In this document: positions 1 through 64,000 of the stretch, piece after piece
How positions within the stretch are numbered: position 1 is the first letter of the stretch
How the letters are laid out: every line of letters begins with the position of its first letter
From: Alphaproteobacteria bacterium
GTDB taxonomy: Bacteria; Pseudomonadota; Alphaproteobacteria; JANQMY01
Assembly: GCA_028289425.1 (NCBI GenBank)
Contig: JANQPL010000004.1
Location: 620,001-684,000, forward strand
Length of the DNA: 64,000 nt
Reading direction: 5' to 3'
Notes under the pieces: generated by a model
The model's database searches: none
What the model was told of the DNA's origin: nothing
Seen by the model: the letters and a program-made list of their open reading frames with translations, nothing else
Translations under genes and position numbers: made by a program

Positions 1-995
1 TCCGATTCGTTCAGCAATGCCGCTTTAGCCGCCGCCAATCGCGACGTCATAAAATCGATGCGTTCCATTTCAAGCGGCAGACGGCAGTTTTCGACGACGC
101 GCTCAAATGCGCGCCGAATGCGCAATCCTCCGCGCGCGCAGAACAAGGCCTTCGTTTCGCTGGGCGGCGCGGCGGAGAGGTGCAACCAGAGTTTGACGCA
201 CGCTTCGAAAATGATCGGGCCGAGCACCCGGCGGCCGAATTCGTGTGCGCAAGCAATGGGAGCATTCGTTTGCATGCCCGCGATTGCGGAAACGGGACGG
301 CCCGCCGCCCGCTTGCGTAGTTCGAAGCCCACGCCGTTCAGGCTGCGGGCGACAGCGTGCCCATTCGATCGCGGCGTGATATGCGACGACAATCCCGCCT
401 TGCGCGCCATGATTTGATCCGCATGCGTATCATCACCCACATGCAACACCATGCGCGGGTTCAGGCGTTCTATCTGCAGGACTTGGTCGAACAGGTCGCC
501 CCTGTGTTTTGTCGCTTGGGCATCGCAGCTGGTGTAGACCCGGTCAACCAGATTCGGCCCCACCACATCCACAATGATCTCCTCGACGTTTTCGGACGAA
601 AACGGCGTATCGCTTATGGCGATCACCCGTCCGCCGGCGGACCGGTGCAGACGTAGCGTTTCGACCCATTTTTTGTTCGGCGTAAGGCAAGATTTCTCGA
701 CCTGAAGCTCGCATTGAAGGAAAAGAGACGCGAGCGATTGGGGCAGGTTCAATAGCTGCAGCTGCATTTTTGTGACATGCGCATGGCTGACTTCGCCGGT
801 GCCGCCCCGCGCCTTCAAGGCACGAAAAGCGGTACGGTGCGCAAGCTGTTTGGCTTGATAGATGTGCCGCCATGTGCGTCTGTGGTGTGGGGCAAGGTGC
901 CCGACGATCATTTTCGCGGTTCGTGCCATGCGTTGGCGTTCGGATACCGCCTTGCGCAGTACAAGTGTGTCAAATACGTCCGTCGAGATGACCAT
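1..995 (-). CDS. HAD-superfamily hydrolase, COG5610-like (partial, runs off left edge)
   Basis: An open frame starts with ATG at 995-993 and continues to base 1 without a stop, giving at least 331 residues. The N-terminus reads STDVFDTLVLRK (residues 4-15), the HAD motif I with two Asp. Motif II is VIAISDTPFSS near residue 122-132, and motif III/IV is VLHVGDDTHAD near residue 180. This arrangement, with the DVFDT motif almost at the start, is typical of HAD proteins in polysaccharide or glycosyltransferase loci (COG5610 type). An in-frame TAG lies about 140 bases upstream of the ATG and there is no other ATG between them. The C-terminal part and its partner genes lie outside the window, so the substrate cannot be inferred. 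Confidence 0.75.
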   Translation of the reverse strand, partial: MVISTDVFDTLVLRKAVSERQRMARTAKMIVGHLAPHHRRTWRHIYQAKQLAHRTAFRALKARGGTGEVSHAHVTKMQLQLLNLPQSLASLFLQCELQVEKSCLTPNKKWVETLRLHRSAGGRVIAISDTPFSSENVEEIIVDVVGPNLVDRVYTSCDAQATKHRGDLFDQVLQIERLNPRMVLHVGDDTHADQIMARKAGLSSHITPRSNGHAVARSLNGVGFELRKRAAGRPVSAIAGMQTNAPIACAHEFGRRVLGPIIFEACVKLWLHLSAAPPSETKALFCARGGLRIRRAFERVVENCRLPLEMERIDFMTSRLAAAKAALLNES

Positions 996-1533
996 ATGGC
1001 CGCCGGTGCCGCGTACCGACCAAGGAAGGTCGACCTCGCGGTCGGCCCACCAAGACTCTACGCCGATTGACGGGGCGTCCCGAGCAACCGGCGCGTGCTG
1101 GTGTGATGTCGAAATGTGTCTACCCTTGTCCTTCTACGATCCACCGCTTGTGCCGGGTCTTCGGGTAGATACTGACGGCAAAAGCCGGTCGATCTTTGGT
1201 GCCAGTTTGAACAAGTAATCTCCAAAGCAACGCGTGCGCTTTACGCGCAGTCCACTTCGGAAATTAACCAAAAAAGTCCACTGCTATTCGAAATAATGTG
1301 TATTCTGACGAGTTATACTTATCTTTTTTCCCCCGACCAAGTATGTCTTGGGGCGGAATAGTATCCGATTCGGCGTTTTTTGTATTCGGCACGCCGGAAA
1401 TAACGCAAAAAGTACTTTGTGACGGTCGGTTATTCTGTTTTTCCGATCCAATAGTTCAGATTTTTTGGTCGAAATCAGGTGGGGAAGTGACCTAAATTGG
1501 CGCTCTTTGTGATTGGACGGACAGGAACGCCTC
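996..1533. other. Intergenic region, AT-rich in its second half
   Basis: This stretch lies between the left-edge HAD gene and the enoyl-CoA hydratase gene and so holds their divergent 5' regions. Bases 1260-1500 are clearly richer in A/T than the flanks and contain several T and A runs. Open frames here are short, overlap each other on opposite strands and resemble nothing I know. I see no RNA gene and no confident promoter. Confidence 0.5.
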
Positions 1534-2379
1534 ATGCCTGATTTTCAAAACCTCATTTATGAAACGCCCGAGCAAGGCATTGCGCGCATCTGGCTCAACC
1601 GGCCCGAAACGCTCAACGCGCAAGACACGACGCTGCTCTACGAGCTCAACGATGCCTATGATGTGGCGCTGAAGGATGACGGCGTGAAGGTCATTATCCT
1701 GGCGGCCAAGGGCAAACACTTTTCGTCAGGACACGACCTAAAAGAACGCGGCGTCGTTAAGGCGATGAATGCGCGGAAGACCGTGGGAACATGGACCAAC
1801 AATGATTGGGCCGGTGCTGAGGCGTATTATTGCCGCGAAAAAGAAGTGTATGAAGGTTTTTGTCGCCGGTGGCGCGATTTGGCGAAGCCCACCATCGCTG
1901 CCGTCCAAGGCAAAGCGATTGCCGGCGGTTTGATGCTGATTTGGCCGTGCGATTTCGTGATAGCCAGCGACGATGCCAGCTTTCAAGACAACACTATGTA
2001 TATGGGGATTCCGGGGGTGGAGTACTTCGCCCATGTGTGGGAATTGGGGATTCGCAAGGCAAAAGAGTTTCTGTTGGGTGGTCAGCCGCTGACGGCGGAG
2101 GAGGCACTGCAGGCGGGCATGGTCAACCGGATCGTCCCGCGCGCCGAGTTGGAAGAGGCAACAATGGCCTTCGCGCGGACCATCGCCGACAAGCCGTCCT
2201 TTGCCCTTAAGCTCGGAAAAGACGCGATCAACGCGGCGTTCTCGGCCCAAGGGTTCGAAAACGTTCAACGGGCGGCCTTCAATGCGCATCATCTGGCGCA
2301 CAGCCATTACCGGATCAGCCAGGATGGCGCGTTCATTGACGTAGATTTTGCAAAACGCTTCGCCAAAAAAGAGCGCTAA
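1534..2379 (+). CDS. Enoyl-CoA hydratase/isomerase (crotonase family)
   Basis: A 281-residue crotonase-fold protein, expected to hydrate or isomerise an enoyl-CoA in the cytoplasm. The oxyanion-hole signatures are visible: KHFSSGHDLKE around residues 61-71 and AIAGGLMLIWPCD around 128-140, followed by the family element LTAEEALQAGMVNRIVP. An insertion around residues 75-110 (charged and aromatic) makes it a little longer than the standard 260. I chose ATG 1534 because AGGAACG sits 7-8 bases upstream; an in-frame TTG at 1513 is less likely. It stands 70 bases ahead of a membrane dipeptidase with no obvious functional link. Substrate unknown; a role in acyl-CoA catabolism fits the other acyl-CoA genes in the window. 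Confidence 0.88.
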   Translation: MPDFQNLIYETPEQGIARIWLNRPETLNAQDTTLLYELNDAYDVALKDDGVKVIILAAKGKHFSSGHDLKERGVVKAMNARKTVGTWTNNDWAGAEAYYCREKEVYEGFCRRWRDLAKPTIAAVQGKAIAGGLMLIWPCDFVIASDDASFQDNTMYMGIPGVEYFAHVWELGIRKAKEFLLGGQPLTAEEALQAGMVNRIVPRAELEEATMAFARTIADKPSFALKLGKDAINAAFSAQGFENVQRAAFNAHHLAHSHYRISQDGAFIDVDFAKRFAKKER

Positions 2380-2450
2380 GACTACTTGTTGCAACGGCGT
2401 AGGCCGGCTGGAAGACCGGCGCGTAACAACACACCACGGGAGGCATTGGG

Positions 2451-3617
2451 GTGAAGACGACTATTCGCTGGGCCGGCGTCGCGATTGCCGTATTGTTGGT
2501 GGCGGTCATCTTGATGCTGCCCGGTTATCTGGAGCGCGTGACCAACACGATCGTGCCCCACGAACCGTATGAGATCTCGCAGGCGGCGGCCGATTTGCAC
2601 AAAGAGCTGTTTGTGGCGGACCTGCATTCGGACACGCTGCTCTGGCACCGCTCTGTGCTCCGTCGGTCAGCGCGTGGCCATGTGGACGTGCCGCGTTTGC
2701 GGGACGGCAATGTGGCGCTGCAGGTTTTTCCCGCGGTGACAAAATCGCCCAGCGGCATGAACTACGATCAGAACACAGGCGATACGGATCAAATAACCCA
2801 ATTGGTGATCGCCCAGCGCTGGCCGATCAGAACCTGGGGCAGTCTGCTCGAGCGCGCGCTCTATCAATCCGAAAAACTACACAAGGCCGCGGAACGATAT
2901 CCCGGCGAACTAACCGTCGTGAAAAGCGCGGACGATATTGTCCGCTTGCTGACGGCCCGTGTCGCCGGCGAGCAAGTTGTCGGCGGTCTGCTCGCCATCG
3001 AAGGGCTACATGCGTTGGAAGGCAATGTGGAAAACGTGCAGACGCTCTATGATGCGGGGTTTCGCATGATGGGGCTGCACCATTTCTTCGACAACCGTCT
3101 GGGCGGAAGTTTGCATGGCGTCAGCAGTGCCGGTTTAACCCCGTTCGGTGAAGAAGTGGTTGCGCGGATGGACGCGCTCAACATCATCATCGACCTTGCC
3201 CACTCGTCGGAGGCCGTGGTGGAAGATGTGCTGAAGCTTACCCGGCGTCCGGTGGTGATATCCCATACCGGCGTCAAGGGGGCGTGCAACAGTGCGCGCA
3301 ACATCGACGACTCGCTGATGCGGCGCATTGCCCGGCGCGGGGGTTTGATCGGCATCGGCTATTGGGACGGGGCCGTGTGCGATCCGTCGCCGGAAAGCGT
3401 GGTGCGGTCGATCCGGTACGCCATCGATTTGGTGGGCGCGGATCATGTTGCCCTCGGCTCCGATTATGACGGCGCGACCGCGGTGGCGTTCGATACGTCG
3501 GAAGTTGCGGTGCTCACGGAGGAAATGCTCAAGGCCGGCTTCACTCAGGAGGAAATCCGCAAGGTGATGGGCGACAATGTGGCCCTGTTTCTGAGCAAGT
3601 TTCTGCCTGCCTCTTAA
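2451..3617 (+). CDS. Membrane dipeptidase (renal dipeptidase family, M19)
   Basis: A 388-residue zinc peptidase of family M19, which hydrolyses dipeptides. Residues 7-26 form a hydrophobic segment acting as signal anchor, so the catalytic domain probably lies in the periplasm. Metal-site motifs appear in family order: ADLHSDT (His59, Asp61), the bridging Glu in LLAIEGLHALEG near residue 184, the histidine-rich GLHHFFDN, IDLAHSS, VVISHTG near residue 272, and ALGSDYDG near 338. The start is GTG 2451 with GGGAGG about 8 bases upstream. Length is normal for the family. It could act on D-amino-acid dipeptides or peptidoglycan fragments; the sequence does not decide this. Confidence 0.9.
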   Translation: MKTTIRWAGVAIAVLLVAVILMLPGYLERVTNTIVPHEPYEISQAAADLHKELFVADLHSDTLLWHRSVLRRSARGHVDVPRLRDGNVALQVFPAVTKSPSGMNYDQNTGDTDQITQLVIAQRWPIRTWGSLLERALYQSEKLHKAAERYPGELTVVKSADDIVRLLTARVAGEQVVGGLLAIEGLHALEGNVENVQTLYDAGFRMMGLHHFFDNRLGGSLHGVSSAGLTPFGEEVVARMDALNIIIDLAHSSEAVVEDVLKLTRRPVVISHTGVKGACNSARNIDDSLMRRIARRGGLIGIGYWDGAVCDPSPESVVRSIRYAIDLVGADHVALGSDYDGATAVAFDTSEVAVLTEEMLKAGFTQEEIRKVMGDNVALFLSKFLPAS

Positions 3618-3703
3618 AGTCGTGGCCGGAAGTTTGCCCTCGAACAATCATCCGCGCATTATCGCCGCGACGGGTTAGGAAAACGAAACAGGGAGGTGTT
3701 CCG

Positions 3704-4159
3704 ATGATTGTTGGGCTGCATCATGTGGCGCTGTCCATACCGGACATCAAAGCGGCCATCGAGTTTTACAGCGGTGTGCTCGGCTTTGAAGTGGTTCAGC
3801 AAGCGGGGTGGAATCGGGATTTTCCACTCGCCGACAAAGCGATTGGATTGAAAGACACGGCCGCCCAAATGGCCATGATGAAACTTGGCAACGCCTATAT
3901 CGAATTGTGGCAATACGAAAACCCGCCGCCCCAACCTAAAGACGGGGATTATCCGCCGTCGGATCACGGCATTTCCCATTTCTGCCTTCAGGTTCGTGAT
4001 ATTCAGGCTGAATATGACCGCCTTAGCGCGGCGGGAATGACGTTTGTCGGACCGCCTCAAGATTTTGGAGAGTCGTGGGCGGTCTATGGCCGCGACCCCT
4101 TCGGCAACATTATCGAGATCTACGAGCCGCCCCAGGAACTCAACCTGCCAAATATGTAG
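3704..4159 (+). CDS. Glyoxalase/VOC superfamily protein
   Basis: A 151-residue vicinal oxygen chelate protein with two beta-alpha-beta-beta-beta repeats. The four metal-ligand positions are occupied: His7 in LHHVALSIPD, Glu67 in AYIELWQY, His92 in ISHFCLQV and Glu138 in NIIEIYE, consistent with a glyoxalase I-like metalloenzyme. GGGAGG precedes the ATG by about 8 bases. It sits just ahead of an SDR gene, 84 bases away, and may share its transcript. True lactoylglutathione lyases are more conserved than this, so the substrate is open: an alpha-keto acid, glutathione adduct or small aromatic are all possible. Confidence 0.85.
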   Translation: MIVGLHHVALSIPDIKAAIEFYSGVLGFEVVQQAGWNRDFPLADKAIGLKDTAAQMAMMKLGNAYIELWQYENPPPQPKDGDYPPSDHGISHFCLQVRDIQAEYDRLSAAGMTFVGPPQDFGESWAVYGRDPFGNIIEIYEPPQELNLPNM

Positions 4160-4243
4160 AACGCTAGCCGCCGTCTGTTGCATTTGCCTCGGGCAATGGG
4201 CAGAGTGCGGCCAAAATTCACACAACCAGCACAGGAAGAGGCC

Positions 4244-5020
4244 ATGACCACCTATCCCGACCCTCAGTTCAGCAACGATCTTTCCGGCAGCACGGCGCTC
4301 GTGACCGGGACCACCTCCGGCCTAGGCAAGCGTTTTGCGATCACGCTTGCAAAGTGTGGGGCCAAAGTCGCGCTGACGGGGCGCCGTGCCGAACGGTTGG
4401 AAGAACTGGCCAAAGACATTGAAGCCTTTGGTGGCACCTGCGCGCCAATTCCCCTCGATATGACCGACACGGATAGCATTCTTAATGTGGTGGAAGAAAC
4501 AGAGAAGCAATTGGGAACGCCGGACATCTTGATCAACAATGCAGGCATACCCGATGCACAACGGGCCCACAAAATGTCGGTTGAGCTAATTGACCAAGTA
4601 ATCGATACCAATTTGCGCGGGCCCTATGTGCTTTCCTGTCAGGTTGCCCGGCGTCTCATCGACAAAAAGATGCCCGGCCGCATGGTGAATATCTCCTCGG
4701 TGGGTGCCTATCGCTATGACGGCAACGGTGCTGCACTTTATTCCATCACAAAGGCCGGCATCGCCCGCATGACCGTCGCACTTGCCGTCGAATGGGCCCG
4801 CTTTAACATCAATGTGAATGGCATTGCGCCGGGCGCCTTTTCGTCCGAGATGATGGACGGCATGGTGTCGCGCATGGGCGATATCACACAGCGTTTCCCC
4901 CGGGGGCGCATCTGCCAGCCCGAGCAGATGGACAGCACGCTGCTCTATCTGGTTTCCCCGTCGTCAGAATGCGTCACGGGCACGGTCATCATGGTGGATG
5001 ACGGCCAAGGCCCCCGCTAG
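4244..5020 (+). CDS. SDR family NAD(P)-dependent oxidoreductase
   Basis: A 258-residue classical short-chain dehydrogenase. The dinucleotide motif TGTTSGLG is at residues 21-28, NNAG at 98-101, and the catalytic set is Ser151/152, Tyr166 and Lys170 (YSITK). The C-terminal substrate loop ends with the standard VTGTVIMVDDGQG. GGAAGAGG lies 7 bases before the chosen ATG; a longer frame from 4178 has no ribosome site. Overall it resembles the gluconate 5-dehydrogenase / 3-oxoacyl reductase branch. Following a VOC protein it could belong to a small catabolic unit, but no substrate can be named. Confidence 0.87.
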   Translation: MTTYPDPQFSNDLSGSTALVTGTTSGLGKRFAITLAKCGAKVALTGRRAERLEELAKDIEAFGGTCAPIPLDMTDTDSILNVVEETEKQLGTPDILINNAGIPDAQRAHKMSVELIDQVIDTNLRGPYVLSCQVARRLIDKKMPGRMVNISSVGAYRYDGNGAALYSITKAGIARMTVALAVEWARFNINVNGIAPGAFSSEMMDGMVSRMGDITQRFPRGRICQPEQMDSTLLYLVSPSSECVTGTVIMVDDGQGPR

Positions 5021-5264
5021 CACGCGGGGCCATGCGGGCACAGATTCGGCCTGGCCCGCCAATAAACGCTGCAGTTGTTGCAGAAAGGTGCCACGGTACC
5101 TTCAAGTTCGTGTTATGCGCCGGGATTCGGCCTGTGCTGTATTGATTCTAAGCAGCGCTGCCCATATGAAGTGTTACCGATAAATAACAGAGCCGTGACA
5201 TTTCTATGAGGATCGCCCTCCGGGTCCCGGACACGCGCCTTCCGCACATAGGCGCAGACTTCTA

Positions 5265-6209
5265 ATGACGCGCGTCGGCATGATCATAAACAGCCGCGCT
5301 GCGCGGAATCGGTCGATTGCCGATGATCTTTTGTCGGTCGCGAGCCGATTCTCTGTGCTTCCCCACGTCATTGATGGAATCGACCGGCTACCCCAAGCGC
5401 TCGAAGACATGGCCCGGCGCAGTATCGACACCATGATCCTCAGCGGCGGCGACGGCACCATGCAGGCCGCCATCACCGAAACAATCAACCAGGGACACTT
5501 TTCGACGGCTCCCAATTATGTGGCCCTGCCCGGGGGCGCCACCAATGTGATCGCATCGGATTGCGGTCTGCGCGGCGCATCTCCGGCAACGGCCCTTGAC
5601 CAGTTTCTGTGGCGCTGGTCGCGGGGCGAAACACGTCGCTTGAGCCGCCCGCTGATCGGCGTACAGCTCAGCGAGCACCAAATGCCTATTTACGGGTTCT
5701 TTTTGGGGGCGGGCGATTTCCACAGTGCCGTCAAATTTACGCGCCAGAAAATTCACACCACAGGCGCGACGCGGTCTCTGGCCGTGGCGATGAGCATTGC
5801 CGGCTTCCTGTCCCGGCGCATTGCCGGACCCGCGCCCGAGCGACCAGCTCTTTCGCTCGACATCCGCGAAGAAGATGGCACGCTTTCGCGGCAAGATCTC
5901 TCCCTGATGATCATGACCACCCTGTCGCGTTTGTCCCTGGGCATCTATCCGTTCTGGGGCGACGGCGAGGGCGAACTCAGTGTAACGACCATGAGCCACC
6001 CCCAAAAGCGGCTGTGGCTTGCGGCACTGCCCATTTTGCTGGGCCGCCCCGCCGGGTGGATGGAGCGCGCGGGTTACGTCAGTTGGCGGACGAATGAATT
6101 GCGCTTACGGCTTGACGCGCCGTTTGTGTTCGACGGCGAGATCCTGTTCCCCAACGCGCACGAGGACATGATTATCTCCGTGTCCAAGCGGGCGGCGTTT
6201 CTGACTTAA
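5265..6209 (+). CDS. Diacylglycerol/lipid kinase catalytic-domain protein
   Basis: A 314-residue protein with a DAGK catalytic domain (NAD kinase-like fold). The hallmark SGGDGTM lies at residues 60-66 after a conserved start (MIINSRAARNR), and LPGGATNV follows at the usual distance. Such proteins phosphorylate diacylglycerol, sphingosine-like lipids or phosphatidylglycerol-type substrates at the inner face of the membrane. There is no clear ribosome site upstream of ATG 5265. The last codons (about 6190-6209) closely match a stretch at 6977-6997, so its 3' end is part of a small duplication linked to the palindromic patch downstream. It is one of three diacylglycerol-using enzymes in the window. 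Confidence 0.85.
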   Translation: MTRVGMIINSRAARNRSIADDLLSVASRFSVLPHVIDGIDRLPQALEDMARRSIDTMILSGGDGTMQAAITETINQGHFSTAPNYVALPGGATNVIASDCGLRGASPATALDQFLWRWSRGETRRLSRPLIGVQLSEHQMPIYGFFLGAGDFHSAVKFTRQKIHTTGATRSLAVAMSIAGFLSRRIAGPAPERPALSLDIREEDGTLSRQDLSLMIMTTLSRLSLGIYPFWGDGEGELSVTTMSHPQKRLWLAALPILLGRPAGWMERAGYVSWRTNELRLRLDAPFVFDGEILFPNAHEDMIISVSKRAAFLT

Positions 6210-6239
6210 CGCTCATTTTCAACGAAGCAAGCTCAATTT

Positions 6240-6268
6240 GTCATCCCCGCGGACGCGGGGATCCAGTA
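6240..6268 (+). repeat. Palindromic repeat, copy 1 (REP-like)
   Basis: A 29-base element of the form GTCAT, a GC-rich hairpin (CCCCGC..GCGGGG), then ATCCAGTA. It lies 30 bases after the DAG kinase stop codon. Similar GTCAT-hairpin-ATCCAGTA elements are scattered through many proteobacterial genomes. Confidence 0.85.
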
Positions 6269-6299
6269 CGCCGAAGCGTTGATTGTTGAGATTCGCTGA

Positions 6300-6382
6300 T
6301 TTCCCACAACATAGATGCTCTCCGATACTGGATTCTCGCTTTCGCGAGAATGACACTGAGGTGTGAAGCAACGGGCGGCGTT
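6300..6382. repeat. 83-bp direct repeat, copy A
   Basis: Bases 6300-6382 match 6904-6986 at a constant offset of 604 with about 7 mismatches and no gap. Each copy embeds one REP-like palindrome (here 6326-6354) and ends in GGGCGGCGTT. The two copies flank the GIY-YIG gene. Confidence 0.85.
6326..6354 (-). repeat. Palindromic repeat, copy 2 (REP-like, variant stem)
   Basis: Reverse-oriented copy: read on the minus strand it is GTCAT, hairpin TCTCGC..GCGAGA, ATCCAGTA. Both stem arms differ from copy 1 in compensating positions, so base pairing is kept while sequence changes. It lies inside direct repeat copy A. Confidence 0.85.
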
Positions 6383-6422
6383 CTTTTTTTGGCGCTGGGG
6401 ACGCCACAACAATAACAACAGC

Positions 6423-6451
6423 GTCATCCCCGCGAATGCGGGGATCCAGTA
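6423..6451 (+). repeat. Palindromic repeat, copy 3 (REP-like)
   Basis: Same form and orientation as copy 1 with a slightly different loop (GCGAATGC). It ends one base before the GIY-YIG stop codon. Confidence 0.85.
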
Positions 6452-6452
6452 A

Positions 6453-6749
6453 TCACTGCGCTGCTAAGCTTGGATACAAGTCAATCCAATCAGGATAACT
6501 TTCTTCGATGAGCTGGATCTTCCAAGCCCGGTTCCAGTGCTTTGGCCGTTTCTCGCGTATGATCGCGTTCTCAGGATCTTCAAAGATCTCGAAATAGACA
6601 AGACGGTCCACTTTGTACTTCTTTGTGAATCCCCCGACCAATTTGTTCTTGTGTTCGAATACACGGCGCAGCAAATCACTCGTGACACCGATGTACAACG
6701 TGCCACCCACGCCGCTTGCAAGAATGTACACGTAGTAGTTCTTGCCCAT
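6453..6749 (-). CDS. GIY-YIG nuclease family protein (UPF0213-like)
   Basis: A 98-residue single-domain GIY-YIG protein. YVYILAS (residues 6-12) and LYIGVTSDLLRRV (18-30) form the GIY and YIG strands; the following HKNKLVGGFTKKY and the late Glu in REKRPKHW (Glu66) match the compact UPF0213 group. These stand-alone domains are thought to be structure-dependent nucleases, but their role is not settled. The gene is boxed in by four REP-like palindromes and an 83-bp direct repeat, an association seen repeatedly for this family, which suggests that gene and repeats moved or were duplicated together. Confidence 0.88.
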   Translation of the reverse strand: MGKNYYVYILASGVGGTLYIGVTSDLLRRVFEHKNKLVGGFTKKYKVDRLVYFEIFEDPENAIIREKRPKHWNRAWKIQLIEESYPDWIDLYPSLAAQ

Positions 6750-6903
6750 CGAGCTCTCTCATTTGTGTTGTGAGAATGACAAAGGGATTGTGCGTCCTCA
6801 CACGCCTCTGACATTCGCTGGCCAGTGCCTGGCTTGTGGCCAGCACAGGTTTAAACTCTAGAAGGGGCAGTACACCGAGACGTTGCCGATTATGCCGCAG
6901 GGG

Positions 6904-6986
6904 TTTCCCGCGGCATAGATGTTGTTAGATACTGGATTCTCGCTTTCGCGAGAATGACACTGAGGTGTGAAGCAACGGGCGGCGTT
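6904..6986. repeat. 83-bp direct repeat, copy B
   Basis: Second copy of the repeat at 6300-6382, offset 604. After it the sequence continues as GGGCGGCGTTTCTTACTTAGC (6977-6997), nearly the same as the last bases of the DAG kinase gene at 6190-6210. Confidence 0.85.
6930..6958 (-). repeat. Palindromic repeat, copy 4 (REP-like, variant stem)
   Basis: Identical to copy 2 in sequence and orientation, lying inside direct repeat copy B. Confidence 0.85.
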
Positions 6987-7011
6987 TCTTACTTAGCAAC
7001 TCTCTTCTAGG

Positions 7012-7389
7012 TTAGGAAAGGTCGATCGCGTGTTTCTTGAGCGCGGCGAAGGGTATGTCTTCCAGCGCGTTTTCGTGGGTCGATTGCATGACCACCGGCG
7101 GGGCGGCACCCGCCTCGAATGCGTCCATCCAACGGCTCGCACAGACGCACCAGCGGTCGCCGGGCTTGAGGCCCGCAAAGCCGAATTCCGGCCGGGGTGT
7201 CGACAGGTCGTTGCCCTGTTCTTGCGAAAACGCCAGAAACTCCGCCGTCACTTGGGCGCACACCGTGTGGCGCCCCACATCTTCAGGGCCGGTGTTGCAG
7301 CAGCCATCCCGGAAAAAGCCCGTCACAGGATCTTCCGAACAAGGGACGATTACTTCGCCCAATACGTTGCGGGCTTCCTCTTCACTCAT
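7012..7389 (-). CDS. DUF2237 family protein
   Basis: A 125-residue protein that matches the DUF2237 family along its whole length: NVLG near the start, then PVTGFFRDGCCNTGPED (residues about 21-37), VCAQVTAEFLAFSQ, GNDLSTPRPEFGF and LKPGDRWCVCASRW. The conserved Cys residues and the acidic/aromatic loop suggest a metal or small-ligand site, but no activity is established for the family. It follows the tandem GST-fold gene by 18 bases on the same strand, so the two are probably co-transcribed. Confidence 0.85.
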   Translation of the reverse strand: MSEEEARNVLGEVIVPCSEDPVTGFFRDGCCNTGPEDVGRHTVCAQVTAEFLAFSQEQGNDLSTPRPEFGFAGLKPGDRWCVCASRWMDAFEAGAAPPVVMQSTHENALEDIPFAALKKHAIDLS

Positions 7390-7407
7390 GACGGCTTTCC
7401 CGACGCC

Positions 7408-8175
7408 TTAGGCCGAATAGGTTTCTTTGAGGTAGGCCAAAATATCCTGGCTCTCAAACAGACCTTCTTCCGTATTCGGATCAAACAAATAGGGAATGCC
7501 AACCTGGCCGGTCCGTTCTTTTAATTCCTTCCGGCTTTCGAGGGTCGGCTCGTAATCGGGGAACAAGCGCTGACGGACGGGCGGCGGTGCCCAATCCTGC
7601 AGATTGTTGCGGCCCGCATTGTGCAGCACATAAGGCAATTCCATTTCGCACAGCAACTCGCGCACGGGCCGTGCAAAGGGGCTTGCTTCAAAACTCCACA
7701 ATTCGAGAGGTTCTTCCGGCTCTTTCGAGGGGCGCACATGGGTGCCCCGGCCGATGCGCATGGCGCCCACAGCGGCCGCGCTCATCACTTGGAAGGGTGC
7801 CGGGATTTGCCAAGCAAGGCCCGGACGGCGCCCGCCATAGGCTTCGAACAGATACTCCACAATGTCCATGGACTCATACATTTCCAGGCCGTCATTGGGA
7901 TCCACCAAATAGGGAAATTGGGTCATGCCGCCCCGTGCTTCCACTTCCGGCCGGAAGCGGGTGCCTCCCTTGGGACAGGGTAGGATCAGCACTTCCAGAT
8001 CCAGCTCCGTTAGGGCCTCGCGCACCAGGCGGCAAAAGGGGCAGCCCTCAAACTCGTACAAAATCAGCGTTTTCTCGGGCTTTTGCACCGCGGGGTTCAC
8101 ATTGACCCCAGCCCACGGGCGGATGCCGATAGCGGCTGTGGCGGTCAATACGTCAAAGGTGGAGGCGATGGACAT
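7408..8175 (-). CDS. Tandem thioredoxin-fold (GST N-terminal domain) protein
   Basis: A 255-residue protein with two consecutive GST N-terminal (glutaredoxin-like) domains. The first has an intact CPFC redox motif at residues 45-48 (LILYEFEGCPFCRLVREAL); the second, in LELWSFEASPFARPVREL, has lost both Cys. Each ends with the usual glutathione-binding FPYLVDPN / IPYLFDPN and MYESMDIVEYL / LFESQDILAYL elements. There is no alpha-helical GST C-terminal domain. A frame from 8265 exists, but AAAGGA lies upstream of ATG 8175 and homology starts there. Similar tandem proteins occur in plants and cyanobacteria. A glutathione-dependent redox role is likely; the target is unknown. Confidence 0.82.
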   Translation of the reverse strand: MSIASTFDVLTATAAIGIRPWAGVNVNPAVQKPEKTLILYEFEGCPFCRLVREALTELDLEVLILPCPKGGTRFRPEVEARGGMTQFPYLVDPNDGLEMYESMDIVEYLFEAYGGRRPGLAWQIPAPFQVMSAAAVGAMRIGRGTHVRPSKEPEEPLELWSFEASPFARPVRELLCEMELPYVLHNAGRNNLQDWAPPPVRQRLFPDYEPTLESRKELKERTGQVGIPYLFDPNTEEGLFESQDILAYLKETYSA

Positions 8176-8334
8176 GGCACCGGTCCTTTCAAAGCTTCCT
8201 GTGTCTTTCTGCCCTCTGATATGACGCCCGGGGGCGCGAAAGCAAGTGTCGAAACGCCTCATCACCTGTCACGTAATTGATCGACGGGACCGTAGCGCTA
8301 ACGTCTCGACCGGATTTGACCGAAGGAGAGGACG

Positions 8335-8757
8335 ATGGTCGGCGATGTTATGGCGCAAGTGGAAGCGTTTCCCCAATGGCTTCAGTGGTGGCTGCGCTGG
8401 ATGCAAGTCATGCTGATCCTGCTGCCGCTCTTGTTCATCCGCTATCGCGAAGCGCAATACATTCTGATCGCGCAAGTGCTCAATTTTGCCGTGGGCACGG
8501 CCGTCGTGATTTGGGAAGGCGGCCAAGTGACCAAACTGTTCGGCTTGGGACACGTGTTTTGGGGCGTTGCCTTCGTTCTCATATTGATGCGCTGGCGCGC
8601 CGGTGTCATCGATTTCACCGGCCGGCCGCTCTATCGCGCCTGGCTCACCGCTGCGATGATCACACTGTCGATTTCCTTGCCGTTCGATGCTTATGACCTT
8701 TTTCAGTATGCGAACGGTTTGCGGATGCCTATGACCGAATACTATGCCACTCAGTAA
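8335..8757 (+). CDS. Small integral membrane protein, unknown
   Basis: A 140-residue protein with about four membrane segments (near residues 20-38, 42-60, 68-86 and 102-120) and a high share of aromatic and aliphatic residues. AAGGAGAGG lies just before the ATG. I do not recognise a family. It is followed by a SnoaL-like protein and a luciferase-like oxidoreductase on the same strand, and is divergent from the tandem GST-fold gene. Confidence 0.7.
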   Translation: MVGDVMAQVEAFPQWLQWWLRWMQVMLILLPLLFIRYREAQYILIAQVLNFAVGTAVVIWEGGQVTKLFGLGHVFWGVAFVLILMRWRAGVIDFTGRPLYRAWLTAAMITLSISLPFDAYDLFQYANGLRMPMTEYYATQ

Positions 8758-8832
8758 AATACCTGTCATGTAATTGAGCAGCGCCGCGCGATGGCTACGC
8801 TGAAGCTTCGTTGGAAATAGGAGGACTGAGTC

Positions 8833-9195
8833 ATGAGTAACGCGAAGCAAATCGTCGACGGCTATTTCACCATGTGGAACGAACCAAATGCGGACGAACG
8901 CCAAACCGTCATTCAACGGGTGTGGTCGGAAGATGCCGTCTCGGTCGATCCGGTGGTCCAAGTGGAAGGTCATGCCGCCATTGGCGACATGGTGTCCAAG
9001 TTTCACCAGGACTATCCCGGCCATTCCTTCGCCTTGTCGGGCGAGATTGTGGAACATCACGACCGTTTGCGCTTTCACTGGCGCATGATGGACCCAAAGG
9101 GCGACGTGCAATTGAGCGGGCTTGATTGCGTGCGCCTGTCGCAAGACGGCCGCATTGCCGATCTTGCAGGCTTCTTTGACGCAACGCCGGCTTGA
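8833..9195 (+). CDS. SnoaL-like/NTF2-fold protein
   Basis: A 120-residue single-domain protein of the SnoaL/NTF2-like cone fold: an N-terminal helix (KQIVDGYFTMWNE), a SEDAVSVDP strand, the GHAAIGDMVSKF helix, and beta strands rich in charged residues (EHHDRLRFHWRM). A strong AGGAGG lies about 10 bases before the ATG. This fold serves as polyketide cyclase, ketosteroid isomerase or a ligand-binding domain. It ends 6 bases before a luciferase-like oxidoreductase, so a shared transcript and pathway are likely. Substrate unknown. Confidence 0.8.
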   Translation: MSNAKQIVDGYFTMWNEPNADERQTVIQRVWSEDAVSVDPVVQVEGHAAIGDMVSKFHQDYPGHSFALSGEIVEHHDRLRFHWRMMDPKGDVQLSGLDCVRLSQDGRIADLAGFFDATPA

Positions 9196-9201
9196 TCCGC
9201 C

Positions 9202-10152
9202 ATGAGAGCCGGCTTTGTACTGCCCACGCGAAATGTGGTGACGGGCAGTGCCGCGCCATCATCGGCCATGCGGTCGATGGTGGCGTGCGCCACCCGTCTG
9301 GATCAACTTGGATACGACTCCGTTTGGGTCGGCGATTCTTTGTTGGGCCGCCCGCGCCCGGAACCGCTTACCGTCTTGGCGGCGATTGCTGCGTATACGG
9401 AACGTATCACACTGGGAACCTCGGCCCTGCTGCCGGCCATGCGCCATCCGCTGCAATTGGCTCAACAGGCCGCGACCCTTGATCTGATCGCCGATGGCCG
9501 GTTGATTTTGGGGTCAGGCGTGGGTTTCCCCAATGATCAGACTCGTCGCGAGCTCGATGCGCTGGGCATTGACTATAAAACCCGGGGCGCGCGGGCCCAT
9601 GAAGCGGTCGCCTGGTGCAAGGCGTTGTGGGGCGGTGCCGCGCCGAGCGATCCCCGCTTTTGGCAATTGGAACCGGGGCTCGTCATGGAACCGCATTCCG
9701 TGCAGCAAGGCGGCCCTAAATTCTGGCTCGGCGGCGCAAGCGAGTCCGCCTGCCGGCGCGTCGCCCGGGACTATGACGGGTGGATGCCCACAAGCCCCAA
9801 CCCGGACGTATTTGCCAAAGGGTGGCAGCTCATTCGGGAAGAGGCGACGGCACAGGGCCGCTCTGTGGAGGACATTACCGGCTGCACCGTGCTGACGATT
9901 TCTCTTGATGCGAATGAAACGGTCGCGGAACAAAAGCTGCGGAGCTTCATCGAAACCTATTACAGCGCGCCCTTGGAAGCGGCCCGCACGGTTGTGGGGT
10001 GTTCATCGGGAACGGTTGAGACAGTGATGGACGATATCCGCGCCTTTGAAGCCGCCGGCGTTTCTCATTTGATGCTGCGGTTCGCCGCCGACGACCAGGA
10101 AGCCGAGATCGACAAATGGGCGGCGCAATTGATTGCGGCGTTGCGCACCTGA
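9202..10152 (+). CDS. LLM class flavin-dependent oxidoreductase
   Basis: A 316-residue luciferase-like monooxygenase (TIM barrel, FMN or F420). Family features include LDQLGYDSVWVGDSLL (residues about 33-48), TERITLGTSALLPAMRHP, the LDLIADGRLILGSGVGFP segment, FWLGGASESACRRVARDYDGWMP, and a C-terminal helix pair. It starts 6 bases after the SnoaL-like gene. Its stop is 8 bases before a perfect 28-bp inverted repeat that separates it from a second, convergent LLM protein. Confidence 0.85.
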   Translation: MRAGFVLPTRNVVTGSAAPSSAMRSMVACATRLDQLGYDSVWVGDSLLGRPRPEPLTVLAAIAAYTERITLGTSALLPAMRHPLQLAQQAATLDLIADGRLILGSGVGFPNDQTRRELDALGIDYKTRGARAHEAVAWCKALWGGAAPSDPRFWQLEPGLVMEPHSVQQGGPKFWLGGASESACRRVARDYDGWMPTSPNPDVFAKGWQLIREEATAQGRSVEDITGCTVLTISLDANETVAEQKLRSFIETYYSAPLEAARTVVGCSSGTVETVMDDIRAFEAAGVSHLMLRFAADDQEAEIDKWAAQLIAALRT

Positions 10153-10160
10153 ATTAAAGT

Positions 10161-10250
10161 GAATTAAAGGGACACAATACTAAATTCGCGCGCCGATTGC
10201 CTGAAGGACCGAGCGGGCCTTTCGAATTTAGTATTGTGTCCCTTTAATTC
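10161..10250. repeat. Perfect 28-bp inverted repeat (REP/MITE-like hairpin)
   Basis: Bases 10161-10188 are the exact reverse complement of 10223-10250, with a 34-base loop. The arms contain GGGACACAATACTAAATT. The element exactly fills the gap between two convergent genes, 8 bases after one stop and directly next to the other. A partial duplicate of the arm end (GAATTAAAG) sits at 10151-10159. It could serve as a bidirectional terminator; the perfect long arms suggest a recently spread non-autonomous element. Confidence 0.9.
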
Positions 10251-11102
10251 CTAATTTCCATCGAGGATTCCGTTCAGCCGCCTTGCGTGCGTGTCGAGGG
10301 CGGACAGAACCTCCGCGTCGGCCACCGGTGGTAGGGTAACGATCACGCGTTCCACACCGGCGTCTTTGTATTGCGCCACCATGTCCGGGTCGCCGGCAGA
10401 GGAATAGACGCTCACACGCACATCGTCCGGGTTGCGGCCGGCGCGCTCGAAGGCGGCGCGCAGCTTCGGGATCTGGCCGATGATATCGCTATAGCCTTCG
10501 ATGGGGATCCAGCCATCCATGTAAGCCGCGATGTCGTCGAAGTTCGCCGTTGTCGCGCGGCTGCCCAGCCAGATCGGTGGCCGCGGGGATTGGACGGGTT
10601 TGGGCCAGGACCAGCTCGGTTCCACGGATACATGTTCCCCTTGGTAGCCGCCAATGTCGTTGCGCCACAGTTCTTCCATCAACGCCACTTTGTCTTTCAT
10701 GATTGCGGGGGCATTCGAAATGTCGACGCCGTGGGTCTCAAATTCCTCCTTGTTCCAGCCATAGCCGATGCCGAATTCAAATCGGCCGTCGGACAACCAA
10801 TCAAGCGTCGCCACTTCCTTTGCCGTAATCACCGCGTCGCGGATCGGTACCATGGCCACACCCGTTCCCACACGGAGGGTTTTGGTGACAGCGGCGGCCG
10901 ACGCCAGCGTTACGAACGGATCGCTGGTGCGCTTATACCATTCGGGCAGATCACCGCCCGGCCAAGGCGTTTTGCGGCTGGCGGGCAGATGGGTTTTTTC
11001 CGGTACCCAGAGGGAGTCAAAACCACGCGCCTCTAATTCGGGCGCAAGCCGGGTCATCTTGATGGTTTGATCGGTGGCGAAGATCATGGCGCCGATTTTC
11101 AT
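10251..11102 (-). CDS. LLM class F420/FMN-dependent oxidoreductase (TIGR03619-like)
   Basis: A 283-residue luciferase-like oxidoreductase. MKIGAMIFATDQTIKMTRLA starts the barrel; LEARGFDSLWVPEKTHLPAS, LRVGTGVAMVPIRDA, TLDWLSDGRFEFGIGYGWN and RPPIWLGS follow in family order. The GIGYGWNKEEFETHG segment is typical of the TIGR03619 group, many members of which use F420. I chose ATG 11102 because GGAAGGG precedes it; it overlaps the upstream thioesterase stop as ATGA, so the two are translationally coupled. Whether this organism makes F420 cannot be told from the window. Confidence 0.85.
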   Translation of the reverse strand: MKIGAMIFATDQTIKMTRLAPELEARGFDSLWVPEKTHLPASRKTPWPGGDLPEWYKRTSDPFVTLASAAAVTKTLRVGTGVAMVPIRDAVITAKEVATLDWLSDGRFEFGIGYGWNKEEFETHGVDISNAPAIMKDKVALMEELWRNDIGGYQGEHVSVEPSWSWPKPVQSPRPPIWLGSRATTANFDDIAAYMDGWIPIEGYSDIIGQIPKLRAAFERAGRNPDDVRVSVYSSAGDPDMVAQYKDAGVERVIVTLPPVADAEVLSALDTHARRLNGILDGN

Positions 11103-11746
11103 GGGATATCCCTTCCGGTTTGCGGCCAAGATAGTTGGTCGAGCGTGGCGGCATTTTCCTCTTCGCGTACAGCGCTTTCTTCGAGTTGGCGTCGTGCCGC
11201 GTCATCGTCGGTTTGTTCGGCAAAAGCGCGGTAGAGGGCCGCGCCCGTGCGCTCCAGCTCGGCAAGGATCGCTGCTTGTTCGGTGACTGATTTGCCCACA
11301 AATACTTTGCCCATCGCTTCGGCTGGCGTTGGCTCACGGGTCAACTTGTACGTGACCTGGGCGCGGGCGACTAAGTTGCTGTCGTTATCGTGAACATCGA
11401 CTTCGCAGAAACAAATGGTGCCGCCGCGGCGCACGACCCGCGCCGTCGCTGTCAAATCCTGTCCGCGCGCTGCTGACATGAATGACAAAGACAGATCGAT
11501 GGTGAGGCCCCGATGACGCTCAGGCTGTTCCACCATACTCCAGGCAGCGCCCGTTGCTGCGCAGTCGGCAAGACTCAAGATCGCGCCCCCATGGACAATG
11601 TCGCCGACGGTGGTGTTGTCTTTGCGGAACGGCATCACATAGACCCCGCAATCGTCCTCGATGGACTTGCAGGTGATGCCCAGTTTCGAGGACAGGGGAG
11701 ATAATCGGTCGATCAGCTGATCTCGGGTAAATCGGGGCTGTGCCAT
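11099..11746 (-). CDS. PaaI/YdiI-type hotdog thioesterase
   Basis: A 215-residue protein whose residues about 30-140 form a hotdog acyl-CoA thioesterase domain: VHGGAILSLADCAATGAAW contains the usual HGG and the acidic catalytic position, followed by TIDLSLSFMSAARGQDL and ARVVRRGGTICFCEVDVHD. An extra C-terminal helical region (about residues 150-215, rich in Glu, Ala and Arg) is longer than in ordinary PaaI proteins and may form a coiled coil. Start ATG 11746 is set by homology; the ribosome site is weak. Coupled by ATGA overlap to the LLM oxidoreductase. Confidence 0.83.
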   Translation of the reverse strand: MAQPRFTRDQLIDRLSPLSSKLGITCKSIEDDCGVYVMPFRKDNTTVGDIVHGGAILSLADCAATGAAWSMVEQPERHRGLTIDLSLSFMSAARGQDLTATARVVRRGGTICFCEVDVHDNDSNLVARAQVTYKLTREPTPAEAMGKVFVGKSVTEQAAILAELERTGAALYRAFAEQTDDDAARRQLEESAVREEENAATLDQLSWPQTGRDIP

Positions 11747-11969
11747 GGGCTTGTCTCGCAGGGTTTGTGAGGATCCAGCCAAGATGGCCAGCGGGCGCTG
11801 TTGCCGCAATTACGTATCAGGTAGTCACACCGTTAGCGCCCAAGCGCAGAAATCCGCCGATTAAATCATGCAGAAATGCATGATTATGATGCGTTTGTCG
11901 CTATACCAATGTATTTTTGCTCGACATATGTTTGGCCATGCAGATATGCTGAACCTGATGGAGGGAATA

Positions 11970-12377
11970 GTGACAACAGAACTCTGGATGCTGCTGGGAA
12001 CGGTCGGAGTCCTCTTTATACTGACAATGGGCGTCCAGCCCTTTGCCAATACCGTGGCAGGGATTTCGCCAAATGTGGTCTTCGGAAACAGAGAAGACAT
12101 GCCGCCGCTTACCGGTCTTCGCGGCCGTGCGCAGCGGGCCGTGCTCAACCTGATCGAAGGGCTGGCTATCTTCGCCCCGCTGGTGATCGTGGCGCATGTC
12201 GCAGGCGTTTCGAATGAACTGACGGTTGGTGGCGCCACACTTTACTTTGCTGCCCGCGCGGCGCACGCAACGATCTATGTGCTTGGCATTCCCTATTTGC
12301 GGACGCTTGCCTTCCTCGCCGGCGTGATCGGCCAGGGTATGATCGTCGCGGCATTACTGGGATATTCTGGGGCCTGA
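11970..12377 (+). CDS. MAPEG family membrane protein
   Basis: A 135-residue four-helix membrane protein of the MAPEG superfamily (COG3686 type). Helix 1 is LWMLLGTVGVLFILTMG; the conserved loop GLRGRAQRAVLNLIEGLAIF (with the Arg and Asn-Leu-Glu signature) follows; helices 3 and 4 contain LYFAARAAHATIYVLGIPYLR. I chose GTG 11970 because GGAGGG lies 5 bases upstream; ATGs at 11958 and 11868 lack a ribosome site. Bacterial members are presumed glutathione- or lipid-active but are poorly studied. A LysR regulator gene starts 27 bases downstream. Confidence 0.82.
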   Translation: MTTELWMLLGTVGVLFILTMGVQPFANTVAGISPNVVFGNREDMPPLTGLRGRAQRAVLNLIEGLAIFAPLVIVAHVAGVSNELTVGGATLYFAARAAHATIYVLGIPYLRTLAFLAGVIGQGMIVAALLGYSGA

Positions 12378-12404
12378 CAATATCTATCGCGCCAACACGG
12401 AAAA

Positions 12405-13313
12405 ATGCCGGACTTTGATTGGGATAACATTCGACACTTTTTAGAAGTGGTCAAACAGGGGTCCGCGACAAAAGCGGCGCGGGCCTTGGGGGTCAACCAG
12501 TCGACCGTGTCCCGCAGAATGACCACGCTGGAAGAGCAATTGGGCGCCGCTCTCTTTGACCGCTCCCACAGCAATCTTTGGCTGATTACACCCATTGGCG
12601 AACGCCTTGCGGCGGTCGCCAATACAATGCGGGACCAAGCCAATGAAATCGAGAGATTGGCCTTCAGCAGCACGCAGGAGATCTCCGGCACGGTGCGCCT
12701 CACCGTGGGGGATTTCTCCATGCGGGAAATCATCATTGGGATCGTGGAAGGCTTCTGCCGCGATTTTCCAAACATTGAGATCGAGTTCATCGTCTCTGAC
12801 ACAGGCCTTGACCTCTCCGCGCGCGAGGCGGACATCGCCGTTCGTGGCACCGATGCGCCCCCGCCCAATGTGATCGGCAAGCGCATCGGCGAAGTGTCGT
12901 ATCGCGTCTATGGGGTCAAGAAATACTACGACCAGTTTGTGGCGGGCGACCGCACCATGCCCTGCATATCGTGGCTTGGTGACGGCACCACGCGGCCTGC
13001 CTGGATCCGCCGGAATTTTCCCGACTGCGCGATCGTGCACCGGGTCAACTCGGCGACTGTCGGCGTGGAAATGGCGAAACAAGCCATGGGATTGCTGCAA
13101 GTGGATTGCATGGCGGGGGATGTGGAACGCAAGCTTTATCGAATTCCCGTGAACTTTGTGGAAAAAGGATGGGGGTTTTGGGTTCTATCCCATGTGGATC
13201 TTAGAACCACGCCACGGGTCCGCTTGTTGCGCGATCGATTGGTGCGCTCACTGACGGAAAAATTGCCCCTCATCGAAGGTCGGGCGCCGATCCGACCGGA
13301 AGCTTCTCAATAG
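12405..13313 (+). CDS. LysR family transcriptional regulator
   Basis: A 302-residue LysR-type regulator. The winged helix-turn-helix is at residues 5-65 (DNIRHFLEVVKQGSATKAAR, then VNQSTVSRRMTTLEEQLGAALFDR), followed by a linker helix and a periplasmic-binding-like effector domain from about residue 95. It follows the MAPEG gene on the same strand, not divergently as is usual, so its target is unclear: it could regulate the MAPEG gene, itself or distant genes. The effector cannot be predicted. Confidence 0.9.
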   Translation: MPDFDWDNIRHFLEVVKQGSATKAARALGVNQSTVSRRMTTLEEQLGAALFDRSHSNLWLITPIGERLAAVANTMRDQANEIERLAFSSTQEISGTVRLTVGDFSMREIIIGIVEGFCRDFPNIEIEFIVSDTGLDLSAREADIAVRGTDAPPPNVIGKRIGEVSYRVYGVKKYYDQFVAGDRTMPCISWLGDGTTRPAWIRRNFPDCAIVHRVNSATVGVEMAKQAMGLLQVDCMAGDVERKLYRIPVNFVEKGWGFWVLSHVDLRTTPRVRLLRDRLVRSLTEKLPLIEGRAPIRPEASQ

Positions 13314-13425
13314 AAACATCACTGCCCCGCCGCCTCTGTCCTGCCATTACCTTGCAAGTATTTGAGAGACCGTGGCGGCACCGTCACAGTGTCTGATCTT
13401 GTGTTTGAAAAAACGAGTGGTGGCA

Positions 13426-14310
13426 ATGATTCCCCTTATAGATGGAAACGCCCCCGGCCGCCTGGCACGTATCGATGGTAATCGAGTGCATTATTTGCGC
13501 GAGGGTCGCGGACCGACGCCCATCGTGTATGTAACGGGTCTGGGCGTATGGAGCCCGCATCATGCGGTCTTGCACGAAAAGCTGAGTGCGGTCTCCGATA
13601 CGATCCTGATTGATCGGCCGGGATACGGGTGGAGCAATCTGTCGCGTTTCCCACGCACGATCGAGGTAAATGCCCAAGACCTCGCTGCACAACTCACGGC
13701 GTTGAATGTACCGGCGCCGGCAGTCATCGCCGGACATTCTTATGGGGGGCTGGTGGCGCTGTCTTACGCCGCTTTATTTCCGGAAGCGGTCAAGGCAGTG
13801 GTTTTGGTGGACAGCGCCCATCCGGACCAATGGCGCCGATTTCCGCCTGCATTGGGACAGTTCTTTCATGATCGGCCGATCGAGCTCATGCGCCGGGCGG
13901 CGCTCACAGCCGTCAACGCATTCGGCCATTCGCTTGATGAACACGCTTATTCCCTGTCGGGGCCTGACGATGAAGCTGCGGTACGGGCTGCGCTGGAAGA
14001 ACCGGCACTCCATGTGGCCATGGCGTCCGAATTGGAAAACGCAGCATCCCCACCGCAAGCATTTCCCCTTTCGTCGGGCCGCCCTCTCGATATTCCGTTG
14101 ACGGTCTTAACGGCGCGCTACAGTTTTGAACATTTCATCCCGGACCGGACGAATGCGCTTTACAAGGAAGCGCAAGCGATGTGGCTGACCTTGCAACACG
14201 AATACCTCGACGCCAGCCGGCAATCGGTCCAGCGTTTCGCCGATGCGGATCATGCGCTGCACGTATCCGATCCCGACAGCATCGTCTCAGCCGTCACACA
14301 GTATTTATGA
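13426..14310 (+). CDS. Alpha/beta hydrolase
   Basis: A 294-residue alpha/beta hydrolase. The nucleophile elbow is GHSYGG with Ser105; the oxyanion segment VTGLGVWSPHH and LIDRPGYGWSN precede it; the catalytic His is probably in DADHALHVS near the C-terminus. A cap-like segment spans residues about 140-220. The start ATG 13426 is chosen because homology begins there; an upstream GTG at 13372 would add 18 residues of no known similarity. Esterase or epoxide/haloalkane hydrolase-like activity is possible. Confidence 0.83.
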   Translation: MIPLIDGNAPGRLARIDGNRVHYLREGRGPTPIVYVTGLGVWSPHHAVLHEKLSAVSDTILIDRPGYGWSNLSRFPRTIEVNAQDLAAQLTALNVPAPAVIAGHSYGGLVALSYAALFPEAVKAVVLVDSAHPDQWRRFPPALGQFFHDRPIELMRRAALTAVNAFGHSLDEHAYSLSGPDDEAAVRAALEEPALHVAMASELENAASPPQAFPLSSGRPLDIPLTVLTARYSFEHFIPDRTNALYKEAQAMWLTLQHEYLDASRQSVQRFADADHALHVSDPDSIVSAVTQYL

Positions 14311-14390
14311 CCGGAGGCCCGTTATTACCTGGCATGCAATTGAGAGCCAGCGGGAACGCGCTATCTTGAAAAGACGATTGGAGGTGACCG

Positions 14391-14699
14391 ATGAAAAATG
14401 TCTATCTCGTCTTTGCTATTGTCGGCGCTGTGGTGCCTTATATCTTCTTTCTGGACTTCTTCAATACGTCGGGGTTTGCACTCGACGGGTTCATGGCCGG
14501 CTTGTTCGCCAATGGCGCGGCGGGCGGTTTCACGGCCGACCTGTTGATCACATCGGTGGTGTTTTGGATTTACTTATGGACGCGCAACGTGGCCAATATG
14601 TGGGTGTACGTCGTATTAAACCTGACGATCGGGTTGTCCTGCGCCTTGCCCGCCTATCTCTACATGAATGCACGCCAGGAAGAAGCTGCTCTGGCGTAA
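14391..14699 (+). CDS. DUF2834 membrane protein
   Basis: A 102-residue protein with three predicted membrane helices, matching the DUF2834 family: N-terminal helix with GAVVPYIFFLDFF, the GFMAGLFANGAAGGFTADLL segment and a VVFWIYLWTR helix. GGAGGT lies about 8 bases before the ATG. No function is known for the family. It converges on the Flp pilin gene, whose stop codon lies inside a hairpin between them. Confidence 0.8.
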   Translation: MKNVYLVFAIVGAVVPYIFFLDFFNTSGFALDGFMAGLFANGAAGGFTADLLITSVVFWIYLWTRNVANMWVYVVLNLTIGLSCALPAYLYMNARQEEAALA

Positions 14700-14730
14700 C
14701 ACGACGCGGGCGGCTTAGCCGCCCATCGTG
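14700..14730. terminator. Inverted repeat between convergent genes, likely bidirectional terminator
   Basis: CACGA and TCGTG enclose GGGCGGC-TTA-GCCGCCC, giving a two-part stem whose 3-base loop is the Flp pilin stop codon. There is no T-run on either side, so intrinsic termination is uncertain, but the position between two convergent stops supports that use. Confidence 0.5.
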
Positions 14731-14882
14731 GCGCTAAGGGTGTTCCAGGCCGTGGTCAGGATGTTGGTGACCGGCGTGACCGCCGCGAGGATCGCCCCAA
14801 CGATGAGTGAGGCAATGACGCCATACTCCACCATGGTCGCACCGTCCGCATCAGTCAGGAATCTCTTGAACAATTTTGCCAT
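14715..14882 (-). CDS. Flp/type IVb pilin subunit
   Basis: A 55-residue Flp-type prepilin. A short basic leader (MAKLFKRFLTDADG) ends in Gly, followed by ATMVEYGVIASLIVGAILAA, which carries the Glu at position +5 and the Tyr typical of class IVb pilins; a prepilin peptidase would cut between Gly and Ala. An in-frame ATG three codons upstream (14891) is an alternative start. No tad/cpa assembly genes are nearby, so the pilus machinery, if any, is elsewhere. The gene is transcribed on its own. Confidence 0.85.
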   Translation of the reverse strand: MAKLFKRFLTDADGATMVEYGVIASLIVGAILAAVTPVTNILTTAWNTLSATMGG

Positions 14883-15166
14883 AAGGGTCATTCCCCGTCT
14901 GCGAACGGTTAAAGCGACGGTTGGGTACCGGCTGATGTGCAGGAGGCGTGCCACGCGGGAAATCGCGGATTTCAGCAACAATCCTGACCGGATCTTTCCA
15001 ATTTAAGTCGCATTTTAAGAAAACTGTCCCGTTCCGTGACGGGTCGCGCGGGCGCTGTGCCAATGCGGCACGGGGACCAGTCATCTCATTCGTGATGACA
15101 GATTTGGCCCTATCCCGGCTATGGTAAGACTGAACATCAAGAATGATGATTGGCCGGGGCACGCTT

Positions 15167-16273
15167 ATGGAATTCGCATTCACAGCAGAACAGGAACAGT
15201 TTCGAGAGATCGTCGGGCGATTCCTGACGGATAAATCGCCGACCACGGCGGTACGTCGGCTCATGGACACTGAAGAAGGCTACGAACGCCAAGTATGGCA
15301 ACAATTGTGCGGCGAATTGGGGCTGGCCGGTCTGCACATTCCGGAAGCATATGGGGGTTCGGGCTTCGGACCGGTGGAGCTGGGCGTTGCCATGGAGGAA
15401 CAGGGCCGCGCTCTGTTGTGTGCGCCTTATCTGGGCAGTGCGGTGATGGCCGGTTATGCGATCCTGCTGGGCGCCAGTGAAGATCAAAAACAGAAGTTGC
15501 TGCCGCCGATCGCGACGGGATCGAAGATAGCGAGTTTGGCGGTCACGGAAAGGTCCGGTTTCTGGTCGGAAACGGATGTGAACCTCGCCGCGACGCCCGA
15601 GGGGGGTGGGTATCGCCTTTCCGGGCAAAAGCGGTTTGTGCTCAACGGCGGTGAAGCGGACCTGATGGTTGTGGTTGGACGAACCGCTGCGGGACTGTCC
15701 CTGTTCGCCGTCGAATCGGGCGCTGACGGTGTATCCGCATCGCCCGCGCCGGCCATGGACCCCACCCGTAAAATCGCCGATGTGATCTTCGACAATGTGC
15801 CCGCCGTGTTGCTCGGCGAAGAGGGCAAGGCGCCGCTTGAGGACATCTACAATGCGGTGCTCATTGCATTTGCTAACGAAATGATCGGCGGGGCGCAGGC
15901 ACTGCTCACCTCGGCCATCGACTACGCCAAATTGCGGGTGCAGTTCGGCCGCGCCATCGGTTCCTTCCAGGCGATCAAACATCGGTGTGCGGATTTATTG
16001 GTGCAGGTGGAACTTGCTAAATCCACCGCGTACCAAGCGGCCCAAACACTTGCGGCAGGCGAAGATGCCACTGTGGCCGCCAGCATGGCCAAGGCGGCGG
16101 CCAGTGAATGCTACCTGCATGCCGCCAAGGAGTGTATCCAATTCCATGGCGGGATCGGCTTTACCTGGGAAAACGACACTCATTTATGGTTCAAGCGGGC
16201 GAAAAGCTCGGAAGTCTTTCTCGGCACACCGAAACAACACCGCGAACGCCTGCTGGCAGCGATGGGGGTATGA
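15167..16273 (+). CDS. Acyl-CoA dehydrogenase (FadE28/ACAD alpha-type)
   Basis: A 368-residue FAD-dependent acyl-CoA dehydrogenase. MEFAFTAEQEQFREIVGRFL opens the N-terminal helical domain, LHIPEAYGGSGFGPVELGVA the second part, a central beta domain follows, and the C-terminal helix bundle ends with IQFHGGIGFTWENDTHLWFK. That HGGIGFTWE signature marks the subunits found in heteromeric pairs of actinobacterial and alphaproteobacterial steroid or side-chain degradation. I set the start at ATG 15167 by homology; ATG 15143 is possible. It overlaps the next acyl-CoA dehydrogenase as ATGA. Confidence 0.87.
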   Translation: MEFAFTAEQEQFREIVGRFLTDKSPTTAVRRLMDTEEGYERQVWQQLCGELGLAGLHIPEAYGGSGFGPVELGVAMEEQGRALLCAPYLGSAVMAGYAILLGASEDQKQKLLPPIATGSKIASLAVTERSGFWSETDVNLAATPEGGGYRLSGQKRFVLNGGEADLMVVVGRTAAGLSLFAVESGADGVSASPAPAMDPTRKIADVIFDNVPAVLLGEEGKAPLEDIYNAVLIAFANEMIGGAQALLTSAIDYAKLRVQFGRAIGSFQAIKHRCADLLVQVELAKSTAYQAAQTLAAGEDATVAASMAKAAASECYLHAAKECIQFHGGIGFTWENDTHLWFKRAKSSEVFLGTPKQHRERLLAAMGV

Positions 16274-17517
16274 TCATGGACACGGATCTTCAATCCCTTC
16301 GTCAGGAAGTAAAAGCTTGGCTTGCCGACAATTGGGACCCCCAGCGCTCGTTGATGGATTGGCGCATCAAACTGGTGGAATCGGGCTGGGGCGCGCCCGA
16401 TTGGCCGGAAGAGTTTTACGGCAAGAACCTGCCGCCCGCGGCGGTCAACGCCATCGCGGAAGAGTTTGCCGCGGCCGGCGCGGTGGGCTCGGCCCAGTCC
16501 GGCGTGCGGTTTTTGGCATCCGCCACCTTGCTCGAACATGGCAATGACGACCAAAAGCGCACCTACCTCCGGCGTATCCTGACCGGCGAAGACGCCTGGT
16601 GCCAATTGTTCAGCGAGCCGGGCAGCGGCTCCGACCTGGCGGGCGCCACTACCCGCGCCGACCGTAAAGGCGATCATTGGATCATCAACGGGCAGAAGGT
16701 GTGGAACACCAGCGCGCACCATGCGGATTACGGCTTGCTGGTGGCGCGCACCGATTGGGATCAGCCGAAACATAAGGGGCTCACCTATTTCATTATCGAT
16801 ATGCGTCAGCCCGGTGTGGAAGTGCGCCAGTTGAAGCAAATGAACGGCCATGCCTCGTTCAACGAAGTCTTCTTTACTGACGCTAAGGTGACGGACGATC
16901 AATTGGTCGGTACGCTGAACGATGGCTGGCAGGTGGCGGTCACCACGCTGGCCTATGAACGGCGCAGCTTTGCGCGGATCCGGACGGTGACGGCGGACCG
17001 TCACGGCGATGGGCCAATCTATGCGGAATACGCCAAAGAGGTGGAGATCGCGAACGAGCCATACACCTGGTATCCCCAGCGGGCAGGGCGTGTGGATTTG
17101 GTGGTGGAGCGGGCGCAGGAAACGGGCGCGATCGACGATCCGGCCATCCGGCAGGAAATCGCCAAACTGCTCACCCTGAACCAGAGCGCCCAATGGTATG
17201 GGGCGCGCCTGCGCGAGGCGCAGAAGGCGGGGACGACGCGCGGGCCCGAAGGATCCATCAGTAAGATCGCCGCCAGCAACATCGCCCGCCTGGCGTCGGA
17301 CGTGCACACCTCCATTACCGACATCGACGCCATGCTCACGGGGCCCCAAAGCCCGCGCGACGGGATCATTGCGGAAATTCTCGTGTCGGTGCCGGCGGTG
17401 TCGATAGCGGGGGGTACGGACGAGATTCAGCGCAACATCATATCCGAGCGCCTGCTGGACATGCCCAAGGAACCGCGCTTCGATACGGGCCCGTTCAAGG
17501 ACGTAAAGCGCAATTAG
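16270..17517 (+). CDS. Acyl-CoA dehydrogenase (FadE26/29-type partner subunit)
   Basis: A 415-residue acyl-CoA dehydrogenase. QLFSEPGSGSDLAGATTRAD (residues about 113-132) is the acyl-CoA/FAD-binding signature, followed by WIINGQKVWNTSAHHADYG. The C-terminus reads SIAGGTDEIQRNIISERLLD, where the usual catalytic-Glu position before GT is occupied by Ala/Gly. The start overlaps the previous stop (ATGA), a mark of tightly coupled partners. The size and motif combination of the two genes matches alpha2beta2 acyl-CoA dehydrogenases. Substrate unknown; a branched or ring-bearing acyl-CoA is plausible. Confidence 0.87.
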   Translation: MIMDTDLQSLRQEVKAWLADNWDPQRSLMDWRIKLVESGWGAPDWPEEFYGKNLPPAAVNAIAEEFAAAGAVGSAQSGVRFLASATLLEHGNDDQKRTYLRRILTGEDAWCQLFSEPGSGSDLAGATTRADRKGDHWIINGQKVWNTSAHHADYGLLVARTDWDQPKHKGLTYFIIDMRQPGVEVRQLKQMNGHASFNEVFFTDAKVTDDQLVGTLNDGWQVAVTTLAYERRSFARIRTVTADRHGDGPIYAEYAKEVEIANEPYTWYPQRAGRVDLVVERAQETGAIDDPAIRQEIAKLLTLNQSAQWYGARLREAQKAGTTRGPEGSISKIAASNIARLASDVHTSITDIDAMLTGPQSPRDGIIAEILVSVPAVSIAGGTDEIQRNIISERLLDMPKEPRFDTGPFKDVKRN

Positions 17518-17527
17518 CCCAGAACGC

Positions 17528-18076
17528 ATGCCCCGCACCGGCCGGACGATCGAAACCAAGCGGCTCATTCTTCGTCCGTTTGCGGAAGAAGACGTGGGCG
17601 CCTATGCGGCGATCTTGGCCAAGCCCGACGTGGTGCGTCATCTGCCGGGCGGCGAGGCGCGCGCCGCGCAGGCGGAAGAAGGCGCACGCGTCATTGTGCC
17701 GGCGTTCGCGGCGCTGTGGATGTCGCCGCCCCACTACGGACCTTGGGCCGCTGTCGAAAAAGGCACGGGCTGCTTGCTCGGCCATCTCGGCTTGCGCCAT
17801 CTGCCGGATCTGGGCGGTGAAACCGAACTCCTCTACATGCTCGACAGCACGGCCTGGGGGGCGGGCCTGGCGACGGAAGGCGCTCGCGCCGCGTGCGATT
17901 TCGCGTTCAAAGACCTCAACCTTCCCCGACTGATTGCCATGGTGTTGCCCGCCAATATGGCCTCCATACGCGTTCTTGAAAAAATCGGCATGATCCGGAA
18001 GCCCGGCTTGGTTAACGCGTTCGGCCTTCAAGTCGTCCGGTTCGTTCTGGAAAACCCTTTCACTTCTAGGCGCTAG
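17528..18076 (+). CDS. GNAT family N-acetyltransferase (RimJ/RimL type)
   Basis: A 182-residue acetyltransferase. ETKRLILRPFAEEDVGAYA opens the domain, and WGAGLATEGARAACDFAFK followed by RLIAMVLPANMASIRVLEKI is the acetyl-CoA-binding region of the RimJ/RimL (Acetyltransf_3) group. It starts 10 bases after the acyl-CoA dehydrogenase stop, so it may be read through from that operon. Its substrate, protein N-terminus or small amine, cannot be read from sequence. Confidence 0.85.
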   Translation: MPRTGRTIETKRLILRPFAEEDVGAYAAILAKPDVVRHLPGGEARAAQAEEGARVIVPAFAALWMSPPHYGPWAAVEKGTGCLLGHLGLRHLPDLGGETELLYMLDSTAWGAGLATEGARAACDFAFKDLNLPRLIAMVLPANMASIRVLEKIGMIRKPGLVNAFGLQVVRFVLENPFTSRR

Positions 18077-18203
18077 CAGGCGTCGCCCGAAACGGGGCAT
18101 AAGACGCGCCACCCGACTTTTCGCGGCGCCATGCGTCATGGGTGTTTCACTTGAACCCCTTGCTTTTTGGGTGTTTCATTAGCGCTGGGGGGGTGGCGTT
18201 GCC

Positions 18204-19736
18204 GTGACGGACGTTTACATCTCATTTGATCGGGAAGACCTGAGCGACGTTCAGATAATGGCCGCGCTTTTAAAGGCCAAAGATTTCGACGTTCAGCCGG
18301 ACTTCGGGAACGACGATTCGGACTTGTCGGAGTTCGAAGCAAGGCGAGAACGCTTTCGCGCCAAGTGCGTCCTTGCGGTGTGGTCGAAGTCGTCCGTCAA
18401 ACCCCGCTCGTCTGTCAGAGCGGAGCTGTCCTCGGGGATACAACGGAATCGCTTGATCTCTGTCCTGCTTGAACCTGTGGAGGTGCCGTCACGGTTCAAG
18501 CGCGCCGAAAAAGTGAACTTGATTGGTTGGGAGCAGGACCCAAACAATCTGTATTGGCGGGAACTTGTTAAGCTTGTCGAAAAGAAAGTGGGCCGCAAGA
18601 AGAAGGCCCCTTGGTGGTATCGCGCGCTTATTGGGGCGGGGATTGTCTTATTGGCGCTCTTGATGTGCCTGCTCTTGTTTGCTGTGGTGTACTATTGGCA
18701 GGACATTGTAGAGTCCTCGCCCCGCCCAGATAGTTCCGTTGGAGACACGATCTTCCGCCAACCCGGAATTAGAAGCCCCAGAACCGACGCCTACACGCCG
18801 CAACCTCTCGGCCGCGACTGCAAGCATTGTCCGGACATGGTGTTGATCCCGGCCGGTTCCTTCGAAATGGGCGAGGAACAAGGCGATTGGAAAACCAATA
18901 CCACCCCTCAGCATGATGTGACCTTCGCCAAACCGTTTGCCGTTGCCATCCACGAGGTCACCTGGGGCGAGTGGTTCGCTTGCCAACAGGCGGGCTATTG
19001 CAAGCCGGCCGCTGCCGGATACCCCGATGACAAACCGATCGAATGGTACGACCAGCCGGTGACCCATGTGACCTGGCACGAAATCAGAGAAGACTATCTG
19101 GAATGGCTCAACCGGGACTTGGATTTGTGGGACAAGGACGACCCCTATCGCAGGTTCCGGCTGCTTTCGGAAGCGGAATGGGAACGCGTTGCCCGCGCAG
19201 GCAGCACCACGGCCTATTCCTTTGGCGACAATGATGCGGATTTGTGTGATCACGGCAATGGACGGGACCGCAGCAGTTTCATTTTTCATCCGTCCACAAA
19301 CTTAAAATGCTACGACGGATTTGGCGCGGAAACGGCACCGGTCATGTCGTTCCCGGCAAATCCATTCGGTGTTTACGACATGCACGGCAACGTTTGGGAA
19401 TGGGTGGAAGATTGCTATCGCCCAAACTACGAAGGAGCGCCGGACAATGGCCGTGCCTGGACGGCGGGCGAATGTGCCCAACGTGTCATTCGCGGCGGCA
19501 GCTGGGAGTCACGTTCCGCCCATCTGCGTTCCTCCTATCGTGCACGTCGGGAACCCCATACAGAAGATTGGACGATCGGCTTCAGGCTCGCCCGCGACTG
19601 TCCACCAAAGGCCGTTAGCGCTGATGAATGCAAGATCTACTCAAAATATCGTCTCAGCCTGGGCGAAACGCCGCCGGCCACGCCCCCGGCCACAGGCTCC
19701 GGCTCGGGCCGGGGCTCCCAAAGAACGGTGCGCTAA
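18204..19736 (+). CDS. TIR domain - transmembrane - SUMF1 (FGE-sulfatase-like) protein
   Basis: A 510-residue three-part protein. Residues 1-125 form a TIR_2-type domain (VYISFDREDLSD at 4-15, CVLAVWSKSSVKPRSS at 55-70); Glu74 in VRAEL is at the position of the catalytic Glu of TIR NADases, though the usual Trp before it is absent. Residues about 139-164 are one membrane helix, placing TIR in the cytoplasm. Residues about 211-466 are a SUMF1/C-type-lectin-like domain (MVLIPAGSFEMGEE, FRLLSEAEWERVARAG, GVYDMHGNVWEWVED, VIRGGSW, IGFRLARD). The paired Cys of true formylglycine-generating enzymes are missing there, so ligand sensing is more likely than sulfatase activation. Start is GTG 18204. 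A Pro/Gly/Ser-rich tail ends the protein. Confidence 0.85.
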   Translation: MTDVYISFDREDLSDVQIMAALLKAKDFDVQPDFGNDDSDLSEFEARRERFRAKCVLAVWSKSSVKPRSSVRAELSSGIQRNRLISVLLEPVEVPSRFKRAEKVNLIGWEQDPNNLYWRELVKLVEKKVGRKKKAPWWYRALIGAGIVLLALLMCLLLFAVVYYWQDIVESSPRPDSSVGDTIFRQPGIRSPRTDAYTPQPLGRDCKHCPDMVLIPAGSFEMGEEQGDWKTNTTPQHDVTFAKPFAVAIHEVTWGEWFACQQAGYCKPAAAGYPDDKPIEWYDQPVTHVTWHEIREDYLEWLNRDLDLWDKDDPYRRFRLLSEAEWERVARAGSTTAYSFGDNDADLCDHGNGRDRSSFIFHPSTNLKCYDGFGAETAPVMSFPANPFGVYDMHGNVWEWVEDCYRPNYEGAPDNGRAWTAGECAQRVIRGGSWESRSAHLRSSYRARREPHTEDWTIGFRLARDCPPKAVSADECKIYSKYRLSLGETPPATPPATGSGSGRGSQRTVR

Positions 19737-19772
19737 CTGCGTTTGCCGCCCGGTCGATTGGCGGCGCATCGC

Positions 19773-20522
19773 CTAACCCGAAAACCCCTCAACGGCTTTG
19801 TTCACCGCGCCGATGGCGTTGATGTTCGCCGTGCGGATCGTATCCATGGACGGCGCTTCCGTGGAGATATCGCCAAGCTCCGCCAACACCACATGGGCGT
19901 CGTCGTGAAACGGCACTTGTTGCATGTCGTTGAGCCACCGTTCCACATTGGGGAAGGGGCTGAAGTCGAAAATGTTCGTATATCTCGGCTGCAATTGTCC
20001 AATTTCTCCGTAGGCAGACAGATCGGCGATGGTGAGCGTATCGCCTGCAATGTATCGGCCTTTCTCTAGGCACAGATCGTTCAACGTTTTAAGGCCCGCC
20101 GTGAAGGTGCGCTTGGCCATTTCCTGCACCATCTCCGGAATGTTCAGGTCCTTCCGGATCTTGGGCGCCACCATGCCCGACGCGTCGCGGATGTTCCGGT
20201 GATGAAAATTGAGGTACCAATGCACCTTTCCCCGCGCGTGCAAATCGTCCGGGTACACATCGCTCCAGCCATGCTTGTCGCACAGATAGGACATGATGGC
20301 GTGGCCCTCGCCCAGCGTGTATCCCGTCTCCGGCTCTTCCAGGCAGGGGATGGTGCCCGCCGGGTTCTTTTCAAGATAAGACGGGTGCCGGCTGCCGCTT
20401 TCGCCCTTGGACCCGGGATTGGTGGGCACTAGGTCGAGGGGCAATTGCTTTAGCAGCAGCAGCCAAATCACCGAGCGGACGGGCTGGGAAAACGGAACGC
20501 CGTAGATTTTGATGGGGGCCAT
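19773..20522 (-). CDS. Glutathione S-transferase family protein
   Basis: A 249-residue GST. The N-terminal thioredoxin-like domain begins MAPIKIYGVPFSQPVRSVIW and carries NPAGTIPCLEEPETGYTLGE with GEGHAIMSYL (glutathione-binding Glu/Ser-Gly type motif); the helical C-terminal domain contains YIAGDTLTIADLSAYGEIGQ, the N-capping box of GSTs. The group resembles theta/insect-type GSTs. ATG 20522 is chosen because AAGGAA precedes it and homology begins there; a frame from 20762 overlaps the tRNA and has no ribosome site. Confidence 0.87.
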   Translation of the reverse strand: MAPIKIYGVPFSQPVRSVIWLLLLKQLPLDLVPTNPGSKGESGSRHPSYLEKNPAGTIPCLEEPETGYTLGEGHAIMSYLCDKHGWSDVYPDDLHARGKVHWYLNFHHRNIRDASGMVAPKIRKDLNIPEMVQEMAKRTFTAGLKTLNDLCLEKGRYIAGDTLTIADLSAYGEIGQLQPRYTNIFDFSPFPNVERWLNDMQQVPFHDDAHVVLAELGDISTEAPSMDTIRTANINAIGAVNKAVEGFSG

Positions 20523-20723
20523 TTGGGAAAGGTTCCTTCGATGAAGTCGAACGCCGGCAGCATGCCGCGTCCGCTTTGTGAAAACCAGTCCCCTGATTTG
20601 CCGGGGCAACTGCTCAGGGACGCCCCTATTGCGTGAATTTGGCCCGAAATCACGCATTAGACGGTCTAATGCGTGATGATCACGCAATAGCACGCGAATG
20701 GACGTGGTGTGGGATGATGGGAA

Positions 20724-20799
20724 TGGTGCCGCTTGGGTGACTTGAACACCCGACCCCCGCATTACGAATGCGATGCTCTACCAGCTGAGCTAAAGCGGC
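20724..20799 (-). tRNA. tRNA-Thr (anticodon CGT)
   Basis: Read on the minus strand, 76 bases fold as a full cloverleaf: acceptor GCCGCTT/AAGCGGC, D-arm GCTC..GAGC, anticodon stem TCGCA/TGCGG with loop TTCGTAA, and T-arm GGGTG-TTCAAGT-CACCC. The anticodon is CGT (reads ACG, threonine). The 3' CCA is encoded. It stands alone between a GST gene and a long noncoding stretch. Confidence 0.95.
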
Positions 20800-21471
20800 C
20801 CATAGGCGCGTTTGGCTGGACGGAATTCCAACCCGCCGACCTTACCGAAATCACGGTTAAGATGGGCCAAACTCTTTACTGAAATGTTGCATTCCCCGCA
20901 AGGGTGAAGTCGGTTGCTGCGAACCGTGGCACCATCTTCCGCGTCATACCCAAGCGCTCGTCAGGGCGTTACGGGCGTCCAGGGCAAGGAACAACTCCAG
21001 TTTCGTCATGGCAGGCGCTACGGCCGGTCCAAGGCGTGTTCCCAATTCATGTAATATTAGCTATTCTTATATTTTGGTTTGCAGGATTTTTGCAATGCAA
21101 CATACCCTTGCTCTAGAAAATCACGCCACGCGACCGGGTTGCAATTTGGCGGCATCGGCGCCGCGGGGGGTGTCGGACAAAAATTTGGATGAACCCCATG
21201 CACCCATCTTTGCGGAGGTACTTGACCACCCACTCCCCCTCCCAACCACCCCAAAGGAACCCTGGTTCGGGTGGTTGGGAAGGGGGAGTGGGGTGGCCTG
21301 GACCCCAACAATGTTGACTCAGAGGCGAAAGTTTTATATGCAGGTGCGAAATAAAACGTGTTCTATTACGGCGCTGCACAAGTTTGGTGGCGCTGGTGTG
21401 GTTCTAAAAGGCTCGGATAGGCGGCTGCTTCAAACAATTCCGCCCCGATACAGAAGCTAGGGAAGAAACAA
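20800..21471. other. 672-bp noncoding region upstream of the acyltransferase gene
   Basis: No convincing gene is present. Open frames on both strands are short and are produced by the large GC-rich hairpin at 21228-21296. Bases 21050-21110 are AT-rich (TATTAGC, TATATTTTGG) and may hold a promoter. The length is unusual for this densely coded window; long 5' regulation of the WS/DGAT gene or an unrecognised small RNA are both possible. Confidence 0.5.
21228..21296. repeat. Long imperfect GC-rich hairpin
   Basis: The left arm (CCACCCACTCCCCCT..CCACCC, 21228-21251) pairs with the right arm (GGGTGG..GGGGAGTGG..GTGG, 21269-21296) with only one or two single-base bulges and a 17-base loop. One strand is nearly all pyrimidine, the other purine. 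It resembles a dispersed palindromic repeat rather than an intrinsic terminator because no T-run follows. Confidence 0.75.
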
Positions 21472-23124
21472 ATGGAACAGCTCAGCGGTCTCGATTCTTC
21501 ATTTCTCTATTTTGAAAGCCAGCGCACGCCGATGCATATCGGTGGCATCGCCATCTACGACCCCTCCACGGCGCCGGGCGGCAAGGTGCGCTTCAAGCAA
21601 ATCATTCAATACATCGAAGATCGCATGCACCGGGCGAAAAGCTTCCGCCAGCGCTTGGTGAACGTGCCGCTGAATTTGGACTACCCCTATTGGATCGAAG
21701 ATCCGGATTTCGATATCGAGTTTCACATTCGTCACATTGCCCTGCCGGAGCCGGGCGATTGGCGGCAATTGTGCATCCAAGCGGCGCGTCTGCATTCGCG
21801 GCCGTTGGATCTCACCAAGCCGCTTTGGGAATTCACCGTGGTGGAAGGCTTGGACAATGTGAAGGGCCTGCCCAAAGGGTGCTATGGCATTATCACCAAG
21901 ATCCACCATGCGGCGATCGACGGTGTGTCCGGCGTGGATATGACCACCGCCATTCATGCGTTGGACGTGGAAGATGAAGTGGAAACGCCGGAACATCCTT
22001 GGGTGCCCGAACGCGTTCCGACCACGCCGGAACTCTTGGCGCGCGCTTACAGCAACACGCTGACGACGCCGCTGCGTCTGGCCAACATCGCGGCCAAGTC
22101 GATCCCCACCCTTGCCGGCGTGGCGCGGTCCGTCAGCCGGGGCGAGCTGAAGCTGCCCACCGCCCCCAATTCCATCCCGCGCACCCGGTTCAACCGGGTG
22201 GTGTCGCCCCATCGCGTGGTGGACGGTAAGTCGTTTGACCTTGGCACTATCCGCGAGATGAAAAGCCGCCAGCCCGGCGCCACGGTCAATGATGTGGTGC
22301 TGGCGATTGTGGGCGGCGCGTTGCGCATTTACCTCAAATCAAAAAACGAGCTGCCCTCCGAACCGCTGGTGACCATGGCGCCCGTGTCGGTGCGCTCGGA
22401 AGGAGAGCGCGGCTCGATGGGCAATCAGGTAACCGCCATGTCGGTTTCTCTGGGCACCCATGTGGCGGATCCGGTTGGACGGCTGCAATTCGTCCGGCAA
22501 AGCGCGCTCGATTCCAAAGCGCTCACCAATGCGGTGGGCGCCCGTCAGTTGGCGGACTACACCAAGTTTCTGTCCCCCGTGACCACGGGGCTGGCCGCGC
22601 GGCTTTACACGCGCATGGGTCTCGCCAATCGCTTCTATCCGGTGTTCAACACGGTGGTGACAAATGTTCCGGGCCCTCAAATGCCGCTCTACTCGGCAGG
22701 CGCGAAACTGGTCACCCAATACGGCCTCGGGCCCGTGTTCGACGGTGTGGGCCTGTTCCATCCGGTCTTCAGCTATTGCGGCCACATCACCATCGCCGCC
22801 AATGCCTGCCGCGATATGATGCCCGATCCGGAATTCTATGCGGACTGCTTGCAGGACTCCTTCGATGAGTTGAAAGCCGGCCTTATGAAGCGGCCCGCCG
22901 CGTCGGTCGCGAAGTCTGAATCGCGCAAGAAGCCAGCCGCTAAGGCGAAGCGGAAGCCCACGGCACGGAAGTCCCCGTCGGCAAAAGGGAAGGCCGCTAA
23001 AAAAGAACAGGCGGAAATCGTCGATTTCCAAGTTGCAGCGGCCGAAGCACAGGCGCCGGCGAACGGCAAGTCGACCAACGGCATGGCGCCGTCGACGGAA
23101 ACGTCCGGTCAGGAAAATTCGTAA
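21472..23124 (+). CDS. Wax ester synthase/diacylglycerol acyltransferase with basic C-terminal tail
   Basis: A 550-residue WS/DGAT acyltransferase, which esterifies diacylglycerol or fatty alcohol with acyl-CoA to make storage lipid at the membrane. PLDLTKPLWEF (residues 111-121), the catalytic HHAAIDG with His145-His146 and Asp150, and late blocks such as NVPGPQMPLYSAGAKL and GLFHPVFSYCGHITIAANAC identify the family. The enzyme domain ends near residue 470, the usual size. Residues about 471-515 are a Lys/Ala/Pro/Arg-rich tail (RKKPAAKAKRKPTARKSPSA) like histone H1 or the PhaF tail, then an acidic/neutral end. Such a tail is not part of typical WS/DGATs. Downstream lie two genes fit for lipid granules: a hydrolase and a phasin. 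Confidence 0.92.
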   Translation: MEQLSGLDSSFLYFESQRTPMHIGGIAIYDPSTAPGGKVRFKQIIQYIEDRMHRAKSFRQRLVNVPLNLDYPYWIEDPDFDIEFHIRHIALPEPGDWRQLCIQAARLHSRPLDLTKPLWEFTVVEGLDNVKGLPKGCYGIITKIHHAAIDGVSGVDMTTAIHALDVEDEVETPEHPWVPERVPTTPELLARAYSNTLTTPLRLANIAAKSIPTLAGVARSVSRGELKLPTAPNSIPRTRFNRVVSPHRVVDGKSFDLGTIREMKSRQPGATVNDVVLAIVGGALRIYLKSKNELPSEPLVTMAPVSVRSEGERGSMGNQVTAMSVSLGTHVADPVGRLQFVRQSALDSKALTNAVGARQLADYTKFLSPVTTGLAARLYTRMGLANRFYPVFNTVVTNVPGPQMPLYSAGAKLVTQYGLGPVFDGVGLFHPVFSYCGHITIAANACRDMMPDPEFYADCLQDSFDELKAGLMKRPAASVAKSESRKKPAAKAKRKPTARKSPSAKGKAAKKEQAEIVDFQVAAAEAQAPANGKSTNGMAPSTETSGQENS

Positions 23125-23150
23125 ACGGACGGCACCGAACGAAGGACCCC

Positions 23151-24068
23151 ATGGCAAGCCTTACCGCGAACGGCATCACCATCGAGTATGAAGATCACGG
23201 CCACGCCGGCGATCCGGCAATCGTTCTGATCATGGGGCTTGCCGCTCAATTGGTGTTGTGGCCGCGCGACTTGATCGACAGTTTGGTGGCGGCGGGCTTT
23301 CGGGTGGTGGCCTTCGACAATCGGGACATTGGCTTGTCCTACAAGTTTCACGGCCGGCGCACGGTGCATCCGCTCGTACAGGTCGCGGGCCGGGTGGTGG
23401 GGCTCCACAAATTGGCGCCTTATACGCTGCACAGTATGGCGAAAGATACCGTCGGCGTTATGGACGCGCTCGAGATTGAACAAGCGCATTTAGTGGGCGC
23501 CTCCATGGGCGGCATGATCGGCCAATTGACGGCGGCCCGCGCGCCCGACCGTGTCAGAAGCCTCACCGCCATAATGTCGACCACCGGTAATCCTCGACTG
23601 CCACAGGCGCGGCCGGAAATCACGCGAAAGATGCTGGGCAATCGTCCGCAAGGGAAGGATCGCGATACGCTGATCGATGCCAGCATGCAGATTTGGGATC
23701 TGATCGGCACGCCCGGCGACGACGAAAACCGCCAATCCCTCCGTGAGCGGATTGCGCACAGTTTTGACCGGTCCTATTACCCGCAAGGGGTGCGCCGCCA
23801 ATTGGCGGCTATATTGGCCACCGGCGATTTCCGCGAACAGTCTCGAAAAATCACGGCGCCCACTCTGGTGCTGCATGGATCGATCGATCCGCTGGCGCCC
23901 AAAGAAGGCGGTGAAGACATTGCCAGAAACGTTCCGGGCGCCCGCTTAGAAATCATCGACGGGATGGCACACGACCTTCCCGAAAAATTTCTGCCGCGCA
24001 TTTCCGGGCACATTCTCGATCATGTGCGGGCAGTGGAACGGGGAGAAGTCGACGCCGCGGCGGAATAG
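23151..24068 (+). CDS. Alpha/beta hydrolase
   Basis: A 305-residue alpha/beta hydrolase. The nucleophile elbow is GASMGG with Ser118; IVLIMGLAAQLVLWP is the oxyanion strand and loop, VVAFDNRDIGLS the next strand, and APTLVLHGSIDPLAP holds the acid, with His in DGMAHDLP. The IMGLAAQ and FDNRDIGLS patterns are typical of a group annotated as lipase/esterase or aclacinomycin methylesterase-like. It starts 26 bases after the WS/DGAT gene and precedes a phasin, which favours turnover of a storage lipid or CoA ester. Confidence 0.87.
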   Translation: MASLTANGITIEYEDHGHAGDPAIVLIMGLAAQLVLWPRDLIDSLVAAGFRVVAFDNRDIGLSYKFHGRRTVHPLVQVAGRVVGLHKLAPYTLHSMAKDTVGVMDALEIEQAHLVGASMGGMIGQLTAARAPDRVRSLTAIMSTTGNPRLPQARPEITRKMLGNRPQGKDRDTLIDASMQIWDLIGTPGDDENRQSLRERIAHSFDRSYYPQGVRRQLAAILATGDFREQSRKITAPTLVLHGSIDPLAPKEGGEDIARNVPGARLEIIDGMAHDLPEKFLPRISGHILDHVRAVERGEVDAAAE

Positions 24069-24128
24069 GGCGCCGTTGGGAAGAAAACGACATGATGCAT
24101 TTTGGACTGAACTTTAAGGAGACAGAAA

Positions 24129-24473
24129 ATGGCAAATACCGGATTTTTTGATCGCATGACCGATGCTTTTAGTGGGCTGGGCGGTGGATTTCGTGGCTTT
24201 GGCGAAGAAGTCAATGCCAAAGGGCGCGAGCTAAATGTGCGTCTCATCGAAATGGCGCAGGAAAACACCGAACACGGCTTCAACACGGCCCGGGCCGTCT
24301 TTGAAGCAAAAGATATGAGCGAAGTGTTCCAACTTCAGCAGTCGGCTGTGCGCGAGGGGCTTGAGCGCAGCGTCAACCAGACACGCGAAATCGCCGAAAT
24401 GTTCGCGCAAGCGACCACGGCGGCGTTCAAGCCGTTGAGCGACGCGGTAGAGGATGTTCGGTCAGGGGACTGA
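24129..24473 (+). CDS. Phasin family protein
   Basis: A 114-residue, almost wholly helical protein with the phasin pattern: FQLQQSAVREGLERSVNQTR and EIAEMFAQATTAAFKPLSD contain the conserved Q-x-x-x-V/A spacing, with no membrane segment or signal. Phasins coat polyhydroxyalkanoate granules and some coat neutral-lipid inclusions. AAGGAGACAG lies just ahead of the ATG. A strong terminator follows. Its place after the WS/DGAT suggests that it coats wax ester or triacylglycerol droplets here; no PHA synthase gene is in the window. Confidence 0.8.
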   Translation: MANTGFFDRMTDAFSGLGGGFRGFGEEVNAKGRELNVRLIEMAQENTEHGFNTARAVFEAKDMSEVFQLQQSAVREGLERSVNQTREIAEMFAQATTAAFKPLSDAVEDVRSGD

Positions 24474-24507
24474 TCTTATGACGGCAACGTCAAACGCAAG
24501 ACATCAA

Positions 24508-24540
24508 AAAACGGGGGCCTTCGGGCCCCCGTTTGTTTTT
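24508..24540. terminator. Strong intrinsic terminator (bidirectional)
   Basis: ACGGGGGCC-TTCG-GGCCCCCGT (24511-24532) forms a 9-bp GC stem with a stable TTCG tetraloop, preceded by a run of A and followed by TTTGTTTTT. It ends the acyltransferase-phasin unit on the plus strand and, by its A-run, the hydrolase gene on the minus strand. Confidence 0.9.
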
Positions 24541-24570
24541 GCCCTCTGGCGGGGGCCAAAACTTTTTGGT

Positions 24571-25371
24571 CTAGTACATGTGTCCCGACGAGGGATATAT
24601 GAAGGAGCGCACGCCCGACCGGTCGAAGGGCACCCATTCGTCTTCGGGCAGGGCGAGGCGGTCTGCGATCGCGTACATGACCGCGGCGTTCACGCCCAGG
24701 CCGCAATGGCTTGCGCGCACCTCGATATTGTCGGTCAGGTGATGCGGTTCCTCCAGGCAGTTTTGCCAGGCGACCACGCCGTCCGCCTTCGTGAAGATCG
24801 AGGTGGACGGAACGCCCGCGGGCGGGTCGCGCAGGACCTGCAAAATCTCTTCCATATGATCCGCTTCCGGGTCATGGCCGGTAAGCATCTTGTACAGGCG
24901 GTGCGGATGCGTGGCGCGGATATTGCCGTTGAACGGGCTGCCAAGGGAAATCACCTGGCGCACTTTCTCCGGATGGCGGCGGGCCATTTCCCGCGCGATG
25001 ATGCCGCCCAAACTCCAGCCCACCAGGCTGACCTTTCCGCGGTACTTTTCGAACATGTGCTCGAGCCGCTCGATGATCTTCTCGCCGTTCATGCCCACGG
25101 TCCGGTGCCCCAGGTTGGAGCCCAAATTCCAGGGGCGCGCTTTGTAGCCGCGGCCGGCAATGAAGCGCCGTAAAATGTTTGTGCTGCCGTCGCCCGCGAT
25201 AAAGCCAGGTAGGACGAGTACGGAATGTCCGTCGCCGCGGGGCGCCGTTTGCAATAGAAGAGGTGCAGCGAGTGGAAGTGCAGCCAATTCGGTCAGAGCT
25301 CGTCCGCCCTCTGACAATGCGAGCCGCATAGAAGGCGCACGAATCTCGCTCATATGTGCGACATACACCAT
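24571..25371 (-). CDS. Alpha/beta hydrolase (lipase/PGAP1-like)
   Basis: A 266-residue hydrolase with lipase character: LVLPGFIAGDGSTNILRRFI gives the oxyanion region, SLVGWSLGGIIAREMARRHP holds the nucleophile Ser120, ISLGSPFNG follows, and SHCGLGVNAAVMYAIADRL has the probable catalytic His. This layout resembles PGAP1-like and triacylglycerol lipase-type proteins. The start ATG 25371 has GGGAAGGGA just upstream. It lies opposite the phasin and downstream of btaAB on the same strand, within the lipid island. Confidence 0.85.
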   Translation of the reverse strand: MVYVAHMSEIRAPSMRLALSEGGRALTELAALPLAAPLLLQTAPRGDGHSVLVLPGFIAGDGSTNILRRFIAGRGYKARPWNLGSNLGHRTVGMNGEKIIERLEHMFEKYRGKVSLVGWSLGGIIAREMARRHPEKVRQVISLGSPFNGNIRATHPHRLYKMLTGHDPEADHMEEILQVLRDPPAGVPSTSIFTKADGVVAWQNCLEEPHHLTDNIEVRASHCGLGVNAAVMYAIADRLALPEDEWVPFDRSGVRSFIYPSSGHMY

Positions 25372-25572
25372 AGCCGTTCCCTTCCCAATTTATTTTGGGG
25401 AAAAGCATATGGCTGCAAATGTCGTTAAAGCAAGGGGATTAACAACTTAACGTTACTTTGAATGAAATGCGAAGGAGCTTCGTTTTTGTTTCTTGCGCAA
25501 TTGCAGCGCTTTAGCACAGGAAATTACAAAAATTGGGCAGTTAACTTCTCTGCTAATTCCGTGTGCAAATTG

Positions 25573-26226
25573 TCAGCAAGCCCGCTCAAACGTTAACAGA
25601 TAGGCATAGCCACGCATAAAGTTACGAAAAGTCACACGTCCTGCACCGGTATCCGCCAATTGATCGAAATAAGCGCGGATTTCCGGACGGAAACGTACGT
25701 GAAACGCGGACAGCCAAGCGCCCAACATTTTTTTGAACCATTTGGGCAATTGGTCTTGATTGCCGAAATCCACGATGTGAATGAAGCCGTCCGGTTTGAT
25801 CTGTGTAAGTCCGTAATCGATCGCGGACTGCCATTCATCGATCATGGAGAGGCTGTAGGAAAACAGCAGCCGGTCGAAAGGCTCCGAAAGTCCGAAAAGG
25901 GTGCGGCCGTCAAAGTCTTGCGCGAGCGCCTGGGCGATCTGAATGCGGTGGGTCAGCCCCGCCTTGTCGATGGCCACTTGAGCCGTTTTCAGCATCTCGT
26001 CGGAGGCATCGATGCCGTAAAGCCGCGCCTGCGGAAAACGCTGGGCGAGGGTGATGAGGTTGCGCGCCGTGCCGCAGCCCACCTCGCAAATGGTTTCGCC
26101 GGGCAGGATCGGCAAATCCTGGATCAGCGAGTCGCGGCCGAACAGATAGTATTTGCGGGTGAAATCATAAATGTGCCGCTGGTAGCGGTACATTTGATCC
26201 ATTGCCGAACGGGCATCCATGGCCAT
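25573..26226 (-). CDS. btaB: Diacylglyceryl-homoserine N-methyltransferase BtaB
   Basis: A 217-residue class I SAM methyltransferase. YRYQRHIYDFTRKYYLFGRD (residues 13-32) is the characteristic BtaB-type opening, and CEVGCGTARN (47-56) the SAM-binding loop, followed by LYGIDASDEML. It would add three methyl groups to diacylglyceryl-homoserine to give the betaine lipid DGTS at the membrane. It starts 4 bases after the btaA stop, which strongly supports the assignment. ATG 26226 and 26220 are both possible starts. Confidence 0.9.
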   Translation of the reverse strand: MAMDARSAMDQMYRYQRHIYDFTRKYYLFGRDSLIQDLPILPGETICEVGCGTARNLITLAQRFPQARLYGIDASDEMLKTAQVAIDKAGLTHRIQIAQALAQDFDGRTLFGLSEPFDRLLFSYSLSMIDEWQSAIDYGLTQIKPDGFIHIVDFGNQDQLPKWFKKMLGAWLSAFHVRFRPEIRAYFDQLADTGAGRVTFRNFMRGYAYLLTFERAC

Positions 26227-26230
26227 GCGG

Positions 26231-27445
26231 TCAGGCGGCCTTGGTGTAGATGTGGAACCCGCCATAGATGGAAGACCGGTCGCGCTCGAGGAAGCGGCGG
26301 CCCCGTTCGCCGTCATAAGACCAAGGGGCCAGCACGTCGGTCGGCAGCTTTCTTTCCAGGGGGGACTCTTCCCCCGCCGTGCGGAAGATCACCCGTGCCC
26401 CCGGCGCCGCCGTGCGGCCGATCTCACGCCACAGGGCCGTTATCTGCTCCTCATTCATCCAGTCTTGGGAATCGAGCAGCACATAGCGGTCCAGACTTTC
26501 ATCGGGTTTGGACGCGAGGTAGTCGGTCATGGACGCCAAATGGGTTTCCACATTGCCGACCCGGCCGCGCAAAGGTTCGTATTGTTCCGGGCGCAGATAT
26601 TCCGGAATGGCATTTTTTTCTTCCACGTCGTAGCGGCGGCCGAAGGCCTGCCACGCGAAATAGTTTTCGGAGATCGGGAAGTCGCAGGCCAGGCGTTCGA
26701 TCCGCTCACGGAACAAATTGGCAGGGCTGCCATTGGCCGCCGCCATTAGTTCGTCATGCTGTGCCGGCGGAATGCCGAGCCAGTAGAATGAGACCGGCAG
26801 GCGGGCCATGGCCTTCACGAAACGTGAATCGAACATGGGGCCGATCGCCCGCTCGTAGATTGCCCGCTGTTCCTCCAACGTCTTTGCCTGCAATACCTCA
26901 GAGGGGCGCTTCCCGTGAATGCGCGAGACCAAATGAACCAGCCCGATAAACCGCCCCAGCAGGCTGTGGTGATAGAGATTGCGGGCGAACATGTTGATCC
27001 GCCGGCCGCCCCAGGGCACCCAGCGCTGCCAATAGCGGCGGGTGTTGTCGTCCAGATGGGGCAGCAGATATTGGTCGTAAGAGCTGCGGTTGTCCCGGTC
27101 GTCGGCAATCCCGAAAAACAGGAAGAAATCTTCATAGGACGGCAGATGTTCCAGGGCCGCCAGTTTCAGCCGGGTCAGCGCAATGTGGTTGGGGTTGAGG
27201 TCGATGGCGATGATCTGGGCGGGATTGGCCGTCAGATACGTCATCACATTGCAGCCGCCCGAGGCGATCGTGACGATCCGGGTGCTGTCGTCCACCTCCA
27301 GCGCTTCCAGGTCGACCGCCGGATCCTCCCATATCTGGTTGTAGACGAACCCCTGAAACATCATCGTAAAGAGGCGTTCGAGAACGCCGCGCTTGGTGAC
27401 CGCTGCATGATTCACAGCTGCTTCAGACAACAATTTGTTGGCCAT
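26231..27445 (-). CDS. btaA: SAM:diacylglycerol 3-amino-3-carboxypropyltransferase BtaA (DUF3419)
   Basis: A 404-residue DUF3419/BtaA protein. VYNQIWEDPAVDLEALEV (residues about 33-50) and IVTIASGGCNVMTYLTANP with IIAIDLNPNHIALTRLKLAA form the SAM-binding part; LLDSQDWMNEEQITALWREI lies in the C-terminal part. The enzyme moves the aminocarboxypropyl group of SAM to diacylglycerol, the first step of betaine lipid (DGTS) synthesis, giving bacteria a phosphorus-free membrane lipid. AAGGAAAA precedes ATG 27445 by about 7 bases. btaB follows directly. Known bacterial btaAB are induced under phosphate limitation. Confidence 0.93.
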   Translation of the reverse strand: MANKLLSEAAVNHAAVTKRGVLERLFTMMFQGFVYNQIWEDPAVDLEALEVDDSTRIVTIASGGCNVMTYLTANPAQIIAIDLNPNHIALTRLKLAALEHLPSYEDFFLFFGIADDRDNRSSYDQYLLPHLDDNTRRYWQRWVPWGGRRINMFARNLYHHSLLGRFIGLVHLVSRIHGKRPSEVLQAKTLEEQRAIYERAIGPMFDSRFVKAMARLPVSFYWLGIPPAQHDELMAAANGSPANLFRERIERLACDFPISENYFAWQAFGRRYDVEEKNAIPEYLRPEQYEPLRGRVGNVETHLASMTDYLASKPDESLDRYVLLDSQDWMNEEQITALWREIGRTAAPGARVIFRTAGEESPLERKLPTDVLAPWSYDGERGRRFLERDRSSIYGGFHIYTKAA

Positions 27446-27552
27446 TGCCGTATTTTCCTTGGAAATAGTGCGCGAAATAAAATGTCGGCCGCCGGCAACG
27501 CACCCCAATCGGCCGCCGACGCCCATCAAGTCGCACGGATCAAACCCCGCTC

Positions 27553-27632
27553 TTACCACAGAATGACAGGCAAGATAAACGCAATATCATCCGGATTTCC
27601 AGTTCGCACAGCATTGGGTCAGCCTATGACAG
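27553..27632 (-). promoter_or_regulatory. Candidate PhoB-type sites upstream of btaA
   Basis: On the minus strand, in the direction of btaA, two perfect CTGTCAT half-sites occur: CTGTCATAGGCTGACCC (27632-27616) and CTGTCATTCTGTGGTAA (27569-27553). CTGTCAT is the first half of the Pho box; the second halves are degenerate, and the first pair is spaced one base short. They lie about 110 and 175 bases before the btaA start. PhoB control is inferred from these and from the known regulation of btaAB. Confidence 0.45.
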
Positions 27633-27669
27633 GGCTTCCGTCCGCGGTCTGTCGATGATGTGCCCTGGA

Positions 27670-28113
27670 TCAGGGTGTGGTGCTTGCGGGGGAGGCGGGC
27701 TGCTGAGCGGATGCTTCGTTGGAATCGGCCACGGCCCTCACCAGATCGACCAGGCTTCGGCGCACCTTCGGATCCTCAATGCGGGCAAAGGCGCGGTTGA
27801 GCTGCAGTCCGTCCGGCGACTGAAGAATGGATTCGATGGGGGGTTTGTTCGCCGCCTGACCGTTTTTCTTCGTACCCGTCGCCCCTTCCGGCAAGGCATC
27901 GAAGAAGAACATTGGCGTAACACCCAATATCTCCGCGATCTGAGCAAGACGGCTCGCGGATACACGATTTGTTCCCTTTTCGTATTTCTGGACCTGCTGA
28001 AATGTCAGACCCAAATTGCGGCCAAGTTCTTCTTGGCTCATGCCCAATAATACGCGACGCATGCGTACGCGGCTGCCCACATGAATATCGATCGGATGCG
28101 GTTGTCCAGTCAT
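27670..28113 (-). CDS. XRE-family transcriptional regulator (PraR-like)
   Basis: A 147-residue regulator with an N-terminal lambda-repressor-type HTH: PIDIHVGSRVRMRRVLLGMS (7-26), QEELGRNLGLTFQQVQKYEK (27-46) and GTNRVSASRLAQIAEIL. This exact style is widespread in alphaproteobacteria and includes PraR of rhizobia. The C-terminal part (about 75-147) is variable and polar, ending in a Pro/Ser/Thr-rich tail. It lies upstream of btaA on the same strand, but with its own 220-base gap between, so linkage to lipid genes is not shown. Confidence 0.9.
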   Translation of the reverse strand: MTGQPHPIDIHVGSRVRMRRVLLGMSQEELGRNLGLTFQQVQKYEKGTNRVSASRLAQIAEILGVTPMFFFDALPEGATGTKKNGQAANKPPIESILQSPDGLQLNRAFARIEDPKVRRSLVDLVRAVADSNEASAQQPASPASTTP

Positions 28114-28435
28114 TGGGATCCTCTACCTCTCCTCCGCTGATCACCTGAAATGCCCAGGCTCAATGGCTTAATTTTTATCAATTTTTACTTTATGGGCTCT
28201 CCCAAACCCCAATTAGTTATAACACCGTTCGGCCGCCGCGAAACAGCTCTTTCCAGTTTTGCCTGTGTCAGCCGTCACAATTGGCTACGATTTCGGGTGA
28301 TTCGGGCAGGCCTGCGAAGGACGCCGACCACGGAATAGGCGGTTATTTGTGTGAACCCCGACACACAGAGCCGGCCAACGTCGATGAAACACTCAGTCCA
28401 CGAAGGAACAGGTATCCGATGGGAAGATTGTCGGC
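28114..28435. other. Intergenic region between divergent regulator and GNAT genes
   Basis: This holds the divergent 5' regions of the XRE regulator and the GNAT gene. Bases 28165-28225 are AT-rich (TTTTTATCAATTTTTAC, TTAGTTATAAC) and are the likely place of the regulator promoter. I see no further gene; a 62-codon frame here has no family resemblance. Confidence 0.5.
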
Positions 28436-28954
28436 ATGATACCTCGGCTTGAAACCAAGCGTTTCTTTGGCATTGCGCTGTCTGAGACCCATGCAGAGCA
28501 CCTGCGTGGGCTTTACCGGGAGCCAGCGGTGACCAAACTGCTGTTAGGCACTGATATGCCGCTTGCGGAACAGGCCGTCGAATTACTGATCTCTAGGCTG
28601 ACAAGTCATTGGACGGCACACGGGTTTGGCCCTTACGCGTTCTTTTCGCTCGAAGAACGCAAGTTTGTTGGATACGCCGGATTGCGCCACACGATTTCAA
28701 TGAAGACGGCGGGCGTCGAGCTTCTCTATGCGGTACGACAGGCTTTCTGGGGCGATGGTGTCTGTACGGAGATTGCACGCCCAACCGTTGAAGAGGCTTG
28801 GACCAAACTTGATCTTTGCGAATTGGTGTCGTTCGCCCTTCCGTCTAACGTTGGATCGCGCCGGGTGCTGGAAAAAATCGGATTCGTATATGAAGGCGAC
28901 TGCGATTATGGCGGGCACGTCCACGCGGCATTTCGGTTGCATGCCACAAACTAG
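28436..28954 (+). CDS. GNAT family N-acetyltransferase
   Basis: A 172-residue RimJ/RimL-like acetyltransferase: RLETKRFFGIALSETHAEHL opens the domain, FVGYAGLRHT is the central strand, FWGDGVCTEIARPTVEEAW replaces the usual acetyl-CoA-binding loop, and LVSFALPSNVGSRRVLEKIG closes it. GGGAAG precedes the ATG. It is the second GNAT of this group in the window; the two are only distantly alike. Substrate unknown. Confidence 0.83.
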   Translation: MIPRLETKRFFGIALSETHAEHLRGLYREPAVTKLLLGTDMPLAEQAVELLISRLTSHWTAHGFGPYAFFSLEERKFVGYAGLRHTISMKTAGVELLYAVRQAFWGDGVCTEIARPTVEEAWTKLDLCELVSFALPSNVGSRRVLEKIGFVYEGDCDYGGHVHAAFRLHATN

Positions 28955-28962
28955 TCGGGATG

Positions 28963-29307
28963 CTATTCATCATAGGCTTGCATCGGCCCGTCCGGATCCG
29001 GCAGGCTTATTTTCTGGGCGCGGTCAAGCGACGGCAGGTTTCCATAAAGGGTTTGAATACCTTCGCACAGATGGGCGCGTTCGCTCCGCGTAAGTCTAAT
29101 TATTCCGCATTCGGACGTTGAGATTTCGTTTGGCATTTTGTCGGCGGGGGCGAGTAGTCCGCAGACCTCAAACAACTGCAGGCCTTTATTGCCGATGGCG
29201 CCACACGACGCCAATCGGTCGGGCACCCTGTTCGATGTCGACGCTGTGGTACAGTTTACGGTCGAAAGCAACACCAGCCCGGCAAGCAGCCACCTAGCCT
29301 TCTGCAT
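28963..29307 (-). CDS. Small putative lipoprotein, unknown
   Basis: A 114-residue protein with a lipoprotein signal: basic start (MQKAR), hydrophobic WLLAGLVLLSTV and a Cys at residue 19 (VNC). The mature part has five further Cys and an acidic C-terminus. GGGGGGACAG precedes the ATG, which supports a real gene. I do not recognise the family. It converges on the GNAT gene with an 8-base gap. Confidence 0.65.
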   Translation of the reverse strand: MQKARWLLAGLVLLSTVNCTTASTSNRVPDRLASCGAIGNKGLQLFEVCGLLAPADKMPNEISTSECGIIRLTRSERAHLCEGIQTLYGNLPSLDRAQKISLPDPDGPMQAYDE

Positions 29308-29516
29308 GTCTGTCCCCCCGAATGCAGATATAGGAATGGATTTTCAGGCCCGATCGACACAGGTTAGTGGCAAGAAGCGTGATAGATCAAGCCAAGGGAA
29401 CAGACCGCTTGGCAGCCCCTTAACGGGGTGGTAAGCCCCGCGCGGGATAGTGCCGCGAAGGCGATCATCACATCGGATTTTCGGCGGATCTTCGGCGCAA
29501 TAGGCGAGGGGTAGAA

Positions 29517-30134
29517 GTGGGACGAAGAAGATCAATTCTTGCGCTGTTGGGTGTCTTGCTGTTGGGCGGATGCGGGTCTGCCGGCGAAACGATATCGTTG
29601 GCGTATGTCCCTTTCGCGCAAGACCGTGGCATCGAGCCAAATTCGATGCGCGTGATTGTCGAAAGCGAAGACATGCGCAGCGCGATCGGGTCTAAAGTCT
29701 CCGCCTCAATTGATTGGATCGGCATGGAGTCGTCGGCCATCGAAAACGATCGGCCTATCAAGGAGTTTGTCGCTGAGGCGATTGCGTCGGAATTCGAGGC
29801 CCGAGGTTTTGTTACGGAAGAAGGAGGCGCCCGGGTTCACATATCTGTGGAGCAGTTCTTCAACAATTTCCAACGGGGCGTCGGGCAAGGCACTGCTATT
29901 TCGCAGGTCGGGTTTCGTGCGCGAGTGGTGAACAGCGATGGTGAAACTTTGTATTCGAACTTTTACGGGGGAAGAGCGCAACGGCCTGTGCGATTGACAA
30001 ATGGCGCAAATGCGAAGTCCACGTTGGAAGTTGCCTTCTACGACGCGGCATCGAGGCTAGCTACAGATTTCGTATTCTTCCGGGCCGTGGTCGATGCGGC
30101 GACCGGGGGGTCCGTACCCGATACGGATCCTTAG
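29517..30134 (+). CDS. YajG-like outer membrane lipoprotein
   Basis: A 205-residue lipoprotein: basic start, hydrophobic ILALLGVLLLGG and lipobox Cys19 (LLGGC). The mature part resembles the YajG family: IKEFVAEAIASEFEARGFV followed by strands and a C-terminal helix (LEVAFYDAASRLATDFVF). Start is GTG 29517 with GAGGGG just upstream. YajG-like proteins are of unknown function at the cell envelope. No obvious partner gene. Confidence 0.75.
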   Translation: MGRRRSILALLGVLLLGGCGSAGETISLAYVPFAQDRGIEPNSMRVIVESEDMRSAIGSKVSASIDWIGMESSAIENDRPIKEFVAEAIASEFEARGFVTEEGGARVHISVEQFFNNFQRGVGQGTAISQVGFRARVVNSDGETLYSNFYGGRAQRPVRLTNGANAKSTLEVAFYDAASRLATDFVFFRAVVDAATGGSVPDTDP

Positions 30135-30241
30135 AAAAACTCTACGCTTGTCATGCCACCTGTTTACCTAAACACTGGCTTGCACCATTCGTTCATGCTT
30201 AGGTCCACCACAAGCAAGATCGCAAAGGGGCAACGTCGAGC

Positions 30242-30580
30242 ATGGCCGACCTACCTGAGACTGACCTGGTCATTGTTTACACAACCTTTCCGAATGACGG
30301 TGTGGCCAAAGACATTTGCAAATCCTTGGTTGAAAAGCGGCTGGCTGCTTGCGCAAATCTATTTCCGTCCATGACCGCAATTTACGAATGGCAAGGCAAG
30401 CTTGAGCAGGACGCTGAGTGTGCGGCTTTTCTGAAGACCAAAACAAGCTTGGCACAGTCCCTATCTGAAACCCTCAAATCCGCGCATCCGTACGATACGC
30501 CTGCGATTCTGGTGTTGCCGACCCAAGCAGCCGACGCTGATTACCAAGGGTGGGTTGACCGGCAAACACGCTCTCGATAG
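30242..30580 (+). CDS. cutA: Divalent-cation tolerance protein CutA
   Basis: A 112-residue protein of the CutA family, a trimeric ferredoxin-like fold. VIVYTTFPNDGVAKDICKSL (10-29), RLAACANLFPSMTAIYEWQG (33-52) and HPYDTPAILVLP are the family signatures, with the conserved Cys in LAACAN and Trp in YEWQGK. CutA is linked to copper and divalent-cation tolerance in enterobacteria but its molecular role is unsettled. It stands alone. Confidence 0.93.
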   Translation: MADLPETDLVIVYTTFPNDGVAKDICKSLVEKRLAACANLFPSMTAIYEWQGKLEQDAECAAFLKTKTSLAQSLSETLKSAHPYDTPAILVLPTQAADADYQGWVDRQTRSR

Positions 30581-30815
30581 CCGGGGCCGTTCTTCAAGAA
30601 TTTGTTAGGAAATGGCCAGTTGCGTGGCTACGCGCAACGGCTGGTGATGGGTTTCCTCGATTTGTGCCTTTTAACGCGTGATTCGAACGCTATATAAGGG
30701 AGCACTTCTGTCGCGCCGTTTCGGCGCCGGCGCAAGCAAACGCCAGAGTTGGGGGCTTTTGGCGCTTGCTGGACACATCCAACCTTGTCTTTAAGGATTC
30801 CCGGTACTTTCTTGG

Positions 30816-31775
30816 ATGGATTACTTAGCGCTCATTGGCGGTCTCTTTATCTTGCTGTTTACCGGCGATTTGCTGGTGAGGGGCGCTGTCGCTCTCGCGA
30901 ACGACCTGTCCGTACCGCCCTTGCTGATCGGGCTTACGATCGTCGCTTTTGGCACGTCGGCCCCCGAACTTCTGATCGGTATTCAGGCCGCGCTAGCGGG
31001 TCTACCAGAGATTGCGCTTGGGAATGCCGTCGGCAGCAACATTGCAAACGTGCTGCTGGTGCTAGGCATTCCGGCGATGATCTATCCAATATGCTGCAAT
31101 CAGCCCGCCATCCGGCGCAATACGCTTTTCATGCTGCTTGTGAGCGTGGTGTTCATCTACCTTTGTTTCCAAGGCGTGCTCACTTTTTGGATGGGATTCT
31201 GCCTGTTCTTCATGGTGATACTCTTCCTGTTCTATGCCTGGATAAGAGCGCGGGCAGGCAATGGTGTGATCGACCAACTGGCGGACCTGGAAGAGATCGA
31301 AGGCGTTCCGCAAGACAGCTGGAAGATTGCAGCCTTCATAATACTGGGTCTCATCGGTCTTCCGGTCGGCGCCCATATAACGGTGGATTCCGCTGACGCG
31401 ATTGCCCGGGCGTGGCAGGTGCCGGACGCCGTCATCGGCCTCACCATCGTTGCCTTCGGCACGTCGTTGCCCGAACTTGCCACAACGGTGATGGCCGCCA
31501 TACGCCGTCAAGAGGGATTGGCCGTCGGCAATGTAATCGGCTCGAATATCTTCAATATTTTGGCCGTTATGGGCGTTACGGCCATGGTCGCCGATATTCA
31601 GGTGCCTCAGGAGTTCCTGGCTTTCGACCTGTGGGTCATGCTTGGATCCTCAATGCTTCTGCTGCCTTTCGTGCTGACACGGGCAAAAATCGGACGCGTC
31701 ACGGGCGCAGGCTTCACACTGGCCTATCTCCTCTATATCTATGCACTTGCAAGCAACACTGGCTTGCTTGGTTAG
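30816..31775 (+). CDS. Calcium/sodium antiporter (YrbG-like, CaCA family)
   Basis: A 319-residue inner membrane exchanger with ten membrane segments in two inverted halves. The paired alpha repeats are visible: VAFGTSAPELLIGIQAALAG with NAVGSNIANVLLVLG in the first half, and VAFGTSLPELATTVMAAIRR with NVIGSNIFNILAVMG in the second. The central cytoplasmic loop (residues about 150-165) is short and acidic, as in YrbG. The promoter region upstream has TATATAAG at about 30690. Ion preference (Ca or other) is inferred from the family. Confidence 0.9.
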   Translation: MDYLALIGGLFILLFTGDLLVRGAVALANDLSVPPLLIGLTIVAFGTSAPELLIGIQAALAGLPEIALGNAVGSNIANVLLVLGIPAMIYPICCNQPAIRRNTLFMLLVSVVFIYLCFQGVLTFWMGFCLFFMVILFLFYAWIRARAGNGVIDQLADLEEIEGVPQDSWKIAAFIILGLIGLPVGAHITVDSADAIARAWQVPDAVIGLTIVAFGTSLPELATTVMAAIRRQEGLAVGNVIGSNIFNILAVMGVTAMVADIQVPQEFLAFDLWVMLGSSMLLLPFVLTRAKIGRVTGAGFTLAYLLYIYALASNTGLLG

Positions 31776-31829
31776 AAGCATCACATTCGGCCGATCAGGC
31801 CCTCACGGCGTGGTTATTTGGAACAAGGG

Positions 31830-32612
31830 ATGGCCTTGAGCAAACCGCTAAATACGGCCTTGATTACCGGCGCAGCGGAACGGATTGGGCGCGCCATAGC
31901 GACCGACCTGGTGGCCCATGGTTGGCACGTGGTTATCCATTACAACAAAAGCGCCGCACGGGCTGATGCACTGGCGCAAGAGCTGAACAGTCGCGCCTCG
32001 AAAACCGACCCCGTTGCGTTTGCGGTTGGCGGCGATCTTTCAAGCGAATCCGACACGAACACAGTGGTTGCACGTGCCGGTGATGCCGTCGGCACAATCG
32101 ATTGTCTCATCAACAACGCTTCGGCATTTGAATCAGACGACATCCGCTCCATGTCACGCGCAAGCTGGGATTTACATCTGGAAGTGAACCTCCGTGCACC
32201 AACGGTGTTGATCCAGAACTTTGTGGCCCAACTGCCGGAGGCACAACAGGGCAACATCATCAATATTATCGATCAGCGCGTTTGGCGTTTGACGCCGAAA
32301 TTCTTGTCCTACACTGTCAGCAAGTCGGCCTTGTGGACGCTTACTCAAACGCTTGCTCAGGCGCTGGCGCCCAAGGTGCGGGTTAACGCGATCGGTCCCG
32401 GCCCCACCCTACAAAGCAAACGCCAGAGTGCCGAAGGGTTTCAAAAACAGGCAAGCCTGGTTCCGTTGCAACGCGCGACTGAACTTTCGGAGATTTGCGA
32501 TGCCGTGCGTTTCATTTTGAGCGCCAACGCCATGACAGGCCAAATGATTGCGTTGGACGGTGGCCAACATTTGGCCTGGCAAACGCCCGATGTGACGGAG
32601 GCCGGCGAATAA
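31830..32612 (+). CDS. SDR family oxidoreductase, pteridine-reductase-like
   Basis: A 260-residue SDR. ALITGAAERIGRAIATDLVA carries the TGAAxRIG motif of pteridine reductases (FolM/PTR1 type) in place of the standard TGxxxGIG; NNASAFESDDI replaces NNAG with the NNAS of that group; the catalytic region is IINIIDQRVWRLTPKFLSYT followed by VSKSAL. folB begins 35 bases downstream, which supports a role in pterin or folate reduction. Start ATG 31830 (AAGG just before). Dihydrofolate or dihydromonapterin reductase activity is an inference. Confidence 0.83.
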   Translation: MALSKPLNTALITGAAERIGRAIATDLVAHGWHVVIHYNKSAARADALAQELNSRASKTDPVAFAVGGDLSSESDTNTVVARAGDAVGTIDCLINNASAFESDDIRSMSRASWDLHLEVNLRAPTVLIQNFVAQLPEAQQGNIINIIDQRVWRLTPKFLSYTVSKSALWTLTQTLAQALAPKVRVNAIGPGPTLQSKRQSAEGFQKQASLVPLQRATELSEICDAVRFILSANAMTGQMIALDGGQHLAWQTPDVTEAGE

Positions 32613-32647
32613 CAAAATGAGACTCATGCGAGGATGATGACAGCTTT

Positions 32648-33055
32648 ATGAACGACAATGTGTATCCATTGCGAATTGCCGACGCCAAGAACTCAATCAG
32701 GCATGTATTCGTTCGGGACCTGGAGTTGGAAGCACATATTGGTGTGTACCGGCACGAGCACGGCAGAACGCAACCCATACGGATCAATGTAGATTTGGCA
32801 GTGCGCGAAGAAAGTCAACCGATATCGGACAGCATGCAGAATGTGGTCGACTACGAAAAAGTGGTTCGCGACATACAGCAAATCGTCAGCAAGGGGCATT
32901 TGAAGCTTGTGGAAACGCTTGCTGAATTGATTGCTGACTCTTGCTTACAAGACCAGCGTGTACTGACCGCCCGTGTACGAATTGAAAAGCTTAAGGCGAT
33001 CGATGAGGCGCGCGGTGTTGGCGTTGAGATCGAGCGGACCCGCAGTGATCTGTGA
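32648..33055 (+). CDS. folB: Dihydroneopterin aldolase
   Basis: A 135-residue FolB. VFVRDLELEAHIGVYRHEHG (residues 20-39) is the family opening, with NVDLAV, VDYEKVVRDIQQIVSKGH and LVETLAELIADSCL (active-site Glu) following, then VRIEKLKAIDEARGVGVEIE. It converts dihydroneopterin to the hydroxymethyl pterin in folate synthesis in the cytoplasm. Coupled with the upstream pteridine-reductase-like SDR. Confidence 0.93.
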   Translation: MNDNVYPLRIADAKNSIRHVFVRDLELEAHIGVYRHEHGRTQPIRINVDLAVREESQPISDSMQNVVDYEKVVRDIQQIVSKGHLKLVETLAELIADSCLQDQRVLTARVRIEKLKAIDEARGVGVEIERTRSDL

Positions 33056-33291
33056 CCGGAACAGATGCACTGTGTGCGCATAATTGCAATAGGGATGAAA
33101 TTTAGTTTTGCACATTTGGGACGGGTGCTGATTCTCCGTTCACACAAATGTCACCTTCCGGATTTGTTTGCTCGATGCCCAGATTTTATAAAGATATTCA
33201 AGTATTTAGTTGGTTGTCTGACTGAGGTAAAACCGTCACAAATTGCGCCATGGTAATTCGACGCTTGGTCACGGAAAGATTTTCAACAAAG

Positions 33292-33300
33292 TTATCCACA
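33292..33300 (+). promoter_or_regulatory. Perfect DnaA box
   Basis: TTATCCACA, the consensus DnaA-binding 9-mer, lies 49 bases before the uvrC frame in an AT-rich gap (33056-33348). A single box does not make an origin, but it could give DnaA control of the uvrC operon. Confidence 0.5.
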
Positions 33301-33348
33301 GGCCTGGAATGACTTTTGTGGACTCGATGACAGCCTTTTCGGCAAAAC

Positions 33349-35304
33349 ATGACTGACCGAACAAAAACAGAACACGAGACGTCGATCAAATCGGAGGAAT
33401 CGGCCGGCATGGCACCGGTGACCGGCGCTGATGTCATCCAAAACGTTCTAAAAACCCTGCCGCAAAGACCGGGCGTTTATCGCATGCTCGATGCCCAGGG
33501 GGATGTGCTTTATGTGGGCAAAGCTCGGAACCTCAAGAAGCGCGTGGCCGCCTACACCAAGATGGGCGGACATACCAACCGCATTGCCCGCATGATCTCG
33601 CTGACGCGGTCGATGGAAGTCGTGACAACCGGATCGGAAACGGAAGCACTTCTGCTGGAGGCCAATCTGATCAAGCGGCTGAAGCCGCGCTATAATGTGC
33701 TTCTGCGCGACGACAAGTCGTTTCCGTACATACTGGTTACGGGCGATCATGATTATCCGCAGATCGTGAAACACCGGGGTGCGCGGAATAAGCCGGGCGA
33801 TTATTTCGGTCCTTTCGCCTCCGCCGGCGCTGTCAATCGAACGCTCAACACGTTGCAACGCGCCTTTTTACTTCGTTCCTGTTCTGACAGCGTTTTCGAC
33901 AGTCGCTCGCGGCCTTGTCTGCTCTTTCAAATCAAACGATGCAGTGCGCCCTGCGTCGATTATGTGTTGCAGGACGAATACGACCGTCTTCTGTCCGATG
34001 CGAAAGGTTTTTTGCAGGGCAAGAGCCGCCACGTAAAGGATCAACTCACCGGCCTGATGACGGCGGCGGCCGATCAAATGGATTTTGAGAAGGCGGCTGT
34101 CTACCGCGACCGCATTCGGGCGTTGAGCCATGTGCAATCCCATCAGGACATAAACCCGTCCACAATCGAGGAAGCCGATGTGGTCGCCGCCCATGAAGAT
34201 GGCGGCCAGGTGTGCATCCAGGTGTTCTTCTTCCGGTCCGGACAAAATTGGGGCAATCGCGCTTACTTTCCGCGGCATGACCGGGTGCAGCATGTGGATG
34301 AAGTGCTGGGGGCGTTTCTCGCCCAATTCTACGACAACAAGCCGGTGCCGAAATTGGTGCTGTTAAGCCATGCGGTGCCCGATCAGAAACTGTTGGAAGA
34401 AGCGCTGAGCACGCGTGCTGACCGTCGGGTGCGGGTGTCAGTGCCGCAGCGCGGCGAAAAGCGAGATTTGGTCGAACATGCGGCTAAGAATGCCGAAGCC
34501 GCATTGGCGCGCCGCATGGCCGAAAGTGCATCAGAACGCAAAATGCTGGATGCACTTGCCGATGTTTTCGATTTGGAAGGGCCGCCAAATCGCATCGAGG
34601 TTTACGACAACAGCCACATACAGGGCGCCCACCCGGTCGGCGGGATGATCGTGCGCGGGCCTAGCGGGTTTGAGAAAAACCAATACCGCAAATTCAACAT
34701 CAAGGATGAGTCGATCGCGCGAGGCGATGACTATGGCATGCTGCGGGAAGTGCTGACCCGCCGATTTTCCCGGTTACTAAAAGAAGATCAGTCCAGAACT
34801 AATGATGAAGATGCTGGAGCGACCGAAGAACAAGATTCGAAGGCGGGGGCGGCTTGGCCCGATCTTGTGTTGATCGATGGCGGCGCCGGCCAACTTTCCG
34901 CTGCGGAAAGTGTTTTCACCGAGCTGGGGATCGAATCAGTATCTTTGGTGGCCATCGCCAAGGGCCCCGAGCGCAACGCCGGCCGCGAAACGTTCTTTAT
35001 GCCGGGAAAACCGTCATTTACGCTGGAGCAGCGCAGCCCAGTCCTGTTCTACCTGCAGAAACTAAGGGATGAAGCCCACCGGTTTGCCATCGGCAGTCAC
35101 CGGGCCCGTCGCTCGAAAGCTGTGTCCAAATCACCACTGGACGAGATTTCTGGCGTGGGCGGGGCGCGAAAAAAGGCACTTTTGCTGCATTTTGGCTCGG
35201 CCCGCGGCGTCGAACGCGCGGGACTTTCGGACCTGCAGGATGTAGAAGGCATTAGCGAATCGCTGGCGCAGCGTATTTACGACCATTTTCACGGAGATGA
35301 CTGA
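33349..35304 (+). CDS. uvrC: Excinuclease ABC subunit UvrC
   Basis: A protein of up to 651 residues making both incisions in nucleotide excision repair with UvrB. The GIY-YIG nuclease domain is [22 protein letters not shown] (about 40-68); [20 protein letters not shown] and [14 protein letters not shown] follow; a UVR motif spans about 225-260; [20 protein letters not shown] opens the RNase H-like half, and a C-terminal HhH pair closes it. An acidic insert (about 484-500) precedes the conserved [13 protein letters not shown] 33349 lacks a ribosome site; ATG 33409, with GGAGGA upstream, may be the true start. It overlaps pgsA by 8 bases. Confidence 0.95.
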
Positions 35305-35905
35305 AAGCGGCGGTATGATGTCGAGTTTGCCGAATGTCCTGACCGGCTTCCGAATTGCCATTATTCCGGTCCTGGTGGGAGCCTTGTTCGCGGGCGGCGA
35401 TGCCGGCCGGTGGATGGCGTTTTTCTTGTTTGCGGTCGCCGCCGTGACCGACTTCTTTGACGGCTATGCGGCGCGCCGCATGGGGAGCCTGTCGAGGCTG
35501 GGACAAATGCTCGACCCCATTGCCGATAAACTGCTGATTACGGCGGCCCTGATCATGCTGGTGGCGCAGGGACCGGTGACGGGCATTCATGTTGTGGCCG
35601 TCATTGTTATTTTGGTTCGGGAGGTTCTCATTTCCGGACTCCGGGAGTTTCTGTCCGGACAGCAGGTAACCGTTGCGGTCACGCCATTGGCCAAATGGAA
35701 GACGACCGTGCAGATGATCGCGACCGGCATTTTGCTCATCGGCCCAGCCGGTGACCGGATATTCTGGGGGCTGACTGATATTGGCCTGGCCCTCTTATGG
35801 ATCGCCGCTTTTATGACCGCCTATACGGGGTTTGAGTATTGGCGCGGGGCGCGTGTCCATCTTTCAGAAGATCCGGCCGCCGACCAACAAGAGCTCCGGT
35901 CATGA
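35297..35905 (+). CDS. pgsA: CDP-diacylglycerol--glycerol-3-phosphate 3-phosphatidyltransferase
   Basis: A 202-residue CDP-alcohol phosphatidyltransferase with four to six membrane helices. [20 protein letters not shown] opens it; the catalytic signature D-G-x2-A-R-x8-G-x3-D-x3-D is read as [20 protein letters not shown] with the last Asp in IADK. It makes phosphatidylglycerophosphate, the first step to phosphatidylglycerol and cardiolipin. The frame overlaps the uvrC end; ATG 35315 is an alternative start. moaD overlaps its stop. Confidence 0.94.
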
Positions 35906-36153
35906 AGATCCTTTACTTCGCTTGGCTTCGTGAAAAGATCGGCCTGTCGGAAGAAAGCGTTGAAGTTCCGGCAAGCGTCCAAACGGTTGCCGATTTGTTG
36001 GCGTGGCTGGAGGATCGGGGCGATGCCTACCGACAAGCATTGTCGGAAAAGGGCGTCGTGCGCGTCGCAGTCGATCAGGAGCATGTGGAACTCGACCATC
36101 CGCTGACCGGACACGAGGAAGTTGCCCTGTTCCCTCCTGTAACGGGGGGATAG
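35902..36153 (+). CDS. moaD: Molybdopterin synthase sulfur-carrier subunit MoaD
   Basis: An 83-residue ubiquitin-like protein ending in the required Gly-Gly (FPPVTGG), which is thiocarboxylated to donate sulfur in molybdopterin synthesis. LYFAWLREKIGLSEESVEVP opens the beta-grasp fold. The ATG overlaps the pgsA stop (ATGA), and moaE begins 4 bases after its own stop. Confidence 0.93.
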   Translation: MKILYFAWLREKIGLSEESVEVPASVQTVADLLAWLEDRGDAYRQALSEKGVVRVAVDQEHVELDHPLTGHEEVALFPPVTGG

Positions 36154-36157
36154 TCCC

Positions 36158-36610
36158 GTGATTCGTCTGCAGACTGAGGACTTTGATGTAAGCGCAGAGG
36201 TCCGGGGGCTGACGGACGGCCGCACCGATGTGGGGGCGGTGGTGACGTTTACGGGACTGGTGCGCGATTTGGCGGGCGATGCTGCAATTTCATCGATGAC
36301 GTTGGAGCACTATCCGGCGATGGCGGAAAAGGAGCTGTCTGAAATTGAAGCGGAAGCCCATCGGCGGTGGACTCTGTTGGATAGCTTGATCATCCATCGT
36401 CACGGTACGCTTAAACCCGGCGATCAGATCGTGTTAGTTGTGACTGCGTCGGCCCATCGCGAAGACGCCTTCCTGGCCGCTCAATTCCTTATGGACTGGC
36501 TTAAGACCAAGGCGCCGTTTTGGAAGAAAGAGGCAACGGAGGCCGGCGACAAATGGGTTGCTGCCCGCGGCGAAGACGATGCGGCGGCCGACCGGTGGGA
36601 TAAGCGGTAA
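36158..36610 (+). CDS. moaE: Molybdopterin synthase catalytic subunit MoaE
   Basis: A 150-residue MoaE. VGAVVTFTGLVRD (about 25-37), LEHYPAMAEKELSEIEAEAH and IIHRHGTLKPGDQIVLVVTA carry the family signature; the catalytic Lys region is FLMDWLKTKAPFWKKEAT. Together with MoaD it turns cyclic pyranopterin monophosphate into molybdopterin. Start is GTG 36158 with GGGGGGA upstream. Last gene of the uvrC-pgsA-moaD-moaE unit. Confidence 0.94.
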   Translation: MIRLQTEDFDVSAEVRGLTDGRTDVGAVVTFTGLVRDLAGDAAISSMTLEHYPAMAEKELSEIEAEAHRRWTLLDSLIIHRHGTLKPGDQIVLVVTASAHREDAFLAAQFLMDWLKTKAPFWKKEATEAGDKWVAARGEDDAAADRWDKR

Positions 36611-36630
36611 CGAATAGGGTCGCTGCAAAC

Positions 36631-37458
36631 TCAACCTGCGTTGGCGGCCTGATGTATGACCGTTTGCGGAAACGGAATCGATATTCCTTCGGCATCGAAC
36701 CGCAGCTTCAACGCTTTTGTGAGATCGAATTTCACCGGCCAGTAATTGCCGCTGTCGCACCAGACGCGTACCACCAGATTGACGGAGCTGTCGGCCAGTT
36801 CACCCACCGCGACAAAAGGATCCGGACTTTTGTGGATGCGGTTGTCGGTGCCGATGACGTCGTGAATGATGTCCATCGCCTTTTCGATATCGTCGCCATA
36901 ATCGATCCCCATCACAAGGTCGACCCGGCGCGTTGGGTTAAAACTGTAATTGGTGACGGCGGCGCCCCAAACTTCGGCGTTGGGCACAATGATGTGCACA
37001 TTGTCCGGTGTGTTCAGCTCGGTCACGAAAAGGGTAAGCGCGTTGACGGTACCGGCCTGCCCTGCCACTTCCACGTAATCGCCCACTTTGAACGGTCGAA
37101 AGATGAGCAGCATGACGCCGGCGGCAACGCTGCTCAGCGTTCCCTGAAGGGCGAGGCCTACCGCGAGGCCGGCGGCGCCTAGCACGGCGATAAGGCTGGT
37201 GGTTTCGATCCCGAACTGGGAGAGAACGGCGAGGATCGTGATCGCAATGACGAGGTAGCGGACGATGCTCGCAAAGAAGGTGGTCAGGGTGCTGTCGAAC
37301 CGGTCGAGGCGCGACAAAGCGCGGACAGTTGCTTTGCGCGCCCAGCCGGCGACCACAAGACCCGCGATAAGAATGGCGATCGCCGCCACGACGCTGAGGC
37401 CGTAAGTAGCGAGGATGGTGATGATTTCTTGCGTAACAGCGTCCAGGTTGTCGTTCAT
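36631..37458 (-). CDS. mscS: Small-conductance mechanosensitive channel (MscS family)
   Basis: A 275-residue MscS-type channel. Three membrane helices lie at about 18-38, 62-80 and 88-118; the pore helix has the Gly/Ala pattern AVLGAAGLAVGLALQGTLSS, followed by GVMLLIFRPFKVGDYVEVAG (beta domain start) and a C-terminal ferredoxin-like domain. Size matches E. coli MscS. It would release solutes under osmotic downshock. It follows mscL on the same strand, past a terminator. Confidence 0.93.
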   Translation of the reverse strand: MNDNLDAVTQEIITILATYGLSVVAAIAILIAGLVVAGWARKATVRALSRLDRFDSTLTTFFASIVRYLVIAITILAVLSQFGIETTSLIAVLGAAGLAVGLALQGTLSSVAAGVMLLIFRPFKVGDYVEVAGQAGTVNALTLFVTELNTPDNVHIIVPNAEVWGAAVTNYSFNPTRRVDLVMGIDYGDDIEKAMDIIHDVIGTDNRIHKSPDPFVAVGELADSSVNLVVRVWCDSGNYWPVKFDLTKALKLRFDAEGISIPFPQTVIHQAANAG

Positions 37459-37480
37459 GATCTCACGCTTGAATGGAAAT

Positions 37481-37508
37481 GAAAAAAGGAAGGGCGATGG
37501 CCCTTCCC
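37481..37508 (-). terminator. Intrinsic terminator after mscL
   Basis: On the minus strand GGAAGGGC-CATC-GCCCTTCC forms an 8-bp stem followed by TTTTTT. It separates mscL from mscS, so the two channels are mainly transcribed apart. Confidence 0.88.
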
Positions 37509-37515
37509 ATGTTGG

Positions 37516-37947
37516 TTATCTGGCGGCGGCCCCCTGGGATTTTAGGAGGTCGCGAATCTCTTCGAGTAACACTTCTTGTTTTGGGGGTGCCGGAGGTTCG
37601 GAAGGCTTTTCTTCTTCCTGCCTTTTGAAACGATTGACCTGTTTGATCAAAATGAAAATGGCAAAGGCAACGATCAGAAAGTTGATGATGGCGTTAATGA
37701 AGACACCGTAGTTAAGGGTTGCGGCGCCCGCCTCTTGCGCGGCGGCAAGCGAGTCGAATTGCTGGCCGCTCAGGCTAAGGAACAGATTTGAAAAATCGAC
37801 TCCGCCGGTGATCAGTCCGATCGGCGGCATAATCACGTCGTCCACCAGCGATTTGACGATGGTCGTAAACGCTGCGCCGATGATGATGCCGACAGCCATG
37901 TCCATCACATTCCCACGCGCGATAAATTCCTGAAATTCTTTAAGCAT
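37516..37947 (-). CDS. mscL: Large-conductance mechanosensitive channel MscL
   Basis: A 143-residue Msc[21 protein letters not shown] and [20 protein letters not shown] form the N-terminal amphipathic helix and TM1 pore; [20 protein letters not shown] is TM2; the charged C-terminal bundle is [14 protein letters not shown]. It opens near lytic membrane tension. Length and motifs are standard. Confidence 0.96.
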
Positions 37948-38093
37948 CGAGAACCCCGTTCTGTATCCTTCCGAGTCAAACGTAATAGTTTGTAGCCAGA
38001 CGATAGCAGCTTGCGATTCGTCGGGCCAGAAGGAACGCCGATTTGTGCGGAGACCGGGTAAGTTACTCTTATGGAACGATCAGAAGTTGAAAC

Positions 38094-38966
38094 TTACTGA
38101 TGAATCATGTTTGTGAAGTCGTCCATCAGTGTGCGTGTGATTTTGCCAACCTCGAATCGATAGGGTCCAATTTCCCCAACAGGGGTGATTTCGGCCGCGG
38201 TGCCCGTGATGAAGCACTGTTCGAAGCCTTCCATTTCATCGGGCATGATGGCTCGTTCGATGATCTGAATGCCTCGTTTTTGAGCGAGCTCCATGGCGGC
38301 GCGGCGTGTGATGCCGTCTAGGAAGCAATCGGGTGTCGGTGTGTGAAGCACACCATCTTTGACGAAGAAGATGTTTGCGCCGGTTGCTTCAGCGATTTGT
38401 CCGCGATAATCAAACATGAGCGCATCCGCATACCCGTCGCGCTCTGCCTGATGTTTGGCCAGCGTGCAGATCATGTACAGGCCGGCCGCCTTGCTGTCGC
38501 AGGGGGCCGTTTCCGGCGACGGACGTTTCCATTTTGCAATGGTCAGGCGGATGCCTTTTTCTTTTGTCGCGGGGTCGAAATAGGACGGCCATTCCCATGT
38601 GGCGATCGCCACATGGATTTTCGTTTCTTGGGCGGATACCCCCATCATTTCGGCGCCGCGCCAGGCCACGGGGCGGACATAGGCGTCCGTCAGGCCGTTT
38701 GCTTTGACGGTTTCGTAGCAGGCGGCGTCGATCTGCTCGGCGGTATAAGGAATCTCAAAATCCAAAATGCGGGCCGATTTGAGCAAACGCTCATTGTGCT
38801 CGCGGGCCTTGAAGATTTTTCCGTTGTAGACGCGCTCTCCTTCAAACACCACGCTGGCATAGTGGAGGCCGTGGGACAGTACGTGCAGATTGGCGTCGCG
38901 CCAGGGAATAAGGGCGCCGTCAAACCAAATCTTGCCATCGCGATTGTCAAATGGGATCAACGTCAT
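38094..38966 (-). CDS. ilvE: Branched-chain amino acid aminotransferase
   Basis: A 290-residue fold-type IV PLP aminotransferase. LSHGLHYASVVFEGERVYNG (31-50) is the family opening; the PLP Lys lies in CDSKAAGLYMIC; the later signature is GQIAEATGANIFFVKDGVLH and GITRRAAMELAQKRG. It performs the last step of leucine, isoleucine and valine synthesis. It is divergent from a MarR gene across a 150-base AT-rich region with palindromes. Confidence 0.93.
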   Translation of the reverse strand: MTLIPFDNRDGKIWFDGALIPWRDANLHVLSHGLHYASVVFEGERVYNGKIFKAREHNERLLKSARILDFEIPYTAEQIDAACYETVKANGLTDAYVRPVAWRGAEMMGVSAQETKIHVAIATWEWPSYFDPATKEKGIRLTIAKWKRPSPETAPCDSKAAGLYMICTLAKHQAERDGYADALMFDYRGQIAEATGANIFFVKDGVLHTPTPDCFLDGITRRAAMELAQKRGIQIIERAIMPDEMEGFEQCFITGTAAEITPVGEIGPYRFEVGKITRTLMDDFTNMIHQ

Positions 38967-39043
38967 ATCGAGTTCCAGTTCCTGAGCGGGAGCGGCCGTT
39001 GGGCCGTCACAATATTCGGATCATTATGAAATTTTTGTTCAAT

Positions 39044-39057
39044 ATTACCGAGGTAAT
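39044..39057. promoter_or_regulatory. Palindrome in the ilvE-marR intergenic region
   Basis: ATTACC-GA-GGTAAT is a perfect 6+6 inverted repeat, a plausible operator half-way between the divergent ilvE and marR starts. Binding by the MarR protein is an inference. Confidence 0.45.
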
Positions 39058-39107
39058 CGTCATAAAATTGCGTAAGACACCCTCGGACTATTTCATTTAA
39101 TCTGAAA

Positions 39108-39128
39108 TATGTCAATATGACTGACATA
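39108..39128. promoter_or_regulatory. Palindrome overlapping the marR start codon
   Basis: TATGTCA and TGACATA form perfect 7-base arms 7 bases apart; the marR ATG (39117) lies between them. No ribosome site precedes the ATG. This is a candidate autoregulatory site. Confidence 0.5.
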
Positions 39129-39593
39129 AATAAATCGACTGAGTCGGCGAATCAAGCACAATCGGCTGGGGGCGATGACGAGAAGCTGCGCCATGGCATC
39201 GAAATGCTCTTCTTCGCCTACCGAGATTTCACAAGCGATCCCGACGAGATTCTGGCGCGCGATGGGCTGGGCCGGGCCCATCATCGGGTGATCTATTTTG
39301 TCGGGCGGCATCCGGGTATCTCCGTTGCCGAATTGTTGTCGATTTTGAGGATTACCAAACAAAGCCTTGCCCGCGTCTTAAAGGAAGTGGTGGACCGGGG
39401 CCTGGTGGAGCAAAAAACCGGCGAACGGGACCGGCGGCAGCGCTTGCTTTATTTGACCGACGCCGGCATCCGCCTGGAGCAGCAACTAACCGCCACCCAG
39501 CGTGCGCGCGTGGCGCGTGCTTACGAAATCGCCGGCGAAGAAGCGGTCGCCGGATACATGAAGGTGTTGTCGGCGCTGCGCAACCCAAGCTGA
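39117..39593 (+). CDS. MarR family transcriptional regulator (PetP-like)
   Basis: A 158-residue MarR protein. The winged helix is at about 65-125: ISVAELLSILRITKQSLARV (recognition helix), then EQKTGERDRRQRLLYLTDAG (wing). It resembles PetP, the MarR protein that precedes the OmpR-type PetR in Rhodobacter capsulatus. An OmpR-type gene and a histidine kinase follow. No Shine-Dalgarno sequence is visible and the start lies in a palindrome, so leaderless or repressible initiation is possible. Confidence 0.88.
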   Translation: MTDINKSTESANQAQSAGGDDEKLRHGIEMLFFAYRDFTSDPDEILARDGLGRAHHRVIYFVGRHPGISVAELLSILRITKQSLARVLKEVVDRGLVEQKTGERDRRQRLLYLTDAGIRLEQQLTATQRARVARAYEIAGEEAVAGYMKVLSALRNPS

Positions 39594-39650
39594 ATGGGAT
39601 GAAAATCGGATTTGTCAAAGCCCCTAAATAAACCGCATACTTCCGGTGCC

Positions 39651-40352
39651 ATGAAACCCGACACGATTGTGTTCGACGAGGATACCTCCCACCTTTTGGT
39701 CGTCGATGACGACACGCGCATTCGTCAATTGCTTCAAAAATATTTGGTGGAAAATGGGTTCCGTGTGACCACGGCGGCCGACGCGGCAGAGGCGCGCAAG
39801 CATTTGATCGGCATGAGCTTCGACCTCATCGTTCTTGATGTGATGATGCCCGGCGAAAACGGCTTCGACTTTACCCAGTCGCTGCGCGAAGAGTCGGACG
39901 TGCCCATCCTATTGCTGACGGCGCGGGGCGATGCTGAGAACCGCATCGAAGGCCTCGAACGCGGGGCCGACGATTATCTTGCCAAACCGTTTGAACCAAG
40001 AGAATTGGTGTTGCGCATCAATACGATCTTGCGGCGGGCCGCGCGCGATGAAGGGGAACCCAAATCGGTGCAAATGGGCGAATGCCGTTTCGATTTGGAA
40101 CGCGGCGAGTTGTGGCGCAAAGACTCGAAGGTTCGGTTGACCACGGCGGAAGTGACGCTCTTGCGTCTATTTGCATCAAATCCAAAGGTGACGTTTTCCC
40201 GGTTGGAGTTATGCGAACATACAGGTGTCACCTTGGAACGCTCTGTAGACGTACAAATTACTCGATTGCGACGGAAGATCGAGTCGAACCCGCGCATGCC
40301 TATTTATCTGCAAACGGTGCGCGGCGTCGGCTATACGCTTATTCCGGACTGA
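39651..40352 (+). CDS. OmpR-type response regulator (PetR-like)
   Basis: A 233-residue response regulator. The receiver domain has the acidic pair in LLVVDDD, phospho-acceptor Asp63 in LIVLDVMMPGENG, Thr in LLLTARGD and Lys in LAKPFEPREL; the C-terminal winged helix contains RLTTAEVTLLRLF and VQITRLRRKIE with VRGVGYTL. Start is uncertain: ATG 39651 or a TTG at 39612. The histidine kinase gene follows in 27 bases, so they are a two-component pair. Confidence 0.92.
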   Translation: MKPDTIVFDEDTSHLLVVDDDTRIRQLLQKYLVENGFRVTTAADAAEARKHLIGMSFDLIVLDVMMPGENGFDFTQSLREESDVPILLLTARGDAENRIEGLERGADDYLAKPFEPRELVLRINTILRRAARDEGEPKSVQMGECRFDLERGELWRKDSKVRLTTAEVTLLRLFASNPKVTFSRLELCEHTGVTLERSVDVQITRLRRKIESNPRMPIYLQTVRGVGYTLIPD

Positions 40353-40379
40353 CGGGGCCAGGTAAGGTGTAAACGTCAC

Positions 40380-41690
40380 ATGCAATTGCGAAGCTTTTTG
40401 CCGAAAGGCCTGTTTGCGCGATCGCTGATTATCATCGTGGCGCCCGTAGTCATCCTGCAGGCTGTCGTCACTTACGTTTTCTTCGAGCGCCATTGGGATT
40501 TGGTCACGCGGCGTTTGTCCAGCTCCGTTGCCGCGGATATTGCGTTGCTCATCAAGACAACCGAAACGGTTTCCGGATTTGACGACATTATGCAGTTCTC
40601 GAAAATCAGTGGGGAGACCATTGGGTTTGAGATCGAAGTGGCGCCGAACACTCAATTGCCTCAAGGACCGCCAAAAAGCTTCCCCATATTGGAGGCGACC
40701 ATCAGCCGCGAGCTACGCAACAGTTTGGGGGGTTATGAATTCTGGTTCGATACCGAAAGCGAACCCTCTTATGTTTTCATATGGGTGCAGACCGGACCGG
40801 ATGTGCTGAAGATCAAAGTGCGGCGGAGCCGCGTTTACGCCACCAACTGGCACATCTTTCTGGTTTGGATGGTGGTGACGTCTACGGCGCTGTTGGCCGT
40901 GTCGATTGGCTTTTTGAGGAACCAGGTGCGTCCGATACAACAATTGGCTCAAGCAGCCGAGAGCTTTGGCAAAGGGCGGTCCGATGTGAATTTCAAACCG
41001 TCCGGCGCGTCAGAGGTGCGCAGCGCGGCGGCCGCCTTTATTGACATGCGCGACCGTATTCAGCGGCAAATCGAGCAGCGCACAGAAATGCTTGCAGGGG
41101 TCAGCCACGACCTTAGAACGCCCATTACCCGCCTCAAGCTCGAGCTTGCCCTATTCGGCGACCAACCGGGCGTTGCTGAAATGAAGCGCGACTTGGACGA
41201 TATGGAGCACATGCTCGAAGAATATCTGGCGTTCGCCAAGGGCGAAGATGGGGAAATCGACACGCTGGTCGATCTCAACGAGCTGGTCGATGAAATCGTC
41301 ACGGACACACGGCGAAAAGGCAAATCGGTGGACCTTCAAGCCAGCGGTGACATCGTTTTGCCGCTCAAGCGCCGGTCGATTAAGCGGTGCATCATGAATT
41401 TGGTCGACAACGCGGTCAGCTATGGCGACCAGGTGGCGATTTCGATCTGGCGCAGCCGCAAATCCATCGAGGTTGCTGTGGATGACAATGGCCCCGGCAT
41501 CCCCGATGAAAAACTCGAAGAAGCGTTCAAGCCGTTCGGACGACTGGACGACAGCCGGAATCTGGAACGCAGCGGTGTTGGCCTGGGTCTGGCGATCGCG
41601 CGGGACATCGCAAGGAAGCACGGCGGCGATATTCTGTTGTCGCGTGGTCCGCTAGGCGGTCTGCGTGCGCAGCTACATCTTCCGACTTGA
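40380..41690 (+). CDS. Sensor histidine kinase (EnvZ-like)
   Basis: A 436-residue membrane kinase. TM1 is at about 13-35 and TM2 at about 157-177, enclosing a periplasmic sensor of about 120 residues; a HAMP domain follows, then HisKA with His243 in GVSHDLRTPITRLKLELALF and a HATPase domain (NLVDNAVSYG, VDDNGPGIP, GVGLGLAIARDIARKHGG). The whole layout matches EnvZ. Its partner is the upstream OmpR-type regulator. The signal is unknown. Confidence 0.92.
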   Translation: MQLRSFLPKGLFARSLIIIVAPVVILQAVVTYVFFERHWDLVTRRLSSSVAADIALLIKTTETVSGFDDIMQFSKISGETIGFEIEVAPNTQLPQGPPKSFPILEATISRELRNSLGGYEFWFDTESEPSYVFIWVQTGPDVLKIKVRRSRVYATNWHIFLVWMVVTSTALLAVSIGFLRNQVRPIQQLAQAAESFGKGRSDVNFKPSGASEVRSAAAAFIDMRDRIQRQIEQRTEMLAGVSHDLRTPITRLKLELALFGDQPGVAEMKRDLDDMEHMLEEYLAFAKGEDGEIDTLVDLNELVDEIVTDTRRKGKSVDLQASGDIVLPLKRRSIKRCIMNLVDNAVSYGDQVAISIWRSRKSIEVAVDDNGPGIPDEKLEEAFKPFGRLDDSRNLERSGVGLGLAIARDIARKHGGDILLSRGPLGGLRAQLHLPT

Positions 41691-41696
41691 TAAGCT

Positions 41697-42326
41697 TTAG
41701 TGGAAGGTAGGCTGATCGCCAGCGGATGCCCGTTCCCGCATGCGGTCGAAGTCGGTCGCAGTAGACTGCAAGCGCTGGATGATCCCTTCTACGCGCCTCA
41801 GCCGTCTGTCTAGGAGCGCCATGGTTTTGGAAAGGCCAGGATCCTCGTCATCAAGCCAGGTGGAGAACACTTCCGAATAAATCATCGCAAGACCGCGCTG
41901 GCGGACAGCCCCTCGTAATCCGCCGGCATCCAGATGTGCGGCTTCCAGCATCCACCGCAGAGACTGCAAGATGCTTTGCCGCATGGCCAACATTTCAAAC
42001 GGAAGCCGGCGCAGATCCTTGAATATGACCTGAAGCGAGCGTTTGTCTTCCGCCATGGCGTCGAAGCGATTCATGATCACATCGAAGAGCCGGTCACGGG
42101 CCGTGTCGTCAGGATCCACATCTTTGCTGGCCTCCAACATGTCCAAATCGATGCGGCGGCCATAGGCGGCCAGTACTGCAATTTTGGAGGGCAGATCGTC
42201 GTAGATCTCAGCCAATGGGATCTTGGCGGCCGCCGCAATCTGCGACAGGCTGATGGCCGACCATCCCTCGGTCAACGCCAATTTCAGCGTGGCGTCGATT
42301 ATCTTCGTTTCCTGTCCTTTTTTCAT
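41697..42326 (-). CDS. TetR/COQ9-like helix-turn-helix protein
   Basis: A 209-residue protein with an N-terminal TetR-type HTH (KIIDATLKLALTEGWSAISL then SQIAAAAKIPLAEIYDDLPS) and a helical C-terminal part ending in DPGLSKTMALLDRRLRRVEG. That C-terminal pattern recurs in an alphaproteobacterial group of TetR-like proteins related to COQ9. It converges on the histidine kinase gene and lies after proC on the minus strand, so it may end the ubiK-ybjN-proC unit. Confidence 0.8.
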   Translation of the reverse strand: MKKGQETKIIDATLKLALTEGWSAISLSQIAAAAKIPLAEIYDDLPSKIAVLAAYGRRIDLDMLEASKDVDPDDTARDRLFDVIMNRFDAMAEDKRSLQVIFKDLRRLPFEMLAMRQSILQSLRWMLEAAHLDAGGLRGAVRQRGLAMIYSEVFSTWLDDEDPGLSKTMALLDRRLRRVEGIIQRLQSTATDFDRMRERASAGDQPTFH

Positions 42327-42388
42327 ACGCCGATCAAACCACCGATTTATGTGCCAAATGTTATCGCCCTATGGGACAGCAATCCGGC

Positions 42389-43204
42389 CTATTTGCCAAG
42401 TTCCTTGGAGCGCTTGGTGGCGGCATCAATGGCCTGTTCCATCAAGCGCTGAAGGCCGTCCTCGCTGCGCAAGACCGCAAGGGCCGCTTCTGTGGTGCCG
42501 CCGGGGCTGGTCACATTTTCGCGCAATGTGGCGGCATCGTCGTCCGATTGGGCCATCAAAGCGCCTGCGCCCGAGACGGTGGCGCGGGCTAGGTTGCGCG
42601 CAAGCTCAGGGCTCAGCCCCTGTGAAATGCCCGCCTGCGTCATACATTCGGTCAAAAGGAAGACATAAGCCGGTCCGCTGCCCGAAAGGGCCGTCACCGC
42701 GTCCATTTGTTCTTCCGAGTCCAGCCAAACCACCGAGCCGACAGATACCAGCAATTTGGAGGCAAGATCGCGCTGCGCGCTGGACACATTTCCGTTAGCA
42801 ATCAACGCCGTAATCCCCGCGCCGATCGTAGCCGGCGTGTTCGGCATGGCGCGCACCACCGGTTGAGATACGCCGAACGCGTCCTCAAACTCGCCGATCG
42901 TTTCGCCGGCGGCAACCGAAATCAGAAGAGTCTTGGAGCCGCAAATAGGTTTAATCGCCGGCAATGCGTCCGGAAAGATCTGTGGTTTCACAGCCACCAC
43001 AACCAAATCAGGTTCGGGAATTTCCGACGTAGACGGATTAATTGAGACGTTGTCGCGCTCAAGCGCGGCAACGGTTTGGTCCGGCGCAGGATCGAACACA
43101 AAGAACCGTGATTGTTCGAACGAGCCGTCGAGCCATCCGCCGAGAAGTGCAGATCCCATTTTGCCGGCGCCCAACAGGGCTATGGAAAGGGGCTCCTCCG
43201 GCAT
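42389..43204 (-). CDS. proC: Pyrroline-5-carboxylate reductase
   Basis: A 271-residue ProC. LLGAGKMGSALLGGWLDGS (8-26) is the NAD(P)-binding loop; VVAVKPQIFPDALPAIKP and VRAMPNTPATIGAGIT follow; the signature ALSGSGPAYVFLLTECMTQA and NVTSPGGTTEAALAVL closes the active site. It makes proline from pyrroline-5-carboxylate. It follows ybjN by 15 bases. Confidence 0.95.
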   Translation of the reverse strand: MPEEPLSIALLGAGKMGSALLGGWLDGSFEQSRFFVFDPAPDQTVAALERDNVSINPSTSEIPEPDLVVVAVKPQIFPDALPAIKPICGSKTLLISVAAGETIGEFEDAFGVSQPVVRAMPNTPATIGAGITALIANGNVSSAQRDLASKLLVSVGSVVWLDSEEQMDAVTALSGSGPAYVFLLTECMTQAGISQGLSPELARNLARATVSGAGALMAQSDDDAATLRENVTSPGGTTEAALAVLRSEDGLQRLMEQAIDAATKRSKELGK

Positions 43205-43219
43205 TCTTGTCCTTTGGGC

Positions 43220-43723
43220 TCAGGCCTCTCCGACGCATTCCAGCATGGTCGATGCGATAGCATCCTTTGCGGTCTTGCCGCCCCATAACACGAACTGGAA
43301 TGCGGGATAATAGCGCTCGCAGGAATCGATTGCGACCGACACCAAAGTTTCACACTCTTCCATTGTGGCGAGTGATCCACCGCGCAGCAAATGGCCGTGC
43401 CGGAAAAGCAGAACGCCTTCGTCGGGCCATAAGTCAAAATGCCCAAGCCACAATTGCTCGTTGACCAACGCCAACAGATTGTTGATTTCCGAGCGCTTCG
43501 GCCCCGGGACCTTCAAATCGAAGGCGCAGGTTAGCTGTAAAACGCCCAGTTCCGAGCGCCATGTGAAAGACATGTGGTAATCAACCCAGCTTCCACCGAC
43601 GGAAATGTTGATTTCGTTTTCATCGGAACGGTCAAATGGCCAGCTGTTGGACGTAATGATGTGTTCCACCAAATCCAGCGGATTTGACGTCTGAATCTCG
43701 GGGAGGACAGATAACGTGCTCAT
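43220..43723 (-). CDS. YbjN domain-containing protein
   Basis: A 167-residue protein of the YbjN family (a secretion-chaperone-like fold): PLDLVEHIITSNSWPFDRSD, then DYHMSFTWRSELGVLQLTCA and NEQLWLGHFDLWPDEGVLLF are the recurrent blocks, with a C-terminal CERYYPAFQFVLWGGKT. The function is not known. The proC neighbour is a long-standing context in alphaproteobacteria. Start ATG 43723 has AAGG nearby. Confidence 0.88.
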   Translation of the reverse strand: MSTLSVLPEIQTSNPLDLVEHIITSNSWPFDRSDENEINISVGGSWVDYHMSFTWRSELGVLQLTCAFDLKVPGPKRSEINNLLALVNEQLWLGHFDLWPDEGVLLFRHGHLLRGGSLATMEECETLVSVAIDSCERYYPAFQFVLWGGKTAKDAIASTMLECVGEA

Positions 43724-44023
43724 ACGGGCAGCCTTCCACAATTGACCAAGGGATGAACCGAAAGGGATCGCGACGGGACATGATACCGCACAATTTGTGT
43801 CTGCAGGTGGGCAGGGACTAATTGCAATTCGCACATCTTGTGGCCCCCGAAGCGTGCAGTACCATATATTCAAAGTGCCCTATGCGGGATGGCGTTGCAA
43901 GTACAATTCCCGGGAATGCGAAACTTATGCACAAGAATTTTCGGGCACCCATACGCCGTGTCTCTTTACGCTAACAAGCTGGCTATTTTGTGAGTCGCTT
44001 GCGTGGCTATTTGACGCGTCGTC
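43724..44023. other. Intergenic region between ubiK-like and ybjN genes
   Basis: About 300 bases without a supported gene. The segment TGGCTATTT occurs twice (about 43980-44015), as a short direct repeat just after the ubiK-like stop. I see no clear terminator or RNA. Confidence 0.45.
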
Positions 44024-44293
44024 CTATTTGCCCGACGCACTCTTTTTTTTGCCCAGTTGCTTTTTAAGGTCGGCTATTTCCGCCTTGAGATCTTCGTTTT
44101 CCGCACGGGCGTTGGCGGCCATTTCTTTAACGGCCTCGAATTCGTCACGTGTCACCAGGTCCATATTCGCGATGACACGCTCAAATCGGCTTTGGATCAG
44201 TGTCTCTATTTCCTGCGCCGCGCCCTGGGCCGCTCCGGCGGCGTTTGTCATCAATTTGGCAAGATCGTCAAAGAATCTATTTTGGCTCTGCAT
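44024..44293 (-). CDS. Accessory factor UbiK family protein (BMFP)
   Basis: An 89-residue protein of the YqiC/BMFP family: FFDDLAKLMTNAAGAAQGAA (7-26) is an amphipathic membrane-binding helix, EIETLIQSRFERVIANMDLV and TRDEFEAVKEMAANARAENE form a trimeric coiled coil, and a Lys-rich end follows. UbiK assists ubiquinone biosynthesis under aerobic conditions in E. coli; the alphaproteobacterial members are less studied. It is divergent from lgt. Confidence 0.87.
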   Translation of the reverse strand: MQSQNRFFDDLAKLMTNAAGAAQGAAQEIETLIQSRFERVIANMDLVTRDEFEAVKEMAANARAENEDLKAEIADLKKQLGKKKSASGK

Positions 44294-44440
44294 GAGTCGG
44301 TCACCGTGTTTCAGGCCGGTTGTCGCATGTTAAGGATAACGGCGTAAAGGGTGGCATTGGGTGTTATGGTCGCATCGGCTGTTGGGGCCGCACTGTCCGC
44401 CATTTTCGTAAATGTCAGGTTCGCGACACTGTTCTGCTGG

Positions 44441-44518
44441 CTAGTGTTGTGGTTCAGAAGTTCGCTATACAATCTCAGCGAGTCCGGAAGCGAACTTCTG
44501 AACCTAAAACGACACTAG
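44441..44518. repeat. Palindromic element 1 upstream of lgt
   Basis: A 78-base element starting CTAGTGT and ending GACACTAG. Inside, GGTTCAGAAGTTCGCT (44451-44466) pairs perfectly with 44489-44504 across a 22-base loop. It lies in the ubiK-lgt divergent gap. Confidence 0.85.
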
Positions 44519-44533
44519 ATTCAATGATTACCT

Positions 44534-44607
44534 GGTGTCCTTACGAATCCGAAGTTCGTAAGGAGCAAGCTGTTTTAATGTAACGAACTTCGGATTCGGG
44601 ACACTAG
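44534..44607. repeat. Palindromic element 2 upstream of lgt
   Basis: A second, related element 15 bases further: GGTGTCC at its left end, GGACACTAG at its right end, and perfect 16-base arms CGAATCCGAAGTTCGT (44544-44559) and 44583-44598. It shares the GAAGTTCG core and CTAGTGT ends with element 1. It ends 15 bases before the lgt start, so it displaces the normal leader. Confidence 0.85.
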
Positions 44608-44622
44608 TGAGTTTCGATTGAC

Positions 44623-45483
44623 ATGATTCCCTTGGTTATCCCGTTCCCTGAGATCGATCCCGTCTTGATTGAGATCGGGCCGTTGGCGATCCGCTGGTAT
44701 TCCCTGGCGTATATCGCAGGTCTGGTGTTGGGCTGGCGTTACATTGTGCGACTGGTGAGGAACCGAGAGTTGTGGGGAGGCAAGCCACCAGCGACGGTCG
44801 ACGACATCGACGATTTGCTTGTTTGGACCACGCTTGGCGTCATTCTGGGGGGCAGGCTGGGCTATGTGCTGTTTTACGGCATGATCTACTATCCGGAGAT
44901 CTACCTGGCGAATCCGCTCAACATATTCAAAGTTTGGGAGGGCGGCATGTCCTTCCATGGCGGCCTATTGGGCGTCACGCTGGCCATTATCTGGTTTTGC
45001 AAGCGGCGCGGACTGGACATGTTCCAAGTGGGCGATCTGGTGGCGGCAGCGGTTCCAATCGGCCTCTTTTTTGGCCGCATCGCCAACTTCATTAACGGGG
45101 AACTTTGGGGAAAAGTTTCCAATGTTCCCTGGGCCATGGTCTTTCCTGATCCTCAAGCCGGACCGCTGCCGCGCCATCCCAGTCAGCTTTATGAGGCCTT
45201 CCTCGAAGGCATCGTCATTTTCGTGATGTTGCGGTACCTGACCCATCACACTGCGGTCCTAAAGCGGCCGGGTATAGTTGCAGGAACGTTTTTATCGTCT
45301 TACGGCTTGTTCAGAGCTTTCGTCGAAATCTATCGGGATTCAGAAGCGTTCATTTTTGCCCCCAACTCGGGCATCACCATGGGCATGTTGTTGTCCCTTC
45401 CCATGTGGGTGGCGGCAGGTTTCTTCTTTTGGTGGGCGCTCAACAAATCGCCGTCCATTGGCGGGTCCGGCGTGAAGAAATGA
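44623..45483 (+). CDS. lgt: Prolipoprotein diacylglyceryl transferase
   Basis: A 286-residue seven-helix membrane enzyme. IRWYSLAYIAGLVLGWRYIV (residues 24-43), GVILGGRLGYVLFYG, GGMSFHGGLLGVTLAI (catalytic His) and the Lgt signature GRIANFINGELWGKVSNVPW are all present, then HPSQLYEAFLEG. It adds diacylglycerol from phosphatidylglycerol to lipobox Cys. Only a weak ribosome site precedes the ATG, which follows a palindromic element closely. midA overlaps its stop. Confidence 0.95.
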   Translation: MIPLVIPFPEIDPVLIEIGPLAIRWYSLAYIAGLVLGWRYIVRLVRNRELWGGKPPATVDDIDDLLVWTTLGVILGGRLGYVLFYGMIYYPEIYLANPLNIFKVWEGGMSFHGGLLGVTLAIIWFCKRRGLDMFQVGDLVAAAVPIGLFFGRIANFINGELWGKVSNVPWAMVFPDPQAGPLPRHPSQLYEAFLEGIVIFVMLRYLTHHTAVLKRPGIVAGTFLSSYGLFRAFVEIYRDSEAFIFAPNSGITMGMLLSLPMWVAAGFFFWWALNKSPSIGGSGVKK

Positions 45484-46610
45484 CACGGGTTGAGCGGCAC
45501 CTGGCCGACCTCATTCGTGCGCAGGGTCCCATAAGCGTTGCAACATTCATGACCGTGGTGTTGGGACACCCGGAATACGGTTATTACTCAGTACAAAGAC
45601 CTTTTGGCAAGAAGGGGGATTTCACAACGTCGCCCGAGATCAGCCAGGTTTTCGGCGAACTCATCGGTCTTTGGTCGGTTCAAGTGTGGGGAGATCTTGG
45701 AAAACCGTCACCATTCAACTTTGTGGAGTTGGGACCGGGGCGAGGGGTGTTGATGGCAGACGCCTTGCGCGCCATTTCACAAGTGGCGCCCGATTTTATC
45801 GATGCGGCCCACATTCACCTTGTCGAAACGAGCCGGCGGTTGAGGCACGAGCAAGCGCAGCGCTTGCCGAAAAACATCCAATGGCAGGACCGGTTCGATC
45901 AAGTGCCAAAGGCTCCCACCATTGTGATCGCAAATGAGTTTTTTGATGCGCTGCCGATCCATCAATACGTGCTGTCCGGTGATGGCTGGCGGGAGCGCCT
46001 CGTTGAATGTGATGACACGCCGGAAGGGACCGCCTTTCGCTTCACCGATTCGCCCTTGGCCTGTCATCCGGAAATCGCCATCACTCTCCCAACCCAAATC
46101 GGCGATATTGTCGAGGTCTCGTCGGCCTCGCTTGCCATTGTCACGGAACTCGCAGGCGTGATCTCGACGTTTGGCGGCGCCGGCTTGTTCGTGGACTACG
46201 GATCCACCACGCGCGGTGTGGGCGACACGCTGCAAGCGGTTCGAAATCATCAACACCACCCCGTCCTCAAAGAGATAGGAATGGCTGATCTGACAGCGCA
46301 TGTGGATTTCGAATCTCTTGCAGAAGCAGCGGTGTCGGCCGGGACGACGGCGACGAGGGCGATTGAGCAGCGCGTGTTTCTGGAGCGGCTCGGGATCCAT
46401 CACCGGGCGGAAACCCTGTGCCGGGGCAAGGATCCCCAAACCTCGATGGCGATCCACCAAGATATTGATCGCCTGATCGCACCTGACAAGATGGGGGCGC
46501 TCTTTAAGGTTATGGCAATCGCCGGCAGCAAGGATTTGGTTCCGGCGGGATTTGAAGGCACAGACATTTATGGAGATGGCGGCCAAAGCAGCAGCGCTCA
46601 GCGACATTGA
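45480..46610 (+). CDS. Class I SAM methyltransferase, MidA/NDUFAF7 family
   Basis: A 376-residue protein of the MidA family. GHPEYGYYSVQRPFGKKGDF (residues about 29-48), TTSPEISQVFGELIGLW and the SAM-binding NFVELGPGRGVLMADALRAI follow the family order; VIANEFFDALPIHQYV and LFVDYGS come later. In mitochondria NDUFAF7 dimethylates an arginine of complex I; the bacterial role is probably similar but unproven. It starts at ATG 45480 inside the lgt stop, and pgeF begins within its 3' end. Confidence 0.9.
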   Translation: MTRVERHLADLIRAQGPISVATFMTVVLGHPEYGYYSVQRPFGKKGDFTTSPEISQVFGELIGLWSVQVWGDLGKPSPFNFVELGPGRGVLMADALRAISQVAPDFIDAAHIHLVETSRRLRHEQAQRLPKNIQWQDRFDQVPKAPTIVIANEFFDALPIHQYVLSGDGWRERLVECDDTPEGTAFRFTDSPLACHPEIAITLPTQIGDIVEVSSASLAIVTELAGVISTFGGAGLFVDYGSTTRGVGDTLQAVRNHQHHPVLKEIGMADLTAHVDFESLAEAAVSAGTTATRAIEQRVFLERLGIHHRAETLCRGKDPQTSMAIHQDIDRLIAPDKMGALFKVMAIAGSKDLVPAGFEGTDIYGDGGQSSSAQRH

Positions 46611-47346
46611 GCCGGTCCGGCACGGATTTTTTGAACGGCAAGGGGGCGTCTCGGAAGACATCTATGCTTCGCTGAATTGCGGGCGTGGATCCGATGATCT
46701 GCCATCGGCGGTGGAGGCCAACCGCAGGCGAGTTGCCAATGAACTAGGTATTGGGGACGATCGCCTTCTTTCGCTCTATCAGGTTCACTCGCCTCAGGTA
46801 GAGGTCGTGACCAGGGGTTGGACTCCCATGGCAGCCCCGCGCGCCGATGCCATGGTAACGGCGGAGCGCGGCGTGGGACTTGGCATTCTCACCGCTGATT
46901 GCGCGCCGGTGCTGTTCGCCGACAAGCGCGGCTCTGTTATTGCGGCGGCGCATGCCGGTTGGAAGGGGGCCCTTGGTGGGGTGCTGGAAAACACGGTCGA
47001 GACGATGGTCGATCTTGGTACGGACAAAAAAGAAATTCGCGCGGCGATTGGGCCATGTATTTCGCAAGCCGCTTACGAAGTCGGGGAAGAATTCAAACAG
47101 CAATTTGTCGGCACGGATGCCACCTATGAGCGGTTTTTTGTCCTCGGCGAACGGGAAGGGCATTGGCAGTTTGATTTGCCCGGCTTTGTCAGCGACCGGT
47201 TGGATAAAATAGGTGTCGAATCATTCGCGGAAAAGGCCGACTGTACCTACGGCGATCCGTCTCGCTTTTTCTCCTATCGGCGGGCAACCCATCGGGGAGA
47301 GGGGGACTATGGACGGCAGATTTCCGTGATCGCTCTGGCAGAATAG
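46570..47346 (+). CDS. pgeF: Peptidoglycan editing factor PgeF (multicopper oxidase-like laccase domain)
   Basis: A 258-residue DUF152/YfiH protein. RHGFFERQGGVSEDIYASLN (residues about 17-36), LYQVHSPQVEVV, ILTADCAPVLFAD and AAAHAGWKGALGGVLENTVE contain the His/Cys metal-site residues of the family, and AIGPCISQAAYEVG follows. PgeF removes wrongly inserted L-Ser in peptidoglycan precursors; other activities, including purine nucleoside phosphorylase, are reported for the fold. Starts at ATG 46570 or 46576, inside the end of midA. Confidence 0.93.
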   Translation: MEMAAKAAALSDIEPVRHGFFERQGGVSEDIYASLNCGRGSDDLPSAVEANRRRVANELGIGDDRLLSLYQVHSPQVEVVTRGWTPMAAPRADAMVTAERGVGLGILTADCAPVLFADKRGSVIAAAHAGWKGALGGVLENTVETMVDLGTDKKEIRAAIGPCISQAAYEVGEEFKQQFVGTDATYERFFVLGEREGHWQFDLPGFVSDRLDKIGVESFAEKADCTYGDPSRFFSYRRATHRGEGDYGRQISVIALAE

Positions 47347-47357
47347 GAAAGCAAATC

Positions 47358-48224
47358 ATGTTGATTCGGAGTTCTATCGCCAGATTGATCGTCATTGGAT
47401 TGCTCATCGCCATGCCGGGCGTTGCGGCCGCTCAAACAGCGGATTTTGTCGTGCCGCCCCTTGAGGGGGCGCCGCCCCCATATGACGAGCGCGTTGCGCG
47501 TCTTGTGGCACAGGCCCTGGTGAACATCGATATTTCCGCCACGAACGAGCCGGACGAAGATGCGCTATTTGTCCTCAAAGGCGTGGCGCAGGCGGCCAGC
47601 GATTCCCAAGGAACCACGACAAACATTCGATGGGATGTGGCCAATGAAGAAGGCAGCACGCTTCTTTCGCTCCAGGTGGAAGATGTTGCACCCTATATGG
47701 CGAATGGCGACCCTTGGGACGCCCTTGATCTCAATTCCCTAAAGCGGCTTGCTGAAAAAACCGCGGACGCTGTGGAAGCGAGTCGCGAACAGCTTGAGAC
47801 CGCAGCCCTCGCGGCACCTAGCCAGACGACGTCTACCGCAGAATCGCCGGGGCGCTTGGCCATTGGCGCAATTTCTGGCGCGCCGGGGGACGGCAACGAT
47901 GCCCTGGCCACAGCGCTCGCTCAAGTAATGAAACAATACCGCGTGACGGTGGAACCGAATCCCGGCCCTGGCATCTATCTCGCCACGGCATCGATTGCCG
48001 TTGTGGATAAGGATGCCGAAACCCAAACCGTGCGAATCGATTGGCGCCTAAGCGGACCTGGCGGCCAAAACTATGGGCTGGTGGAACAGGAAAACGACGT
48101 GCCGCGCGGCAGCCTGGCAGCTAACTGGGGTGATGTGGCCGTCTATGCCGCGGCTGGTGCCGGCGATGGAATCGTGGCTTTAATGCAGCAGCTTGGGCCA
48201 GCGCCTCCAAATGTTAATGATTAA
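47358..48224 (+). CDS. Secreted protein of unknown function
   Basis: A 288-residue protein with a Sec signal peptide (residues 1-25, RLIVIGLLIAMPGVAAAQ, cut after AAA). The mature part falls into two similar alpha/beta halves: LVAQALVNIDISATNEPDED with a strand set up to about 105, and ALATALAQVMKQYRVTVEPN with strands up to about 235, each followed by an Ala-rich helix. It begins 11 bases after pgeF and is likely co-transcribed. I do not recognise the family; envelope location is the only firm inference. Confidence 0.75.
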   Translation: MLIRSSIARLIVIGLLIAMPGVAAAQTADFVVPPLEGAPPPYDERVARLVAQALVNIDISATNEPDEDALFVLKGVAQAASDSQGTTTNIRWDVANEEGSTLLSLQVEDVAPYMANGDPWDALDLNSLKRLAEKTADAVEASREQLETAALAAPSQTTSTAESPGRLAIGAISGAPGDGNDALATALAQVMKQYRVTVEPNPGPGIYLATASIAVVDKDAETQTVRIDWRLSGPGGQNYGLVEQENDVPRGSLAANWGDVAVYAAAGAGDGIVALMQQLGPAPPNVND

Positions 48225-48354
48225 GCAAGTGAGGCTATTTACAGGGTCAAAGGTGCTTGCTATTAACCGCGCGCCGAGTTCAAAAAAGCTTCATAAACTT
48301 CCGATTCGGAGGCTCGGTGACACGGGACAGATCTGCTGAAGAGGCGCAGCGGCG

Positions 48355-49287
48355 ATGAAACTACTCGCGGGGAATAGTAATTATCCGCTCGCGGAACAAA
48401 TCTCCGAATATCTCGACATTCCGCTGACGAAAGCTTCCGTGCGGCGCTTTGCCGATATGGAAGTGTTTGTCGAGATTCAGGAAAACGTGCGCGGACAGGA
48501 TGTGTTCATCATCCAGTCCACGTCCTATCCGGCCAACGACAATTTGATGGAACTCCTGATTTGCGTCGATGCGTTGGCGCGTGCCTCTGCCCGGCGTATC
48601 ACAGCGGTGCTACCCTATTTTGGGTATGCCCGGCAGGACCGCAAACCCGGCCCCCGCACACCGATCTCGGCGAAGCTCGTTGCCAACCTAATCACAACGG
48701 CCGGCGCGGGCCGTGTGCTCACCCTTGATTTACATGCCGGTCAGATCCAGGGGTTCTTCGACATCCCGACCGACAATCTTTTTGCGGCACCCGTCATGCT
48801 GCGTGACATCGAAGACCGCTTTAACGGCGACGATCTGATGATCGTCTCGCCGGACGTGGGCGGTGTGGTTCGGGCCCGGGCATTTGCACGGCGTTTGGGC
48901 GTCGATTTGGCCATCGTCGACAAGCGCCGGGAACGGGCCGGCGAGTCCGAGGTCATGAACATTATCGGCGACGTAAGTGGCCGGACCTGCATCCTGGTGG
49001 ACGATATCGTGGATTCCGCGGGAACCCTGTGCAATGCAGCCCAAGCGCTGGTGGATAAGGGCGCCCATGAGGTCTATGCCTATGTAAGCCATGGGGTGCT
49101 GTCAGGCGGTGCGGTGACCCGAGTGCGGGAATCGGCCCTCAAGAACCTGGTGATTACCGATTCCATCCAGGCCACAGAAGCCGTGCGGGATTGCCCGAAT
49201 ATCCGCCATATTTCCATCGCTCCGCTGATTGGCGAGGCCATCCGACGGATTGCCGAGGAAGAATCGGTATCCAGCCTCTTTGATTGA
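48355..49287 (+). CDS. prs: Ribose-phosphate pyrophosphokinase
   Basis: A 310-residue PRPP synthetase. Signatures: [20 protein letters not shown] (36-55), [40 protein letters not shown] (metal-binding His), [19 protein letters not shown] and [20 protein letters not shown] (PRPP loop). It makes PRPP for nucleotides, histidine and tryptophan; apt in this window uses PRPP. Confidence 0.96.
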
Positions 49288-49337
49288 CGCCAATTCGGTC
49301 AATTCTTTAATGAATCGATGATTGAGTTTCGCGGGCT

Positions 49338-49395
49338 GCGGGTGTAAAACCCGCGTCTTGAGGCGTTGGCACCCTTGGAGGCAACGCCTTTTCCT
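49338..49395 (+). promoter_or_regulatory. Two hairpins between prs and rplY, second one terminator-like
   Basis: GCGGGT-GTAAA-ACCCGC (49338-49354) is followed by AGGCGTTG..CAACGCCT (49361-49368 with 49382-49389) and then TTTTCCTTATTT. The second resembles an intrinsic terminator and lies only 20 bases before the rplY start. It may end prs transcripts or act as a leader attenuator for rplY. Confidence 0.6.
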
Positions 49396-49410
49396 TATTT
49401 GGAGAGAAAA

Positions 49411-50100
49411 ATGGCAGAACTCGCGACGCTTGCCGCGGAAGTACGCGACCGAGGCGGTAAGGGGGCCGCTCGGGCATCACGGCGATCAGGACGCGTTCCT
49501 GGCGTCATTTACGGCGGCAAAAATCCCCCTGAAATGATCACTGTCGACCGGGGTGACCTGGTTAAAATTTGGCAGACCGGCACCTTCCTTAACCAAATTA
49601 CGCTGGTGGAAGTTGGGTCCGACAAAACCCGCGCGATTGCACGGGATGTGCAACTGCATCCGGTGACGGACGTTCCATTGCATGTGGACTTCCTGCGTTT
49701 GGAAGAGGGGGCACGCGTCAAGCTGTCCATCCCCGTGAACTTCGAAAACGAGGGCCTGTCTCCAGGCATAAAACGGGGTGGTGTGTTGAACATTGTCCGC
49801 TACGAAATCGAACTTGATTGTCCGGTCGACAACATCCCGGCAAATCTGGTGGTGAACCTGGACGGGCTCGAGATCGGCGACAGCGTCCACATTTCGGCAA
49901 TCACACTGCCCGATGGCGTGAAGCCGACGATTACCGATCGCGATTTCACTGTCGCCACGATTGCGGCACCTTCGAAGGTGGCCACGGCGGAAGAGGAAGA
50001 AGCCGCCGCCGCTGCAGCGGCTGCCGAGGGCGAAGAAGTCGCCGAAGGCGAAGCTCCTGCGGCCGAAGGCGAAGCCCCCGCAGAAGAGAAATCCGAGTAA
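49411..50100 (+). CDS. rplY: 50S ribosomal protein L25/general stress protein Ctc
   Basis: A 229-residue L25 of the long CTC/TL5 type. The N-terminal L25 domain binds 5S rRNA: VRDRGGKGAARASRRSGRVP (residues 11-30), GVIYGGKNPPEMITVDRGDL; the second domain ends near 195 with TITDRDFTVATI. Residues about 196-229 are an Ala/Glu-rich acidic tail. GGAGAG precedes ATG 49411. It is followed by a terminator, then pth. Confidence 0.95.
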   Translation: MAELATLAAEVRDRGGKGAARASRRSGRVPGVIYGGKNPPEMITVDRGDLVKIWQTGTFLNQITLVEVGSDKTRAIARDVQLHPVTDVPLHVDFLRLEEGARVKLSIPVNFENEGLSPGIKRGGVLNIVRYEIELDCPVDNIPANLVVNLDGLEIGDSVHISAITLPDGVKPTITDRDFTVATIAAPSKVATAEEEEAAAAAAAAEGEEVAEGEAPAAEGEAPAEEKSE

Positions 50101-50127
50101 TCGGATCTGCGCTAATACGTTTCGTGG

Positions 50128-50161
50128 GCTGCCGGGCTTCGAAAAGCTCGGCGGCCTTTTT
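50128..50161 (+). terminator. Intrinsic terminator after rplY
   Basis: GCTGCCGGGCTT-CGAA-AAGCTCGGCGGC forms a 12-bp stem (two G-T pairs) with a CGAA loop, followed by CTTTTTC. It lies 28 bases after the rplY stop and before pth. Confidence 0.88.
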
Positions 50162-50183
50162 CAAAGCCGCAAGGTAACTGGAC

Positions 50184-50807
50184 ATGCTGCTGCTTGTGGG
50201 CCTTGGCAATCCCGGCGCACGCTACAAGAACCACCGACACAATGTGGGCTTCATGGCGGTTGACCGAATTATGGAGCGGTGGTCTTTCGCGGCGCCCCGA
50301 TCCCGTTTTCGGTCGGAGGCGTCCGAAGGCGATCTAGGCGGCGTGCGCATTCTCGCCTTGAAACCTCAGACCCACATGAACAACTCAGGTGAAGCCGTTG
50401 GTGAGGCGATGCGCTTCTACAAGCTGTCTCCTGCCGATGTGGTCGTGATTCACGACGAGCTCGATTTGGCGCCGACCAAGGTGCGGGTCAAACTGGGCGG
50501 AGGTGTCGCCGGTCACAATGGTTTGCGGTCTTTGGCGGCGCATATCGGGCCCGACTTTTGGCGGGTACGCGTCGGCATTGGTCATCCGGGCCACAAGGAC
50601 AGAGTAAGCGGGCATGTGTTGGGCAACTTTGCGAAACAAGATGCAGATTGGCTCGAGCCAATGCTTGATGCCTTTGCTGACGCGGCGCCTTTGCTCGTCA
50701 AATTTGATGATGCCGGGTTCATGAACAAGATAGCGTTGGCGCTAAAGCCTCCGCGCAAAAAGGAACAAGCGGGCGAGCCGGACAAGCCGGCGCCGCCCAA
50801 GGATTAG
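50184..50807 (+). CDS. pth: Peptidyl-tRNA hydrolase
   Basis: A 207-residue Pth. [20 protein letters not shown] (residues 4-23) contains the catalytic His and Asn, [16 protein letters not shown] and [20 protein letters not shown] follow, then [11 protein letters not shown]. It recycles peptidyl-tRNA. A Lys/Pro-rich tail ends the protein. ychF begins 2 bases downstream. Confidence 0.96.
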
Positions 50808-50809
50808 AT

Positions 50810-51907
50810 ATGGGATTTAAATGCGGCATTGTCGGATTGCCGAATGTGGGCAAATCAACGCTGTTCAATGCGCTCACGCAAACGGCAGCAGCGCAGGCGG
50901 AGAATTTTCCCTTTTGCACGATTGAGCCGAATGTGGGCGAAGTGGGCGTGCCGGACCCGCGGCTTGACCGGCTGGGCGAAATCGCTAAGTCGGCGGAGAT
51001 CATTCCCACACGTCTTACCTTTGTGGACATAGCAGGATTGGTGCGCGGCGCGTCCAAGGGTGAAGGGCTCGGCAATCAGTTCCTCGCCAATATCCGCGAG
51101 GTGGATGCGATTGCCTATGTGCTGCGCTGTTTTGAAGACGACGAAGTCACCCATGTAGAGGGCAAGATCGATCCGCTGGCCGACGCGGAAACGGTTGAGA
51201 CCGAGCTCATGATCGCCGATTTGGAAAGCCTGGAACGGCGCGTCGAGCCTTTAAAGAAAAAGGCGACAGGCGGTGACAAGCAGGCCAAAGCGGATGCGGC
51301 CATGATGGAGCTTGCGCTTGCGGAACTGCGCGAGGGCCGCCCCGCACGCATGGCCAAAGTCAGCAATGAGCAAGAAAGGGCGTTCAAGGAACTTAACCTA
51401 CTGACTGCAAAGCCGGTGCTCTATGTGTGTAATGTGGACGAAGCCGCCGCTGCGACAGGAAATCAGTATTCGGAGAAAGTGGCTGCAAAAGCGGCGGCGG
51501 AGGGTGCCGTGTCCGTGGTGATCTCAGCAAAGATCGAGGCGGAAGTCGCCCAATTGGAGGACGAAGAGCGCGATCTGTTTCTGGAAGAGCTGGGTCTCGA
51601 AGAGCCAGGGCTTAACCGGCTCATCCGGGCGGGTTATGAGCTGCTGGGCTTGATCACCTATTTCACGGCGGGGCCCAAAGAAGCACGCGCCTGGACCGTG
51701 CGCAGGGGCACAAAGGCGCCGGGTGCGGCGGGCGTCATCCATACGGATTTCGAAAAAGGCTTCATCCGTGCCGAGACGATCACCTACGAAGACTATACGT
51801 CGCTGGGCGGCGAAGCCGGTGCCAAAGAGGCGGGCAAGATGCGCCTTGAAGGAAAAGACTATGTGGTCGCCGATGGCGACGTGATGCATTTCAGATTTGC
51901 GAACTAA
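50810..51907 (+). CDS. ychF: Redox-regulated ATPase YchF
   Basis: A 365-residue Obg-family P-loop ATPase. [20 protein letters not shown] (residues 6-25) is the P-loop; [20 protein letters not shown] the switch II; VCNVD stands for the NKxD motif (altered to NMxE/NVxE-type in YchF, giving ATP preference); a TGS-domain C-terminus contains [20 protein letters not shown] and [14 protein letters not shown]. Linked to ribosome and oxidative stress response. Directly after pth, the classic pair. Confidence 0.96.
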
Positions 51908-51922
51908 CCACAATACGGATTT

Positions 51923-52381
51923 ATGTCTCAGTACAAATACTATCTCGAAGATTTTGCCGTGGGCGATGAGTTCGAATTCGGCGAAAAACATGTGACCCGC
52001 GACGAGATCATCGCGTTTGCGTCGGAATACGATCCTCAGCCGTTCCATTTGGACGATGAAGCGGCAGAGAAAAGCCTTTTCCGGGGGCTAAGCTCCAGCG
52101 GCTGGCACAACTGTGCCATGCTCATGGAAATGATCGGCAAGGGCTATTTGGGTGATACGGCCTCCCGCGGCTTTGTGGGTTTCGATGAGGTCCGGTGGAT
52201 GAAACCGATCCGACCCGGCTATGTGCTGCATGTGAAGCGCACCTGTCTGGACGTGGCCTCGCCCAGCGTGCCCGGAGAGGCCGGAGTTGTACGCTTCCAT
52301 TTCGATGTCTTTAATCAGGAAGGTCTGCAAGTGATGATGGCGGTCGGTGAACAGCGTATCGAATCCCGCGCGGCGGCCTGA
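51923..52381 (+). CDS. MaoC-like hotdog dehydratase
   Basis: A 152-residue MaoC protein. FASEYDPQPFHLDDEAAEKS (residues about 33-52) is the R-hydratase motif with the catalytic Asp and His; LSSSGWHNCAMLMEMIGKGY follows. It would hydrate trans-2-enoyl-CoA or an aromatic enoyl-CoA. A second MaoC protein starts 11 bases downstream, so the two may form a heterodimer. Confidence 0.87.
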   Translation: MSQYKYYLEDFAVGDEFEFGEKHVTRDEIIAFASEYDPQPFHLDDEAAEKSLFRGLSSSGWHNCAMLMEMIGKGYLGDTASRGFVGFDEVRWMKPIRPGYVLHVKRTCLDVASPSVPGEAGVVRFHFDVFNQEGLQVMMAVGEQRIESRAAA

Positions 52382-52392
52382 GGAAATCTCTT

Positions 52393-52878
52393 ATGGAAGA
52401 CGTGATCTATTTGGAAGACATGGAATTGGGCAGCGAGTGGGAGGTCGGATCCTACTGCTTTGAAGAACACGACATCATCGCCTTTGCGATGAAGTACGAT
52501 CCTCAGCCGGCCCATACGGACCCCATCGCCGCGCGGGACACACACTATGGCGGCCTAGTGGCCAGCGGCTTTCACATCTGCGCCATTTGGATGAAGCTGA
52601 TGATTGCCAATCGCATTGAAGCGGCAAAGAAGGATCCAGATGCACCACGGCCTGCAGGCCATGGGTCGCCCGGATTTCGAGACTTAAAGTGGTTTGAACC
52701 GGTGCGTCCCGGCAATGTGGTGACCTATCGCTCACAGGCCACCGAAAAAGTAGAACTGAAATCGCGCCAAGACATTGGTATCATCCGCAACCGCAACGAA
52801 GCATGGCTTGATAACGGCAAGCTTGCGATGACATTCACCGGCCAGGGACTCATCGGCCGCAGACCCAAACAGCAGTGA
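52393..52878 (+). CDS. MaoC-like hotdog dehydratase (second)
   Basis: A 161-residue MaoC protein with FAMKYDPQPAHTDPIAARDT (residues about 33-52), again carrying the Asp and His, then GGLVASGFHICAIWMKLMIA. The two tandem genes are clearly related but diverged. Heteromeric MaoC hydratases of two short subunits are known in steroid degradation; that arrangement is an inference here. A dienelactone hydrolase follows by 9 bases. Confidence 0.87.
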   Translation: MEDVIYLEDMELGSEWEVGSYCFEEHDIIAFAMKYDPQPAHTDPIAARDTHYGGLVASGFHICAIWMKLMIANRIEAAKKDPDAPRPAGHGSPGFRDLKWFEPVRPGNVVTYRSQATEKVELKSRQDIGIIRNRNEAWLDNGKLAMTFTGQGLIGRRPKQQ

Positions 52879-52887
52879 GGTGACAGC

Positions 52888-53565
52888 ATGGCGCTCCAAG
52901 GAAACATGATCACACTGAAAAGCGGCGATGGTGCCGACATCGATTGCTATCATGTGGAGCCCAAGAGCGCGCGCCGTGGCGGCTTGGTTCTCATCATGGA
53001 AATCTTCGGTGTGACCGAACACATTAAGGAACTGTGTGACGGGTATGCGGATGATGGGTATGAGGTCTTATCGCCCGCCATTTACGACCGTCAGCAGAAG
53101 GGTTTTGAGGCCTCTTATTCTGAAGAAGACGTACAGAAGTCTTTGGAACTGCGTGCCGCCAACACCTACGAGAACACCGTTCTCGACACTCAAATGTGCA
53201 TCGATTACCTGTCCCCGCGCGGGCCTGTGTTCATGACCGGCTATTGCTACGGCGGATCAGTTACTTGGGTGGCAGCCTGCCGCGCCAATGAGCTTGCCGC
53301 GGCGGCCGGGTATTACGGTGGCGCCATTAAGGATTTCATCGACGAAAAACCGAAGTGTCCCACCATCCTTCACTTCGGCGAAAAGGATGCGTCCATCCCC
53401 ATGGACGATGTGCGGCGCATCGAACAAGCCCACCCAGACGTGGCGGTCTATGTGTATGACGCGGATCACGGTTTTAACTCCGACCGTCGCCAACACTATG
53501 ATCCGGAATGTGCGAGGCTTGCTAAGGAGCGTACCCTGGCGCTGTTTCAGGCCAATGGGGGTTAG
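52888..53565 (+). CDS. Dienelactone hydrolase family protein
   Basis: A 225-residue DLH-type alpha/beta hydrolase with a Cys nucleophile: Glu38 in LIMEIFGV, Cys120 in GYCYGG, Asp167 in GEKDASIP and His194 in DADHGFNSD form the dienelactone hydrolase set. It hydrolyses dienelactones or other small lactones/esters. It is co-directional with the two MaoC genes. The partner genes of a chlorocatechol pathway are absent, so the substrate is open. Confidence 0.88.
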   Translation: MALQGNMITLKSGDGADIDCYHVEPKSARRGGLVLIMEIFGVTEHIKELCDGYADDGYEVLSPAIYDRQQKGFEASYSEEDVQKSLELRAANTYENTVLDTQMCIDYLSPRGPVFMTGYCYGGSVTWVAACRANELAAAAGYYGGAIKDFIDEKPKCPTILHFGEKDASIPMDDVRRIEQAHPDVAVYVYDADHGFNSDRRQHYDPECARLAKERTLALFQANGG

Positions 53566-53571
53566 CCGTAT

Positions 53572-54219
53572 TTATTGCTGGCCGTAGGTCTCGAACTTTT
53601 CGAGCACCCGCGCCATTTCCTCTGAATCAAGCAGCTGCGGTCCGCCGATCTGCAGCACGTGCCAATACTGATTGGCAAGCGTTTCCACTTCTTCGGCAAG
53701 ATCGAGGGCGTCTTCCGCGTCGTCCCCAAAAACGATCTGGCCGTGATTGGCCAACAGGCACGCTTTGCGGTCCCTTATGGCGCGCACGGCGTTTTCGGCC
53801 AATGCCTCGGTGCCGAAGGTGGCATAGTCCGCACACCGAATATTATGTCCACCTGCCACCGCGACCATGTAGTGGAACGGCGGGATGCCCCGATGGGTGC
53901 AGGCGATGGCAACGGCATAGGGCGAATGGGTGTGGACAATGGCCTTTGCGTCCGGCCGGTCCCGATAGATGGCCGCATGCATATGCCATTCGCTGGACGG
54001 CTTGAGTTGTTCGGCTTCCATGCTGCCGTCCAGACCAACCGCCACCACATCGCCCGGACTCAGCTGCGCATAGTCCATGCCCGTCGGTGTAATTAAGAAT
54101 GTGTCGTCGGAGGTTTCACTTCGGGCGGAAACATTGCCCGACCGGACCGGGCTCAGCCCGCGGGACGCCATGCCTTGGGCGGCGCGCACGACTTGAGCTC
54201 GCCGCTCAAGATCTTTCAC
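53572..54219 (-). CDS. Class II aldolase, probable 5-methylthioribulose-1-phosphate aldolase (Ald2-like)
   Basis: A 215-residue class II aldolase/adducin protein of the fuculose-1-phosphate aldolase type. Glu77 in SSEWHMH, His96 and His98 in [10 protein letters not shown], and His159 in [10 protein letters not shown] are the acid and zinc-ligand residues in FucA spacing. Its ATG overlaps the mtnA stop as ATGA. In Rhodospirillum rubrum and some E. coli, a class II aldolase of this type (Ald2) follows mtnA and cleaves methylthioribulose-1-phosphate to DHAP and methylthioacetaldehyde. An mtnB-type dehydratase is an alternative, but no mtnC/mtnD is seen. Confidence 0.82.
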
Positions 54220-55313
54220 GAAGCAAACTCCGGATAGAGCTTCGCCAGTCCCTCTTTGCTAGCTTCTGTGACGCCTCGTTCGGTTACCAACGCCGTCACC
54301 AATCGGGCGGGCGTCACATCGAAGGCAAAATTGGCGGCTGGGCTGCCGGGCGCGGCGATATCCACCGTGACCACGTTTCCATCTGACGTGCGCCCGGTCA
54401 TTTGGGTGACTTCTTCGGGCCCGCGTTCTTCGATTGGGATTTCCTTCACCCCATCGCCCACTGTCCAATCGATCGTGGTGTGCGGCAGGGCCACATAGAA
54501 AGGTACGTCGTTGTCGTGAGCCGCCAGCGCCTTTAGATAGGTGCCAATCTTGTTGCACACATCGCCATGGGCTGTGGTGCGGTCGGTGCCCACAATGCAC
54601 ATATCCACCTGGCCGTGCTGCATGAGATGGCCGCCCACATTGTCGGCGATGATCGCGTGAGGCACGCCATGGGCTCCCAGCTCATAGGCGGTCAAAGACG
54701 CCCCCTGATTCCGCGGGCGCGTTTCGTCGACCCAAACATGAATCGGAATGCCTTGGTCGTAGGCCATATAGATCGGCGCCAGCGCTGTTCCCCAATCCAC
54801 CGTGGCCAGCCAGCCCGCATTGCAATGGGTCAGGATGTTGACTGGTTTGCCGTCCGGTTTCTTGCGCGCGATGTCCTTGATGATGGCGGCGGCGTTTTCC
54901 CCAATGCGCCGGCACGTTTCCACATCGTCATCGCAGATTTTGGCGGCGCGCTCATACGCCGCCGCTTCACGCTGGTCATGGGGGCGATTGCGCAGATAGT
55001 TGCGCATATCGTCCAGCGCCCATTTGAGATTAATGGCGGTCGGGCGGGTTTCGAGCAGGGTGTCGTAGGCGTGGTCCAGCGCGGCGTCAGAAGGGTCCTG
55101 GCGCATAGCAAGACAAACGCCATAGGCGGCCGTCGCACCGATCAGGGGCGCGCCACGCACTTGCATGGAGCGGATGGCGTGAGCGGCGTCTTCCGTCGTC
55201 TTCAGGGTGACGGATTCGAACGTATGAGGCAGCAGCGTTTGATCGATGATCTCAACGGACCGTCCATCGTCATTGGTCCAAATCGTCCGGTAATGCTTGC
55301 CGTGGATTTTCAT
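54216..55313 (-). CDS. mtnA: S-methyl-5-thioribose-1-phosphate isomerase
   Basis: A 365-residue Mtn[21 protein letters not shown] (about 50-69) is the substrate loop, [20 protein letters not shown] contains the catalytic Cys, and [20 protein letters not shown] the catalytic Asp. It isomerises 5-methylthioribose-1-phosphate to the ribulose form. Positioned between apt (5 bases upstream) and the aldolase (ATGA overlap). Confidence 0.95.
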
Positions 55314-55318
55314 GGGAC

Positions 55319-55846
55319 CTATTCGCCTTCAAATTCACACAGTGTACGGACGATTTTGCCGGATTCCTTCAGTTTTTGCGTGCCCCCCAAGTCGGGCAAG
55401 TCGATGACGAAGCTGCAGCCGACAACTGTGCCGCCAGCGCGTTCAATGAGCGCGATGGCGGCTTCCGCCGTGCCGCCGGTGGCGATCAGATCATCCACCA
55501 CAACGACTTGGTCACCTTTTGAGATGGCGTCCTGGTGGATTTCCACGTGGTCCGTGCCGTATTCCAACTCGTAAGCCTGCTCATATGTCTTCCAAGGCAG
55601 TTTGCCTTTCTTCCGCACGGGCACGAAGCAGGTGGACAATTGATGTGCCACGGCGCCGCCGACGATGAAGCCGCGCGCCTCAATACCGGCAACTTTGTCG
55701 ATGCGTATCCCCGCATAGGGCTGCACCAACTCATCTACGGCCCGTCGGAATGCTTGTGCGTTGCCGAGCAAGGTCGTGATATCGCGGAACATGATCCCTT
55801 TTTTCGGGTGGTCCGGAATGGTTCGAATAACTGAGGCGATATCCAT
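55319..55846 (-). CDS. apt: Adenine phosphoribosyltransferase
   Basis: A 175-residue Apt. [20 protein letters not shown] (12-31), [37 protein letters not shown] and the PRPP loop [20 protein letters not shown] are all standard. It salvages adenine. Here it sits between mtnP and mtnA, where it would recapture the adenine that mtnP releases from methylthioadenosine. Confidence 0.96.
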
Positions 55847-55884
55847 ATGATCGAGAGCTCCGTTATTTTGAACGAGTATTGCGG

Positions 55885-56769
55885 CTAACTATTTCGACTT
55901 CTTAAAAAACGCCCGGCAACCGCGTCCAGCTTGCTGAGAAGCTCAAGATCCCACTTTTCGGGTGCCGTGATAACGGCTGTATCAAGTGTTGTTTCGATGC
56001 CGATGGGGCAAGCGTGTCGGTCAGGGCCCAGAAGGGGGGCTACCTGCTTGACCAGCTCGCGCGCCGATGCGGCATTTTGGGTCAAAACCCTGACGACCGC
56101 ATCTACGTCCACATTGTCGTGGTCTTCGTGCCAGCAATCGTAGTCCGTCACCATGGCAACCGAGGCGTACGGAATTTCCGCTTCCCGGGCGAGCTTCGCC
56201 TCCGGCATGTTGGTCATGCCGATGACGTCGCATCCCCAGGACCGGTAGAGCTGGGACTCCGCATAGCTGGAGAACTGAGGCCCTTCCATTGCTAAGTAGG
56301 TGCCGCCCTTGAAATGGCGAATGTCGGTTTTGTCGGCCGCTTCGACCAAGGCATCAACCAAGCGCGGGCAGACGGGGTGCGCCATCGACACATGAGCGAC
56401 AAACCCCGGACCGAAGAAGCTTTTCTCACGGGCAAACGTGCGATCGATGAACTGATCGACGAAAACAAACGATCCCGGTGCATACTTTTCTTGCAGAGAT
56501 CCGCATGCTGAAACAGAAATGATGTCCGTCACCCCGGCCCGCTTCATAGCGTCGATGTTTGCACGATAGTTTATGGAAGACGGTGTCTGCACGTGACCGC
56601 GGCCATGACGCGGCAAGAACACGAGCTCCACATCGCCAAGCTTTCCAAACAACAATTCGTCGGATGGCGTTCCCCAGGGAGAGGCGACGGACTGCCACTT
56701 CGTGTCGGTCAAGCCGTCAATGTCGTAAACGCCACTACCGCCGATAATGCCGAGAACCGCTTTAGCCAT
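55885..56769 (-). CDS. mtnP: S-methyl-5'-thioadenosine phosphorylase
   Basis: A 294-residue MTA phosphorylase. [15 protein letters not shown] (residues 6-20), FLPRHGRGH (phosphate-binding), [36 protein letters not shown] and [20 protein letters not shown] are family signatures. It splits methylthioadenosine into adenine and 5-methylthioribose-1-phosphate. First gene of the salvage operon, downstream of the petABC terminator. Confidence 0.95.
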
Positions 56770-56833
56770 GAAAGTCTCGTTTCTGATTAATCGCGACCAC
56801 CCGCGAGTTTAGGCCGGAAACGGATCAGTCGCC

Positions 56834-56871
56834 AAAATAAAAAAGGGCTGCGCCATGGTGGTGCAGCCCTT
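56834..56871 (-). terminator. Intrinsic terminator after petC
   Basis: On the minus strand AAGGGCTGC..GCAGCCCTT (9-bp stem, 11-base loop) is followed by TTTTTTATTTT. It lies just after the petC stop and ends the petABC operon before mtnP. Confidence 0.92.
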
Positions 56872-56891
56872 ACGCTTCATGTGTTTCGTGC

Positions 56892-57710
56892 TCAGTGGCG
56901 ATCCGACCAGATCCGCCGATAGGTGAAGTACAACAACGCAGCCATAAGGATCAGGTAAATGATAACCATGAAACCCATGCGTTTGCGTTCTTCCAGCTTC
57001 GGTTCCGCCGTCCACATCAAAAAAGTCACCACGTCTTCGGAGAGCTGTTCGATGGTCGCGGGCGTTCCGTCGTCATATTCGATGATGTCTTCGAACAACG
57101 GCGGCGCCATGGCGATTTGTTTGTTCTTGAAGTATTCGTTGTAGTACATGCCATCGCCGAGTTCGAAGCCGGCCGGCGCGTCTTTGTAGCCAATCAACAA
57201 GGAGTGTATGTAGTCAGCCCCGCCGGCTCTCGCCTTGTTGATCACAGACAAGTCAGGCGGATAGGCGCCGTTATTGCTGGCGCGGGCTTGAACTTCGTTG
57301 GCAAAGGGAGAGGGGAAATGGTCGAAAGGGGCCCGGGGAACTTCAACGGGGTCGCCAAACTCGTCCAGCACTTCCTTGGTGTACTCGCTGGCAATCGCTT
57401 TCACTTCATCAGCGGAAAAACCGGGCCCGCCCGGGTCGGCAAGGTTTCGGAAAGCGATGAATTTAAGTCCGTGACATGCCGCGCAAACTTCTTTGTAGAC
57501 CTTAAAACCGCGCTGGAGAGCGCCGCGATCAAATGTGCCAGTGATCCCGGCCGGCCCTGATTCCCAAGACCAATCGTGAGGCTTCGGCTTTTTAGCGTCT
57601 CCAGCCGCGAACGATGGTCCGATATTCAGGGCCAGTGCACACACGACCAGCAGTCCCCATGCGGCTATCGTGCCGCGTCGAAACCTGCGGAGCCCATTGT
57701 CATAGTTCAT
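56892..57710 (-). CDS. petC: Cytochrome c1 subunit of the bc1 complex
   Basis: A 272-residue cytochrome c1. A signal peptide spans about 1-36 (IAAWGLLVVCALALNIGPSF then AAG). Haem is bound by CAACH (Cys76, Cys79, His80); the Met axial ligand is in KQIAMAPPL. A C-terminal helix (MVIIYLILMAALLYFTYRRI) anchors it. It passes electrons from the Rieske centre to a soluble cytochrome in the periplasm. I chose ATG 57710 because AAAGGA precedes it by 9 bases. Confidence 0.95.
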   Translation of the reverse strand: MNYDNGLRRFRRGTIAAWGLLVVCALALNIGPSFAAGDAKKPKPHDWSWESGPAGITGTFDRGALQRGFKVYKEVCAACHGLKFIAFRNLADPGGPGFSADEVKAIASEYTKEVLDEFGDPVEVPRAPFDHFPSPFANEVQARASNNGAYPPDLSVINKARAGGADYIHSLLIGYKDAPAGFELGDGMYYNEYFKNKQIAMAPPLFEDIIEYDDGTPATIEQLSEDVVTFLMWTAEPKLEERKRMGFMVIIYLILMAALLYFTYRRIWSDRH

Positions 57711-57752
57711 CTGACCCATTCCTTTGAGTTTGATTCTTTTCAGCATCGGGCG

Positions 57753-59000
57753 CTACTCGGCTGGCGCAGGCGATGGGCCGCTGCTACTTAGCACCGGTTT
57801 CGAGATGCTTTCTGGAAGTTTTCTTGGTGTTTCAATTAACCCCAGGACCGGCAGGATGACCAAGAAGTGTGCGAAATAGTAAGCGGTGGCCAGCCGTGCC
57901 CAGATCACATAGGCACCTTCGGCCGGCATCGCGCCCAGGTAGCCTAGAAGAATGCAGTCCGCGACAAACACCCAGAAGAAAATCTTGTAGAGCGGGCGGA
58001 AGGTCGTCGACCGAACCTTCGAGGTGTCGAGCCAGGGGACAATGAACAGGATGGCGATCGACGCAAACATGGCGATGACACCCATAAGCTTGTCCGGAAT
58101 GGCCCGAAGGATTGCGTAGAACGGCAGGAAGTACCATTCAGGCACGATGTGATCGGGCGTCACCAGGGGGTTGGCCTCAATGTAATTGTCCGTATGGCCC
58201 AGAATAGTCGGATTAAAGAACACGAAATAGGACATCAGGATCAAGAATACGACGATGCCAAACGCGTCCTTCATCGTGTAGTAGGGGTGAAACGGCACGG
58301 TGTCCTGCGGACCTTTGACGTCGATCCCCAACGGGTTGTTGTTGCCCGGTACGTGCAAGGCCCAAATGTGCAGCACGACGACGCCCGCGATCACAAACGG
58401 TAATAGATAGTGCAGACTAAAGAACCGGTTGAGTGTCGGGTTGTCGACCGAGAACCCACCCCACAGCAGTTCACGAATGGCCTCGCCAACGTAGGGGATT
58501 GCGCCAAACAGATTGGTGATCACGGTGGCCGCCCAAAAGCTCATCTGACCCCAAGGCAACACGTAACCCAGGAACGCGGTTGCGACCATCAGCAAGAAGA
58601 TCAGCACACCCAGAATCCAAAGTACTTCGCGCGGTTCCTTGTAAGAACCGTAATAGAGTCCCCTAAACATGTGGATGTAGACAGCAAGGAAGAACATGGA
58701 CGCGCCGTTGGCATGGACATAACGGATCAGCCAGCCATAGTTCACATTGCGCATAATATGTTCGACGCTTTGAAAGGCCATATCGGCGTTCGCCACATAG
58801 TGCATGGCGAGCACCACGCCCGTAACGATTTGAATGGCGAGGCAGACCGTCAGTATACCGCCGAACGTCCACCAATAGTTCAGGTTAGCTGGGGTCGGAA
58901 AAACAATGAACGAGTCATAGACAAGGCGCACAATCGGCAGCCTGACATCGAGCCATTTTTCAAACCCAGTCGTCGGTTCGTAAGTTGAATGTCCGCTCAT
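57753..59000 (-). CDS. petB: Cytochrome b subunit of the bc1 complex
   Basis: A 415-residue cytochrome b with eight membrane helices. Haem ligands lie in [20 protein letters not shown] and in [11 protein letters not shown] with [12 protein letters not shown]; the quinol-oxidation site carries PEWY ([20 protein letters not shown]). It takes electrons from ubiquinol. The chosen ATG 59000 begins MSGHSTYEP; a frame five codons longer starts at 59015. It lies between petA and petC. Confidence 0.95.
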
Positions 59001-59015
59001 GAAATGTGTCCCCAA

Positions 59016-59534
59016 TTACCCGATGAGAATGAGGCTGTCGCTCAAAAACTCGTAGGGTGGAATTTCTAGGTTTTTTGGTGCCGGACCTTTGCGGATGCGG
59101 CCGGAAGTGTCGTAGTGGGAGCCGTGGCAGGGGCAAAACCATCCATTGAAATCGCCTTGTTCGCCAAGCGGCACGCAACCCAGATGGGTGCAGATGCCCA
59201 ACATCACTAACCATTCCGGATTCTCGGTGCGGTCCGCATCGGCCTGCGGATCCGGCAGATCGCTCAACGGCACGGCTTCCGCCACCTCAATCTCCTCTTG
59301 AGTCCGCCGGCGGATGAACACGGGTTTACCCTGCCACTTCACGGTCAGCGATTGGCCAACCGCTATCTGAGAAATGTCGACTTCAATCGTCGCCAATGCG
59401 CGCACATCGGCGGATGGGTTCATTTGATCGATCACGGGCCAAGCTGCAAAGGCAACCCCCACACCGGCCACGCCAGCCGTGGCCACGTACAAAAAGTCGC
59501 GTCGATTGGTTTCGTCCGAAATGGCATCTGCCAC
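59016..59534 (-). CDS. petA: Rieske iron-sulfur subunit of the bc1 complex
   Basis: A 172-residue Rieske protein. A twin-arginine signal anchor ([20 protein letters not shown]) is followed by [15 protein letters not shown] and the 2Fe-2S loops ICTHLGC and [11 protein letters not shown] chose GTG 59534 because GAGGGAG lies about 10 bases upstream; a frame to 59579 also opens with GTG but lacks a ribosome site. First gene of petABC. Confidence 0.94.
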
Positions 59535-59734
59535 GGTTCGTGCTCCCTCTGCCTGCCGTGATTCCCGAATGGTACCCACGCGAATTTATTAACAATCGCC
59601 GTGAGTTAACGAGCCCCGAATGGATCGGCAGTAAAATAGAGAGTCCCCATTTGAATATCTTGTGGCACGATGCCGCATCATCAGCAGATTTGCGGGTTTC
59701 ACACCAAGGGGGTGGCCTGCGACAAGGTAGACGA

Positions 59735-60214
59735 ATGGCCCTTCGACTTGCCCTCTATGAGCCTGATATTCCTCAGAATACGGGCACATTATTGCGGCTC
59801 GGGGCTTGCCTGAACCTGCCTGTGGACATTATCGAACCGTGCGGCTTTCCTGTTTCAGAGCCCGCCCTAAAGCGGGCCGCGATGGACTACGCTGAGTTGG
59901 TTGACCTGCGACGTCATGATTCGTGGGCCCATTTCTGGCAGTTCCAGACCGAGAACCTGCGGCGAACCGTCCTTCTTACAACCAAGGCTGAAAAGCCGTA
60001 CACCAGTTTTGAGTTCGGTGCGGACGATACGCTGCTGCTTGGCCGAGAATCGGCAGGGGTGCCGGAAGTGGTGCATGCTCAGGTGGATGCACGTGTGAAG
60101 ATCGTGATGGCAGCACAAGCCCGCTCGTTGAATGTGGCATTGGCGGGAGCAATGGTCGCCGGAGAAGCAGTGCGGCAATTGTCCCGTTTGGGGAGCCCTC
60201 AACTTCAACAATAG
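59735..60214 (+). CDS. trmL: tRNA (cytidine(34)-2'-O)-methyltransferase TrmL
   Basis: A 159-residue SPOUT methyltransferase. [20 protein letters not shown] (5-24) is the conserved opening, [12 protein letters not shown] (101-112) and [20 protein letters not shown] (130-149) form the trefoil knot that binds SAM. It methylates the wobble base of tRNA-Leu. AAGGT precedes the ATG. hemF follows after 14 bases. Divergent from petA. Confidence 0.94.
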
Positions 60215-60228
60215 GACCTCGACCTCTG

Positions 60229-61092
60229 ATGAATACCGAAATATCTGCCCGAAAAGAGACGGCTGCGGCCTGGTTTCAGTCGCTGCGCGATCAAATTTGT
60301 GCCGCGTTCGAAAAAATAGAACAGGACCATCAAGGTCAGTTTGCGGATCGCGCTCCAGGCAAGTTCGAACAAAAAAAATGGCAACGCCCCTCGGACGACG
60401 GAGATGGCGGTGGCGGCGTTATGTCGATCATGCGCGGTCGGGTCTTCGAGAAGGTAGGCGTCAACATATCGACCGTACACGGTAAGTTTTCGCCTGAGTT
60501 TGCCCAGAATGTGCAGGGCGCGTCCGAAGACCCAAGCTTTTGGGCAAGTGGGATCTCTCTGGTGGCGCATATGCAATCGCCACACGTGCCTGCGGTGCAT
60601 ATGAACACACGTCACATCGTGACCACCGTCGGCTGGTTCGGCGGCGGCGCGGATCTGACACCCATGTTTGTTGATCAAGACGATACGATTGCGTTCCACA
60701 ATGCGCTGAAAGACGCATGTGATCGTCATGACGACAACTACTACACGCGCTTCAAAGAGTGGTGCGACGAGTATTTTTATCTGCCCCATCGGGAAGAACC
60801 GCGTGGGCAGGGTGGAATCTTTTACGATCATTTGGATAGCGGGAACTGGGACGACGATTTCTCATTTACCCAGGACGTGGGTCGAGCCTTTCTGGAGGTG
60901 TATCCGCGGATCGTGCGCCGGCATTTCGATAAGCCCTGGACATCCGAAGAACGGGAACATCAGCTGGTACGACGGGGCCGATATGCCGAATTCAATCTTC
61001 TGTATGACCGGGGCACCCAATTCGGTCTGAAGACCGGCGGCAATGTGGAAGCGATCTTGATGTCGCTGCCGCCCGAAGCCCGTTGGCCTTAA
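60229..61092 (+). CDS. hemF: Coproporphyrinogen III oxidase, aerobic
   Basis: A 287-residue Hem[41 protein letters not shown] and [20 protein letters not shown] carry the family signatures and the metal-site His; [20 protein letters not shown] and [20 protein letters not shown] with [13 protein letters not shown] follow. It decarboxylates coproporphyrinogen III using oxygen, in line with aerobic respiration via petABC. Slightly shorter than E. coli HemF. Confidence 0.96.
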
Positions 61093-61220
61093 GCGCGCTC
61101 TAATGTAATCGGCGCATTGTGATCGGCACCAGGGGCGGTGTGGCTGGCCACATCGCGGTATGTTGGTCTAAGCTGGCATCTCTGCGGGCTCGTTGGGGCC
61201 AGATTTTGGGGAGTATCGCC

Positions 61221-61796
61221 ATGTCCACTGTTATTCGTGCTGCCGCCGCCATCGGCATGTGTCTCACCGTCATCGTGTCGATGGCATTGCTAACGGTTCC
61301 AGCGGCACGGGCGCAGCAGGATGTTTCGCTCCCCGCTTTTTACGGTAAGTGGGTCGGTAGCGCTGTTTCCGAAAGCGAAATCAGCGTTCACTTCCAGCTA
61401 TCGGTTCGGGATATCGGCGTCGAAGTCAAACCGTTGGACGGGGGTGCATTCGAACTCACATGGTCTACGGTTCAGCGTCAGAAGGGTGACCCAAACGCGC
61501 CGACTGAGGTGCTCAAGTCGACAACACTTGTTTTTGAACCAGCGCCTGGGCGAGATGATCAATGGTGGGCCAAGGACACGGGCAACCTAAAGGACGGCAA
61601 ATCTGTTGCTTGGGCACGGATCGAAAAGAACGCATTGGTGGTCAATTCGTTTGCCGTAAATGAGGACGGTTCGTCCGAACTCCAAACCTATCAACGGGCA
61701 CTGACCGGTTTGGGGATGGAGCTTAAGTTTACCCGGGTAATCGATGGGGAATTGGTCCGCACGGCGGAAGGTAAGCTGACGAAATTCTCGCGCTAA
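61221..61796 (+). CDS. Secreted protein of unknown function
   Basis: A 191-residue protein with a Sec signal (MCLTVIVSMALLTVPAARAQ, cleavage after ARA near residue 31). The mature part, beta-rich and lipocalin-like in rhythm, starts VSLPAFYGKWVGSAVSESE and ends with FTRVIDGELVRTAEGKLTKF. GGGGAG precedes ATG 61221. Many alphaproteobacterial paralogues of the FYGxWxG type exist but I know no function. It converges on the CCA transferase with a 4-base overlap. Confidence 0.72.
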   Translation: MSTVIRAAAAIGMCLTVIVSMALLTVPAARAQQDVSLPAFYGKWVGSAVSESEISVHFQLSVRDIGVEVKPLDGGAFELTWSTVQRQKGDPNAPTEVLKSTTLVFEPAPGRDDQWWAKDTGNLKDGKSVAWARIEKNALVVNSFAVNEDGSSELQTYQRALTGLGMELKFTRVIDGELVRTAEGKLTKFSR

Positions 61797-63043
61797 TATA
61801 TTGTCGCCTGGACGATTGCCTTAAGCCGCTCGACGATCGAAAACTTGTCTTCGGTGAAATCTGAATCGATCCACCATTCTTCGACTTCCTTGATGACCTC
61901 GCCGATGGCTGGCCCCTCGGGCACGCCCGCATTCATGACGTCGCGTCCCGTAAGCGGCAGTTCAGGACGCACCCAGCTGTCGGCCAAGGCCAACAAGGCA
62001 CGCCACTGAACCGCATTGGTTTGTTTCGGATCTGCAGCCCAGTGAAACAAAACCAAATCTCGAAAGGTGCCCGGACCGATGCGATAGAGTGCGCGCCGGA
62101 CCTCGCGAATGGACAAATAGCAAACAATCTTTGTGTCATTGGTTTGCATTTCCAGCAGACGGTCCCGTTCGGCATTGGAAAGCCGAAGCCTGTTTGCCAG
62201 CGCCTCCGCTTGAGGGGCCTCCAAATCTACAAGCGCGCCCAGCCGGCGCAGACCATCTGAGAGAAACAACTGGTTGGCTTCGATATCGACAAGCTGTGCC
62301 AGGCGGTCGAAACATGTGGCTTCAGGTAATAGCACTTGAAGAACGCCGGCCGCCGTCATTGTCCGCAGCACAAGCAGCGGGTCGCGGGCGCCCAGAAGCT
62401 TTAAAAATTCTGTTCTGATACGCTCACCCGACAGACCGTTAAGCCCCGACTTCAGCTCAGCGATTGCGCGCAAGGCATCTTGGTCCGGATCACCAGAGCC
62501 GTAATAGGCTTGAAATCGGAAAAACCGCAAGATCCTCAGATAATCTTCTTGGATGCGATCGCTGGGGGCACCGATGAACCTGATCCGGCCGCTTTTGATG
62601 TCCGCAACGCCGCCAAAAGGGTCATAGACTGTCCCGTCCGGATCCGCGTAAATCGCGTTGATGGTCAGATCCCGTCGCGCAGCGTCGGCGTGCCACTCCT
62701 CGGTAAAAGCGACAGCGGCGTGGCGGCCGTCGGTCGCAACGTCTTCACGCAGCGTGGTTATTTCGAAGGGCTTTCCTTCCACGACGGCGGTAATCGTGCC
62801 GTGCTCGATGCCGGTCGGGACAGCTTTCAAGCCCGCGGATTCCAACAGTTGGACGACGGTGTCGGGCTTATCGGGCGTCGCAATATCGATGTCTTCGACA
62901 GGTTGGTGGATAATTGCATTCCTGACGCAGCCACCGACAAAACGGACCAGGCTTCCCTGGGCGGTGAGCGCTGCGATCAGCTTTCGCGTGTCCGGGGCGT
63001 TTAGCCATTCTTGAGGCCCAAGATTATGGGGTGGTTCAGGCAT
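61793..63043 (-). CDS. CCA tRNA nucleotidyltransferase (poly(A) polymerase family)
   Basis: A 416-residue class II nucleotidyltransferase. VRFVGGCVRNAIIHQPVEDI with DIATP gives the GG loop and metal-binding Asp pair; ATDGRHAAVAFTEEWHADAA, RRDLTINAIYADPDGTVYDP (RRD motif), IRFIGAPSDRIQEDYLRILR follow. It adds or repairs the 3' CCA of tRNA. The tRNA-Thr here already encodes CCA, so repair is the likely role for it. Lies downstream of DUF6111 and NUDIX genes. Confidence 0.93.
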   Translation of the reverse strand: MPEPPHNLGPQEWLNAPDTRKLIAALTAQGSLVRFVGGCVRNAIIHQPVEDIDIATPDKPDTVVQLLESAGLKAVPTGIEHGTITAVVEGKPFEITTLREDVATDGRHAAVAFTEEWHADAARRDLTINAIYADPDGTVYDPFGGVADIKSGRIRFIGAPSDRIQEDYLRILRFFRFQAYYGSGDPDQDALRAIAELKSGLNGLSGERIRTEFLKLLGARDPLLVLRTMTAAGVLQVLLPEATCFDRLAQLVDIEANQLFLSDGLRRLGALVDLEAPQAEALANRLRLSNAERDRLLEMQTNDTKIVCYLSIREVRRALYRIGPGTFRDLVLFHWAADPKQTNAVQWRALLALADSWVRPELPLTGRDVMNAGVPEGPAIGEVIKEVEEWWIDSDFTEDKFSIVERLKAIVQATIY

Positions 63044-63045
63044 CT

Positions 63046-63330
63046 CTAGAAAGGGCCTCCGAATCGCGGCCGCTCTGGTTCGGGCTCCGGTTCCGGCTCA
63101 GGGTTCTCAAACTCCAAGAGCGGATTGCGTGTGTTGTCTTGTGAGTCCATCACGTACCAGGCGCCCAGGCCGGCCATCAGAAACAAAAGTCCAATTGCAC
63201 TTAACAAAGCAATTTTTCGTTCGTCCCAATCCTCGCCCGATGCCAGCGATCTGTTCTTGATCGAAACGTAGCCCGCGTAAATAGCAAATGGCAGCAAGAA
63301 CAGCAAAAGATTGATTATTAAAATGCGCAT
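63046..63330 (-). CDS. DUF6111 small membrane protein
   Basis: A 94-residue protein with two membrane helices (about 3-21 and 42-61) and a Glu/Pro-repeat tail (ENPEPEPEPEPERP). It matches the DUF6111 group that sits between a NUDIX hydrolase and the CCA transferase in many alphaproteobacteria. Overlaps the NUDIX stop by one base; the CCA transferase starts 2 bases after. Function unknown. Confidence 0.83.
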   Translation of the reverse strand: MRILIINLLLFLLPFAIYAGYVSIKNRSLASGEDWDERKIALLSAIGLLFLMAGLGAWYVMDSQDNTRNPLLEFENPEPEPEPEPERPRFGGPF

Positions 63331-63992
63331 CAGTGTCCGTACAGCCGCTCGTACAGATTGACAATCATGCCTGCGGTCGCTCCCCAGATATAATGGCCAT
63401 CATAGGGCATTGCATAATACTCACGTGCGGCGCCTTTCCAGTGGGCACGGTGTCGCTCATGATTTTTGGGATTCATAAGAAAAGACAAGGGCACTTCGAA
63501 GGCCTCTTCCACTTCGGCGGGGTCGGTCTTGATTTGAAACCCTGGGCGGACAATCCCAACAATCGGCATGATGCAAAAGCCCGTACCCGTCTCGTAGGTA
63601 TCCAAGGCGCCGATCGGGGTGATGTAGTGCGACGCGATCCCCACCTCTTCTTCGGTTTCGCGAAGCGCCGTGTCGACCGGTGTGGCGTCCACCGGATCGA
63701 CGCGGCCGCCCGGAAAGCTCACCTGCCCTGCATGGCTGGGAAGATGCTGTGAACGTTCCGTCAACAAGACGAAGGTTTCTGATTGGCGATCTACCAATGG
63801 CACCAGAACCGATGCCGCTCGCAAGTCCGCAGAGGCAGCCGCGCCGGAGCTGTCGCGTTCCCGATCACGACCGAAGTCGCCGCGCGACGGCAGCGCCGCG
63901 CCAACCTGTTCATGACTGGTGGGAAGAGGCTCAAGTTTTGACCTGAGCAGCATCTCCAGCTCTGAGGTGAGACTGTCGGTTGGGCGGTCCAA
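63330..63992 (-). CDS. NUDIX hydrolase, CoA pyrophosphatase-like (start may lie beyond right edge)
   Basis: At least 220 residues. The NUDIX box begins with GGRVDPVDATPVDTALRE and TEEEVG, preceded by LPSHAGQVSFP, which is the UPF0035/CoA-pyrophosphatase (NudL) signature. It would split CoA or acyl-CoA to 3',5'-ADP and acyl phosphopantetheine. The first in-window start is TTG 63992 with AGGA only 5 bases before; no in-frame stop lies upstream in the window, so the true start could be outside. Confidence 0.87.
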   Translation of the reverse strand: MDRPTDSLTSELEMLLRSKLEPLPTSHEQVGAALPSRGDFGRDRERDSSGAAASADLRAASVLVPLVDRQSETFVLLTERSQHLPSHAGQVSFPGGRVDPVDATPVDTALRETEEEVGIASHYITPIGALDTYETGTGFCIMPIVGIVRPGFQIKTDPAEVEEAFEVPLSFLMNPKNHERHRAHWKGAAREYYAMPYDGHYIWGATAGMIVNLYERLYGH

Positions 63993-64000
63993 ATTATCCT

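What the first reader, a model, noticed from the sequence alone, without database searches (positions are those of the whole stretch)
21472..23124. WS/DGAT acyltransferase with a histone H1-like basic tail
After the complete acyltransferase domain (to about residue 470) the protein continues with about 45 residues made mostly of Lys, Arg, Ala, Pro and Ser, then about 35 polar residues. The phasin PhaF of Pseudomonas has a tail of this kind that ties storage granules to the nucleoid, and MLDS-type proteins do so for triacylglycerol droplets. A storage-lipid synthase with its own DNA-binding tail would tie droplet formation and segregation together in one protein. Tail and domain are seen; the tether role is inference.
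Basis: partly seen in the sequence, partly recalled or inferred. Interest (0 to 1): 0.7.

Follow-up and report, generated by a model that had tools for sequence, protein, structure and literature searches.

The report
Fat-storage enzyme with DNA-tether-like tail
A bacterial enzyme that makes storage fat carries a loose, positively charged tail like those that tie storage granules to the chromosome in other bacteria; most relatives in one large branch have such a tail and many sit next to a granule-coat gene, but DNA binding has not been tested.

Summary
The protein at 21472-23124 (+) is an intact WS/DGAT (aa 4-469; HHAAIDG kept). It is followed by 44 residues with net charge +14 (12 Lys, 4 Arg), then 36 polar residues; residues 492-550 are predicted disordered. 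The tail is not a one-off: in the 57-sequence clade around this protein, 50 have a basic or weakly basic tail and 4 a helix-hairpin-helix tail, while a clade of 13 gammaproteobacterial homologues has none. Tail sequence drifts (49% identity to the same-genus orthologue, core 87%) while charge is kept. Both phasin genes of this genome lie beside a WS/DGAT: at one locus the enzyme carries the basic stretch, at the other the phasin does. Of 41 phasin-adjacent WS/DGATs 40 have a tail, against 12 of 36 others, though few lineages are independent. Best reading: a tether of the storage granule to nucleoid DNA, as in PhaF, MLDS and AlgP. Rivals: anionic phospholipid anchoring (shown for HBHA) or RNA/ribosome contact. 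No DNA-binding evidence exists; the helix-hairpin-helix tails are nearest to those of ribosomal protein L21 and a complex I subunit, so they do not settle it. I found no published WS/DGAT with such a tail.

The parts
21472..22881 (+). WS/DGAT catalytic and C-terminal domains (aa 1-470), HHAAIDG active-site motif at aa 145-151
22882..23013 (+). basic H1-like segment, aa 471-514, 16 K+R of 44, net +14
   Evidence: outside the folded domain in the model
23014..23121 (+). polar, slightly acidic terminal segment, aa 515-550
   Evidence: an analogous 35-aa tail without basic residues follows the basic domain of PhaF (PMC3574117)
23151..24068 (+). alpha/beta hydrolase, second gene of the conserved cluster
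24129..24473 (+). Phasin_2 granule-coat protein without a basic stretch
24571..25371 (-). second alpha/beta hydrolase; homologues lie near WS/DGAT genes in most relatives

Best explanation
The protein is a neutral-lipid synthase (triacylglycerol or wax ester) that works on the surface of growing storage granules coated by the neighbouring phasin. Its disordered Lys/Ala/Pro/Ser tail reaches away from the granule and binds the nucleoid non-specifically by charge, spacing the granules and sharing them between daughter cells. Shown here: intact enzyme domain, predicted disorder, charge, conservation of charge over sequence, phasin linkage. Inferred: enzyme activity, granule location, DNA as the ligand, and the spacing role.
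For: Tail is far above background in charge and Lys. Tails with a 30-residue window of net +8 or more occur on 45% of 116 WS/DGATs but on 6.6% of the C-termini of 786 crude neighbouring ORFs (a background inflated by wrong-frame Arg-rich ORFs); pooled basic tails are 19.8% Lys, 24% Ala, 12% Pro against 2.8% Lys in background. Charge is kept while sequence drifts. The tail is clustered by clade: 50 of 57 basic or weak plus 4 HhH, against 0 of 13 in a Pseudomonadales/gammaproteobacterial clade. Both phasins of the genome are beside WS/DGATs, and at the second locus the phasin carries the basic stretch (+13) while the enzyme tail is acidic; the same holds in the other species of the genus. With a phasin within 2.6 kb downstream, 40 of 41 WS/DGATs have a tail. 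In this genome the other proteins found by the H1-like model are a stand-alone H1-like protein and topoisomerase I; a similar stretch starts the neighbouring RNase R. The only PHA synthase found has no such tail. Precedents: the Lys-rich C-terminus of MLDS binds DNA and ties lipid droplets to it, lost when Lys is changed to Glu (PMC5504291); PhaF (PMC3574117); AlgP for polyphosphate granules (PMC9239181).
Against: No DNA-binding test. The basic stretch (44 aa) is much shorter than in AlgP (154 aa). HBHA, the mycobacterial homologue of MLDS, needs its Lys-rich tail to bind phosphoinositides and form lipid inclusions (PMC6176652), so the same composition can serve lipid binding. The phasin-tail association rests on only about three independent contrasts. 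Woeseiaceae and Parvibaculum homologues have tails without a neighbouring phasin.
Confidence: 0.5

Rival explanations
1. Electrostatic membrane anchor: the tail holds the enzyme on the anionic phospholipid of the inner membrane or droplet monolayer, where acyl-CoA and diacylglycerol meet.
For: HBHA's Lys-rich domain is needed for phosphoinositide binding and lipid-inclusion formation (PMC6176652). WS/DGATs act at lipid surfaces (general knowledge). Tails occur also where no phasin gene is adjacent.
Against: Pooled tails have almost no aromatic or large hydrophobic residues (F 0.2%, W 0, Y 0, I 1.1%, L 2.7%), though pure charge could suffice. The basic stretch sits on the phasin, not the enzyme, at the sister locus. 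Sister enzymes do without a tail.
Confidence: 0.25
2. RNA or ribosome contact, or a general scaffold for protein-protein contact at the granule.
For: HhH tails in Parvularculaceae are nearest, in the same genomes, to the HhH extension of ribosomal protein bL21, and in the PDB to a complex I 41 kDa subunit and a reaction-centre O chain. RNase R of this genome has a similar N-terminal stretch.
Against: HhH tails are a minority replacement in one branch; they say little about the disordered tails. HhH folds also occur in DNA proteins (no significant Foldseek hit).
Confidence: 0.15
3. The tail has no specific role: a drifting disordered extension kept by weak constraint, for example for solubility.
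For: Length 0-126 aa, sequence not conserved; absent or not basic in L101, L027 and L076.
Against: High Lys content persists in genomes whose other proteins use Arg over Lys; net charge is kept between orthologues at 49% tail identity; clade-wide retention.
Confidence: 0.1

Closest known systems
Bacterial WS/DGAT (TIGR02946; Acinetobacter baylyi WSD1 7nxg, Marinobacter WS/DGAT 6chj)
   Same: Catalytic and C-terminal domains, active-site motif, fold.
   Different: The crystallised chains (463 and 455 aa) end about where the domain ends; this one has 80 further residues.
PhaF of Pseudomonas putida
   Same: Storage-granule protein with a disordered, highly charged DNA-binding C-terminal part followed by about 35 residues without basic charge (PMC3574117).
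   Different: PhaF is a phasin; here the stretch is on the synthase and is shorter.
MLDS/TadA/HBHA of Actinobacteria
   Same: Lys/Ala/Pro C-terminus on a neutral-lipid inclusion protein; DNA binding shown for MLDS (PMC5504291), phosphoinositide binding for HBHA (PMC6176652).
   Different: Not acyltransferases; regular PAKKA repeats absent here.
AlgP of Pseudomonas aeruginosa
   Same: H1-like tail needed for even granule spacing (PMC9239181).
   Different: Polyphosphate granules; 154-aa KPAA repeat region.

Membership tests
WS/DGAT (TIGR02946) | Full-length match above curated cut-off | tested here: met
   446.8 bits against 309.95
WS/DGAT (TIGR02946) | HHxxxDG active-site motif | tested here: met
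   H145 H146 D150 G151 invariant in 32 sequences
WS/DGAT (TIGR02946) | Acyltransferase activity making TAG or wax ester | not testable with these tools
   needs enzyme assay
Granule-nucleoid tethers (PhaF/MLDS/AlgP kind, functional class) | Lys/Ala/Pro-rich disordered tail | tested here: met
Granule-nucleoid tethers (PhaF/MLDS/AlgP kind, functional class) | DNA binding by the tail | not testable with these tools
   no assay; inference only
Granule-nucleoid tethers (PhaF/MLDS/AlgP kind, functional class) | Location on storage granules | tested here: inconclusive
   gene linkage to phasins, no localisation
Phasin (PhaF itself) | Phasin domain in the same chain | tested here: not met
   only WS/DGAT domains found; phasin is a separate neighbouring gene
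Histone H1-like HC2 (PF07382) | Match to the HC2 model above cut-off | tested here: not met
   no HC2 match for the window tail; a relative's tail (L023) scores 36.2 bits, cut-off 40

The most novel reading that the evidence does not exclude
A whole branch of proteobacterial storage-lipid synthases carries its own nucleoid tether, so that the enzyme that starts a droplet also fixes it to the chromosome; the tether module sits on synthase or phasin within the same kind of locus, and a folded helix-hairpin-helix domain replaces it in one family.
Probability: 0.4. Interest if true: 0.75.

Novelty: new variant of a known kind. Interest (0 to 1): 0.55.

Why it matters
How bacteria position and share lipid droplets is known from a few coat proteins only. 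A tether on the synthase itself would tie droplet birth to chromosome position, and would be easy to test because named Sphingomonas species carry the same architecture (for example L091, L096, L117). The phasin beside WS/DGAT in alphaproteobacteria also suggests that some phasins coat neutral-lipid droplets rather than PHA.

Tried and rejected
Frameshift or misread origin of the tail: rejected by in-frame conservation and codon pattern. Helix-hairpin-helix tails as proof of DNA binding: not accepted, because nearest relatives are bL21 and complex I or reaction-centre subunits and Foldseek gave no hit below E 0.001. Phasin-tail association as independent evidence: counts are strong (Fisher p about 4e-10) but only 3 supported independent pairs exist. 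HC2 model search of the window tail found nothing. PDB search of the tail alone found nothing. Genus, family and order searches all return the same 2 genomes, so close-range sampling is thin. Literature searches found no WS/DGAT with such a tail in the open-access library; subscription papers were not searchable.

Full report
Observation. The ORF at 21472-23124 (+) encodes 550 aa. Pfam and NCBIfam place a complete WS/DGAT at aa 4-469; the HHAAIDG motif is intact and its H, H, D, G are invariant among 32 relatives. The predicted structure matches the Acinetobacter and Marinobacter enzymes and is ordered up to a helix at 453-472; residues 492-550 are predicted disordered. Residues 471-514 carry 16 Lys/Arg of 44, net +14, far above neighbouring genes; 36 polar residues follow.

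Is it real and kept? The same-genus orthologue has 87% identity in the core but 49% in the tail, with net tail charge +10 and +9. Across 116 WS/DGAT sequences from genome collections, 45% have a tail with a 30-residue stretch of net +8 or more, against 6.6% of the C-termini of 786 crude neighbouring ORFs; the basic tails are about 20% Lys in genomes whose other proteins have 3%. The background set was made by a simple longest-ORF rule and contains wrong-frame Arg-rich ORFs, so the true contrast is probably larger.

Distribution. A tree of 115 core domains (tail excluded) groups the labels strongly. The clade of 57 around the window protein, including Sphingomonas, has 44 basic, 6 weak, 4 HhH and 3 tail-less members, while a clade of 13 Pseudomonadales/gammaproteobacterial homologues has none (support 84 and 99, quick method). 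Woeseiaceae-type and Parvibaculum-type clades also have basic tails. The tree needs about 13 changes, so gains or losses recurred. Sampling follows sequence similarity to the window protein and is not a census.

Storage-granule link. The genome has six WS/DGATs; four have basic tails of 19-80 aa and two have acidic tails. It has only two Phasin_2 genes, each beside a WS/DGAT. At the window locus the enzyme is basic and the phasin is not. At the C12 locus the enzyme tail is acidic and the phasin has an N-terminal H1-like stretch, KTTAKRRTTKKAAPKTARRATAAKRTKAKAAPK. The other species of the genus shows the same division. In other lineages the division is not strict: some have basic stretches on both. 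Downstream phasins, spot-checked as PF09361, occur in most alphaproteobacterial relatives. Of 41 WS/DGATs with such a phasin, 40 have a tail; of 36 without, 12 do. Shared ancestry explains much of this, as only 3 independent contrasts are available.

Helix-hairpin-helix variant. Four relatives in or near Parvularculaceae have a linker and an HHH_5-like domain instead (23.8-27.6 bits, cut-off 27; inside the whole protein L085 it scores 24.0). Within the same genomes the nearest copy is the C-terminal extension of ribosomal protein bL21 (bL21 named by eye from sequence), and in one genome this gene lies about 2 kb from the WS/DGAT. In the PDB the best sequence matches are a complex I 41 kDa subunit and a reaction-centre O chain; NusA, topoisomerase V and S13 are weaker. 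This fits nucleic-acid or protein contact and does not prove DNA binding.

Mechanism. I think the tail most likely ties the synthase, and the droplet it sits on, to the nucleoid by non-specific charge, as shown or proposed for MLDS (PMC5504291), PhaF (PMC3574117) and AlgP (PMC9239181). In this genome the proteins found by the H1-like model are a stand-alone H1-like protein and topoisomerase I, with a similar stretch on the adjacent RNase R (the last two named by eye from sequence), and the PHA synthase lacks one. The main rival is phospholipid anchoring, shown for the Lys-rich end of HBHA (PMC6176652). Enzyme activity, granule location and ligand are all inferred.

Novelty. The parts are known; their union on a WS/DGAT was not found in the open-access papers searched. 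I class it as a new variant of a known kind, with a distribution that makes it testable in cultured Sphingomonas.

Noticed in passing
WS/DGAT C-termini, e.g. L047, L020, L060, L015; window 24057-24068: 20 of 116 WS/DGATs end in -AAE against 3 of 786 other ORFs; one of those 3 is the window's alpha/beta hydrolase (ends DAAAE), another its L046 homologue. Possible short terminal motif, partly shared ancestry.
   Followed up: partly
window 18204-19736 (+): Protein with an N-terminal TIR_2 domain (29.4 bits, cut-off 28) and a C-terminal FGE-sulfatase domain (184 bits).
   Followed up: no
window 25573-27559 (-): DUF3419 protein and a methyltransferase in tandem, resembling the BtaA/BtaB pair for betaine lipids (the Bta reading is from general knowledge), next to the storage-lipid cluster.
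   Followed up: no
G000:C17:97120-97698 (L127): Stand-alone H1-like protein made of KTTARK/KRKPAA repeats, over the HC2 cut-off.
   Followed up: no
L085 with L136 (G385 C107): In a Marinicaulis genome the bL21 gene with an HhH extension lies about 2 kb from the WS/DGAT with an HhH tail, a possible source of the fusion. The alpha/beta hydrolase there also ends with a basic stretch (KPKKRRRKKPAAS).
   Followed up: partly
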